A DNA stretch of 39,338 nt, taken from IMG/VR virus record IMGVR_UViG_3300032240_001396, positions 1-39,338 of that record; one strand, 5' to 3'. Below are positions 1 through 39,338 of the stretch, piece by piece. Made by a program: the position numbers and the translations under genes. The notes beneath the pieces were generated by a model. The model ran no database searches. It saw only the letters and a program-made list of their open reading frames with translations, and was not told the origin of the DNA. Origin of the DNA: a virus. How positions within the stretch are numbered: position 1 is the first letter of the stretch; every line of letters starts with the position of its first letter.

Positions 1-52
1 ACATCTTAAATTTTATAAATTTTAATTTTTTGGATAGTGAAGAAAAATTATT

Positions 53-3000
53 ATGGCAAACGAATTTGTAGCAAAAAATGGTTTAATTAGCAATGGTAAC
101 ATTACTGCAAACGGTAGTATTATCGCAAACAGTTTTTCAGGCAGTCTCTATGGAACAAGTAGTGCAGCCAATAGTAGCTCATATGCTTTAACTGCCTCAT
201 ATGCAGCCAATGGTGGTGGAGCATCACTTTCCACGGGTTCAACATATCCCATAACGTCAAGCTGGTCAAATAATTCTTTAACGGCTTCATATGTTGAAAA
301 TGGGCCAGATGTAAATATTACATCTGATTCCGGTAATATAAATTTCAACGTTTTTCCAACATACAATTCATATACTGCACCTGGTATATCATTAATAACT
401 AATAACGTTGAACGATTTAAAGTTAATGTTAACACCGATGCTTCGGGTGAACATGCGGATATATTTTTCTTGAGTAGTGCAAGTTTTATAGGCCCAGGTT
501 ACGAAGGATATATGGGCAATGTTTTCGGTATGCATGTCAAAAACATGAATATTTCCGAAGACAATAGAATGTTTGTGTGGCGTATTAAAGACCCTGCATC
601 TGCGTATAGTGATACTGTTGGTCAAGATTCTGGTTCATATACAGTATTTGAAAATAGACGTGACCCAAATTCTTCCGATATTGGTTATGGAGTATATGCA
701 AACTTTTTAATGTGTGACCAAAATGGTAATGTGGGCCTTGGTAATTTGACCGATGCATCTGATGACCACGGTATATTCCCTCCTGCTAAAGTATCTATTT
801 ATGGAAGTGGGCCAACATCTCCATATCCAATATTTAATGTTATTAATTATGTTAGTTCAAATACTTCATATTTTTTAATTAATAATGATGGAAAAATTGG
901 CATAAATAATACTTCTCCATCTTACACGTTAGATATTAACGGTGATTTGGGTAATAGTGCAACCTCTGGGTTTTTAATTAATGGAACGGATAATCATTTT
1001 TCTGGATTTAATACATTCGGTGACACTTATCATCATGATTATAATTGGTGTAATGAATTTATACAATCGCCCACTTATGGTAATCCTGGTTTTGTAGCAA
1101 AATTTATTTCTTCCGACAATGCCACATCTGGTATGGGTATTATTACCGCTGATAATACAAATGGTTTGTTTTTAGGTGCAGGAAGATTTAATTTGTCAAG
1201 TATAGGAGTAAATGATACTTTTGCACAAGTAGGCATTGCTGATGGAAGTGTTAGCAAATTTTGTTTCTTAGATGGTTTTGGAAAAGTAAGCAATCTATTA
1301 CACATTTCATGTTCTGTTATTTCAGGGTCTGTATTTACTGGAGTGGCTGCAACATCGGTGTCTGCTTCATTTGCGTTTACAGCTTCATTTGTAAGAAATT
1401 CAATTAGTGCATCATATGTTACTGGGTCGGTGCATAATTCAACAAATCCTGCATTAAGTGCATCATATGCAGTGTCTGCTTCATTTGCACCAACTAATAC
1501 AAATATAACGGCCTCTTGGAGCATTAATGCAGTGACTGCTTCTTACATTACTGCGAGCAATGTTGTAGGAAATGTTTCTAGTGCGTCATATGCATTGAGT
1601 GCGTCATATGCTCCGGTTAACACTAACATAACCGCATCGTGGGCAGCAAATGCTTTGACTGCATCATACGTTAATCCGTTAAATCAAACTTTTATATTAA
1701 GTGGTAGCATGATTACCACGGGTAGTAATACTTTGATTGGGAATACTACATTAACAGGCAGTATAACAATTAGCAGCAGTTTAGGTGTAACAAATCCAAC
1801 AGTCAAAATTTATGGCGATGTTCAACATAACGGCTATATTCGCTTTGACCCTGTTACTACAAACATTAATAACGCAATTAGCGCAAGTTATATTTATGTT
1901 AGTGGGTCTACAAATGATTTATATTTTTCTCAAAATGGTAGCGGATATAGTAATACTACACGTCTTCGCTGGTTGGAAGGAAACCTATATACTGGTATTT
2001 TGCATGGTGGTGTAATTTCAAGCGTTCCTAATTCTACAACGTTTACCGTTATGAGTGGTAGTGGTATAATTGTCAATTTAAATGCATTTACAGGCAGTAG
2101 TCCATTTCCAACGATTAAATATATTACATGGAATACCCAAACTTACCCAATTACATATAGTGGAAGTGCTAAAATAACATATGTTGGTGTAGATAATACT
2201 GGGACTGTTATACAACAAACCTCCGCTTGGGGTTCCGTAGATACTAATCAATGGGATAATCAAATATATTTGGGTGTTGTTTTACATTTAAGTGGAAGTG
2301 TAAGCACAGGCACATATAACAGTCCGCAAATTAGTTATGGAAATTTTCAACAAACCGACGATTTTTTAAGAGCATTTGGGCCATTAAAAATCAGCGGTCA
2401 TACATTATTAGCAAGTGGTAGTGGAACAACATTAAGTGTAACAAAAACTGGGGGCGTTTCTTATAAGATTGGTGGTAACTATGTTGTAAATCCAAACCAT
2501 CCTAGCACTATTGTAGAAAATTCAATCACTTCAAGTAAAATTTACAGATATTATTTAAGCGGAAGTGTTCCAATTATTGATACGGGTGTTGGAAATGCAG
2601 GATATACAAATATTGATAATACACAATACGTAAATACTGCCACAGGACAATTGGCTGGTGTGACTGGTGGACAATATACATTACAACGAGTTTTTTGGGT
2701 TCCAAATAGTCCAACCAATGCTTTTATCGTATATTATGGAAATGCAAAATACAACAGCTTAATTGATGCTGTTAATGCAATACAAACTGAACCATTTTCT
2801 GAAGCACCTAATACCGCATTAAATGCTATACTTGTGGCATATATTGCGATTAACGGTGGGTCGGGGGTATCTTTAAATAACACATCTCAAGCAAACATAA
2901 TTCAAGCTGGGTTGTTTAGAAATGTTGGCGGTCAAGGTGGGGGCAGCACGACAGTATCCACTGCATTATCTGCATTAAGTGATGTAGCATTATCTAATTT

Positions 3001-5107
3001 GACCAAAGGAGATTTGTTGGTGTATGGGTCAACTGGCGGAAGTCAATGGAATAACACTAAAATTTTAAGCGGTAGTTATGGTCTATCTGGTAGTTTGGTT
3101 ACTGACAGTGGAACCTCGATTGGTAATGGTATAATTACTACAACTATAAGCGCAAGCTCAATTACCGCAAGTATTTTCAGCGGTAGTTTCAGCGGTAGTC
3201 ATTACGGAACAAGTAGTTTTTCTATTACGGCAAGTTATGCGTTAACCTCGTCATATGGAATAACTAGCTCATATAGTTTAAGCAGTTCATATGCACTCAA
3301 TTCCGTTTCTGCAAGTTATTATCAATTACCATCACAAATAAGTGTGACTGGTATATCAGGGTCGTTTACTGGTTCTCATATTGGTAATACAGTGGGAACT
3401 GCATCTTGGGCAACCAATGCCATAACAGCTTCATATATTACATCGAGTAATATAATTGGTATTGTAACAAGTGCAAGTTTTGCTACGTCAGCATCTTGGT
3501 CGCCAGTTCAAATAAGCGGTTCGTGGGCATCAAGTTCGTTTAGTTCCAGCTATGCATTAAGTGCATCAAATTCATTAACGGCATCATATATAACCGCAAG
3601 TAGAGTTGTTGGAACAATTATTAGTGCCTCATATGCATTAACTGCAAGTTATGCTGCTTCGGCAAATGCTACTTTAACAACGGGCGCATCATATAACATA
3701 ACATCAAGTTGGGCGACAAGTTCATTGACTGCTAGTTACCTAACACCATCCAACAGTTACACTGTAACAAATTTTTCCGCAAGCGGTGTTATTGATAGTA
3801 AAGGAATACATAATTACGGTCAATGTATTTTAGACAATATAACTGGACTTGGTAGCAACGTATTTCAATTGAAAATGTCAGGTGGAAATGGTGTATGTGA
3901 TTTTCACACGATTGATGGTGGTAGTTGCCAAATTCAATTTACTGATGATACTGACGGTAATTCTTGGACAGTGGGAATGAATCCGGGTTATTATAGTGAC
4001 CAGAGATTCGTATTTCGTCAAAGCCAAATGGGTGATGCAATTATTATTGGTAGAGATATGAAGGTTGGTATTCAAACTCTTGGATTGCCAAATTATGAAT
4101 TGGATGTAAATGGGTCATTAAACATTGAAAGTGCTAATATATATTGTGGGTCTGGTAATGATACATTGACTATAAATACCGCAGATGGAAGAATTTTGTT
4201 TGGCGGATTTGGCACAGTGTCTACTATTGACAGTAATACTGGTGTCCCTCTTGCGTTAAATAGTAATAATACTCAAAATGTTGGTATTAGGATTGCATCA
4301 CCAGCTTATGCATTAGATGTTGACGGTGATATTAATTTTACTGGTGTATTTAGATACAATGGAAATCCATACACTGCATCAAATGCATTAACTGCGTCTT
4401 ACTTAATTGGCACAATACCAAGTGCTTCATATGCATTAAGTGCATCATTTACTACCACCGCATCATATGTAAAAAATGCGATAACTGCTTCTTATGTCAC
4501 ATCAAGTAATATTATAGGAATTGTTACTTCTGCTTCATATGCATTAAGTGCTTCATGGAGTCCTGTTCCAGTAAGTTCAAGTTATTCAATTACAAGTTCA
4601 TTTGCGACGACTTCAAGTTATTATGGTGGTAATATTTTAAACGTTCAACTACCACCACAAATAAATGTGACTGGCGTAAGCGCATCATTCACTGGCTCAC
4701 ACATTGGTAATACTATCGGGACAGCATCGTGGGCAAATAACGCATTAACTGCTTCTTACATTACATCATCTGCTATCAATGGAGTAATTGCGAACGCCGT
4801 GTCGTCAAGTTATTTCAGTGGGTCGAGTATTACATCAAGTAATATATATTTTACTGGTAATATTTATAAAAACAATGCACCTTTAGTAATTGCTGGATTA
4901 GTTTTAAGTAGCAGTTTTATAGGAAGTCCATTTTATTACAGTGCAAGTATATCGGGGATGCTTGACACAAATTATGCAATTTCCGTGACGGGCGTGGATT
5001 CTCGTGCATGGAGTTATAGTGCAAAAACCACATCTGGCTTTGTTATAAATTCAAACAGTTCACAGCCGTTGACTGGTGAAGTTAGTTGGCAGGTAATACA
5101 TATTTAA
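53..5107 (+). CDS. Very large repeat-rich tail fibre / adhesin (1684 aa)
   Basis: Probable receptor-binding or tail-fibre protein of the virion. The sequence is dominated by short repeats of the type SASYALSASYA and TASYITSSN, dense in Ser, Ala, Thr, Asn and Tyr, as in beta-structured trimeric phage fibres. A longer module starting QLPSQISVTG (about residue 1091) recurs as QLPPQINVTG (about residue 1532). Three copies of a VGI..P.Y.LDV.GD element are seen (around nt 890-947, 4060-4116 and 4277-4336); this pattern is common in fibre proteins. The middle part (nt about 1830-3060) is non-repetitive. No signal peptide or S74 chaperone domain is visible. The ATG at 53 has no strong ribosome site. 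The next gene starts 5 nt after the stop and carries the same repeats, so the two probably form one adhesion apparatus. The fibre role is inferred from repeat type and length; the exact position in the tail is unknown. Confidence -1.
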   Translation: MANEFVAKNGLISNGNITANGSIIANSFSGSLYGTSSAANSSSYALTASYAANGGGASLSTGSTYPITSSWSNNSLTASYVENGPDVNITSDSGNINFNVFPTYNSYTAPGISLITNNVERFKVNVNTDASGEHADIFFLSSASFIGPGYEGYMGNVFGMHVKNMNISEDNRMFVWRIKDPASAYSDTVGQDSGSYTVFENRRDPNSSDIGYGVYANFLMCDQNGNVGLGNLTDASDDHGIFPPAKVSIYGSGPTSPYPIFNVINYVSSNTSYFLINNDGKIGINNTSPSYTLDINGDLGNSATSGFLINGTDNHFSGFNTFGDTYHHDYNWCNEFIQSPTYGNPGFVAKFISSDNATSGMGIITADNTNGLFLGAGRFNLSSIGVNDTFAQVGIADGSVSKFCFLDGFGKVSNLLHISCSVISGSVFTGVAATSVSASFAFTASFVRNSISASYVTGSVHNSTNPALSASYAVSASFAPTNTNITASWSINAVTASYITASNVVGNVSSASYALSASYAPVNTNITASWAANALTASYVNPLNQTFILSGSMITTGSNTLIGNTTLTGSITISSSLGVTNPTVKIYGDVQHNGYIRFDPVTTNINNAISASYIYVSGSTNDLYFSQNGSGYSNTTRLRWLEGNLYTGILHGGVISSVPNSTTFTVMSGSGIIVNLNAFTGSSPFPTIKYITWNTQTYPITYSGSAKITYVGVDNTGTVIQQTSAWGSVDTNQWDNQIYLGVVLHLSGSVSTGTYNSPQISYGNFQQTDDFLRAFGPLKISGHTLLASGSGTTLSVTKTGGVSYKIGGNYVVNPNHPSTIVENSITSSKIYRYYLSGSVPIIDTGVGNAGYTNIDNTQYVNTATGQLAGVTGGQYTLQRVFWVPNSPTNAFIVYYGNAKYNSLIDAVNAIQTEPFSEAPNTALNAILVAYIAINGGSGVSLNNTSQANIIQAGLFRNVGGQGGGSTTVSTALSALSDVALSNLTKGDLLVYGSTGGSQWNNTKILSGSYGLSGSLVTDSGTSIGNGIITTTISASSITASIFSGSFSGSHYGTSSFSITASYALTSSYGITSSYSLSSSYALNSVSASYYQLPSQISVTGISGSFTGSHIGNTVGTASWATNAITASYITSSNIIGIVTSASFATSASWSPVQISGSWASSSFSSSYALSASNSLTASYITASRVVGTIISASYALTASYAASANATLTTGASYNITSSWATSSLTASYLTPSNSYTVTNFSASGVIDSKGIHNYGQCILDNITGLGSNVFQLKMSGGNGVCDFHTIDGGSCQIQFTDDTDGNSWTVGMNPGYYSDQRFVFRQSQMGDAIIIGRDMKVGIQTLGLPNYELDVNGSLNIESANIYCGSGNDTLTINTADGRILFGGFGTVSTIDSNTGVPLALNSNNTQNVGIRIASPAYALDVDGDINFTGVFRYNGNPYTASNALTASYLIGTIPSASYALSASFTTTASYVKNAITASYVTSSNIIGIVTSASYALSASWSPVPVSSSYSITSSFATTSSYYGGNILNVQLPPQINVTGVSASFTGSHIGNTIGTASWANNALTASYITSSAINGVIANAVSSSYFSGSSITSSNIYFTGNIYKNNAPLVIAGLVLSSSFIGSPFYYSASISGMLDTNYAISVTGVDSRAWSYSAKTTSGFVINSNSSQPLTGEVSWQVIHI
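3323..3530 (+). repeat. Fibre module copy 1 (intragenic repeat)
   Basis: Encodes a block beginning QLPSQISVTG and running through FTGSHIGNT, GTASWA, TASYITSSNIIG and SASWSP. It recurs with clear similarity at 4646-4790, and its second half recurs at about 4470-4575. DNA-level similarity is high enough to allow recombination between copies. Confidence -1.
4646..4790 (+). repeat. Fibre module copy 2 (intragenic repeat)
   Basis: Second copy of the module at 3323-3530: QLPPQINVTG, then FTGSHIGNT, GTASWA and TASYITSS. It differs mainly by synonymous or conservative changes, which suggests old duplication followed by drift. Confidence -1.
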
Positions 5108-5112
5108 TTATT

Positions 5113-6342
5113 ATGAGTATATTTTATACAGATACGGGCAGTGCATCAATATTTACGATAACGGGACTATTGAGTGCAAGTGTTATATCGGCGTCAAATT
5201 TTTCTGGAACTGTGTCAACATCAGTTAGCAGTTCATATGCGTTAAGTGCATCATATGCTCCTAGTTCCCCAAGTATTAGTGCATCGTATGCATTATCAGC
5301 GTCTTTTACAACAACTGCAATAACTTCTAGTTATATTACATCGAGTAATATAGTTGGTAATGTGCAAAGTTCTTCATTTTCGATTACAGCATTAACATCG
5401 TCATATGCAACAAATTTTACAGCAAGTGGTAATGCATCAATAAATCATGCAGTTATCGAAAATGGATTAATAGCGAAAGGTAATACAGGGACAGTTACCA
5501 ACCCATCAAATTATGGTCAATCGTTTATCGGTAATGTATCAAGTCCGTCTGGTTGGAATGGGTCAGGTTTTGCATTATACAATTCGACTGCTGGAAGTAA
5601 TATATTATCATTGGTTGCAAATAATGACATTTTATATTTGGGTGAATTTAATGACGGTGCATCTACAAATTTTGCACAATTTTCTGCGGGTAAATTGGAT
5701 GTTACTGGTGATTTATATTTGAAAGGTGTTCAGATTTTATACACGGATGGATTTAACAATTTAAACGTGGGGGGTTTGTCGGATGGTGGTAGTGAAGGTA
5801 AATTAACAATTGGTATAGGTGCTTCTACAATTGGAGCATCAGATGGGGCAATTGCAATCGGGTATAATTCAAGTGTTGGTGGAGGTGCGTCTAATTCTGT
5901 TGTTATTGGACAAAATGTTTCTACGACAACAAGCAATGTTATAGTTTTAGGAAATGGACAAAATGTTGGTATTAATAAAGATGCACCAACTTATCCATTG
6001 GATGTTACTGGTGACATTAATTTTACTGGCAATTTATACAAAAGCGGAGTTTTGTTTAACGGAGCTTCTAATAAAGTAACATCATCTGTGGATTTTGGAT
6101 TTTCTTCAAGTTTTGAAGGTGCTTACGCACTAACAACGGTTAGTGCGTCTTGGGTGACTACTGCATCGGTGATAGATATTAAAGTTACATCAGATAGTTC
6201 ACATCATTCCGTTGAAGATTCCGTATTAGAAGGGTTAACTTTTTCAGTTGGAAACATAATAAATGGCAGTTCGTTTGATATATATTCTTATGCAATAAAT
6301 GGAACATGGGGCATATATAATGTAACGGCTGTAGAATTGTAA
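5113..6342 (+). CDS. Second repeat-containing tail fibre / adhesin (409 aa)
   Basis: Starts with MSIFYTDTG; an in-frame upstream start at 5086 overlaps the previous gene and is less likely. Residues 1-120 carry the same SSYALSASYAP and SSYITSSNIVG repeats as the preceding giant fibre. The middle has a glycine-rich beta-type stretch (GGLSDGGSEGKLTIG, then AIAIGYNSSVGGG) resembling the short repeats of left-handed beta-roll or YadA-like head regions. This is followed by a VGINKDAPTYPLDVTGD element also present in the large fibre. The C-terminal 100 residues are unique. It is probably a partner or paralogous distal fibre, expressed with the gene upstream (5 nt gap). The role is inferred from the shared repeats and position. 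Confidence -1.
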   Translation: MSIFYTDTGSASIFTITGLLSASVISASNFSGTVSTSVSSSYALSASYAPSSPSISASYALSASFTTTAITSSYITSSNIVGNVQSSSFSITALTSSYATNFTASGNASINHAVIENGLIAKGNTGTVTNPSNYGQSFIGNVSSPSGWNGSGFALYNSTAGSNILSLVANNDILYLGEFNDGASTNFAQFSAGKLDVTGDLYLKGVQILYTDGFNNLNVGGLSDGGSEGKLTIGIGASTIGASDGAIAIGYNSSVGGGASNSVVIGQNVSTTTSNVIVLGNGQNVGINKDAPTYPLDVTGDINFTGNLYKSGVLFNGASNKVTSSVDFGFSSSFEGAYALTTVSASWVTTASVIDIKVTSDSSHHSVEDSVLEGLTFSVGNIINGSSFDIYSYAINGTWGIYNVTAVEL

Positions 6343-6358
6343 ATAATATAAAAATAAT

Positions 6359-7816
6359 ATGAGTATAATAATTAAAGGTGGTGCAAGTTCAAATCTTGCA
6401 AATGTTAATGCGTCAAATCAGTTAATGGTTGTGACCGAAGTTAGTGCATCGCAAAATCCTAAAAATGTGGGAGCGATAAAAATATTTTCTGAAAATGATA
6501 ACGGAACAGTAAACGGCACACCATACTTATTGTCCCCTGAGACGGACGACGATTATAGGTTTCGTGTTGCACATGAGCATTTGTTAGACAATGAAACTTT
6601 CAATTACACCGCACAAAATACTGGTAAGCATACTTATTCAACGTCCACATTAACTGCTACATGGACAACCGCAGGTCTTACAACGAACGGTGGGTCAGTT
6701 ACAACTACAGGAACAGGTTTAACTTTTGGTTCTTATGCAGAATTCCCATTATTGGGAGCATCTCATCTTTATGCAGAATTTGAAGGTGGGTTCTCTGCAT
6801 TACCTGTTACAAATTGTATTGTTGATTTTGGTATGTTCAGACGTGGTGCGGCAACCGCATATGCGCCAACGGACGGTATGTATTTTCGTTTAACGAGTGC
6901 TGGGCTACAAGGTGTTATCAACTATAACGGTGCTGAAACTACTACTGCGGTTTTCAATTTCACATACATTATAAATAGAAAATATCAATTTATCATATCT
7001 GCGACGGAACGTGATGTGGAGTTTTGGATTGATGGGATATTATACGGAGATATTACCACGCCTGCTGGTAACGGACAACCTTGTATGTCAACGACGCTCC
7101 CTGTCAGCGTTAGACATGCTCACACGGGAACAACAAGTGCAGTTTTACAGTTTGTATTAAATGATTACACTATATCAATTGGTGGCACAAATATTCCTAA
7201 AACTTTAGGTGAAATTGGAAATGCAACATTTGGTTCATATCAAGGTCTTTCTGGCGGAACAATGGGGTCATTAACAGTATATACAAACAACACAAATGCA
7301 ACTGCCGCTGCGCCATCAAATACTGCATTGACGGCCAACTTACCATCGGGATTAGGTGGACAAGCTTGGGAAACATTTACAACTGGGTTAGCTGCCAACA
7401 CAGATGGTATATTAATGTCATATCAGGTTCCAGCAGGGACTGTTTCAGTTCAAGGTAGAAGGTTAAAGGTGACTGGCGTTAAAATGACTGCTTTTGTTCA
7501 AACGGCTTTGACAGGTGGCGGATTTAATAGCACGTTTGCATTGGCTTTTGGTCATACCGCAGTTTCTTTGGCTACCGCTGAAGCAGCAACTGCTAAAGCT
7601 CGTCGTATTGTTTTATTACCAGAATTAACACAAACTGTGGCATCTGGTGCTACAGCATTAACTTTGGTTTCACAATTTCAATCATTTAGCAATTTTGACC
7701 AACCGATATATGTAAATCCGGGCGAATTTATTGCGTTTACGGTGAAGCACATTGGAACGGTGGCATCTGCTGGAACAATTGCTTACAATATTCAATATGT
7801 TTATTCATGGGAATAA
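6359..7816 (+). CDS. Virion structural protein, putative lectin-like domain (485 aa)
   Basis: Starts 16 nt after the preceding fibre gene, so probably cotranscribed. Residues about 80-275 read as a beta-rich jelly-roll: alternating hydrophobic strands such as HLYAEFEGGF, IVDFGMFRRG and VEFWIDGILYGDI are typical of laminin-G/concanavalin-type folds in phage receptor-binding proteins. The C-terminal half is Thr/Ala rich and ends VYSWE. No enzyme motif was recognised. A structural or adhesion role is inferred from fold impression and neighbours. Confidence -1.
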   Translation: MSIIIKGGASSNLANVNASNQLMVVTEVSASQNPKNVGAIKIFSENDNGTVNGTPYLLSPETDDDYRFRVAHEHLLDNETFNYTAQNTGKHTYSTSTLTATWTTAGLTTNGGSVTTTGTGLTFGSYAEFPLLGASHLYAEFEGGFSALPVTNCIVDFGMFRRGAATAYAPTDGMYFRLTSAGLQGVINYNGAETTTAVFNFTYIINRKYQFIISATERDVEFWIDGILYGDITTPAGNGQPCMSTTLPVSVRHAHTGTTSAVLQFVLNDYTISIGGTNIPKTLGEIGNATFGSYQGLSGGTMGSLTVYTNNTNATAAAPSNTALTANLPSGLGGQAWETFTTGLAANTDGILMSYQVPAGTVSVQGRRLKVTGVKMTAFVQTALTGGGFNSTFALAFGHTAVSLATAEAATAKARRIVLLPELTQTVASGATALTLVSQFQSFSNFDQPIYVNPGEFIAFTVKHIGTVASAGTIAYNIQYVYSWE

Positions 7817-7859
7817 AATATAATAAAAATATCTTGAATAATACCACTATATATTGAAT

Positions 7860-8018
7860 ATGAATAAACAGTTATCAGAATATACCGATATTGAATTAAA
7901 AGCGATTGCATATGATGAATTGCAAAAACTTCAAATTGCACAAAATAATATAAAAATAATCAATGATGAATTGGCTAAACGAATTCAAGCAGTGAAAGCA
8001 GAATCCATTAGAGGTTAA
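7860..8018 (+). CDS. Small coiled-coil protein, 52 aa
   Basis: ATG at 7860, stop TAA at 8016-8018. It encodes MNKQLSEYTDIELKAIAYDE and continues as an amphipathic helix to the end (KRIQAVKAESIRG). The next gene starts 2 nt after the stop, so the two are very likely translated together. Function unknown. It is supported by an intact frame, tight spacing and helical periodicity. Confidence -1.
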   Translation: MNKQLSEYTDIELKAIAYDELQKLQIAQNNIKIINDELAKRIQAVKAESIRG

Positions 8019-8020
8019 TT

Positions 8021-8299
8021 ATGTCAGACACAGTTAAATTGACTCAAGAAGAATTGGATGAATTGAAAGCAATTCAATCAATTTATCAAGAAAAGACATA
8101 TTCTTTTGGACAATTGTATATTGACAAATTAAATTTGTCTGAAAAACTAAAAGAAATAGATTCAATTGAAGCTACTTTAAAACAAGATTTAATTGAAGCT
8201 CAAAAAAAAGAACAAAACTGGATGGATAAAATTAGCAGTAAATATGGAGATGGTAATTTGTCATTAAAAGACGGAACATTTACACCTGTAAAAAAATAA
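8021..8299 (+). CDS. Small coiled-coil protein, 92 aa
   Basis: Starts MSDTVKLTQEELDELKAIQS. Almost entirely helical with heptad-like spacing through residue 75, then a short tail SLKDGTFTPVKK. Similar short helical proteins are frequent in marine T4-like genomes, but no function is known to me. It forms a two-gene pair with the 52-aa gene directly upstream and is followed by a strong terminator, so the fibre transcription unit probably ends here. Confidence -1.
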   Translation: MSDTVKLTQEELDELKAIQSIYQEKTYSFGQLYIDKLNLSEKLKEIDSIEATLKQDLIEAQKKEQNWMDKISSKYGDGNLSLKDGTFTPVKK

Positions 8300-8321
8300 G
8301 TAAGTAGTTATAAAAATCATG

Positions 8322-8352
8322 AAAACGCAGAATTTATTTTCTGCGTTTTTTT
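8322..8352 (+). terminator. Rho-independent terminator after fibre cluster
   Basis: Perfect 11-bp stem (AAAACGCAGAA pairing with TTCTGCGTTTT), 6-nt loop TTTATT, followed by a T-run through 8352. Confidence -1.
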
Positions 8353-8370
8353 ATTTGTGTTTTTCATTTT

Positions 8371-8380
8371 GATATTTATT
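8371..8380 (+). promoter_or_regulatory. Putative late-promoter motif GATATTTATT
   Basis: Motif ends about 6 nt before the ATG at 8386. One of ten similarly placed copies in the window. Confidence -1.
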
Positions 8381-8385
8381 ATAAA

Positions 8386-8574
8386 ATGAAAAATGAAAAT
8401 GTCATTTTTGTAGAATATGATGATAATAATATTTATCATGTAAAAAATGCACCTGATTATGGGAATCCTAATGGGAAACTGAAATGGTCGGAAAATTCCA
8501 CCAATCCATCACTCCGATGCTACTTTCCATTAGAACTGAAATATAAAAACCATAATATAGTAACTATTAAATAA
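8386..8574 (+). CDS. Hypothetical protein, 62 aa
   Basis: Starts MKNENVIFVEYDDNNIYHVK. Small, mixed composition, no recognised domain, no membrane segment. It sits alone between a terminator and an AT-rich spacer and has its own late-type motif directly upstream, which supports it being a real gene. Function unknown. Confidence -1.
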   Translation: MKNENVIFVEYDDNNIYHVKNAPDYGNPNGKLKWSENSTNPSLRCYFPLELKYKNHNIVTIK

Positions 8575-8609
8575 TATGTAGTATATTATTAAGTTATAAT
8601 GATTATAAG

Positions 8610-8644
8610 ATACTAAGTTATGATGTAAACTTAATACTTAGTAT
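8610..8644. repeat. Inverted repeat in 131-nt AT-rich spacer
   Basis: ATACTAAGT (8610-8618) pairs with ACTTAGTAT (8636-8644). An alternative inner pairing AAGTT/AACTT is possible. Imperfect direct repeats of TAAGTTAT.ATG lie at about 8590 and 8614. No T-tract follows immediately, so terminator function is uncertain. Confidence -1.
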
Positions 8645-8689
8645 TATACTTTCTATATTACTAAAAGTCAAGTTTTTATATTATTTTCT

Positions 8690-8700
8690 GATATTTATAT
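8690..8700 (+). promoter_or_regulatory. Putative late-promoter motif GATATTTATAT
   Basis: Ends 5-7 nt before the ATG at 8706 of the HAD phosphatase gene. Confidence -1.
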
Positions 8701-8705
8701 TGGAA

Positions 8706-9260
8706 ATGATTAAACTAAGAACTATTTTGAATGAGGTTTTTGATACCAACCTTCTTGAGAAAGAAACCCCTACGCACATGATATTTTGTGATTTAGATGG
8801 TGTTTTGGTTGATTTGGACAAAGGTGTTAAGCAATTGACAGGTGGACTTGGATATGGTGATTATGCTAAAACTAAAGGCCATGATGCAATGTGGGCATTA
8901 ATAAATCAAGGTGGTAGTATATGGTGGGCAACTTTGCCGTGGACACCTAATGGAAAAAAACTTTGGAATTTTATAAAAACATACAAGCCAACAATTTTAT
9001 CTGCTGGCAGTAAAAGAAACAGTGGTGATATTGCGATAAAAGGTAAAAAAGAATGGTGTTTTAAAAATTTAGGTTCTACGACTGACGTTATTGTTACGGA
9101 CAGTGCTAGTGGTAAACAGGCTTATGCTAAACCAAATTACATTTTAATTGATGATTTTGACCGTAATATAGAGGAATGGAAAGCGGCGGGTGGAATTGGA
9201 ATTTTACATAAAGATGTAGACCAAACAATTCATGAATTGAATCAAATTTTAAAAAAATGA
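8706..9260 (+). CDS. HAD-superfamily phosphatase, 5'(3')-deoxyribonucleotidase-like
   Basis: Predicted phosphohydrolase acting on a small phosphorylated substrate, possibly a nucleotide. HAD motif I is FCDLDGVLVD with D29 and D31 (nucleophile and acid). Motif II is the Ser of ILSAGSK, a Lys-rich stretch supplies motif III, and ILIDDFDRN supplies the paired acidic residues D149-D150. Length (184 aa) fits the small deoxyribonucleotidase group. The ATG at 8706 is preferred over an upstream TTG at 8700. Residues 1-20 (MIKLRTILNEVFDTNLLEKE) form a separate amphipathic helix before the HAD core, like those of three other late proteins here. The stop overlaps the next start (ATGA), so it is coupled to the nucleotidyltransferase. 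Substrate unknown. Confidence -1.
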   Translation: MIKLRTILNEVFDTNLLEKETPTHMIFCDLDGVLVDLDKGVKQLTGGLGYGDYAKTKGHDAMWALINQGGSIWWATLPWTPNGKKLWNFIKTYKPTILSAGSKRNSGDIAIKGKKEWCFKNLGSTTDVIVTDSASGKQAYAKPNYILIDDFDRNIEEWKAAGGIGILHKDVDQTIHELNQILKK

Positions 9261-9931
9261 GAATATATAACTCAGTATTAAATCCTGATATATGGTCTGA
9301 TGAGAATAGGATAAAACCTGACATTAGAATCAAGCTATTACAAATTGGACAAGATTTTTATAAAAACGCCAATTTAACAGTTCCTATTTCAGATATTTTA
9401 TTGATTGGTAGCAATGCTAATTTTAACTGGACTCCTACAAGTGATTTAGATGTTCATATTGTAATTGATTTCAAAAAACTTGAAATGTCCAATGAATCCG
9501 CCAAAGAGTTCACCAACTTATTAAAATTCAGATGGAATTTGGAGCATGACATTCATATCAAGTCATATAATGTCGAGGTTTATATTCAAGATGTATCATC
9601 TAAAAATTCGGCCACAGGAGTCTATAGTTTACTAAATGATAAATGGTTAATGAAACCAGTGCAACAGAACATAGTTTTAGACAAGGAGTTAATTAAGTCG
9701 AAATATCAGGATAGTGTTAAAAAGATAAAAACTGCAATTCAAGAACAGAATCTTGAAAGAATGAAGACTATCTTAAAGGATTTTTATGATTTTAGACAAG
9801 CAGGTTTGGATAGAGCAGGTGAATTTTCTACCGAGAATGTAGTGTTTAAATTATTGAGAAACAAAGGTCATTTGGATGCATTAAGGGATGCAACTAATAA
9901 ATTGTATGATAAACAAACGTCAATAAATTAA
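9257..9931 (+). CDS. Predicted nucleotidyltransferase (Pol beta-like fold)
   Basis: Shows the signature of the minimal nucleotidyltransferase superfamily: LLIGSNANFNW (G51-S52) followed by TSDLDVHIVIDF with the metal-binding pair D63 and D65. A plausible third carboxylate is E107 in YNVEVYIQD. After about residue 115 the protein is mainly helical, with a Lys/Glu-rich segment. Such enzymes transfer a nucleotide to protein, RNA or small molecules; the target is not visible here. It overlaps the HAD gene by 4 nt (ATGA), suggesting joint action, for example adding and removing a nucleotide or phosphate. The family assignment is good; the biological role is open. Confidence -1.
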   Translation: MRIYNSVLNPDIWSDENRIKPDIRIKLLQIGQDFYKNANLTVPISDILLIGSNANFNWTPTSDLDVHIVIDFKKLEMSNESAKEFTNLLKFRWNLEHDIHIKSYNVEVYIQDVSSKNSATGVYSLLNDKWLMKPVQQNIVLDKELIKSKYQDSVKKIKTAIQEQNLERMKTILKDFYDFRQAGLDRAGEFSTENVVFKLLRNKGHLDALRDATNKLYDKQTSIN

Positions 9932-9959
9932 AAAAATTGTATTATTTTTAATCTTTGTT

Positions 9960-9967
9960 ATATTTAT
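9960..9967 (+). promoter_or_regulatory. Putative late-promoter motif ATATTTAT upstream of tail tube
   Basis: Within TTATATTTATTGATATAG, 28 nt before the tail tube ATG at 9996, allowing a short leader. Confidence -1.
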
Positions 9968-9995
9968 TGATATAGACTAAACAACCTATACTATT

Positions 9996-10487
9996 ATGGC
10001 AGACTTATTAAACAGCAACGAGATATTTTATCGTAATTGGGAACCTAAAGTAAAGAATCGCTTCATTCTTTACATGGATGGGATTCCTTCATTTATCATC
10101 AAAAAAGTGAAGCGTCCAACCGTCAAGAGCGAAAAGAAGAATCTTGACCACATCAATACCCAAAGATACTACAAGGGAAAAACCACTTGGGACAGTATTA
10201 CGATGGAATTGTATGACCCAATTGTGCCTGCTGGCTCACAAGCCGTGATGGAATGGGTTCGTTTGAGCCATGAATCCGTCACAGGTCGTGATGGTTATCA
10301 AGATTTCTATAAAAAAGATTTGACTGTAAATGTATTAGGCCCAGTTGGTGATAAGGTTGAAGAATGGACACTCAAGGGTGCGTGGATTGAACAGGCAGAC
10401 TTTCAAGAAGGTGATTGGTCTGATGGTGGTGACCCGCTTACCATTGCATTAACGGTAAGTGTTGATTATTGTATCTTGCAATACTAA
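9996..10487 (+). CDS. gp19: Tail tube protein, T4 gp19 family
   Basis: Major subunit of the inner tube of the contractile tail. The 163-aa length equals that of T4 gp19, and the sequence carries the family pattern: N-terminal NRFILYMDGIPSFIIKKVKR, the central MELYDPIVPAGSQAVMEWVR, then KGAWIEQADFQEGDWSDGG before a final beta strand ending VDYCILQY. The gene has noticeably less AT-biased third positions than its neighbours (many C/G-ending codons), as expected for a very highly expressed structural gene. It is transcribed alone: a late-type motif lies upstream and a strong terminator directly downstream. High confidence. Confidence -1.
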   Translation: MADLLNSNEIFYRNWEPKVKNRFILYMDGIPSFIIKKVKRPTVKSEKKNLDHINTQRYYKGKTTWDSITMELYDPIVPAGSQAVMEWVRLSHESVTGRDGYQDFYKKDLTVNVLGPVGDKVEEWTLKGAWIEQADFQEGDWSDGGDPLTIALTVSVDYCILQY

Positions 10488-10503
10488 TCTAATATTAATA
10501 TAT

Positions 10504-10538
10504 AAAAACCGCTACTCCTAAAAAGGTAGCGGTTTTTT
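10504..10538 (+). terminator. Rho-independent terminator after tail tube
   Basis: 12-bp stem AAAAACCGCTAC / GTAGCGGTTTTT with a 10-nt loop and T-run to 10538. Confidence -1.
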
Positions 10539-10547
10539 GTTTGTTTT

Positions 10548-10557
10548 GATATTTATT
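10548..10557 (+). promoter_or_regulatory. Putative late-promoter motif GATATTTATT
   Basis: Ends 3-4 nt before the ATG at 10561; located directly after the tail tube terminator. Confidence -1.
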
Positions 10558-10560
10558 AAT

Positions 10561-10911
10561 ATGGATAAAAATAACACATTGAAAGATTTTTTCAGAGAAG
10601 TATTCACTACTGCATTGAATGAAGAAGGTGCTGATGAATTGCCTGATAAAATGAAGCCCAAAGTTGCACAATTAAAAAAAAGAGGGGCATATGATAAAAT
10701 CAAAGAAAAGCAAGAAATTTATAAAGGATTGCAACAAACATTGAAAACAAAAGCAGATGCGTTGAGAATTACTTTAAGAGATAAAAATTTAGAGAATAGA
10801 AATGAAGTAATTAAAAAAATGAAAGCGGACATTGAATTATCAAAACAAGCGGTGGATAATGCGAAACAAAATATAAATGCGGCAAAATTGGAATACAATG
10901 CTATAAAATAA
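10561..10911 (+). CDS. Small helical protein with capsid-targeting-like N-terminus (116 aa)
   Basis: Start at 10561 (an in-frame TTG at 10537 lies inside the terminator region and is rejected). Residues 1-22 (TLKDFFREVFTTALNEEG core) match the amphipathic N-terminal peptide shared by three other late proteins. The peptide contains an LNE tripeptide at 19-21, resembling the LxE cleavage sites of T4-type prohead protease. The remainder is a Lys/Glu/Gln-rich coiled coil, reminiscent of scaffold or internal head proteins. It has its own late motif and terminator. No domain of known function. Head location is an inference. Confidence -1.
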   Translation: MDKNNTLKDFFREVFTTALNEEGADELPDKMKPKVAQLKKRGAYDKIKEKQEIYKGLQQTLKTKADALRITLRDKNLENRNEVIKKMKADIELSKQAVDNAKQNINAAKLEYNAIK

Positions 10912-10930
10912 GTGTAAAATAAAATAATTA

Positions 10931-10975
10931 AAAAACTGGTCTATTCGATATGTATTAATGAATAGACCAGTTTTT
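10931..10975 (+). terminator. Rho-independent terminator, 16-bp stem
   Basis: AAAAACTGGTCTATTC (10931-10946) pairs perfectly with GAATAGACCAGTTTTT (10960-10975); T-rich tail follows. Confidence -1.
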
Positions 10976-10986
10976 ATTTTAATGTT

Positions 10987-11814
10987 ATGAGTGAAGAAAC
11001 AATTGCAATTACCAGAAATCATCTACCAGTTCAACCTATGGAACAAAAATCTGAACAACCGAAATACCCATCAGAATCAATTGAATTACCAAGTAAGGGA
11101 TATTTCTATTCAACAAAATCCCCACTTAGTAGCGGAAAAGTCGATTTGAAAATGATGACCGCTAAAGAAGAAGATATTCTCACTAATGAAAATTTAATCA
11201 AACGTGGCGATGTATTGAATAGACTTCTTGAATCATTGATTATTAATAAGGATATAGATTCCGATGATTTGTTGATTGGTGATAAAAATGCACTATTTGT
11301 ATCAGCTAGACGTTTAGCATATGGTGACAATTATGGCCCCGTGAAAATTACATGCAGGAATTGTAGAGAAGATTCTGAAGTATCAATTGATTTGTCTGAA
11401 ATAAAAGAGAAGTCAGTGGATTTGTCATCGGTTCAAAAAGGACAAAATGTTTTTACTATAACCTTACCTTTTAGTAAAAGAACAATTCAGTATAAACTTC
11501 CTACGTCAAAAGACGAAAAAGCTATTGAAGATGAAATTAAGGCATTGACTAAAATCAATAAAGCTGCAAGTGCCGAAGTAACTACAAGACTTAAATTTTT
11601 GATTGTATCCGTAGACGGTTCATCTGATAAATTGACCATCAGAAAATTCGTTGACGAAGAATTGCTATCAAGAGATAGCATTACATTGCGAGCAGAAATC
11701 AAGAAAAACTCACCGGATTTGGATATGAGTTTCAATTTCACATGCGAACATTGTAATAATTCGGAAAGGATGGATGTGCCAATGACGGCCCAGTTTTTTT
11801 GGCCTAACTCCTGA
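10987..11814 (+). CDS. gp26: gp26-like baseplate/tail assembly protein with CxxC pairs; zero frame of a frameshift pair
   Basis: Resembles the T4 gp26 baseplate hub family by its conserved SIELPSKGYFYSTKSPLSSG segment, followed by MMTAKEEDILTNENLIKRG and a C-terminal Zn-like module: CRNC (C123, C126) and CEHC (C253, C256). The protein ends AQFFWPNS at TGA 11812. It lies immediately upstream of the tape measure, the slot where tailed phages place tail assembly chaperones made as two products by frameshifting. Directly before its stop is a run of seven T (11794-11800), and the +1 frame is open for a further 72 codons with no start codon of its own. The gp26 family call is good; the chaperone role is inferred from position and the frameshift arrangement. 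Confidence -1.
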   Translation: MSEETIAITRNHLPVQPMEQKSEQPKYPSESIELPSKGYFYSTKSPLSSGKVDLKMMTAKEEDILTNENLIKRGDVLNRLLESLIINKDIDSDDLLIGDKNALFVSARRLAYGDNYGPVKITCRNCREDSEVSIDLSEIKEKSVDLSSVQKGQNVFTITLPFSKRTIQYKLPTSKDEKAIEDEIKALTKINKAASAEVTTRLKFLIVSVDGSSDKLTIRKFVDEELLSRDSITLRAEIKKNSPDLDMSFNFTCEHCNNSERMDVPMTAQFFWPNS

Positions 11815-12019
11815 ATATAAGCTTTATCTCCATAAGCAGATATTCGAATTAGCATATTATTCAAATGGGGGATTTAATCAGGAAATTATTTATAATCTCC
11901 CCATTTATCTTCGTAATTTCTATTATAATTGTTTAGCAGACGTTAAACGAGTAGAAAACAGTCGAGAGTCAGAGCAACCTGATAAAAATGTGATTGCAAC
12001 CCCACCGAAAGTCAAATAA
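11794..12019 (+). CDS. Frameshift extension of the gp26-like gene (72 codons after GGC 11801)
   Basis: Open frame from the T7 run to TAA 12017-12019, in +1 relative to the gp26-like gene. It encodes GLTPEYKLYLHKQIFELAYY, then SNGGFNQEIIYNLPIYLRNFYY and a hydrophilic tail. The upstream in-frame stop is at 11782-11784 (TGA), and there is no ATG, GTG or TTG before the last 10 codons, so independent initiation is unlikely. The text FFGLTPEY reads naturally across the T-run if one base is skipped or two are re-read (CAG TTT TTT to GGC CTA). The segment resembles the short conserved proteins found between gp26-like and tape-measure genes in other phages. It is probably made as a fused long form, like lambda G-T. 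A single-base assembly error in the T-run is the main alternative. Confidence -1.
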
Positions 12020-12023
12020 TTCT

Positions 12024-12031
12024 ATATTTAT
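12024..12031 (+). promoter_or_regulatory. Putative late-promoter motif ATATTTAT before tape measure
   Basis: Within CTATATTTATATTG, 12 nt before the ATG at 12044. Confidence -1.
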
Positions 12032-12043
12032 ATTGTATAGATT

Positions 12044-14707
12044 ATGGCAGATATTTCATTAGATACAGCACAGAAAGCTTTACAGTTGTATGAACAACGT
12101 CGTAAAGAGCAAGAAGCTACCCTCGAATCTATCGAGAAGGAACGCAATCTTATGGCCGAGGTTGCAAAACAAGCCAAATTGACGAATATTGAATACGATA
12201 GAACTACCAAATCTTTTGGTAAGAATATTGAAAAATTAAGCACTATTGAACGTCTTGAGGCAAAAATAGGAAATCATCAATTAAAAATACATGCCATTGA
12301 ATCTGAATTACACGATGGTTTGGAATTGCGTGGAAAATTAACCGAAAGCATTGAAAAGGGATTAATTGCCGCAGAAGAACGTAGAAAAGAACTCAAGCGT
12401 GAAAAAATTGCATTAGAAAAATCTTTATTAGAAGTCATGTATGATGAAACAACTAATGAAGAAGAAAAAATTGAAATTTATGACAGTATCCAGAAAAAGT
12501 TGAAAAACATTCAAGAAACTAGAGATTCAATTACGAAACAATTAAAAGACGAAAAGCAGACGTTAATAAAACATGATGCTACGTTGGCAGGTTTAAATGA
12601 TAAGTTAAATTCTGAAGTTGGTATTAGAAATAAGTTAAAAGCTTCGCTGGAACACCAACATAAATTAACGGGATTAACCGATAAAATTTTAAGTGCCTTA
12701 CCTGGAAGAGTCGGTGCATTTATCAAAGGATTGAATGCAGTTGATATTGCATTATTGTCTATAATTGGATTAATTGGAAAAGGGGTATCAAATTTTTTAC
12801 ATTTTGATAAATCCGCAACACAACTTCGTAAAGAATTAGGCTTGATTCGTGGAGAGGCAGATGGTCTTGAAAAGAACATCATGGAAATCACGAAGGAGTC
12901 TGCTGACATGGGTGTTAAATTTGAGGATGTTGCACATACCACTAAAGCGTTAAGCGTGGCATTTACTTCTTTGGTCGCCAAAGATAAAGAGCTTGTTAGA
13001 AACACAACTTTACTAGCAACTCAATTGGGAATTTCAGCCGAGGAATCTGCTGGCTTTTTGAGAACTATGGGTGGCATATCTAGGACAACCGCAAGCTCTA
13101 ACACTAGCATGATTGGGTATGCAAAAGCGATGTCTAATGCAGCAGGTGTTCCTTTAGCAAACGTAATGCATGACGTTGCAACTGCAAGTGACGAAGCGAG
13201 AATTTACACAAAAGGAACTGCTCAAGAATTAATTAAAGCTGTTGTAGAAGCTAGATTATTAGGAACAACTTTAGATAGAATGGCAGCAACATCTCGTATG
13301 TTGCTAGATTTTCAATCCAGTATTGAAAATGAACTTGAGGCAAGTGTAATGTTGGGCAAAAATCTCAATTTCCAACGTGCAAGGGAGTTGGCATTTCATA
13401 AAGACATTATCGGAGCAAATAAAGAAATTCTTAAAATATCTAAGCAAGTTGATTTTTCGAACATGAATCCAATGCAAATGGAAGCATTTGCTAAAGCCGC
13501 AGGAAAATCTGTAGCCGAATTACAGGACATGATTCAAGCGGATAAGAATATTGAATGGATTCAAAAAAATGGAACAAAAGAACAAAGAGAGCAATTGTCT
13601 AATTTGCAGCGTTTAAAAAATCTCCGTGAATCTGAAGCTAAAGACGTGGGTAAAATTGCAATTGCTGAATTGCAAAGACAGTCAAACCAAGAAAAGATAG
13701 CAGCGGTTCAAGATAAATTTAACAAATTAATTTTGGAGCTAACTGGGCCAGTAATGGAAATTACCGATGTATTATTAACCGCCGCATCATACACATTACC
13801 ATTTTTATTAAAAGGTGTATTACCAATTATAGGGGCTTTCAAAATGTTATCCAGATTTGCTGGCGATTTGACACCTAAATTAATACCTTTCATTTCTAAG
13901 TTTTCCTCTGTTGGTGGATTTTTTGGAAATTTAATATTAAAAGCTGGAGAATTTTTCAAATCTATAGGAACAATTTTTAAATTTGCTAAACTAGGATTAA
14001 AAGGTGTTCCATTATTAGGTGAAGTGATTATAGCATTTGAAGCTGTAATTTCATTGACTAAAGTTTTTAAGAAACTCATACCTGATATGTTTAATGATTT
14101 TAAAGAGGGTAATTGGGGCAAAGCATTATTAAAAGGACTAGGTTCATCATTATTACTTGGCCCTAAATTGGTGTATGATATTTTAATCAAACCAATATTT
14201 GAATTATTAAGTATGATGTTTCCTAATATAGCCACAGGGATTGTGAATGGAATCAAGTCGGTTGGTAAAAGCATATCGGATAGCTTAACTGGCCCGTTTA
14301 AAGATGCGTGGGATTGGATTTCTGAATTTTTTGTAGGACACTCACCTTCTAAATTAGGACTTGGTATTTTAAATGGTATTGTATCAATTGGAGGTATGTT
14401 GTTAAATGCTATAACGGCTCCGTTCACAAGTGCATTTAATTTTGTAAGCGGAATGTTTGGTGGGCCAAAGGTTCCAAAGCCAAGTGATATGATTGGTGGA
14501 TTGGTAAATAAAGGAAATACCGATTTACCGATAACTGCAACAAAAAAAGAAGCAGTAGACACTAATAAAGTGGTTGTTGATAAACTTGATGAATTGATTG
14601 GATTAATGAAATCTGGTGGAATAGCTGTAAACATTGATGGTAATAGAATAAGTTATTTTTTAACTAAGAACACGATGGAACGTGGTGGATTAGGCGCAAC
14701 ATCTTAA
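12044..14707 (+). CDS. Tail tape measure protein (887 aa)
   Basis: Sets tail length and is carried inside the tail tube. Residues 1-220 are a long charged coiled coil (QLYEQRRKEQEATLESIEKE and similar). A hydrophobic helix (VDIALLSIIGLIGKGVSNFL) follows at about 233, then a globular helical segment with RLLGTTLDRMAATSRMLLDF and the Asn/Met-rich region NMNPMQMEAFAKAAGKSVAE. The last 300 residues alternate hydrophobic helices (for example LPFLLKGVLPIIGAFKML) with Gly/Pro-rich linkers, as expected for the membrane-interacting end of tape measure proteins. The ORF is among the largest here and sits between the gp26-like/frameshift gene and baseplate genes. The class assignment is firm; whether it is orthologous to T4 gp29 cannot be told by eye. 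Confidence -1.
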   Translation: MADISLDTAQKALQLYEQRRKEQEATLESIEKERNLMAEVAKQAKLTNIEYDRTTKSFGKNIEKLSTIERLEAKIGNHQLKIHAIESELHDGLELRGKLTESIEKGLIAAEERRKELKREKIALEKSLLEVMYDETTNEEEKIEIYDSIQKKLKNIQETRDSITKQLKDEKQTLIKHDATLAGLNDKLNSEVGIRNKLKASLEHQHKLTGLTDKILSALPGRVGAFIKGLNAVDIALLSIIGLIGKGVSNFLHFDKSATQLRKELGLIRGEADGLEKNIMEITKESADMGVKFEDVAHTTKALSVAFTSLVAKDKELVRNTTLLATQLGISAEESAGFLRTMGGISRTTASSNTSMIGYAKAMSNAAGVPLANVMHDVATASDEARIYTKGTAQELIKAVVEARLLGTTLDRMAATSRMLLDFQSSIENELEASVMLGKNLNFQRARELAFHKDIIGANKEILKISKQVDFSNMNPMQMEAFAKAAGKSVAELQDMIQADKNIEWIQKNGTKEQREQLSNLQRLKNLRESEAKDVGKIAIAELQRQSNQEKIAAVQDKFNKLILELTGPVMEITDVLLTAASYTLPFLLKGVLPIIGAFKMLSRFAGDLTPKLIPFISKFSSVGGFFGNLILKAGEFFKSIGTIFKFAKLGLKGVPLLGEVIIAFEAVISLTKVFKKLIPDMFNDFKEGNWGKALLKGLGSSLLLGPKLVYDILIKPIFELLSMMFPNIATGIVNGIKSVGKSISDSLTGPFKDAWDWISEFFVGHSPSKLGLGILNGIVSIGGMLLNAITAPFTSAFNFVSGMFGGPKVPKPSDMIGGLVNKGNTDLPITATKKEAVDTNKVVVDKLDELIGLMKSGGIAVNIDGNRISYFLTKNTMERGGLGATS

Positions 14708-14714
14708 TATTTAT
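14707..14714 (+). promoter_or_regulatory. Putative late-promoter motif ATATTTAT
   Basis: Begins at the last base of the tape measure stop and ends 5 nt before the ATG at 14720. Confidence -1.
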
Positions 14715-14719
14715 AAAAT

Positions 14720-16822
14720 ATGGCAAATCAAAATAACATAGCTGGCACAATTTCAACCACGAATAGTCAAATATTAGCAAGTGGATTGAATTTACCATCT
14801 AGTTTCAATAATTCTCGTTCAGCGGGGGAAATTGAGCAATTGTATGTGTATAAGAACAATGCAGCGAAATTAACCAACAAGTATAAGTCTTCAAGTAACG
14901 GTTCCTATAAAATGGGAGAGACACAAAGTAATTTCAGATGGGCAATTAATGATATTAAATTAATCTCCAATTGGCAATTTAAATCCGCAGGTATTCAATT
15001 TGCAATCAAGCAAACTCTATTACAAGGCTTAAACCCATTTAACGAAACTAAACTTTACAATCCATTAATGCCAATTTTGGGTTCAACAAGTCATGCTACG
15101 CTTGGGGTTATTCAAGGCCCAATTAGATTTATTGAACCGAATTTAGGTGGTGTATTGGGGTCACTTGGTTTAACAGGAGTCTCCAATTTATTTGGAACAA
15201 ATACAACTCCAACACCACCGAAAGGGACAGTTGGTGCAAGCGCATTGGCAAAAAATTCCACAGATGGTGGTAAGGGGTTAAGTAGAGGAAAATCAGCAAC
15301 AAACGCATATAAAACATTTCAAACCAAATGGCCTGCAAATTCTTCAACGGGTGGAAGTTTTTTAGGTAATGCGTTGGCTGCGACAAAAGGATTTTTTCAA
15401 GCAAATACAGCAGTTGGAACATTTTTCCCCGTTAATCAGCCGGATGGTTCAACGTATAAGGCAGCAGATACTAAAATCTACGGAACCATGTTAAACAATA
15501 CTAGCAATATGTTGTTTAAAAGCGGTAAAAAGGTTGGTAGAACATATGAAGAAGTTGGTGAATACGTTCAAAACTACACAGCAGGCAGGGGAATTGGTGG
15601 GACAAATGATAATTACAGTTCCTATGTGTATTATTACACTTCAACAAATGGAGCGTATAGTATTCTTGTTAATAAATTATTACCCGCATATACATCCGGT
15701 AGTAATGGAACATATCCATCAAACAATAACAATTTAAATGATAAATCAGTAAAAGATACAATAGCCCAGTTAAATACACTATTAAAGGGATTATCATCTG
15801 ATTATTCAGTCTCTCCAGCAAATTATATTGCTACAAACTATAAAGATTTAGTTGGTATAAAATCCGCAGAAGATGGAATTTCAAGAACTTCTCCTGAAAA
15901 TTATAATAATTCAGGTAAAGTTGTCTCTTATTCAAAGTCAATGAAAAACAATAGGAATCTATTGAGTAAAAAAGGTATTGACACTGGGGAAGCAGATTCA
16001 ATAAATTTAAAGGGGATTATTTCTGGTAGTTCTGATTATTTTGGTGAAAAGAGTATGTATCCTTCTTTGGGATATGATGATGTTTATAGCCCATATGCAG
16101 ATGACATTATTGCATTTTATTTTCATGATATTGTTAATGACAAATACATTCCTTTCAGAGCAACCGTTAAAGGTATTCAAGAAAGTTTATCTGCGGAATG
16201 GACGGACATTAAATATATGAACAGGGCCGATAAGATATACAATTACAGCGGGTTTACAAGAACTCTCAATTTTAATTTTGTTGTTGCTGTAACATCAATT
16301 AAAGAATTGTTACCTGTATGGAAAAGAATTAATTATTTTTGTGGACTTGTAAAACCTGCTAATTACACAGACGGAACAATTTACTCAAGATTCATAATAC
16401 CTCCTTTAGTAGATTTTACTATTGGTGACATGTATAAACATCAACCTGCCGTAATAACTCAAATTGGTATTAGTGTTCCAGAAGATGCAACATGGGAAGT
16501 TTTATCGGAAACTTATTCGCAAATTACAAAGGAAGATTGGTCATATTTAAATGGTAGAATTAAGTTTTTGAAATCAAAAGACAAATATGCCCAGTTTCCA
16601 AATCAATGTGAAATAAATGTAAATATGAATTTGTTGGAAAAGGAATTGCCAAGAGTAGGTGGAGCAAATTATGGCGATTATTACATGGATAAAAACTTTA
16701 ACGCAGTAGGAACGTCCGGTAAAAATTCTTTCTCAAATGCTATTTATACTGGACAAGTGGCAAAGAATTTAACACCAGAACAATCTAACGATTTAAAAGA
16801 CTTTGGTGTATTTAATAGATAA
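14720..16822 (+). CDS. Baseplate tube-junction protein, gp48/gp54-like (700 aa)
   Basis: Structural baseplate protein. The C-terminal 250 residues have the recognisable pattern of tail-tube initiators and gp54-like proteins: PYADDIIAFYFHDIVND, FRATVKGIQESLSAEWTDIK, then YMNRADKIYNYSGFTRTLNF and the strand-rich segment to INVNMNLLEKELPRVGG. That domain resembles a tube-protein fold and would cap the tube. Residues 150-400 are low-complexity Gly/Ser/Asn-rich, suggesting an insertion or flexible linker. It is followed after 2 nt by the LysM-like baseplate gene, so the two are coupled. The baseplate assignment is good; the exact T4 equivalent (48 or 54) is uncertain. Confidence -1.
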   Translation: MANQNNIAGTISTTNSQILASGLNLPSSFNNSRSAGEIEQLYVYKNNAAKLTNKYKSSSNGSYKMGETQSNFRWAINDIKLISNWQFKSAGIQFAIKQTLLQGLNPFNETKLYNPLMPILGSTSHATLGVIQGPIRFIEPNLGGVLGSLGLTGVSNLFGTNTTPTPPKGTVGASALAKNSTDGGKGLSRGKSATNAYKTFQTKWPANSSTGGSFLGNALAATKGFFQANTAVGTFFPVNQPDGSTYKAADTKIYGTMLNNTSNMLFKSGKKVGRTYEEVGEYVQNYTAGRGIGGTNDNYSSYVYYYTSTNGAYSILVNKLLPAYTSGSNGTYPSNNNNLNDKSVKDTIAQLNTLLKGLSSDYSVSPANYIATNYKDLVGIKSAEDGISRTSPENYNNSGKVVSYSKSMKNNRNLLSKKGIDTGEADSINLKGIISGSSDYFGEKSMYPSLGYDDVYSPYADDIIAFYFHDIVNDKYIPFRATVKGIQESLSAEWTDIKYMNRADKIYNYSGFTRTLNFNFVVAVTSIKELLPVWKRINYFCGLVKPANYTDGTIYSRFIIPPLVDFTIGDMYKHQPAVITQIGISVPEDATWEVLSETYSQITKEDWSYLNGRIKFLKSKDKYAQFPNQCEINVNMNLLEKELPRVGGANYGDYYMDKNFNAVGTSGKNSFSNAIYTGQVAKNLTPEQSNDLKDFGVFNR

Positions 16823-16824
16823 GT

Positions 16825-17121
16825 ATGAATAGATACAATTACACAACATCTGGCGATAGATGGGATGGCAAGCAAGTTTATAAAACATTGACCATGCCAA
16901 ATATTCCGTTGGCGGCAGATGACATCTATATAATAAGTCAAGAAGGAATGTATTTAGACCAACTGGCTTATACATATTATAAAGACCCGTCTTTGTGGTT
17001 TATTATAGCGTTAGCTAACAATTTAGGTAAAGGTAGATTAAGTGTTCCAATTGGAATTCAGCTAAGAATTCCAAGTAATCCATTTGATATAATTAACAAA
17101 TTTAAGACATTGAACGGTTAA
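16825..17121 (+). CDS. gp53: Baseplate wedge protein with LysM-like domain, gp53-like (98 aa)
   Basis: A compact LysM-type module occupies residues about 30-85: DDIYIISQEGMYLDQLAYTY, then YKDPSLWFIIALANNLGKG and VPIGIQLRIPSN, which is the pattern of baseplate LysM proteins such as T4 gp53 and P2-like gpX. It links wedge components. The start is 2 nt after the upstream stop, and the next gene begins 6 nt after this one, so the three baseplate genes form one translational block. T4 gp53 is longer (196 aa), so this is a minimal form. Confidence -1.
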   Translation: MNRYNYTTSGDRWDGKQVYKTLTMPNIPLAADDIYIISQEGMYLDQLAYTYYKDPSLWFIIALANNLGKGRLSVPIGIQLRIPSNPFDIINKFKTLNG

Positions 17122-17127
17122 TAAGTT

Positions 17128-19818
17128 ATGACAGATATTGCACCATTAGACAATAGACCGTGGGTTCCACGTCCATTTCCGAGCTGGTTAATTAGGGAAT
17201 TGGCTAGACGAAAAGATGATATTGGAATGCAGTATATTTCTGGTCAAAATGCCACATGGGACGAAAAAGGTTCATGGAATAAATACAAGGGGCCAATGAC
17301 ACCTTGGGTCAGGGTATGTTCTAATGGAAACGGACAAAGTAAATTTTTATCTAAATATAAAAGCGGTGCAAAAAACTTAAATGGGCCAAGAGAAGGATTT
17401 GTTTTATATGGTGGTAATGGATTTAAAGACACTTATGGAATAAAAGACAATCAAACAATTTTAGGTTATGATGTTTATGGTCAACCACATATAGTTCCAA
17501 TGGACTATGCTGGATTAAATAATTATACAATAAACAATTCTATATTGGGTAAAAATAATAATAGACCAGTTCAATCATATCTTCCTTCACCAGGTATAGA
17601 TTCTATTGAAGCAATAATTCAAAAACAGTTTTTAAGGTCGGTTACTATTAAATGGCATTGTTATGGATTTGCTCAATTAGAATATATGACTCCATATTTT
17701 TTAACACCTGCTATTAGTATGGTTGTTGAGTTTGGATGGAATCATTATAATCAAGATTCTTTGTTGGACTTAACAAATTCACCACATGTCTATAAAGTGT
17801 TGGAAGCGGGTTCATCAAAAGAAATTCCATATGAATATGTATCTGATAGTGGAAAATCAACCACTAATTTGACATTAAAAGAATTGTGGAATGACGGTTC
17901 TCCTTTATATGATTGCAATGTTAGAATTTCTAGGGGGATGTATGATGCATCGTTTGGATTAATTAAGAGTTTTGAATTTTCATCAACTGATGGAGTTAAG
18001 TATGATTGCATAACAACAATTGGTTCCAAAAATACCACATGGGGAGGAATAAATTTCAGCAATTCTACTGTAAAATCTGAAAGCAATACTCAAGGAAATA
18101 ATGAAAAGAATAAGTCCATGACTTTTCCTAAATTTGTTGAGCAGCGTTTGAAAAAGATTAAGAACTGTGTTGATAAAAATTTAAATTTCATGCAACCGTT
18201 GGATGACTCTGAAAAAAATCTTGAAATTTTAAAAGGTGTAAATCCAAATGATTTTTACGATGGAAAAGCTGAAAATAGAATATTTTTTGGTCGTGGTGGA
18301 ACAAATTATTTTGGCTCGAATAATCCACCAGGGGCATCAGATTGGGATAAATCCGATACTGACACAATTTGGGTAAAGATGGATTTTTTAATTGAATTGA
18401 TGAATTTCTTCAATACACGAGCAAGTAACATGAAGGATTTCGACAATTCAACATTTCAATTTTATAAATTGGATACAAGTGGAAAAACTGTATTGGGCGC
18501 ACATCCAAATTTAATATCGGGCGACGGCGCAGTTATATTGATACCAAATGCATATGCTCCTAAATACAACAATGGAACATATTATGTTCATATTGGAGAA
18601 TCCGATGCAGCCATTGTTGGTGAATATGATAATCAAGCTTTAACATCTGAACCAAATAAAGAAATATTTTTTAGTGGTTATAAAACCCATAAAGATTTTG
18701 CACATGCATCATCCTCTATGGCAATTGCGAATAGGGAATTATACAAAACATTTAGGACGGGTATATACGGTGATGGTAAGACTGATATTGGTGCAGCAAG
18801 AGACGATTTAAACTCCATAATAAATTTCTTTGTTTACAATCAAGTATCAACAACCACAGCACAATTAAAGAAAGTGGCACATAGCGATAATAGGTCACAC
18901 TCATTCCCACAGTATATTGATGACCCACTAACAAAAAAGAAAGCAGGATATTATGGGTATCTTGAAGATTTATACATAAATGCTGATTTGATTATAAGAC
19001 TCGTAAACGATTCAAAAACTACACAAGAATTTTATGAAAAACTCTTGAGTGAAATAAATCAATCGGTTGATGGTTTTTGGGATTTGAAAATTGTATCCGG
19101 CGCACCAAAACATATTGTGGTGGTTGACCAAAAGTTTCTTCCAAATTTAACAAGTGAGCCAATTTATCAATTTGATGCAGCAAGTGCTAAAAATGAAATG
19201 AAGAATATTAGCTTCTCATCAACTATATCAAATATACAGGCAAATCAAGTAATTGCGTCAAGCACCAATAATCAAGGCGGCGACGGAGAAGAATCATCCA
19301 CAGCACCATTAGACTTTATTTATGGGGACAGATTGTTTAAAGACCCACCAAAACAAAAACAAAATTTGGCTATAAATGATGGACTAACTATAAAACAATT
19401 ACAAACTTATGGCCCAAATCAGCCTGCATACATAATGTCATTTCACGGCGGCAATCCAAAAATAAAGAATATAGTTAATTTGGCATTACCTAATAAGGCA
19501 TTATTAACATCATTGATGAATGATAATGATAAAATTAATAACACCAATATATATGGTGGGCAACAACCCAATTTTACATTGGAGTTTACTATTCAAGGAA
19601 TTGCTGGATTAAATACATTTCAATGTTTCAGTGTGAAAAATTTACCAAAACCATACAGCGATGAAGATGTCATATTTCAAATCGTTGATGTATCACATAT
19701 CATAAATAGTGAGAATTGGGAAACTCGAATTAAAGCTGGAATAAGACCTTTTGGAGCTAATAGAAGTCTTCAAGGCACTCCAAAATATGTAGACGGTAGT
19801 GAAAAACAATATCAATAA
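17128..19818 (+). CDS. Large baseplate hub-like protein (896 aa)
   Basis: Probable central baseplate (hub/spike) component. Recognisable segments are SIEAIIQKQFLRSVTIKWHC, then PYFLTPAISMVVEFGWNHYN near residue 200, and the C-terminal FQIVDVSHIINSENWETRIK, which fit gp27/gpD-like hub folds where two barrel domains are separated by insertions. The long middle (residues 300-700) contains Asn/Asp/Gly-rich, poorly conserved regions. No lysozyme catalytic triad was recognised, so this is not an obvious gp5. It is the last gene of the tape-measure to baseplate block; after it, the gene content changes. Baseplate location is inferred from neighbours and motifs. Confidence -1.
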   Translation: MTDIAPLDNRPWVPRPFPSWLIRELARRKDDIGMQYISGQNATWDEKGSWNKYKGPMTPWVRVCSNGNGQSKFLSKYKSGAKNLNGPREGFVLYGGNGFKDTYGIKDNQTILGYDVYGQPHIVPMDYAGLNNYTINNSILGKNNNRPVQSYLPSPGIDSIEAIIQKQFLRSVTIKWHCYGFAQLEYMTPYFLTPAISMVVEFGWNHYNQDSLLDLTNSPHVYKVLEAGSSKEIPYEYVSDSGKSTTNLTLKELWNDGSPLYDCNVRISRGMYDASFGLIKSFEFSSTDGVKYDCITTIGSKNTTWGGINFSNSTVKSESNTQGNNEKNKSMTFPKFVEQRLKKIKNCVDKNLNFMQPLDDSEKNLEILKGVNPNDFYDGKAENRIFFGRGGTNYFGSNNPPGASDWDKSDTDTIWVKMDFLIELMNFFNTRASNMKDFDNSTFQFYKLDTSGKTVLGAHPNLISGDGAVILIPNAYAPKYNNGTYYVHIGESDAAIVGEYDNQALTSEPNKEIFFSGYKTHKDFAHASSSMAIANRELYKTFRTGIYGDGKTDIGAARDDLNSIINFFVYNQVSTTTAQLKKVAHSDNRSHSFPQYIDDPLTKKKAGYYGYLEDLYINADLIIRLVNDSKTTQEFYEKLLSEINQSVDGFWDLKIVSGAPKHIVVVDQKFLPNLTSEPIYQFDAASAKNEMKNISFSSTISNIQANQVIASSTNNQGGDGEESSTAPLDFIYGDRLFKDPPKQKQNLAINDGLTIKQLQTYGPNQPAYIMSFHGGNPKIKNIVNLALPNKALLTSLMNDNDKINNTNIYGGQQPNFTLEFTIQGIAGLNTFQCFSVKNLPKPYSDEDVIFQIVDVSHIINSENWETRIKAGIRPFGANRSLQGTPKYVDGSEKQYQ

Positions 19819-19822
19819 AACA

Positions 19823-19851
19823 TTGACATTATGGTTTTTATAATGTATGGT
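19823..19851 (+). promoter_or_regulatory. Possible sigma70-type promoter for the polymerase-like gene
   Basis: TTGACA at 19823-19828, 17-nt spacer, weak -10 TATGGT at 19846-19851. The start would fall within 1-2 nt of the ATG at 19860. A better TATAAT (19839) is too close to the -35 to pair with it. Confidence -1.
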
Positions 19852-19859
19852 TTATATGA

Positions 19860-21209
19860 ATGATTGTCAAAACCGAACAGGATTATAATAATTTCTTGAA
19901 TGAAAATTCCATTGGACGCTGTATAATGCACGTTATTGGAAACAATGATTCTTTACACGGTGCTGTCAATCGTCCCCTAATTTTATTCATAAAAAATATA
20001 GATTCACAAAAAACTTATGTGTTAAATATACAACACTATGACGTTCAATTTTCAATTGATAAATCACGATTGATAAACGACTTGAACAATCTATACTGCA
20101 TTAAGTTTGTCTTTGATAAGAAGCGTTTTCTTCACATTCTACCTATAGTGAATTTGAAAGATTTGAAATTGATAGATTTTATGGAAAACGGGGTAATAGA
20201 AGATGATGATGTTTATCCAAAAAATTACAAATTTTATTACAACCGTTTCAAAAAGTTCAATGATATAAATAACTCAATTCCAATCTCAATCCACACCCAG
20301 TATTTCATGAACATATGTGATGACTATGAAGACACTGTAAAAACATTCAAGGAAGACGATGGCTATGTAAATATAAACGACAATATTATTGAAAATTTAC
20401 AGAAAATTGAAAGTCATGGATTATATGTGAATTCATTAGAATTTGAGTCATATTTTGAAGATAAGGAAATTCGTCCGGTAAACAATTTGGTATTTACAGA
20501 ATATAATATTTACACTTCAACTGGAAGACCTAGTAATAGATTTGGTGGAATTAACTATGCTGCACTCGATAAAAAAAATGGATGTAGGAATAGTTTTATA
20601 TCTAGGCACGGAGATGCTGGAATGTTGTTTTTGATTGATTATTCTGCATATCATCCTCATATTGTTGCAAAATTAATCAATTATGAGTTGCCTAGAGAAG
20701 CATATGAATATCTAGGAAAATATTACTACAAGAAAGATGAATTGTCACCTACTGAGGTAAAGATGGCAAAAAACTTTACATTTCAATGTATGTATGATGA
20801 TATTCCAAAAGAATTGCTAGACATTCCATATTTCAAGAAAATGGATGAATATATTAAGCACAGATGGGAGTTTTTTTCTGAAAATTCATATGTTGAAACC
20901 CCATTATTTAAGCGTAAAATAACGAATAAACATATTTTAGACCCAAAACCCAGTAAATTGTTTAATTATATTCTACAGGCTAGTGAGACGGAATTTGGTA
21001 TGAGTGTATTAGCCAACATTAATAAATATTTGGAAAACAAGAAAACCAAGCCTATCATATACACTTACGATAGTTTGTTATATGATGTTCATAAAGATGA
21101 TGGTAAACAGACATTAGTTGATATAAAAAACATAATGGCAAGTAAGGATTTTCCTATAAAATGCTTTATTGGTCATACATATCAAACGATGGTTCCTGTT
21201 ATTATTTGA
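19860..21209 (+). CDS. Divergent family A DNA polymerase-like protein (449 aa)
   Basis: The C-terminal half retains the order of PolA palm/fingers motifs. YTSTGRPSNRFGGINYAAL (219-236) matches the T.TGR.S...N motif. Motif A is LIDYSAYHPHIVA (D260). An O-helix-like MAKNFTFQCMYDD (302-314) keeps K304. NYILQASETEFGMSVLANI (369-387) matches the Q-helix region, and motif C is YTYDSLLYDV, with D404 where VHDE is usual. Residues 1-200 do not show recognisable 3'-5' exonuclease DxE motifs. It lacks the YG of the O helix and the H and E of motif C, so activity is uncertain. It is unusual in being surrounded by structural genes, and it has its own TTGACA box. It could be the replicative polymerase, a primase-like or TLS enzyme, or a degenerate copy. 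Confidence -1.
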   Translation: MIVKTEQDYNNFLNENSIGRCIMHVIGNNDSLHGAVNRPLILFIKNIDSQKTYVLNIQHYDVQFSIDKSRLINDLNNLYCIKFVFDKKRFLHILPIVNLKDLKLIDFMENGVIEDDDVYPKNYKFYYNRFKKFNDINNSIPISIHTQYFMNICDDYEDTVKTFKEDDGYVNINDNIIENLQKIESHGLYVNSLEFESYFEDKEIRPVNNLVFTEYNIYTSTGRPSNRFGGINYAALDKKNGCRNSFISRHGDAGMLFLIDYSAYHPHIVAKLINYELPREAYEYLGKYYYKKDELSPTEVKMAKNFTFQCMYDDIPKELLDIPYFKKMDEYIKHRWEFFSENSYVETPLFKRKITNKHILDPKPSKLFNYILQASETEFGMSVLANINKYLENKKTKPIIYTYDSLLYDVHKDDGKQTLVDIKNIMASKDFPIKCFIGHTYQTMVPVII

Positions 21210-21231
21210 TAATTTTGGGGTATTATTTTTA

Positions 21232-21240
21232 TATTTATAC
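21232..21240 (+). promoter_or_regulatory. Putative late-promoter motif ATATTTATA
   Basis: Ends 3-4 nt before the ATG at 21244. Confidence -1.
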
Positions 21241-21243
21241 AAT

Positions 21244-22005
21244 ATGAATAGAGAACTCCTAGAAGGTATATTAAACAAAATTTGTTTGGATGAGAGAGTA
21301 GAAGATGGAATAATTTCACTTGAAAATAATTCTCATTTGGATGTATTGCAGGAATATCTTGAGGAAAGTCTATCTTTATCGGACGCTATTGAGATTAGAA
21401 ATAGAATCGTAGAAGGGAAGTATCCAGAGCGTCAGGCATATAATAAAGATGGTATTTTAGTAACTTTTCCAACACCTGAATACAAACAAGCTGCTATTTC
21501 TAGGGGAACACATTTTGAGCAAAATCCTAAAAAAGCTCAAGCTAATATTTTTCAACAACCTGCCACTGGACAACAGCCATCAGCAACGCCTCCACAAGAT
21601 GGACAAGCATCGCCAACGCCTCCACCTCAAGAACCTCCGACAAAATTACAACCTGCGGATTTATTGCCACAGGCACAACAAACATCACCAGAAACGGCAA
21701 CCCCACCCGCTTCCGATGAAAAAGACTTGAAAGCCGATGCAGGGGATAAACCGGAAGTAGACCAAAGAACACCTGTTGAGAAAAAAGAAGATGCGGTAGC
21801 AATACAACAAATTTTAGCATCGGCCCCTGCATCCATTGATATTGCCACCACATATCCAAAAATGGAAGGGGTTTCATATTCTTTAAAAGAAGCAAAGCAA
21901 AATAATTTCTATGAAAAAAATGGAAAATGGTATGATGCTACGGGAGAATACGTTGGTATAAAATGGTTTTGTGAATCAACAAATAAACTTATCATCTCCA
22001 AATAA
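21244..22005 (+). CDS. Proline/glutamine-rich putative virion protein (253 aa)
   Basis: The start at 21244 is chosen because the late motif lies just upstream; an in-frame start at 21169 overlaps the polymerase gene. N-terminal helix (MNRELLEGILNKICLDERVE), then a conserved-looking block PERQAYNKDGILVTFPTPEY followed by KQAAISRGTHFEQNP. A long Pro/Gln/Ala/Thr-rich linker spans residues about 100-200, and a small C-terminal domain ends FCESTNKLIISK. Modular with a flexible linker, which suggests a structural or head-associated role. No enzyme motif. Function inferred only from the late-type control. Confidence -1.
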   Translation: MNRELLEGILNKICLDERVEDGIISLENNSHLDVLQEYLEESLSLSDAIEIRNRIVEGKYPERQAYNKDGILVTFPTPEYKQAAISRGTHFEQNPKKAQANIFQQPATGQQPSATPPQDGQASPTPPPQEPPTKLQPADLLPQAQQTSPETATPPASDEKDLKADAGDKPEVDQRTPVEKKEDAVAIQQILASAPASIDIATTYPKMEGVSYSLKEAKQNNFYEKNGKWYDATGEYVGIKWFCESTNKLIISK

Positions 22006-22391
22006 TGAAATCACGTCAATTACTTTGCACTTTTAGCAAAGATACTTCATTTAAAGATGACATAAAAAAAATCTCCGAGCTATATTCAGGAACACTGATT
22101 AAATTTTTTGTTTTTGAAAATGTTAAAATTAAAAAAGAGATATATGTCACCTATAATGTGACCAGTGTTGCAACGCTGGAAAAATTCCCTGCTACCATAA
22201 GCATTCATCGAAAAAAAGAAACCAACACTTTATATACACTGAACGCCATGAACAAAATTATCATGGAAGAAAACGGTGGAATCTTCGATAAGTCGTTTAG
22301 TCTGGATTGGAAATTGTATCAGAACACTTTAATTCTAACCAATGATATTGGTGTCAAGATAGTTGATATAAAACTTGTTGACATATTATAA
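22005..22391 (+). CDS. Hypothetical protein, 128 aa, in tandem with upstream gene
   Basis: The ATG at 22005 overlaps the preceding stop by one base (TAATG), so it is translationally coupled. Starts MKSRQLLCTFSKDTSFKDDI and contains SIHRKKETNTLYTLNAMN, a segment I associate with short conserved proteins of marine myophages whose function is not known. Mixed alpha/beta, no membrane segment. It lies just before the gp32 promoter and so ends the late block. Confidence -1.
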   Translation: MKSRQLLCTFSKDTSFKDDIKKISELYSGTLIKFFVFENVKIKKEIYVTYNVTSVATLEKFPATISIHRKKETNTLYTLNAMNKIIMEENGGIFDKSFSLDWKLYQNTLILTNDIGVKIVDIKLVDIL

Positions 22392-22413
22392 TTAATCTTT
22401 CTAATATAATAAA

Positions 22414-22442
22414 TTGACGGTTGCATTTTTTTAGTATATTAT
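22414..22442 (+). promoter_or_regulatory. Sigma70-type promoter for gp32
   Basis: TTGACG (22414-22419), 17-nt spacer, TATTAT (22437-22442). Gives a leader of about 80 nt before the ATG at 22529. Confidence -1.
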
Positions 22443-22446
22443 TCAT

Positions 22447-22528
22447 TCACGTTAATACTTATATGTAGAGCGTGATTATGTGATTACGTTCTCATTTAAA
22501 CAATTAACAAATTAACTAATTAAACATT
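22447..22528 (+). promoter_or_regulatory. gp32 mRNA leader with possible autogenous operator
   Basis: Contains a small hairpin (TCACG 22447-22451 / CGTGA 22471-22475), a GTGATTA direct repeat, and then an unstructured stretch with ATTAAC, ATTAAC, ATTAAA spaced 8 nt apart immediately before the ATG. T4 gp32 represses its own mRNA through a structured nucleus followed by similar A/U repeats; the analogy here is inference. Confidence -1.
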
Positions 22529-23329
22529 ATGGCAATTAACCTAGATAAAATTAAATCAAGACTCACTTCATTGAGCAACCAAGACGCTAACAAAAAATTG
22601 TTTTGGAAACCCACCCCAGGCAAACAAGTTGTAAGAATTGTTCCTTATAAATTCTGTCCTGACAATCCGTTTATTGAATTAAAGTTCCACTATAATTTAG
22701 GCGGTAAAACTTATATTTCTCCTGACTCCTTTGGTCGTCCAGACCCTATCGTAGAGTTTGCAAACAAACTCAAAAAGACTGGCGATAAGGAAGATTGGAA
22801 GACGGGTCGTTCATTGGAACCTAAAATGAGAACATATGCCCCTGTTATTGTCCGTGGACAAGAATCGGAAGGCGTTAAGTTTTGGGGATTCGGTAAGCAA
22901 GTTTATGAAGAAATTCTTAACATCATAAACGACCCTGATTACGGTGATATTACCGATTTGACCAACGGACGTGATATTACCGTTGAGTTCAAAGAAGCGG
23001 CTGAAACTGGAAAGAATTTCCCTGAAACTTCTATCCGTGTTAAGCCAAATGCTTCACCAGCGGTTGACCCTAACAACAAAGAATTGGTAGCTTTACTCGG
23101 TAAACAAGCCAACATTGTTGAATTGTATGAGGAAAAAACCTATGCAGACTTGAAGGAAGTATTGAAGAATCATTTGAATCCATCGCAAGATAATTCTAGT
23201 GATAGCAATTCTACTGGCCCCGAAGCCCCAAGTGCAGACGGCGAAACCGCTCCAAAGGCAGCAAGTGTCTCTACAGCACCAAGTTCTACAAAGGATATTG
23301 AGGCTGCATTCGACAACCTTTTCAACTAA
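22529..23329 (+). CDS. gp32: Single-stranded DNA-binding protein, T4 gp32 family
   Basis: Coats ssDNA in replication, recombination and repair and organises the replisome. Basic N-terminus (MAINLDKIKSRLTSL) with the LAST-like role of self-cooperation. The OB-fold core from about 25 to 210 has KLFWKPTPGKQVVRIVPYKF, an aromatic-rich FIELKFHYNLGGKTYISPDS and KMRTYAPVIVRGQESEGVKF. The C-terminal tail is Ser/Asp/Glu-rich and ends KDIEAAFDNLFN, the acidic protein-docking tail. It lacks the Cys3His zinc ligands of T4 gp32, as many marine relatives do. Length 266 aa versus 301 in T4. It is followed by a 14-bp hairpin and then uvsX. High confidence. Confidence -1.
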   Translation: MAINLDKIKSRLTSLSNQDANKKLFWKPTPGKQVVRIVPYKFCPDNPFIELKFHYNLGGKTYISPDSFGRPDPIVEFANKLKKTGDKEDWKTGRSLEPKMRTYAPVIVRGQESEGVKFWGFGKQVYEEILNIINDPDYGDITDLTNGRDITVEFKEAAETGKNFPETSIRVKPNASPAVDPNNKELVALLGKQANIVELYEEKTYADLKEVLKNHLNPSQDNSSDSNSTGPEAPSADGETAPKAASVSTAPSSTKDIEAAFDNLFN

Positions 23330-23337
23330 TAAACCCT

Positions 23338-23371
23338 GAAAGGAGTGGTGGTATTATCCACCACTCCTTTC
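23338..23371 (+). terminator. Strong 14-bp hairpin between gp32 and uvsX
   Basis: GAAAGGAGTGGTGG pairs perfectly with CCACCACTCCTTTC around a TATTAT loop. No T-tract follows, so it may act as a 3' stabiliser, partial terminator or processing site rather than a full stop. Confidence -1.
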
Positions 23372-23391
23372 TAGTTAAGTTACTTTATATT

Positions 23392-24576
23392 ATGGCAAAA
23401 GAAAAAGCTAAAGGAAAATCTGTCCATGTCACTACCGATGCGACAGCAGATACGGATGGAATCTTATCATCTATTGCAGATGAATTTAATAAGAAAAATA
23501 AAGATGGTAGCGCACAGGCAATCTCATTTGACCAAGATGAAGATTTGTCTTTAATACCTGACTGGGTAAGCACAGGGTCTTCTATTCTTGATTTGGCAAT
23601 TAGTAATAGAGCAAATGCAGGTCTTCCAGTTGGGCGATTTGTTGAACTTACTGGTCTTGAAGGAACAGGTAAGAGTTTGATGGCGGCTCACATTGTTGCA
23701 AACACACAAAAAAAAGGTGGAGTTGCATTGATGATTGATACGGAAAACTCTGCCGCACCTGAATTTTGGAGAAGTGTCGGTGTTGATATTTCTAAGAATA
23801 AACTTCAATATGTTCAAGCCGAAACAGTCGAAGACATTTTCAACACAATAGAATTCTTCGTAGCCAAAGTTAGACAACAATCTAAAGACATATTATTTAC
23901 TATTATCGTTGACTCCGTAGCAGCAGCATCAACAAAAGCTGAATTGGAAAGCGAACATGGTAAAACTGGATATGCAACGGATAAGTCTATCATTATCAGT
24001 AAGGCGATGAGAAAGATTACTACAATGATGGGTAAACAAAAAGTTCTCATTGTATTTACAAACCAATTGCGTCAAAATCTTAAAGCTATGGCTTTTAGTG
24101 ACCCGTGGGTTGTATCTGGTGGTAAAGCATTAGCATATCACTGTAGCGTTAGAGTTCGTCTTAACACCACTGGTAAATTGAAAAAAGGTGAAGATGTAAT
24201 CGGTGTAAACTGTAAGGCCGAAGTCAAGAAAACTCGATTTGGCCCAGGAAATAGAAATGCAAAATTTGCTATTTACTATGATAGCGGTATTGCGGATTAT
24301 GCAGGTTGGTTAGATGTGTTGAAAACAAAAGGCATATTTAAACAAAGTGGGGCATATTACAGTTACACTCGTGCAAATGGAGAAGAAATGAAGTTTCAAT
24401 CGAAAGATTATATTTCAATGATGCAAACTGACACCACGTTCCGTGACGAAGTTTATAAGGCCGTTTGTGATGAATGGATTATGTTGTATAAAGAAGCAAA
24501 CAGTGTTGTTATTGATGACGCTGTTGTAGACGAAGGTGAAGACACCGACGCAGGTTCTAATGACGAAAATGGATAA
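23392..24576 (+). CDS. uvsX: UvsX/RecA-family recombinase (394 aa)
   Basis: Strand-exchange recombinase for recombination-dependent replication and repair. Walker A is GLEGTGKS (88-95). This is followed by VALMIDTENSAAPEFWRSVG, the Walker B region TIIVDSVAAA, the L2/Q motif FTNQLRQNL, and SGGKALAYHCSVRVRL. The length equals that of T4 UvsX (391 aa). The C-terminus is acidic (DEGEDTDAGSNDENG). No Shine-Dalgarno is visible before the ATG. The last 17 nt overlap the start of the exonuclease gene, so the two are translationally coupled. High confidence. Confidence -1.
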   Translation: MAKEKAKGKSVHVTTDATADTDGILSSIADEFNKKNKDGSAQAISFDQDEDLSLIPDWVSTGSSILDLAISNRANAGLPVGRFVELTGLEGTGKSLMAAHIVANTQKKGGVALMIDTENSAAPEFWRSVGVDISKNKLQYVQAETVEDIFNTIEFFVAKVRQQSKDILFTIIVDSVAAASTKAELESEHGKTGYATDKSIIISKAMRKITTMMGKQKVLIVFTNQLRQNLKAMAFSDPWVVSGGKALAYHCSVRVRLNTTGKLKKGEDVIGVNCKAEVKKTRFGPGNRNAKFAIYYDSGIADYAGWLDVLKTKGIFKQSGAYYSYTRANGEEMKFQSKDYISMMQTDTTFRDEVYKAVCDEWIMLYKEANSVVIDDAVVDEGEDTDAGSNDENG

Positions 24577-25645
24577 TATTCCAAAAACAAGTAGTAATAG
24601 TCACTTGTTCTCGTTATTTGAGAATATGGACAAAGAACACGGTTTCACTGGACTTCAAAAATCCAGTGATTCCGAAGTTCTATTAGTTGATTTTTATAAC
24701 CTATTTCTTCGCTCATTTATGGCTATTCCAACCATGAATGATAATGGATTACACGTTGGAGGTATTGCTGGATTCTTAAAAACATTAGGAGCAGCCATAA
24801 AATTATTGTCTCCATCAAGAGTTATTATAGTAATTGATGGAAAAGGCGGAAGCTTAAAAAGAAGAAAAATTTATCCTGAATATAAAGCGGGTAGAAAAAC
24901 AAGTATTAGAGTAAATCGCTCATACGAGGAATTAACTTCTGCGGAATTGGAAGAAAAAAATTTAAAGAAACAGTTATTCAGAACAGTTTCATATTTGGAT
25001 AATTTACCTGTAACGACTATTGCAATTGATAATGTTGAAGCAGATGATGTGATTGCATATTTAGCAGTAAATTATTTTAAAGATAAGAACGTATATATTG
25101 CATCATGTGATAAGGATTTCTTACAATTAGTTGATGACCGTGTTAAAGTTTGGAGTCCTAGCAAAAAGAAATTATATGGCTGTGCAGAAATATACAGCGA
25201 ATATGGTATAGCATGTAAGAATTTCATATATTACAGAGTATTAGAAGGTGATGCAAGTGACAATATTGATGGTGTTAAAGGCGCAGGGCTTAAAACAACA
25301 TTAAAATGCTTTCCATTCTTGGCCGAAGGAACACAAACGAATTTAAACGAATTGTTTAACTACAGTGAGAACAATAAAGGTAAATATAAACTATATAATA
25401 CCATCTTAGAAAGTAAACATATTGTGGAAAGAAATTATGCATTAATGCAATTGTCTGACACACAAATACAAAGTTTTAGTCAATTAAGAATTGATGAGAT
25501 AATGCGCCAGCCTATAAATCGTCTTAATAAAATGCAATTTTTAAGATTAGTAGGTGAAGATAAAATGCGCAATAATTTGGAAAACAGTAATCAGTGGTTA
25601 AATGAATGTTTTGGTAAGCTAGATTTCTTCGTCGGCTGCAAATAA
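24560..25645 (+). CDS. rnh: 5'-3' exonuclease / RNase H, T4 rnh-FEN family (361 aa)
   Basis: Flap-endonuclease-type nuclease that removes RNA primers on the lagging strand. All family motifs are present in order: EVLLVDFYNLFLRSF, VIIVIDGKGGSLKRRKIYPE, VEADDVIAYLAV, IASCDKDFLQLVDD, and the helix-hairpin-helix region EGDASDNIDGVKGAG. Their Asp residues are the two-metal ligands. Starts at 24560 or at ATG 24569; both overlap the uvsX end. Length 361 aa versus 305 in T4 rnh, with a longer N-terminal tail of about 40 residues. High confidence in family. Confidence -1.
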   Translation: MTKMDNIPKTSSNSHLFSLFENMDKEHGFTGLQKSSDSEVLLVDFYNLFLRSFMAIPTMNDNGLHVGGIAGFLKTLGAAIKLLSPSRVIIVIDGKGGSLKRRKIYPEYKAGRKTSIRVNRSYEELTSAELEEKNLKKQLFRTVSYLDNLPVTTIAIDNVEADDVIAYLAVNYFKDKNVYIASCDKDFLQLVDDRVKVWSPSKKKLYGCAEIYSEYGIACKNFIYYRVLEGDASDNIDGVKGAGLKTTLKCFPFLAEGTQTNLNELFNYSENNKGKYKLYNTILESKHIVERNYALMQLSDTQIQSFSQLRIDEIMRQPINRLNKMQFLRLVGEDKMRNNLENSNQWLNECFGKLDFFVGCK

Positions 25646-25740
25646 AAAACGGACAAAATTTGATTTTCGATGAAACTTAATCATCTACTTTTTAACAAGT
25701 TTATCCGTTATCAATATATATTAATCGGTTGACTTAAAAT

Positions 25741-26148
25741 TTAATTTTTTTCGTTTAAATACTCAATTGCATTTTTAAGTATAGTAGTATCTTGAAAAAT
25801 TCCCAATCCCCTATTACATGAGTGGCAGATATATCCTCTGAATTTTTTTGTATCGTGTGAATGGTCGAGAACGAACGAAGGATTATTTTTGCCACCTCTA
25901 CCTTTTAATTCAGATTCGTCTTTTTTGCATATTGGACATATGTGATTGGGAGGAATCTCTGGAGAAATTGTTTTTAATTCTTTTCGTTCTTTTTGTAATT
26001 TGTTTGCACATGTTTTACATTCCGAACGACGATAGTTCCCGCCAGAAGCATTACTAAAGTCTGTAATTGGTTTATCTAGCTTACATTTACTACAAGTTTT
26101 AGTGTCTGTCATTGGCTGAATATCAAACAAGTCGTAAATTTTTGACAT
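25741..26148 (-). CDS. HNH endonuclease, recombination endonuclease VII-like (135 aa)
   Basis: DNA endonuclease with the Endonuclease VII layout: Zn-binding pairs CSKC, CKTC, then CPIC, and the catalytic His-Me segment FVLDHSHDTKKFRGYICHSC followed by NRGLGIF. The final AIEYL helix is typical. Opposite to all flanking genes and sitting between rnh and helicase, it has its own promoter within an inverted repeat. Start ATG 26146-26148; M13 (26110-26112), giving MTDTKTCSKC, is a plausible alternative and would leave a short leader. It could be a free-standing homing-type endonuclease or a Holliday-junction resolvase of gp49 type. The family is well supported; the role is open. Confidence -1.
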   Translation of the reverse strand: MSKIYDLFDIQPMTDTKTCSKCKLDKPITDFSNASGGNYRRSECKTCANKLQKERKELKTISPEIPPNHICPICKKDESELKGRGGKNNPSFVLDHSHDTKKFRGYICHSCNRGLGIFQDTTILKNAIEYLNEKN

Positions 26149-26192
26149 ATTAGCATATTATACAATACAACATGCTAATATGTCAATTTTTT
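26142..26192 (+). terminator. 15-bp inverted repeat: plus-strand terminator that contains the minus-strand HNH promoter
   Basis: TTGACATATTAGCAT (26142-26156) and ATGCTAATATGTCAA (26172-26186) are perfect inverted copies, loop 15 nt, followed on the plus strand by six T (26187-26192). Confidence -1.
26157..26186 (-). promoter_or_regulatory. Sigma70-type promoter of the HNH gene (minus strand)
   Basis: On the minus strand TTGACA (26186-26181), 18-nt spacer, TATAAT (26162-26157). The expected start, about 26150, is 2 nt before the ATG at 26148, so the mRNA would be leaderless. The -35 lies in one arm and the -10 in the loop of the inverted repeat. Confidence -1.
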
Positions 26193-26197
26193 ATAGT

Positions 26198-27049
26198 TTA
26201 ATATCCCCAACCTTTAGGTGGAGTAGCGTATTTTTTTGGGAAACTAGGTGGAAATGACACTTTAGTTTCTTTAATTAATGGCACTCCCATTTCAAGAAGG
26301 GATTCACGACTTGCATAATATATATCAAACGAAAAAGTCAAATCACCTTTTTCAAAATCAACAGTGGTCACTTTACTTTCTTTTACTTGACCCCAACCTG
26401 TTCCCATATCAAGACCTTTAGCAGAAATCTCAGCGGAATAATCAACACAACAATACGTTGCATCGGAGATTCCTCTAGCAGATAAACTGTTGTTTGCACT
26501 ACGCAACACACTATTACTTGCGCCTGAACTAAATGTCATATTGTTTTGCAAGTAAAAGTTGTGTTTGTCTGTTATACCGCTATCATGTGTAAATGTGGTA
26601 TCCCAAATAGTAGGACTTGTATATGTATTTTTGGCAGGGTATGTGGAGATGATTTGTCTATATGTGTTATATTTCTCTCCAAATAATCTAACACCTATAA
26701 CTCCAACATTATTTGCCATTCCCTTATCATTAGTGTAAGATTTTCCTTTTGAAGTGAATTTAAATGCACCGACTTTTTCATCGCTATATCTAAATCCTTT
26801 GATTCGCATTGAATCATATCCGTTTATTACATATCCGCTATCTTGTTCCGAGGCGGTTTCACCCGTTAATACATTTAAACCATCAACTGCACTAACTGCA
26901 AGAATTCTATGCCATTGATTATTGTTTATTTTAATTTCGTATTCAGACCCTTCTTTGGCTTCAATGAAGATTTTGCCATCGTGGTTGTATTGTTTACATG
27001 AATTTCCATTGACGAGAATATCAATGGAATAGTTATTTCCATTACTCAT
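26198..27049 (-). CDS. Widespread uncharacterised viral/bacterial family protein (283 aa)
   Basis: Starts MSNGNNYSIDILVNGNSCKQ and has the pattern EAKEGSEYEIKINNNQWHRI, AVSAVDGLNVLTG, SGYVINGYDSMRIKGFRYSD and VGVIGVRLFGEK. I recall this order of blocks from proteins scattered through phages, large eukaryotic viruses and bacteria, with no assigned function. Beta-rich, no signal peptide. It has a good ribosome site (AAGGAAAG, rare in this window) and its own minus-strand promoter at 27114-27141 with a leader of about 55 nt. Minus orientation between replication genes marks it as independently acquired cargo. Family recognition moderate; function unknown. Confidence -1.
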   Translation of the reverse strand: MSNGNNYSIDILVNGNSCKQYNHDGKIFIEAKEGSEYEIKINNNQWHRILAVSAVDGLNVLTGETASEQDSGYVINGYDSMRIKGFRYSDEKVGAFKFTSKGKSYTNDKGMANNVGVIGVRLFGEKYNTYRQIISTYPAKNTYTSPTIWDTTFTHDSGITDKHNFYLQNNMTFSSGASNSVLRSANNSLSARGISDATYCCVDYSAEISAKGLDMGTGWGQVKESKVTTVDFEKGDLTFSFDIYYASRESLLEMGVPLIKETKVSFPPSFPKKYATPPKGWGY

Positions 27050-27113
27050 ATTTTATCTTTCCTTTATTTTAGTTTTAGTTGAAAAGCTGGCCTACACCAG
27101 ATTCCATTAATAC

Positions 27114-27141
27114 ATATTATCAAAATATCGGAATATGTCAA
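27114..27141 (-). promoter_or_regulatory. Sigma70-type promoter of the minus-strand cargo gene
   Basis: On the minus strand TTGACA (27141-27136), 16-nt spacer, TAATAT (27119-27114). Confidence -1.
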
Positions 27142-27183
27142 TTTATTTTTCATATAAAAACTTTTTTATATTCCTATAAACAG

Positions 27184-27189
27184 TATAAT
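27184..27189 (+). promoter_or_regulatory. Possible -10 box for the helicase gene
   Basis: TATAAT 18 nt before the ATG at 27208. No good -35 is visible at 17 nt upstream (CTTTTT), so confidence is low. Confidence -1.
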
Positions 27190-27207
27190 GTGGATGTGTA
27201 TTAAATT

Positions 27208-28623
27208 ATGAGTGAAAAAATTATAGATAATCTTAAAAAGTTCGGGGCAGATTTTCAATGTAAATGTATTTCAGGTCTTTTATCAGACAAAACCTTCATT
27301 GAAAGACTTAGTGACATCGTTGACGCATCTTCATTTGAGAATGAAGCCCATCAATGGATTGTAAAGGAAACTGTAAAATACTTCTTGGAGAAGAAAGACT
27401 TGCCAACTCTAACAGTATTTAAAGTTAGAATTGAACAAATTGAAAATGAATTATTAAAGAAGTCTGTTATTGACCAATTAAAATTGGTTTATAATAAAAT
27501 ATCTGATAATGATTTAAATTTCGTCAAAGAACAATTCTTGGAATTTTGTAAAAATCAAAAAATTAAAGCGGCTTTATTAGATAGCGTTGAACATTTGAAG
27601 ATTGGTGATTACGAGCATATTAAAAAGAGTTTCGATGAAGCATTAAAGGCTGGCATGGAACGAAATGTTGGACATGATTACTTAAATGAAGTTGAAAAAA
27701 GAATGAGTGTAATGGCTCGTGACGCTGTTAAAACTAATTGGAAGGAAATTGATTTATTGATGGACGGTGGTTTAGCTAGAGGCGAATTGGGGATTATAGT
27801 CGCACCAGCGGGTATTGGTAAGAGTTGGTTGTTAGCAAAACTTGGTGCAGAATGTATGAAACAGGGAAAGAACGTATTACATATAACACTTGAATTGAAT
27901 GAGAATTATGTTGGATTACGTTATGATAGTTGTTTTACAGGTATTGATTTCAAGAACATCAGAAACAATATTGATGTTGTGAAACAAAAAATTGCAGGGG
28001 TTCAAGGTAAATTATTCATTAAGTATTTCCCTATTAAAACCATATCCGCAAATTCAATTAAGCTCCATGCAGAACGAATCAAGATGTTGGGGACTCAAAT
28101 TGATATGATTGTTGTAGATTATGCAGACATATTACGTCCTGCACAATCTGATAGAAATAGCAATAGTTACAGTGAAGCTGGTGGTATATACGAAGAATTA
28201 CGAGCAGTTGCTGGTGAATTACAAATTCCTATTTGGAGTGCATCGCAGGCAAATAGAAGCGCAGCGGAAGAAGATGTTGTTATGGCACATCATGCCGCAG
28301 ATTCTTATAGAAAGATTATGACCGCAGATTTCGTCATGTCACTTTCTCGTAAGACTGCTGATAAAGTAAACAATACAGCGAGAATTCATATTATTAAGAA
28401 TCGTTTCGGAGCAGATGGTATGACTTTCCCATGTAGAATGAACGCTGGCTGTGGAGATATTCAAATCTTTACAGAAGATTCTCGTGAAGGAGCAGCAGTA
28501 TTAAATGAAATGAGTCAAGAAGAAAACATTGTTAAAAAAGCAATGCATAATAAATATAAAAAATTAATGGAAGACGATGAACCGGATGAAGATGGTAGCA
28601 TCACTTATAAATTAAAACACTAA
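27208..28623 (+). CDS. gp41: Replicative DnaB-type helicase, T4 gp41-like (471 aa)
   Basis: Hexameric 5'-3' helicase that unwinds DNA at the fork and recruits primase. The N-terminal 150 residues are helical (DnaB N-domain-like). The RecA core begins with IDLLMDGGLARGELGIIVAP, then P-loop APAGIGKSW (K205, S206), the H1a-type Glu in VLHITLELNENYVGLRYDS, Walker B IDMIVVDYADIL, and motif H3/H4 IWSASQANRSAAEE. The arginine-finger region is near FVMSLSRKTADK. Length matches T4 gp41 (475 aa). It precedes the RNR gene by 113 nt. High confidence. Confidence -1.
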   Translation: MSEKIIDNLKKFGADFQCKCISGLLSDKTFIERLSDIVDASSFENEAHQWIVKETVKYFLEKKDLPTLTVFKVRIEQIENELLKKSVIDQLKLVYNKISDNDLNFVKEQFLEFCKNQKIKAALLDSVEHLKIGDYEHIKKSFDEALKAGMERNVGHDYLNEVEKRMSVMARDAVKTNWKEIDLLMDGGLARGELGIIVAPAGIGKSWLLAKLGAECMKQGKNVLHITLELNENYVGLRYDSCFTGIDFKNIRNNIDVVKQKIAGVQGKLFIKYFPIKTISANSIKLHAERIKMLGTQIDMIVVDYADILRPAQSDRNSNSYSEAGGIYEELRAVAGELQIPIWSASQANRSAAEEDVVMAHHAADSYRKIMTADFVMSLSRKTADKVNNTARIHIIKNRFGADGMTFPCRMNAGCGDIQIFTEDSREGAAVLNEMSQEENIVKKAMHNKYKKLMEDDEPDEDGSITYKLKH

Positions 28624-28671
28624 CATATAGTAAAACAAAAACGAAACAATAAAAAAATATTTTAAAAAATT

Positions 28672-28725
28672 TTGTGTAATTGAATAATTTATTTGGGTCA
28701 GCTAAATAATTATCAATTACCACAA
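28672..28725 (+). promoter_or_regulatory. Long imperfect hairpin in the leader of the RNR gene
   Basis: Left arm 28672-28694 and right arm 28704-28725 form 21 base pairs with three single-base bulges (at 28684, 28690 and 28720) and a GGGTCAGCT loop. The ribosome site AAAAGGA begins immediately after the right arm, 11 nt before the ATG at 28737. Confidence -1.
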
Positions 28726-28736
28726 AAGGAAAAATT

Positions 28737-30707
28737 ATGAGTATCATTACAGATAAATTCGCAAATAAATACAAAAACAAACAACCAAAATGGGGCTTTA
28801 ATGGATTAGGATATATCGTCTATAAGAGAACTTACGCAAGATTAAAAGAAAACGGAGAAACGGAAGAATGGCATGAAACAGTTCAACGTTGTGTAAACGG
28901 CGCACAGGAAATTGGTGCATGTTACACACAAGATGAAGCTGAAAGATTGTATGATTTAATTTTTAATTTAAAGTGCAATTTTGCTGGTAGAATGCTATGG
29001 CAACTTGGAACTCCCACTGTAAAACGTTGGGGTGCAAACAGTTTATTGAACTGTTGGGCGGTTGCAATGCGAGAACCTAAAGCATTTTTGTTTTTATTTG
29101 AAAACTTGATGTTAGGTGGTGGAGTTGGATATAGCATTAGACGTGAAGATGTTCATGAATTACCTAAAATCAAATCAGGTGTCAACATCACACACCAAAA
29201 CACAAAAGATGCAGACTTCATTGTGCCAGATAGTCGTGAAGGATGGGTGAAATTGTTGGAAAACGTATTAAATGCGTATTATGTTAATGGTAAATCATTT
29301 TCATATTCTACTATTTTAGTCCGTGGCGCAGGCGAGCAGATTCACGGATTCGGCGGAAAAGCTAGTGGCCCATCAATTTTAGTTGAAGGTATTAATAAAA
29401 TCTGTAAAATCTTCACTTCTCGTGAAGGCAGAAAACTTCGCAGTATTGATGTTCTTGACATTTGCAATATTATTGGAAGTGTTGTAGTTGCTGGTAACGT
29501 TCGTAGAAGTGCTGAAATCGCATTGGGTGACCCTGATGATATTTTATATCTTCGTGCAAAAAATTGGTCGAACGGCGATGTTCCCAATTGGAGAGCTATG
29601 AGTAATAATACAATTTACGCAGATAGCTTTAACCATATTATGAATGAAGTTTGGGAAAATGGTTACAATCTTGATAAAGAATCTGGTTCAGCCAAAGGTG
29701 AGCCATACGGATTTTTCAATTTACCATTATCCCAAAAGTTTGGACGTATCAAAGACGGCCCAATTAAGAACAATAAGATGTATCCAACTGATTTGGATAA
29801 TTGTGAAATGACGAATCCATGTGCAGAAATTAGTTTGAGCAATTACGAATGCTGTAATTTGTGCGAGTTATATCTTAACAACATCGAATCAAAAGATGAA
29901 TTGATTGAATGTGCTAAATTGCTATATAAGACACAAAAGGCAATCGCCGCACTTCCGTTTATTCATGAAGAAACCAATAAGATTGTTCATAAGAATATGA
30001 GATTGGGCTTGGGAGTAACTGGAATTTGTCAATCATTGGAAAAAGTTGATTGGTTAGATGATTGCTATGTTGCACTTCGTAAGTTGGACAAACAATGGAG
30101 CAAAGAACGTGGTTGGCCGGAAAGTATAAAACTCACAACAATTAAACCAAGTGGAACATTGAGTCTATTAGGAGGAGCCACACCAGGAGTGCATCCAGCA
30201 TATAGTAAATATTATTTAAGAACGGTCAGAATGGCTTCTAACGATAAGTTAGTTCAAATCTGTAAAGATTTGGGATACCATACCGAATTTTTATTAAATT
30301 TTGACGGCACTGAAAACAGAGATACCGTTGTTGTCTATTTTCCATGTGAAACCCCTGATAATGCTATATTGGCTAAAGATATGGATATTATTAAACAATT
30401 GGAAATGGTCAAGAAGTTGCAAGAAATTTGGAGTGATAATGCAGTTAGCGTAACCGCATATTACAAGGAACAAGAATTGCAAATATTGAAAGATTGGTTA
30501 AAACACAATTATAAAGACAATATTAAAAGCGTCAGTTTCTTATTACATCAAAATCACGGATTCAAACAAGCACCGTATCAAGAAATTGACAAGGAAGCCT
30601 ACGATAAAGCCAAATCGAAAGTTAAAGAATTGACTAATATCAAAATCAATGGTGGAGATGTAATTCAAGGATTGGAATGCGAAGGTGGAGCATGTCCAAT
30701 TAGATAA
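28737..30707 (+). CDS. nrdJ: Class II (adenosylcobalamin-dependent) ribonucleotide reductase, monomeric RTPR type
   Basis: Makes deoxyribonucleotides using a B12-generated thiyl radical, so no NrdB subunit is needed. NPCAEI (N360, C362, E364) is the catalytic centre with C362 the thiyl cysteine. C106 (SLLNCWAVAM) and C373 (11 residues after C362) fit the redox pair. The C-terminus CEGGACPIR (C648, C653) matches the shuttle tail known from Lactobacillus RTPR. Other blocks are LFENLMLGGGVGYSI, AGNVRRSAEIALGD and TTIKPSGTLSLLGGATPGVH. At 656 aa it is shorter than the usual 730-740, implying a trimmed domain. It has a strong ribosome site after a long hairpin and a terminator directly downstream. 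High confidence. Confidence -1.
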   Translation: MSIITDKFANKYKNKQPKWGFNGLGYIVYKRTYARLKENGETEEWHETVQRCVNGAQEIGACYTQDEAERLYDLIFNLKCNFAGRMLWQLGTPTVKRWGANSLLNCWAVAMREPKAFLFLFENLMLGGGVGYSIRREDVHELPKIKSGVNITHQNTKDADFIVPDSREGWVKLLENVLNAYYVNGKSFSYSTILVRGAGEQIHGFGGKASGPSILVEGINKICKIFTSREGRKLRSIDVLDICNIIGSVVVAGNVRRSAEIALGDPDDILYLRAKNWSNGDVPNWRAMSNNTIYADSFNHIMNEVWENGYNLDKESGSAKGEPYGFFNLPLSQKFGRIKDGPIKNNKMYPTDLDNCEMTNPCAEISLSNYECCNLCELYLNNIESKDELIECAKLLYKTQKAIAALPFIHEETNKIVHKNMRLGLGVTGICQSLEKVDWLDDCYVALRKLDKQWSKERGWPESIKLTTIKPSGTLSLLGGATPGVHPAYSKYYLRTVRMASNDKLVQICKDLGYHTEFLLNFDGTENRDTVVVYFPCETPDNAILAKDMDIIKQLEMVKKLQEIWSDNAVSVTAYYKEQELQILKDWLKHNYKDNIKSVSFLLHQNHGFKQAPYQEIDKEAYDKAKSKVKELTNIKINGGDVIQGLECEGGACPIR

Positions 30708-30724
30708 ACTCGTAAAAATACACA

Positions 30725-30760
30725 AAAAAGCTAGTGAATTTAAACATTCACTAGCTTTTT
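30725..30760 (+). terminator. Rho-independent terminator after RNR
   Basis: 15-bp perfect stem AAAAAGCTAGTGAAT / ATTCACTAGCTTTTT, 6-nt loop. Confidence -1.
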
Positions 30761-30773
30761 CATTTTTAATTAT

Positions 30774-30781
30774 ATATTTAT
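30774..30781 (+). promoter_or_regulatory. Putative late-promoter motif ATATTTAT
   Basis: Within TATATATTTATTTAC, 10 nt before the ATG at 30792 and just after the RNR terminator. Confidence -1.
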
Positions 30782-30791
30782 TTACAAATAT

Positions 30792-31412
30792 ATGGGTATA
30801 GAAATTTTACAACGTATTCAAGACATTTCGGGTTATGTCGCAGGCACTTTAACTGCAATTGCTACTATTGGAACATTTGGATACAAGTATGGAAAAAAGT
30901 GGTATTATCGCCGTAAAGAACATACCAAACGCCAACAAGAAATGGCGGATAAAATTAATATAATATTTAGTGAATTAACACCTAATCACGGAAGCTCTCT
31001 GAAAGACAAAGTAAACAATATAGACGAAAAACTTGTAGAAAATACGGTTTTAACAAAAGACAACTCGGCAATGTTGAAAGTAGTCACTGCTCGTCAGCAA
31101 TGGATTTTAGACATGCAAACATCTCCCATATTTGAAAGTGATTGTAATGGATTATGCACATGGGTAAACGATGCATATATAGATATTATAAAGAGAAGTA
31201 AGGAAGAAATCTTGGGACATGGGTGGAAAAATTTTATTCACGAAGATGACAGGGAAAGAGTGGTGAATGAATGGGATAATGCCGTAGCAGAACAAAGAAG
31301 TAGCCAATCTAGCTACAGAATTGTTTCAAAAGACGGTAAAATCTACGAAGTTGAATGTTATGCCGTAAAACACAAAGATAATGGTTATACAGGCAATTTA
31401 AAGATAAAATAA
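30792..31412 (+). CDS. Membrane-anchored PAS-domain protein (206 aa)
   Basis: One N-terminal transmembrane segment (about residues 12-31, VAGTLTAIATIGTFGYKYG) is followed by a basic stretch (KKWYYRRKEHTKRQQ) that would face the cytoplasm. A helical linker precedes a C-terminal PAS domain at about 110-203: SPIFESDCNGLCTWVNDAYI, then SKEEILGHGWKNFIHEDDRE and SYRIVSKDGKIYEVECYAVK. PAS domains sense ligands or redox state and mediate dimerisation. No kinase, cyclase or other output domain follows, so it either acts on a host partner or has been co-opted structurally. Preceded by a late-type motif and not part of the RNR operon. Domain call good; role unknown. Confidence -1.
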   Translation: MGIEILQRIQDISGYVAGTLTAIATIGTFGYKYGKKWYYRRKEHTKRQQEMADKINIIFSELTPNHGSSLKDKVNNIDEKLVENTVLTKDNSAMLKVVTARQQWILDMQTSPIFESDCNGLCTWVNDAYIDIIKRSKEEILGHGWKNFIHEDDRERVVNEWDNAVAEQRSSQSSYRIVSKDGKIYEVECYAVKHKDNGYTGNLKIK

Positions 31413-31435
31413 TTGGTTATTTCCCTTTTTTAAAT

Positions 31436-31443
31436 ATATTTAT
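31436..31443 (+). promoter_or_regulatory. Putative late-promoter motif ATATTTAT
   Basis: 18 nt before the ATG at 31462; a genuine ribosome site AAGGA lies between them. Confidence -1.
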
Positions 31444-31461
31444 ACCTATAAGGAATCTCCT

Positions 31462-31761
31462 ATGAAAAAACATGAATTAAAAGCTTTGATTAAAGAATGC
31501 TATTTAGAAGTATTGAAAGAAGGTCAATCTCAATTGCCTGCCCCAAAACCCGAATTTCCAGATGAACCAGTTAGTGCCGACAATCCGATGTTGTCTTCTG
31601 ACGAAATCATCAAGAGACGTTTGGCAGGAGCTAAATTATCCGCAGAAATGATGAAAATTTTAAAAGATATTCACGCTGACCCAAAAACCATTGCAGCAAT
31701 TGATGCAATTAAAAAGAGAAATTTTGACGTTGAACCAGAAAGATTTCCTGGAGCAAACTAA
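31462..31761 (+). CDS. Small late protein with capsid-targeting-like leader (99 aa)
   Basis: Residues 1-20 (MKKHELKALIKECYLEVLKE) are an amphipathic helix closely resembling the N-termini of the genes at 8706, 10561 and 31768, ending in an LKE tripeptide before Gly21 like a prohead-protease site. A Pro-rich linker (QLPAPKPEFPDEP) follows, then a short helical domain SDEIIKRRLAGAKLSAEMMK and IDAIKKRNFDVEPERFPG. Good ribosome site (AAGGA), unlike most genes here. The next gene starts 6 nt downstream and carries the same leader type. Internal head protein is a reasonable guess; function unknown. Confidence -1.
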   Translation: MKKHELKALIKECYLEVLKEGQSQLPAPKPEFPDEPVSADNPMLSSDEIIKRRLAGAKLSAEMMKILKDIHADPKTIAAIDAIKKRNFDVEPERFPGAN

Positions 31762-31767
31762 TCAAAT

Positions 31768-32472
31768 ATGAACAAATTACAATTGACAAAATTGATTAAC
31801 GAAGTAATGACTGAAATGGCTGCGGCATCTTTCAAGTCAAAACTCGGTAATTTAATTAATGAATCCATTGAAGAACTCAAGAAGGACTCACAAGATAGTA
31901 TTTCAGAAGAAATGGAACAAGTCAATAAGATTGTTAAGGAGCATGATAAGGAAGGTGAAACGGTTAAGGGTGATGATGGAAATTACACAATTAATAGTTC
32001 ATTTCCACATAAGTTTCAAATAGTTCCAAAATGTCAAGGTATTTATGATGTGTTGCATTATAAAGACAACACAGACAGAACAAAAAAATTAAATTTATCA
32101 TTAGACGAATTAAAAGACTTCATTAAAGAAAAATTTAAATCCAAAGACCTAAATTATACAAAATCCGCATATAATAAATCCGCAGATAACAGCAAAGATA
32201 AAGTCGAAAAAACCGATAATCCTACACCATTTAAGTTTACTCAAAAGAAAGTTACCGATTCTAAAAATGACAATAAAGATTATAATGAAAAAGCTGTAAC
32301 AAAAGAAGATGATTTACCTGATAAACCACTTAAAACCGTTGAAAAATTTAAGAAACAATCTGAAAATCCAGTAAAAGGAACAAAGCCCGATTATACTTAT
32401 CCAAAACAAAAAGACAAGAAATTAACCATTAAACCAAAAGCATTTAAAGGTAAAGCTCGTAAAAAAGATTAA
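31768..32472 (+). CDS. Lysine-rich late protein with two leader-like helices (234 aa)
   Basis: Begins MNKLQLTKLINEVMTEMAAA, then a second related helix LGNLINESIEELKKD at about residues 26-41. Residues 65-115 form a small folded domain (DGNYTINSSFPHKFQIVPKC, then LSLDELKDFIKEKF). The remaining 120 residues are extremely Lys/Asp/Pro-rich and disordered, ending LTIKPKAFKGKARKKD. Small basic proteins with processed N-termini are typical of DNA-associated internal head proteins. It shares a transcript with the 99-aa gene (6 nt apart) and is followed by a terminator. Assignment as internal protein is inference. Confidence -1.
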   Translation: MNKLQLTKLINEVMTEMAAASFKSKLGNLINESIEELKKDSQDSISEEMEQVNKIVKEHDKEGETVKGDDGNYTINSSFPHKFQIVPKCQGIYDVLHYKDNTDRTKKLNLSLDELKDFIKEKFKSKDLNYTKSAYNKSADNSKDKVEKTDNPTPFKFTQKKVTDSKNDNKDYNEKAVTKEDDLPDKPLKTVEKFKKQSENPVKGTKPDYTYPKQKDKKLTIKPKAFKGKARKKD

Positions 32473-32491
32473 TTGAATTATTCTCATTATT

Positions 32492-32521
32492 AAAAGGCTG
32501 GCATAAAAGCCAGCCTTTTTT
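32492..32521 (+). terminator. Rho-independent terminator separating late and early-type blocks
   Basis: 11-bp stem AAAAGGCTGGC / GCCAGCCTTTT with ATAAAA loop and T-run. Followed after 5 nt by the next promoter. Confidence -1.
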
Positions 32522-32526
32522 ATTTC

Positions 32527-32555
32527 TTGACGTGCAGTAGCTGTTCTGATATACT
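32527..32555 (+). promoter_or_regulatory. Sigma70-type promoter of the ATPase/VWA operon
   Basis: TTGACG (32527-32532), 17-nt spacer, TATACT (32550-32555). Expected start is about 32562, 10 nt before the chosen ATG. Confidence -1.
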
Positions 32556-32571
32556 CGACATGCGAAATATT

Positions 32572-33498
32572 ATGTCTAAACCAAAAATACAAGGCAACGA
32601 ATCTATAGCAGAGTATCTAAAAACTTGTGATACATTCAAACCGGAAGATTTGATAATGGACACGAAAACTTGGAAATACTTAGTAAGAAGTGTTGTTAGG
32701 GGCAAAAACATATTAATGGTAGGCCCGACTGGGTGTGCAAAAACGTTTGCAGCAAAATCCGTGGCGCTTGGAGTGAATGAACTCGATAAATTCTTTTACT
32801 TTAATTTAGGTAGCACACAAGATGCTAGAAGCACTTTAATAGGTAATACACAGTTTAAGAAAGAAGAAGGCACGTTATTTAATATTTCAAGTTTTGTAAA
32901 AGCAATCAAGACTGAAAATGCTATTATTTTATTGGATGAATTAAGTAGAGCGCATCCAGACGCAGTTAACATCTTAATGACTGTTTTAGACCCTCTACAG
33001 CATTATTTAAGATTGGATGAGAAGGAAGATAATGAATTGGTAATGGTTGCTGATGGAGTATCATTTATAGCAACTGCAAACGTTGGTATGGGATATACAA
33101 CTGCCGCTAAAGTAATGGATAGAGCATTGTTGGATAGGTTTCCCGTTAAGATTGAAATGAATCCTTTGGATGAGAAATCCGAGTATGCATTGATGATTAA
33201 AAAATTTGGCATAACCGATGAGTCTATAAAAAATGAATTGGCGAATATTGTAGGAATTGCTGCCCATACTCGTGAACAAATGAGTAAAGAGGATGGTAAA
33301 TTGTCCAATTTTTTATCAACTAGAAGTGTTGAGGAAATGACCGGATTAATAATTGATGGTTTTACATTAAGTGAAATCGCAGATTGTGCAATATATCCGA
33401 ATTTTGGAACGGAAGGTGGAGTTGAAAGTGAAAGAACCTATATAAGACAGTTAGTTCAGAAGTATATAAATTGTGAGATAAATTCTACACTTTTTTAA
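32572..33498 (+). CDS. MoxR/CobS-type AAA+ ATPase (308 aa)
   Basis: ATP-driven remodelling protein. Walker A GPTGCAKT (51-58), the region FYFNLGSTQDARSTLIGNTQ characteristic of the MoxR/CobS clade, Walker B AIILLDELSRA (D122, E123), sensor 1 FIATANVGMG, and arginine-finger-like MDRALLDRF. The start at 32572 is used because in-frame upstream starts (32527, 32560) lie at or before the expected transcription start. The VWA gene follows after 1 nt. This ATPase plus VWA pairing is the standard layout of MoxR-VWA and CobS-CobT systems. In T4-like cyanophages similar proteins are labelled CobS; a true cobaltochelatase role is unproven. Confidence -1.
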   Translation: MSKPKIQGNESIAEYLKTCDTFKPEDLIMDTKTWKYLVRSVVRGKNILMVGPTGCAKTFAAKSVALGVNELDKFFYFNLGSTQDARSTLIGNTQFKKEEGTLFNISSFVKAIKTENAIILLDELSRAHPDAVNILMTVLDPLQHYLRLDEKEDNELVMVADGVSFIATANVGMGYTTAAKVMDRALLDRFPVKIEMNPLDEKSEYALMIKKFGITDESIKNELANIVGIAAHTREQMSKEDGKLSNFLSTRSVEEMTGLIIDGFTLSEIADCAIYPNFGTEGGVESERTYIRQLVQKYINCEINSTLF

Positions 33499-33499
33499 C

Positions 33500-35581
33500 A
33501 TGTCAAATATAAAGACTCATAGTGATTATTGGTTGGACGATTTAAATCAGTTTGACGGGGATGAATCTGGAAAATTAGATTTAGATATGATTCGTTTGGC
33601 CGAAGCACGAAGGGCAATCAGCAATTTTGTAAGAATTTTGACAGGGAAGAATATTCCCGTTTATTTTAATAATAAAGATGCTAATTTAACTGACGGAAAA
33701 TCTGTTTATCTAAGTTCTGATATTATTAACCGGAGTGATTTTGACCCTGCTGTTGGATTAGCTTTACATGAAGGTAGTCATGTTTTATTAACCGATTTCT
33801 CATTACTACTTACATTGTGGGGTAAAACTCCGAAAGATATTTTAGATATAGCATCTTCAAAGAATATTAATTCGTTGACTGTTAAAGATACTGTTCATTT
33901 CATCTGGAATGTTATTGAAGATAGATACATAGATAATTATGTTTTTAAAAATGCACCAGGATACAGGGGGTATTATATCGCATTGTATAATAGATATTTT
34001 AACAGTGATGAAATAACTAAAATGTTACAATCTTCAATGTATCGCAATCCTAGCATTGAAGCATACAGACATCGTATTTGCAATATGATGAATAAAAAAT
34101 CCGACCCTACTGCTTTACCGGAATTAGATAAAATTTTTCAATTAATTGATTTAGCACATATAAGCCGATTAGCAACTACGGAAGACAGAATCAACTTAGC
34201 ATTTGAGGTGTGTAAATTAATATTCAGAAACTTACCAGATGAAGAACCGGAATCTCCACAGCCTGCACCGAATGAAACTAACGATAAAACATCTGAAACT
34301 GGACTAGAAGGGTCAGATACCGATGATGATGACGAAGATGATGAGTCAATTGATTCTAAAATCGGAGGACAAGATGCGAATAATCAAACATTACCTTCGT
34401 TACCAATGCCACCTGAAAACGATAAAGCCATAAACGATAAAGGTGATACATCTGATTTTAATAAAAATGAATTAAAACGTATAATTAAAGATTTACAAAA
34501 ACAAGAAGACTTTGTAATAGGACAACCAGAAAAGAAAAAAGTAACCATTTATCAAAAAATGGTTTTGGATTCAATTGAACAATCTGGAATGGTATTGGAG
34601 CAAGTAGGCGAGGGGTTTTTTGGGAATAAAATTGACTGTATTGTTGTCAGAAATATGACCAAAGAATTGATATTTTCTGATAGATTTCCTATGACTGGAT
34701 ATGTCTTTAATGGTGAAGTAAATCCTTTAATTGAAAAAGCCGTAAATGATGGAGTGTCAATGGGTTCAAAATTGGGAAAGAAATTGATATTTCGAGATGA
34801 AGTAGCCATGTCCAAGCACATGAGACAAAGTGTGGGAAGAATAGATAAGAGGTTGATTGCCGAGTTGGGATATAATAATGAGCGAGTATTTTGTTATACT
34901 ACATCAGAAAAATATAACGACACGTTTATTCATATAACAGTTGACGCAAGTTCTAGTATGTCCTATGGAACAAAATGGGAAGAAACATTGAAAACGGTAG
35001 TAGCAATTTGTAAAGCGGGGTCAATGTTGAATAATATCAGGATTACAGTCAGTTTTAGGACTACAATTGTAACAAACAGTTCCATAACAAACACTACCAC
35101 AATTCCTTATGTAGTGTTTGCTTATGATAGTGCTAAAGATAAATTTTCTAAAGTATCCACATTGTTCAAGTATTTGGTTCCAAATGGGATGACACCGGAA
35201 GGACTTGCGTTTGAAGCGGTTATGAAAGTATGTAAAGAGCAACAATTTAATTGCAATTCGTTTTTTGTTAACTTGAGTGATGGTATGCCATTTTTACAGA
35301 TGAAAGATAAAAAGACCAAGGATAAAGTTGACACTTTTTATGTGGGAGAAAAAGCTGTCAATCACACTAAAACTCAAGTGGCTAAGATTAGAGAACGTAA
35401 TTATGAAATTTTGAGCTATTACATATCAGAGTTTAAAAATGGTGAGGAATTGACACCAATTGAAATTAGTAATAGAACCAATTTTAGAGTAATGTATGGT
35501 CAAAACGCAAAGTTTATTGATATAGATAACGTTAATTGTGTGGCAAAAACGCTCAATGATGTGTTGTTAAAGAAAGAATAA
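33500..35581 (+). CDS. VWA-domain protein with HExxH motif, CobT-like partner (693 aa)
   Basis: N-terminal domain carries HEGSH (90-94) in VGLALHEGSHVLLTDF, which matches the HExxH zinc-protease signature; a downstream acidic pair (NVIEDRYID) may give the third ligand. A strongly acidic linker (DTDDDDEDDES) lies at about 270-285. The C-terminal VWA domain has the full MIDAS set: DASSS (482-486), Thr in PNGMTPEG, and Asp in NLSDGMPF. Immediately downstream of the AAA+ ATPase and certainly cotranscribed. Together they could act as a chaperone, metal chelatase or regulated protease on a host or phage complex. Domain calls strong; function open. Confidence -1.
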   Translation: MSNIKTHSDYWLDDLNQFDGDESGKLDLDMIRLAEARRAISNFVRILTGKNIPVYFNNKDANLTDGKSVYLSSDIINRSDFDPAVGLALHEGSHVLLTDFSLLLTLWGKTPKDILDIASSKNINSLTVKDTVHFIWNVIEDRYIDNYVFKNAPGYRGYYIALYNRYFNSDEITKMLQSSMYRNPSIEAYRHRICNMMNKKSDPTALPELDKIFQLIDLAHISRLATTEDRINLAFEVCKLIFRNLPDEEPESPQPAPNETNDKTSETGLEGSDTDDDDEDDESIDSKIGGQDANNQTLPSLPMPPENDKAINDKGDTSDFNKNELKRIIKDLQKQEDFVIGQPEKKKVTIYQKMVLDSIEQSGMVLEQVGEGFFGNKIDCIVVRNMTKELIFSDRFPMTGYVFNGEVNPLIEKAVNDGVSMGSKLGKKLIFRDEVAMSKHMRQSVGRIDKRLIAELGYNNERVFCYTTSEKYNDTFIHITVDASSSMSYGTKWEETLKTVVAICKAGSMLNNIRITVSFRTTIVTNSSITNTTTIPYVVFAYDSAKDKFSKVSTLFKYLVPNGMTPEGLAFEAVMKVCKEQQFNCNSFFVNLSDGMPFLQMKDKKTKDKVDTFYVGEKAVNHTKTQVAKIRERNYEILSYYISEFKNGEELTPIEISNRTNFRVMYGQNAKFIDIDNVNCVAKTLNDVLLKKE

Positions 35582-35589
35582 AAAATGTC

Positions 35590-35618
35590 TTGACTTGAGA
35601 CACTCCATAATCTATAAT
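35590..35618 (+). promoter_or_regulatory. Sigma70-type promoter before the wHTH-like gene
   Basis: TTGACT (35590-35595), 17-nt spacer, TATAAT (35613-35618). An inverted pair TGTCT (35586-35590) / AGACA (35598-35602) overlaps the -35 and could be an operator. Confidence -1.
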
Positions 35619-35638
35619 AATAGGCGAAAGGTTTAATT

Positions 35639-36022
35639 ATGAATATTAAAAACAAAACTGGAAGAAAAAACAAAACTAACTTAACTATTACATGGCCCTC
35701 ATCTGCATTCTTTACTATTAAGGATTTATTCTCAATCAATCCAAATTTCGTTGAAATCACAATGCGTGTTCGAGTAAAAAATGAAATCGAGCAAGGAAAA
35801 GTGAAAGAAATTGGAGTCCGTCAAAACGGCAAAGGTCGCCCCGAAAACATATACGTCCTCTCACCTGTTACTTCTACAACAATTGATAAAGCAAAAGATG
35901 CAGGCATCAATCTTCATAGTGAATATTTAAACACTAAACTTACTGATATTAAGAGCATTTCACAATCAAATACTCAATCAAATCAAACAGTTTCTACACA
36001 CGCTGCAACCGCAAGCGTTTAA
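35639..36022 (+). CDS. Small basic, winged-helix-like DNA-binding protein (127 aa)
   Basis: Basic N-terminus (MNIKNKTGRKNKTNL), then a compact domain SSAFFTIKDLFSINPNFVEI with a recognition-helix-like MRVRVKNEIEQGKVKEIGVR and a wing KGRPENIYVLSP. This layout fits short phage winged-helix regulators. The C-terminal 45 residues are Ser/Thr/Asn/Gln-rich and probably disordered. It has a perfect-spacing sigma70 promoter and a true ribosome site (GAAAGG), so it is likely strongly and early expressed. Possible autoregulator of the small promoter-linked genes around it. Domain call moderate. Confidence -1.
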   Translation: MNIKNKTGRKNKTNLTITWPSSAFFTIKDLFSINPNFVEITMRVRVKNEIEQGKVKEIGVRQNGKGRPENIYVLSPVTSTTIDKAKDAGINLHSEYLNTKLTDIKSISQSNTQSNQTVSTHAATASV

Positions 36023-36033
36023 TTATTATAATA

Positions 36034-36062
36034 TTGACACAAAACTCCACATGTGATATACT
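36034..36062 (+). promoter_or_regulatory. Sigma70-type promoter nested in a terminator hairpin
   Basis: TTGACA (36034-36039), 17-nt spacer, TATACT (36057-36062). The -10 occupies the hairpin loop of the element at 36041-36079. Confidence -1.
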
Positions 36063-36079
36063 CCATGTGGAGTTTTTTT
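36041..36079 (+). terminator. Rho-independent terminator overlapping the next promoter
   Basis: 13-bp perfect stem AAAACTCCACATG / CATGTGGAGTTTT, 10-nt loop containing TATACT, T-run to 36079. The next gene's ATG follows immediately at 36080. Confidence -1.
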
Positions 36080-36352
36080 ATGAATAAAATTTTAGTTTAC
36101 TTAATCAAGAATAATAAAAAATATGCAGTATTGTTCAACGATAATGATTCATTGTTGAATCTTGATGATTTGCTTAATATTGAAGAAGTTCAATATATTG
36201 ATGATGGTAGAATTTCCACACCTGAAAAAATTGGGGAACGATGGGAAATTAAAAGTGCCGAGGTTAAAAAAATAGATAAAAATCGAAACACTTTAAAAAT
36301 GACCGTTGAAATTGACTGCAAACTTTTACTAAGAAAGACCCCATTGACATGA
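36080..36352 (+). CDS. Hypothetical early-type protein, 90 aa
   Basis: The start at 36080 has GGAG 7 nt upstream and lies just downstream of the expected transcription start (about 36069). An upstream in-frame start at 36053 falls before that start and inside the hairpin, so it is rejected. Sequence MNKILVYLIKNNKKYAVLFN, with a central segment STPEKIGERWEIKSAEVKKI, suggests a small alpha/beta or beta-barrel protein. Overlaps the next gene by 4 nt (ATGA). Function unknown; position suggests an accessory or host-takeover gene. Confidence -1.
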   Translation: MNKILVYLIKNNKKYAVLFNDNDSLLNLDDLLNIEEVQYIDDGRISTPEKIGERWEIKSAEVKKIDKNRNTLKMTVEIDCKLLLRKTPLT

Positions 36353-36675
36353 AACGTATAATTAAGTGGATTTTTTATACCATCTTAATTGTTGGTATGG
36401 TCACATTGAACGCATTTATACCTGAAACAACTGCTGCGTCAGTATTCATATGTGTTTGTTATATTTTGTTCTTGCATCGAAAATTGATTTATCTACATAA
36501 GGAAACCCAATTAAATGTCGAGTTTATAGAAAAACAGCAGAAGGATATAAAACAGCTTGGCGATAATCAAGCGAACTTATTGAAATTTGCAAATGAATTG
36601 AGAATGCGATTAAATAAATTATCGTCTGCTAAAATTAAAGAAAATAAAGCAGTTGATTCCAATCAGGAAAACTGA
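36349..36675 (+). CDS. Small membrane protein with coiled-coil tail (108 aa)
   Basis: Two predicted membrane segments, about 5-24 (IKWIFYTILIVGMVTLNAFI) and 28-46 (TAASVFICVCYILFLHRKL), then a cytoplasmic helix with coiled-coil character (VEFIEKQQKDIKQLGDNQAN). It overlaps the upstream gene by 4 nt and ends 12 nt before the gp62-like gene. An inner-membrane role during infection is likely. Holin or superinfection-exclusion functions are possible but nothing specific is visible; early-type promoter control argues against a lysis protein. Confidence -1.
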   Translation: MKRIIKWIFYTILIVGMVTLNAFIPETTAASVFICVCYILFLHRKLIYLHKETQLNVEFIEKQQKDIKQLGDNQANLLKFANELRMRLNKLSSAKIKENKAVDSNQEN

Positions 36676-36681
36676 TACAAT
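36653..36681 (+). promoter_or_regulatory. Sigma70-type promoter of the gp62-like gene
   Basis: TTGATT (36653-36658), 17-nt spacer, TACAAT (36676-36681). The expected start coincides with the ATG at 36688, i.e. a leaderless mRNA. An ATCAG/CTGAT inverted pair (36662-36676) lies in the spacer. Confidence -1.
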
Positions 36682-36687
36682 TTGATT

Positions 36688-37146
36688 ATGAGTAATCAGA
36701 TGACAGAAAAGCTCAAATCTTTATTTGACCATCTTAATCAAATTAGGATGGATAAATCACCTGATTATTATGATAATTTAACGGATGTAGAGAAAAAGGG
36801 ATTTAATCAATACGTAATCTTAATGGGATTAAGTATGGATAAATCGTGTATTGAAGAAGTTTCTTTATTATCCAAATACCTCAATATTATACCCGATAGA
36901 CAGTTTTACAAGGTATGTTGTGATTTGATTCCGACAACTAAAAAGTTTAGTAAGTGGATAAAAAATACAACGGATAAAGCAAATTCTGAGTTAGTTGAAT
37001 ATATTGCTAAATATTTTGAGGTCGGTATCACAGATGCTAAAAACTATTGCAATCGAATGATTGAAACTGGTAACGAAAATGAAATAGTTTCAATATTGGA
37101 GAAATATGGTTTGACTGAAAAAGAAATTAAAGGATTATTGAAATGA
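36688..37146 (+). CDS. gp62: Sliding-clamp-loader small subunit, gp62-like (152 aa)
   Basis: In T4, gp62 joins four gp44 ATPases to load the gp45 clamp. This protein has the same all-helical plan and the family-like order: KLKSLFDHLNQIRMDKSPDY, then the conserved-looking segment FNQYVILMGLSMDKSCIEEV, FYKVCCDLIPTTKKFSKWIK and ELVEYIAKYFEVGITDAKNY, with a C-terminal EKYGLTEKEIKGLLK. Somewhat shorter than T4 gp62 (187 aa). The genes for gp44 and gp45 are not in the window. It overlaps the kinase gene by 4 nt (ATGA). An in-frame TTG at 36682 is less likely than the ATG. Family call fairly good by pattern, not verified by alignment. Confidence -1.
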   Translation: MSNQMTEKLKSLFDHLNQIRMDKSPDYYDNLTDVEKKGFNQYVILMGLSMDKSCIEEVSLLSKYLNIIPDRQFYKVCCDLIPTTKKFSKWIKNTTDKANSELVEYIAKYFEVGITDAKNYCNRMIETGNENEIVSILEKYGLTEKEIKGLLK

Positions 37147-37817
37147 ACGCCACCAAAGTAATAGGAGTGACTGGATTAGCCAGAACAGGAAAAAATTTGT
37201 TTTGTGACATTGTAACGAAGCAATTAAAAGAGAAGCATAATATGCGAGCAAAAACATATGCTTTGGCATATGAATTGAAGAAAGATTGTGCGGATTTTGT
37301 AAATACTAAATTGGGATTGGATGTTTTTAGTGAGAAAACCGAAGACAAGAATATTTTTCGTGATTTATTGGTGTGGTATGGAGCAACTAAAAGAAAGCAA
37401 ACCCAAGGCAGATACTGGATTGAGTTGTTAGAAAAAAGAATTACAAATGAATTAGAAGTAGAAAACAGCTTGTTGGGCGAACCAGTGGACGTAGTTATTA
37501 TTTCGGATATTCGATTTGCCGAATATGAAAAAGATGAAGTTTTTTGGTTAAAAAATGAATTAAAAGGTAGCTTGGTTCATATTAGTAAATTCACTTACGG
37601 ATTCCCCACGGATGGTAGACATGTAAGGGTTATAAATGATAAAACTAAGAAAATTTTCGTTGACCCACCAAATATATCCGAGGCCACTAATGACCCTAAA
37701 ATCAAAGCATTTGCAGATTATAAGTTGGAATGGGAAGACGTTGGTAAGGTAAATTTAATAAATGATGTTTATTTAAATCAACAAGTGGAGCAAGCATTGA
37801 AAGTTATCTTGAAATAA
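37143..37817 (+). CDS. gp1: Deoxynucleoside monophosphate kinase, T4 gp1-like (224 aa)
   Basis: Phosphorylates dNMPs for phage DNA synthesis. P-loop VTGLARTGKNLF (G11 to N18) with Asn in place of the usual Ser/Thr; T4 gp1 has Asp there, so the change is within family habit. LVWYGATKRKQTQGRYWIEL and VDVVIISDIRFAEYEKDEVF carry the conserved Arg/Asp positions of the lid and Walker B-like region. Translationally coupled to the gp62-like gene by ATGA. Its last 14 nt overlap the end of a convergent minus-strand gene. Good confidence in the kinase family. Confidence -1.
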   Translation: MNATKVIGVTGLARTGKNLFCDIVTKQLKEKHNMRAKTYALAYELKKDCADFVNTKLGLDVFSEKTEDKNIFRDLLVWYGATKRKQTQGRYWIELLEKRITNELEVENSLLGEPVDVVIISDIRFAEYEKDEVFWLKNELKGSLVHISKFTYGFPTDGRHVRVINDKTKKIFVDPPNISEATNDPKIKAFADYKLEWEDVGKVNLINDVYLNQQVEQALKVILK

Positions 37818-38079
37818 CAGCAATAACTTGTCCATTTCGTTTAAATTCCACAACATTGTCTCGAATTGAATTGAAAATTGCATGTTTGTTTGCCATAGCG
37901 ATAGACACTGCAACGGAATAACAATTTTCACATTCCACTTGTTTCAATCCCCTATCGGAAGGTTTACATATGCATATAGCAGCATATTCATTGACACATG
38001 CTGTCAATCTGCCTGCCATAGCACCTAAACCGTTTCCGTTTAGAAAATTGGACATTTCTGTGAAATTGTTTATAATCAT
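37804..38079 (-). CDS. Hypothetical Cys-rich protein, 91 aa, coupled to membrane gene
   Basis: The start at 38077-38079 is chosen because its ATG overlaps the TGA of the upstream minus-strand gene (ATGA); an earlier in-frame ATG at 38122-38124 would overlap further. Contains five Cys in CVNEYAAICIC then VECENC, a plausible metal site, and ends VVEFKRNGQVIAVISR. The 3' end overlaps the dNMP kinase end by 14 nt, so the two transcripts are convergent. Function unknown. The coupling and late motif upstream of its partner support it as real. Confidence -1.
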   Translation of the reverse strand: MIINNFTEMSNFLNGNGLGAMAGRLTACVNEYAAICICKPSDRGLKQVECENCYSVAVSIAMANKHAIFNSIRDNVVEFKRNGQVIAVISR

Positions 38080-38402
38080 ATCATCTTCACTAATAAATAG
38101 TAAATTACTAGCGATAATATGCAAATTATTGGAATTACGCTAATGTTTGATAATATTAATCCAGATATGATAGATAACCAAACATTTAAACAAATTGGAC
38201 AGCATACTAATTTAACGAAAAAATTTGTATGATTAAATAATATGTAATTTTTATATTCCAATGTAACATCGTTCTTTTTGGCTTTTAAATATGCTTTAAT
38301 TTTGAATATGTCAAAAGGGATATATTGAAGATATTCAACAAATGCATCTGTGTTGAACCATATTAGCAAAATCAACGATTGTAAGAATATAAAATTTTCC
38401 AT
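38076..38402 (-). CDS. Small membrane protein with CPxC motif (108 aa)
   Basis: Start at 38400-38402 (MENFIFLQSLILLIWF); an upstream in-frame ATG at 38429 lies before the regulatory motif. N-terminal hydrophobic helix, then a polar middle, then CCPICLNVWLSIISGLIL followed by a second hydrophobic run SVIPIICILSLVIYYLLV. The CPxC.xxW signature at the start of a membrane helix is seen in small bacterial and phage membrane proteins of unknown function. A minus-strand copy of the late motif lies 9 nt upstream. First gene of a two-gene minus-strand unit. Confidence -1.
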   Translation of the reverse strand: MENFIFLQSLILLIWFNTDAFVEYLQYIPFDIFKIKAYLKAKKNDVTLEYKNYILFNHTNFFVKLVCCPICLNVWLSIISGLILSNISVIPIICILSLVIYYLLVKMI

Positions 38403-38411
38403 GTCTCTATA

Positions 38412-38419
38412 ATAAATAT
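38412..38419 (-). promoter_or_regulatory. Putative late-promoter motif ATATTTAT on the minus strand
   Basis: Minus-strand copy 9 nt before the ATG at 38402. The motif follows gene direction here, which supports function. Confidence -1.
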
Positions 38420-38422
38420 ATA

Positions 38423-38462
38423 TTGACACCTATATTTTTATATGGCACAATATTGTTATAAT
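38423..38462 (+). promoter_or_regulatory. Possible promoter of the dehydratase gene
   Basis: TTGACA (38423-38428), 17-nt spacer, weak CACAAT (38446-38451). A perfect TATAAT (38457-38462) lies 9 nt before the ATG but lacks a matched -35. Divergent from the minus-strand pair. Confidence -1.
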
Positions 38463-38471
38463 ACGTAAATT

Positions 38472-39338
38472 ATGAATAGAACTGATATAATTGCTGAATT
38501 CTTAAATAAGATAAGAGAATCTGAGGGGAACATTCCTAAATTCTGCCACAACTTAAATGCGCCTGACAATAAGGTTTACTATTCTGGTGCGTATTTTGAT
38601 GATAATGAATTAATTGCGGCAATTGACACCCTTTTATTTGGAAAATGGTCGTCATCGGGTGAAGTATGCGCTCGCTTTGAAAAGGAATTTAGTAATGCAA
38701 TTAATCAAAAATACTCATTTTTTACAAATAGTGGAAGTTCTGCAAATTTATTGTTAATTGCCGCTTGTAAAGAATATTTTAAATGGCAAGACGGTGATGA
38801 AATTGTAGTATCTACGGTAGGATTTCCAACGACAACATCAGCAATTGTCCAGAACGGACTAAAGCCCCTATTTGTTGATATTGAATGGAACACTTTAAAT
38901 TTCGATTTAGAACAACTTGAGCGCAAAGTTTACGGTGAAATGGTTCAATCCGCACCTAATCATAATGTTCGTGCGATATTTCTTTCCCCAGTATTAGGCA
39001 ACCCTCCTAATATAGATAGATTGATTAAATTTTGTAACGATAATGAAATTGTGTTGTTGTTAGATAATTGTGATAGTTTGGGAAGTAAATGGAAAGGTAA
39101 ATACTTAAATGAATGGGCAGTTGCATCATCTTGCTCATTTTATCCAGCACATGAAATTACTACACTTGAAGGTGGAATGGTTTCATCGAATATAGAAGAA
39201 ATTGTTCAACTCGCCAGAAGTTATGCGACATGGGGTAGAGATTGTTGGTGTGTTGGAACTTGCAACTTGCTCCCAAACGGCTCATGTGGTAAAAGATTCT
39301 CTAATTGGTTAACAGATTTTCCAGATACTATTATTGAC
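38472..39338 (+). CDS. rfbH: E1/RfbH-type 4-keto-6-deoxyhexose 3-dehydratase, partial (runs off the window end)
   Basis: First 289 residues of a DegT/DnrJ/EryC1-fold enzyme. In 3,6-dideoxysugar synthesis, E1 (CDP-4-keto-6-deoxyglucose 3-dehydratase) uses PMP and a [2Fe-2S] cluster to remove the C3 hydroxyl. Diagnostic features: TNSGSSANLLL (85-95) for the cofactor phosphate; DNCDSLGS; FYPAHEITTLEGG, where H227 takes the place of the PLP lysine of aminotransferases, as in E1; and cluster cysteines C200, C258, C260 with the exact C-X57-C-X-C spacing. CGKRF (C272) follows, with C264 in a 4-residue-longer loop. ATG at 38472. The remaining gene and possible sugar neighbours lie outside the window. 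High confidence in the subfamily. Confidence -1.
   Translation, partial: MNRTDIIAEFLNKIRESEGNIPKFCHNLNAPDNKVYYSGAYFDDNELIAAIDTLLFGKWSSSGEVCARFEKEFSNAINQKYSFFTNSGSSANLLLIAACKEYFKWQDGDEIVVSTVGFPTTTSAIVQNGLKPLFVDIEWNTLNFDLEQLERKVYGEMVQSAPNHNVRAIFLSPVLGNPPNIDRLIKFCNDNEIVLLLDNCDSLGSKWKGKYLNEWAVASSCSFYPAHEITTLEGGMVSSNIEEIVQLARSYATWGRDCWCVGTCNLLPNGSCGKRFSNWLTDFPDTIID

Follow-up and report, generated by a model that had tools for sequence, protein, structure and literature searches.

G-T frameshifting is widely conserved, with T4 as an exception (Atkins et al. 2016, PMC5009743). In T4, gp26 and gp51 were listed as hub assembly chaperones in a 2010 review of the tail (PMC3004832), and a comparison of T4-like genomes from the same year reported cyanophage gp51 at ~20% length (PMC3037559). 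As cited in PMC10885494 and PMC12846349, Vladimirov, Gautam and Davidson (Vladimirov et al. 2022) identified which proteins of T4-like phages are the tail assembly chaperones, some phages having a short gene and a fused long one; PMC12846349 also cites this work for poly-T −1 signals. The tail chaperone gpGT of phage Mu is called the only known natural case of a −2 shift (PMC3498833) and +1 is thought likely for a tail gene of haloarchaeal HSTV-2 (PMC5009743), so shifts other than −1 occur in tail chaperones elsewhere. For +1 shifting, UUU_C slippage has been established experimentally for influenza UCC_UUU_CGU, and a UUU_C-type class limited to certain A-site codons has been predicted (PMC3498833). 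No RNA structure is evident at that PA-X site (PMC5009743). At the prfB site, UUU belongs to the codons that rank next in proneness to +1 shifting (PMC10885494).

Here we describe a locus in the window, by which we mean the whole 39,338-nucleotide stretch of viral DNA analyzed (IMG/VR record IMGVR_UViG_3300032240_001396), where we think it very probable that one gene of a T4-like phage gives rise to two chaperone lengths by a +1 slip before the tape measure. The zero-frame gene (positions 10987–11814, plus strand) encodes a gp26-like protein of 275 aa, the putative short form (TAC-N), which ends in ...TAQFFWPNS*. Near its 3′ end lie seven consecutive T (11794–11800), and its stop codon, TGA 11812–11814, comes shortly after TTT TTT TGG CCT, at the coordinates given in the earlier note. 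The gp26-like ORF matches PF12322 (E = 8.1e-15; 55.5 bits versus a cut-off of 24.5) and phrog_150 (E = 1.1e-17), and its AlphaFold2 model (pLDDT 90) has as best PDB fold match the HK97 tail assembly chaperone 2ob9, a weak hit (E = 1.6).

Beyond the slip site, the +1 frame of the same strand is open from 11801 to 12016 and closes at TAA 12017–12019. This second ORF (ORF2; 11801–12019) specifies 72 aa plus the stop codon, and selection, HMM and hhalign links and a structural model all point to it as the C-terminal domain of a long form (TAC-NC). The first ATG, GTG or TTG in the window's ORF2 is a GTG at codon 64 of 72, in line with the earlier claim that no start codon precedes the last ten codons. 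An upstream stop in the +1 frame had also been proposed; it is present, although it occupies 11783–11785, one base away from the claimed 11782. Five open codons separate this TGA from ORF2, so no start farther upstream could give access to it. The predicted fusion (10987–12019, plus strand), obtained by reading 10987–11799 and then 11801–12016, is a 343-aa long form with the junction ...MDVPMTAQFFGLTPEYKLYLHK....

Several lines of evidence indicate that ORF2 encodes protein. Across 73 independent close pairs, the first 40 codons of ORF2 show purifying selection in the +1 phase (omega = 0.12), and omega exceeds 1 in both other phases of the region; the value of 0.12 comes from the nearest independent pairs and replaces one of 0.65 from saturated, non-independent pairs. 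Changes at codon positions 1, 2 and 3 number 263, 141 and 764 in the same pairs, and the third-position excess persists (192 versus 56 and 25) in 22 pairs without ATG, GTG or TTG in the first 30 codons. The protein-type pattern is evident from codons 5–9 past the slip. The gp26-like and ORF2 halves were modelled separately; the ORF2 model consists of three helices (pLDDT 85), the first beginning at residue 4. Profile searches found no Pfam or PHROG match for ORF2 by itself, its model had no fold relative in the PDB and the profile of the fusion had no sequence relative there.

Directly downstream is the tape measure protein gene (12044–14707, plus strand; 887 aa), which matches phrog_58 tail length tape measure at E = 5.9e-5; the gene in the same position in Flavobacterium phage immuto is annotated as tape measure. 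The chaperone locus thus adjoins the tape measure gene, as expected of a T4-like chaperone. Upstream lies the gene for a tail tube protein (9996–10487, plus strand; phrog_4542, E = 1.2e-24; PF06841 below cut-off), followed by an ORF for a lysine-rich protein of 124 aa (10537–10911) between the tail tube and chaperone genes. Elsewhere the window encodes a probable tail fibre of 1,684 aa that carries many SSYALSASYA-like repeats and has no Pfam match (53–5107); a 449-aa protein with a partial family A DNA polymerase match below the Pfam cut-off (19860–21209); and a PAS-domain protein (30792–31412) adjoining a B12-dependent ribonucleotide reductase (28737–30707).

Profile comparisons connect the locus to the T4 proteins. 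Both T4 gp26 and T4 gp51 match PF12322. In relatives that have the downstream domain in −1, this −1 extension aligns with the final 50 residues of the gp51 family (E = 9.1e-7; phrog_634), and the +1 ORF2 in turn matches the −1 extension (E = 1.1e-6). ORF2 alone compared directly with T4 gp51 was not significant, the link running via the −1 family, and the fusion profile matches the T4 gp51 family at E = 4.2e-5 with an alignment that reaches the gp51 C-terminus. From PF12322 membership together with these extension links, T4 gp26 can be equated with the short form and gp51 with the long one; judged by homology, the locus encodes the paired short and long tail assembly chaperones of T4-like phages. 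The earlier note had proposed that frameshifting ahead of the tape measure yields a tail assembly chaperone in two products, a reading with which all of the evidence is consistent, but erred in stating that the gp26-like zero frame is not a known chaperone, since gp26 and gp51 had already been listed as such (PMC3004832). The gp26/gp51 link was reached independently here and is already known, not new.

To place the locus among its relatives, we compiled 342 loci with a gp26-like ORF from scans of viral contigs and from named phage records, and assigned the frame of the downstream domain with an HMM of that domain. The domain lies in +1 in 243 of them and in −1 in about 95 (one chance match, Stupor L175, having been removed); the remainder are truncated or lack it (T4, Stupor). 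In the first contig scan, the same +1 layout was found at 80 of 80 loci and kept by all 53 distinct downstream ORFs, which, with the 243 of 342 loci, is far beyond chance. Most of those 80 loci carry TTT TTT TGG CCT, five carry TTC TTT TGG CCT and one (L077) TTT CTA TGG CCT. Isolate genomes share the out-of-frame arrangement: Microcystis phage Mel-JY01 has TTT TTT TGG CCT and immuto has TTT CTT TGG CCT. The arrangement also holds with TTC TTT CGT CCC in Streptococcus phage GXN1, TTT TTT AGT ACC in Listeria LIS04 and TTT CTA TTC CCT in an uncultured 484-kb phage. Comparison with related genomes, as suggested in the earlier note, bears out a conserved layout, with the T-run present in most relatives but not all. 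In the records of immuto (MW353176; L082 3854–3964) and Mel-JY01 (L083 3737–3973), pieces of the frameshift domain are annotated as hypothetical proteins.

The −1 loci belong to cyanophages, KVP40-like vibriophages, Aeromonas and Rhizobium phages and one huge-phage group (for example, Syn9, P-SSM2, KVP40-like PG216, phiAS5, Yut3, RL38J1, S13 and phiN3). Nearly all have U UUU UUC, a few UUU or UUG in place of the last codon, the canonical heptamer being U UUU UUY. In several of these records, what is annotated as 'baseplate hub assembly catalyst gp51' is gp26's −1 extension cut back to a local start codon (L093 7248–7391 in Syn9, L182 3223–3396 in P-SSM2, L178 3295–3417 in phiAS5 and L176 3214–3375 in phiN3); the Vibrio PG216 record (L177 2474–3319) notes similarity to 40 residues at the C-terminal end of T4 gp51, with no frameshift annotated. 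In a gp26 tree built without the slip-site columns, the main +1 group forms one branch (SH-aLRT 99). Within it falls the single discordant locus, L261, which has a +1-type site (TTC TTT TGG CCC) and ORF2 in the −1 frame, possibly through a one-base assembly indel or a real change of direction. The Streptococcus/Listeria pair falls outside it, in a part of the tree with long branches, so +1 may have arisen once or twice.

In the window, the slip site is TTT TTT TGG (11794–11802, plus strand), and TTTTTTTGGCC was found there once when both strands were searched. The predicted reading places the Phe codon TTT 11797–11799 in the P site and TGG 11800–11802 in the A site, one base being skipped so that decoding resumes at GGC 11801. 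Across the 243 +1 loci, the conserved form is TTT TTT TGG/TAC CCT; the sites are TTT TTT TGG (155), TTT TTT TAC (36), TTT CTT TGG (36), TTC TTT TGG (5), TTT CTA TGG (5) and six singletons. The second Phe codon, where it is the one slipping, is always TTT in the +1 group, compared with 25% TTC among Phe codons of the same genes, and −1 loci almost always have TTC at this codon; because lineages are not independent, we attach no P value to this bias. Stimulatory RNA structure is seen in some +1 cases and is not required; here, a search downstream of the site found no conserved structure (mean z −0.55; no consensus pairs). No prfB-like Shine-Dalgarno spacing was seen by eye. As at programmed +1 sites, a conserved +1 ORF lies under selection without a start codon. 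The canonical G-T arrangement of a −1 ORF after X XXY YYZ does not occur in the window, where the −1 frame stops two codons past the slip site (LA*).

The geometry at the window's own site had been left open between +1 and −2. A programmed −2 shift on TTT TTT T as in phage Mu, with the product ...QFFFGLTPEYK, leads to the same frame, and seven T would by themselves permit the re-pairing. It is nevertheless unlikely given the relatives with TTC TTT TGG, TTT CTT TGG, TTT CTA TGG and TTC TTT CGT, where −2 would demand re-pairing that is impossible for tRNA-Phe or tRNA-Leu. At all of these, as at TTT CTA TTC, +1 re-pairing from UUU to UUY is possible, and movement of tRNA-Phe from UUU to UUU (UUU_U) or to UUC (UUU_C) fits every variant, with the slip at the first UUU in LIS04. 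At TTT CTT sites, a prfB-like slip of tRNA-Leu from CUU to UUU is an alternative, likewise +1. The tryptic junction peptide predicted for the window's phage is MDVPMTAQFFGLTPEYK after +1 versus MDVPMTAQFFFGLTPEYK after −2 (+147.07 Da). Slippage of RNA polymerase on the T7 run, which would create a mixed mRNA pool with no ribosomal shift, accords with the seven T of the window and most relatives, but the same +1 layout occurs at sites with only three or four consecutive T (L006, L031, L043, L077, L082 and L084), too short for polymerase slippage, and we regard it as very unlikely. Because the site variants fit only a +1 slip of P-site tRNA-Phe, they argue against both −2 and transcriptional slippage.

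That ORF2 is a separate small gene, expressed by internal initiation or reinitiation, is highly improbable. Some relatives do have an upstream-extended +1 frame with possible starts, and parts of ORF2 are annotated as separate genes in database records. Against this stand the late first start codon in the window, the 33 of 182 distinct ORF2s that lack any start between the stop before them and the end of codon 20, the onset of both ORF2 conservation and the first helix right at the slip, and T4 gp51, in which the same domain is fused in frame. An artifact might be suspected because the site is a homopolymer run, but hundreds of independent contigs and the isolate genomes of immuto and Mel-JY01 share the layout, ruling out sequencing error, and the strong constraint on ORF2 is at odds with a decayed gene; the two together have a negligible probability.

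We return to a ribosomal +1 slip. The sequence comparisons show a conserved layout, selection on ORF2, homology to T4 gp26/gp51 and site variants that suit +1 only; from these we infer that the shift takes place, and with it a rate, a product ratio, a pause at a slow A-site codon, chaperone activity and a role in tape-measure loading. Most ribosomes would stop at TGA 11812 and release the gp26-like short form. A minority would pause with tRNA-Phe on UUU 11797–11799 while the A site holds the Trp codon UGG, a slow-codon pause proposed by analogy with PA-X and prfB; one RNA base would then be skipped and ORF2 read to give the long form. Short and long forms would load the tape measure, the presumed client, while the extra domain would recruit the tail tube protein, the likely partner of the long form, as in lambda gpG/gpGT.

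Compared with known systems, the locus shares its family (PF12322/phrog_150) and the extra C-terminal domain of the long form with T4 gp26/gp51, but T4 uses two genes, one short and one permanently fused and long, whereas here one gene is combined with a +1 shift. The gp26 and truncated 'gp51' of cyanophages, KVP40-like phages and Aeromonas phages likewise comprise two ORFs, ordered as here and followed by a large gene, but shift −1 on U UUU UUY instead of +1 on UUU_UGG; lambda G/G-T also differs in direction (−1) and slip site. At influenza A PA-X (UCC_UUU_CGU), P-site tRNA-Phe likewise moves from UUU to UUY and no RNA structure is evident, and GXN1 carries UUU_CGU of the PA-X site itself, although PA-X involves a eukaryotic ribosome and an unrelated protein. 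Bacterial prfB (CUU_UGA) is similar in P-site re-pairing onto UUU and in its slow A-site codon, but it has a stop codon in the A site and an internal Shine-Dalgarno, in contrast to UGG or UAC with no such element seen here.

We found no literature report of +1 in the gp26/gp51 family, a search in which Vladimirov et al. 2022 is represented by the papers citing it, and the mechanism of +1 shifting, the restriction of its site and the change of shift direction inside one family look new. On balance, we favor the view that a UUU_Y slip of tRNA-Phe with a restricted A-site codon (UGG, UAC, CUU, CUA or CGU), unaided by RNA structure, a stop codon or a Shine-Dalgarno, took the place of an ancestral −1 site in the chaperone gene of a large T4-like clade, so that across the family one essential pair would be made by −1, by +1 or by gene duplication. 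For annotation, the cyanophage and vibriophage 'gp51', seemingly shortened by ~80% (PMC3037559), would be corrected to the shifted tail of gp26, and fragments akin to it are named hypothetical proteins in many genomes. The more than 200 aligned +1 sites, a natural set from bacterial viruses, also allow the rules that govern UUU_Y slippage to be derived and put to the test. More broadly, the findings suggest that selection keeps the short/long chaperone pair, while the decoding trick behind it can reverse direction.
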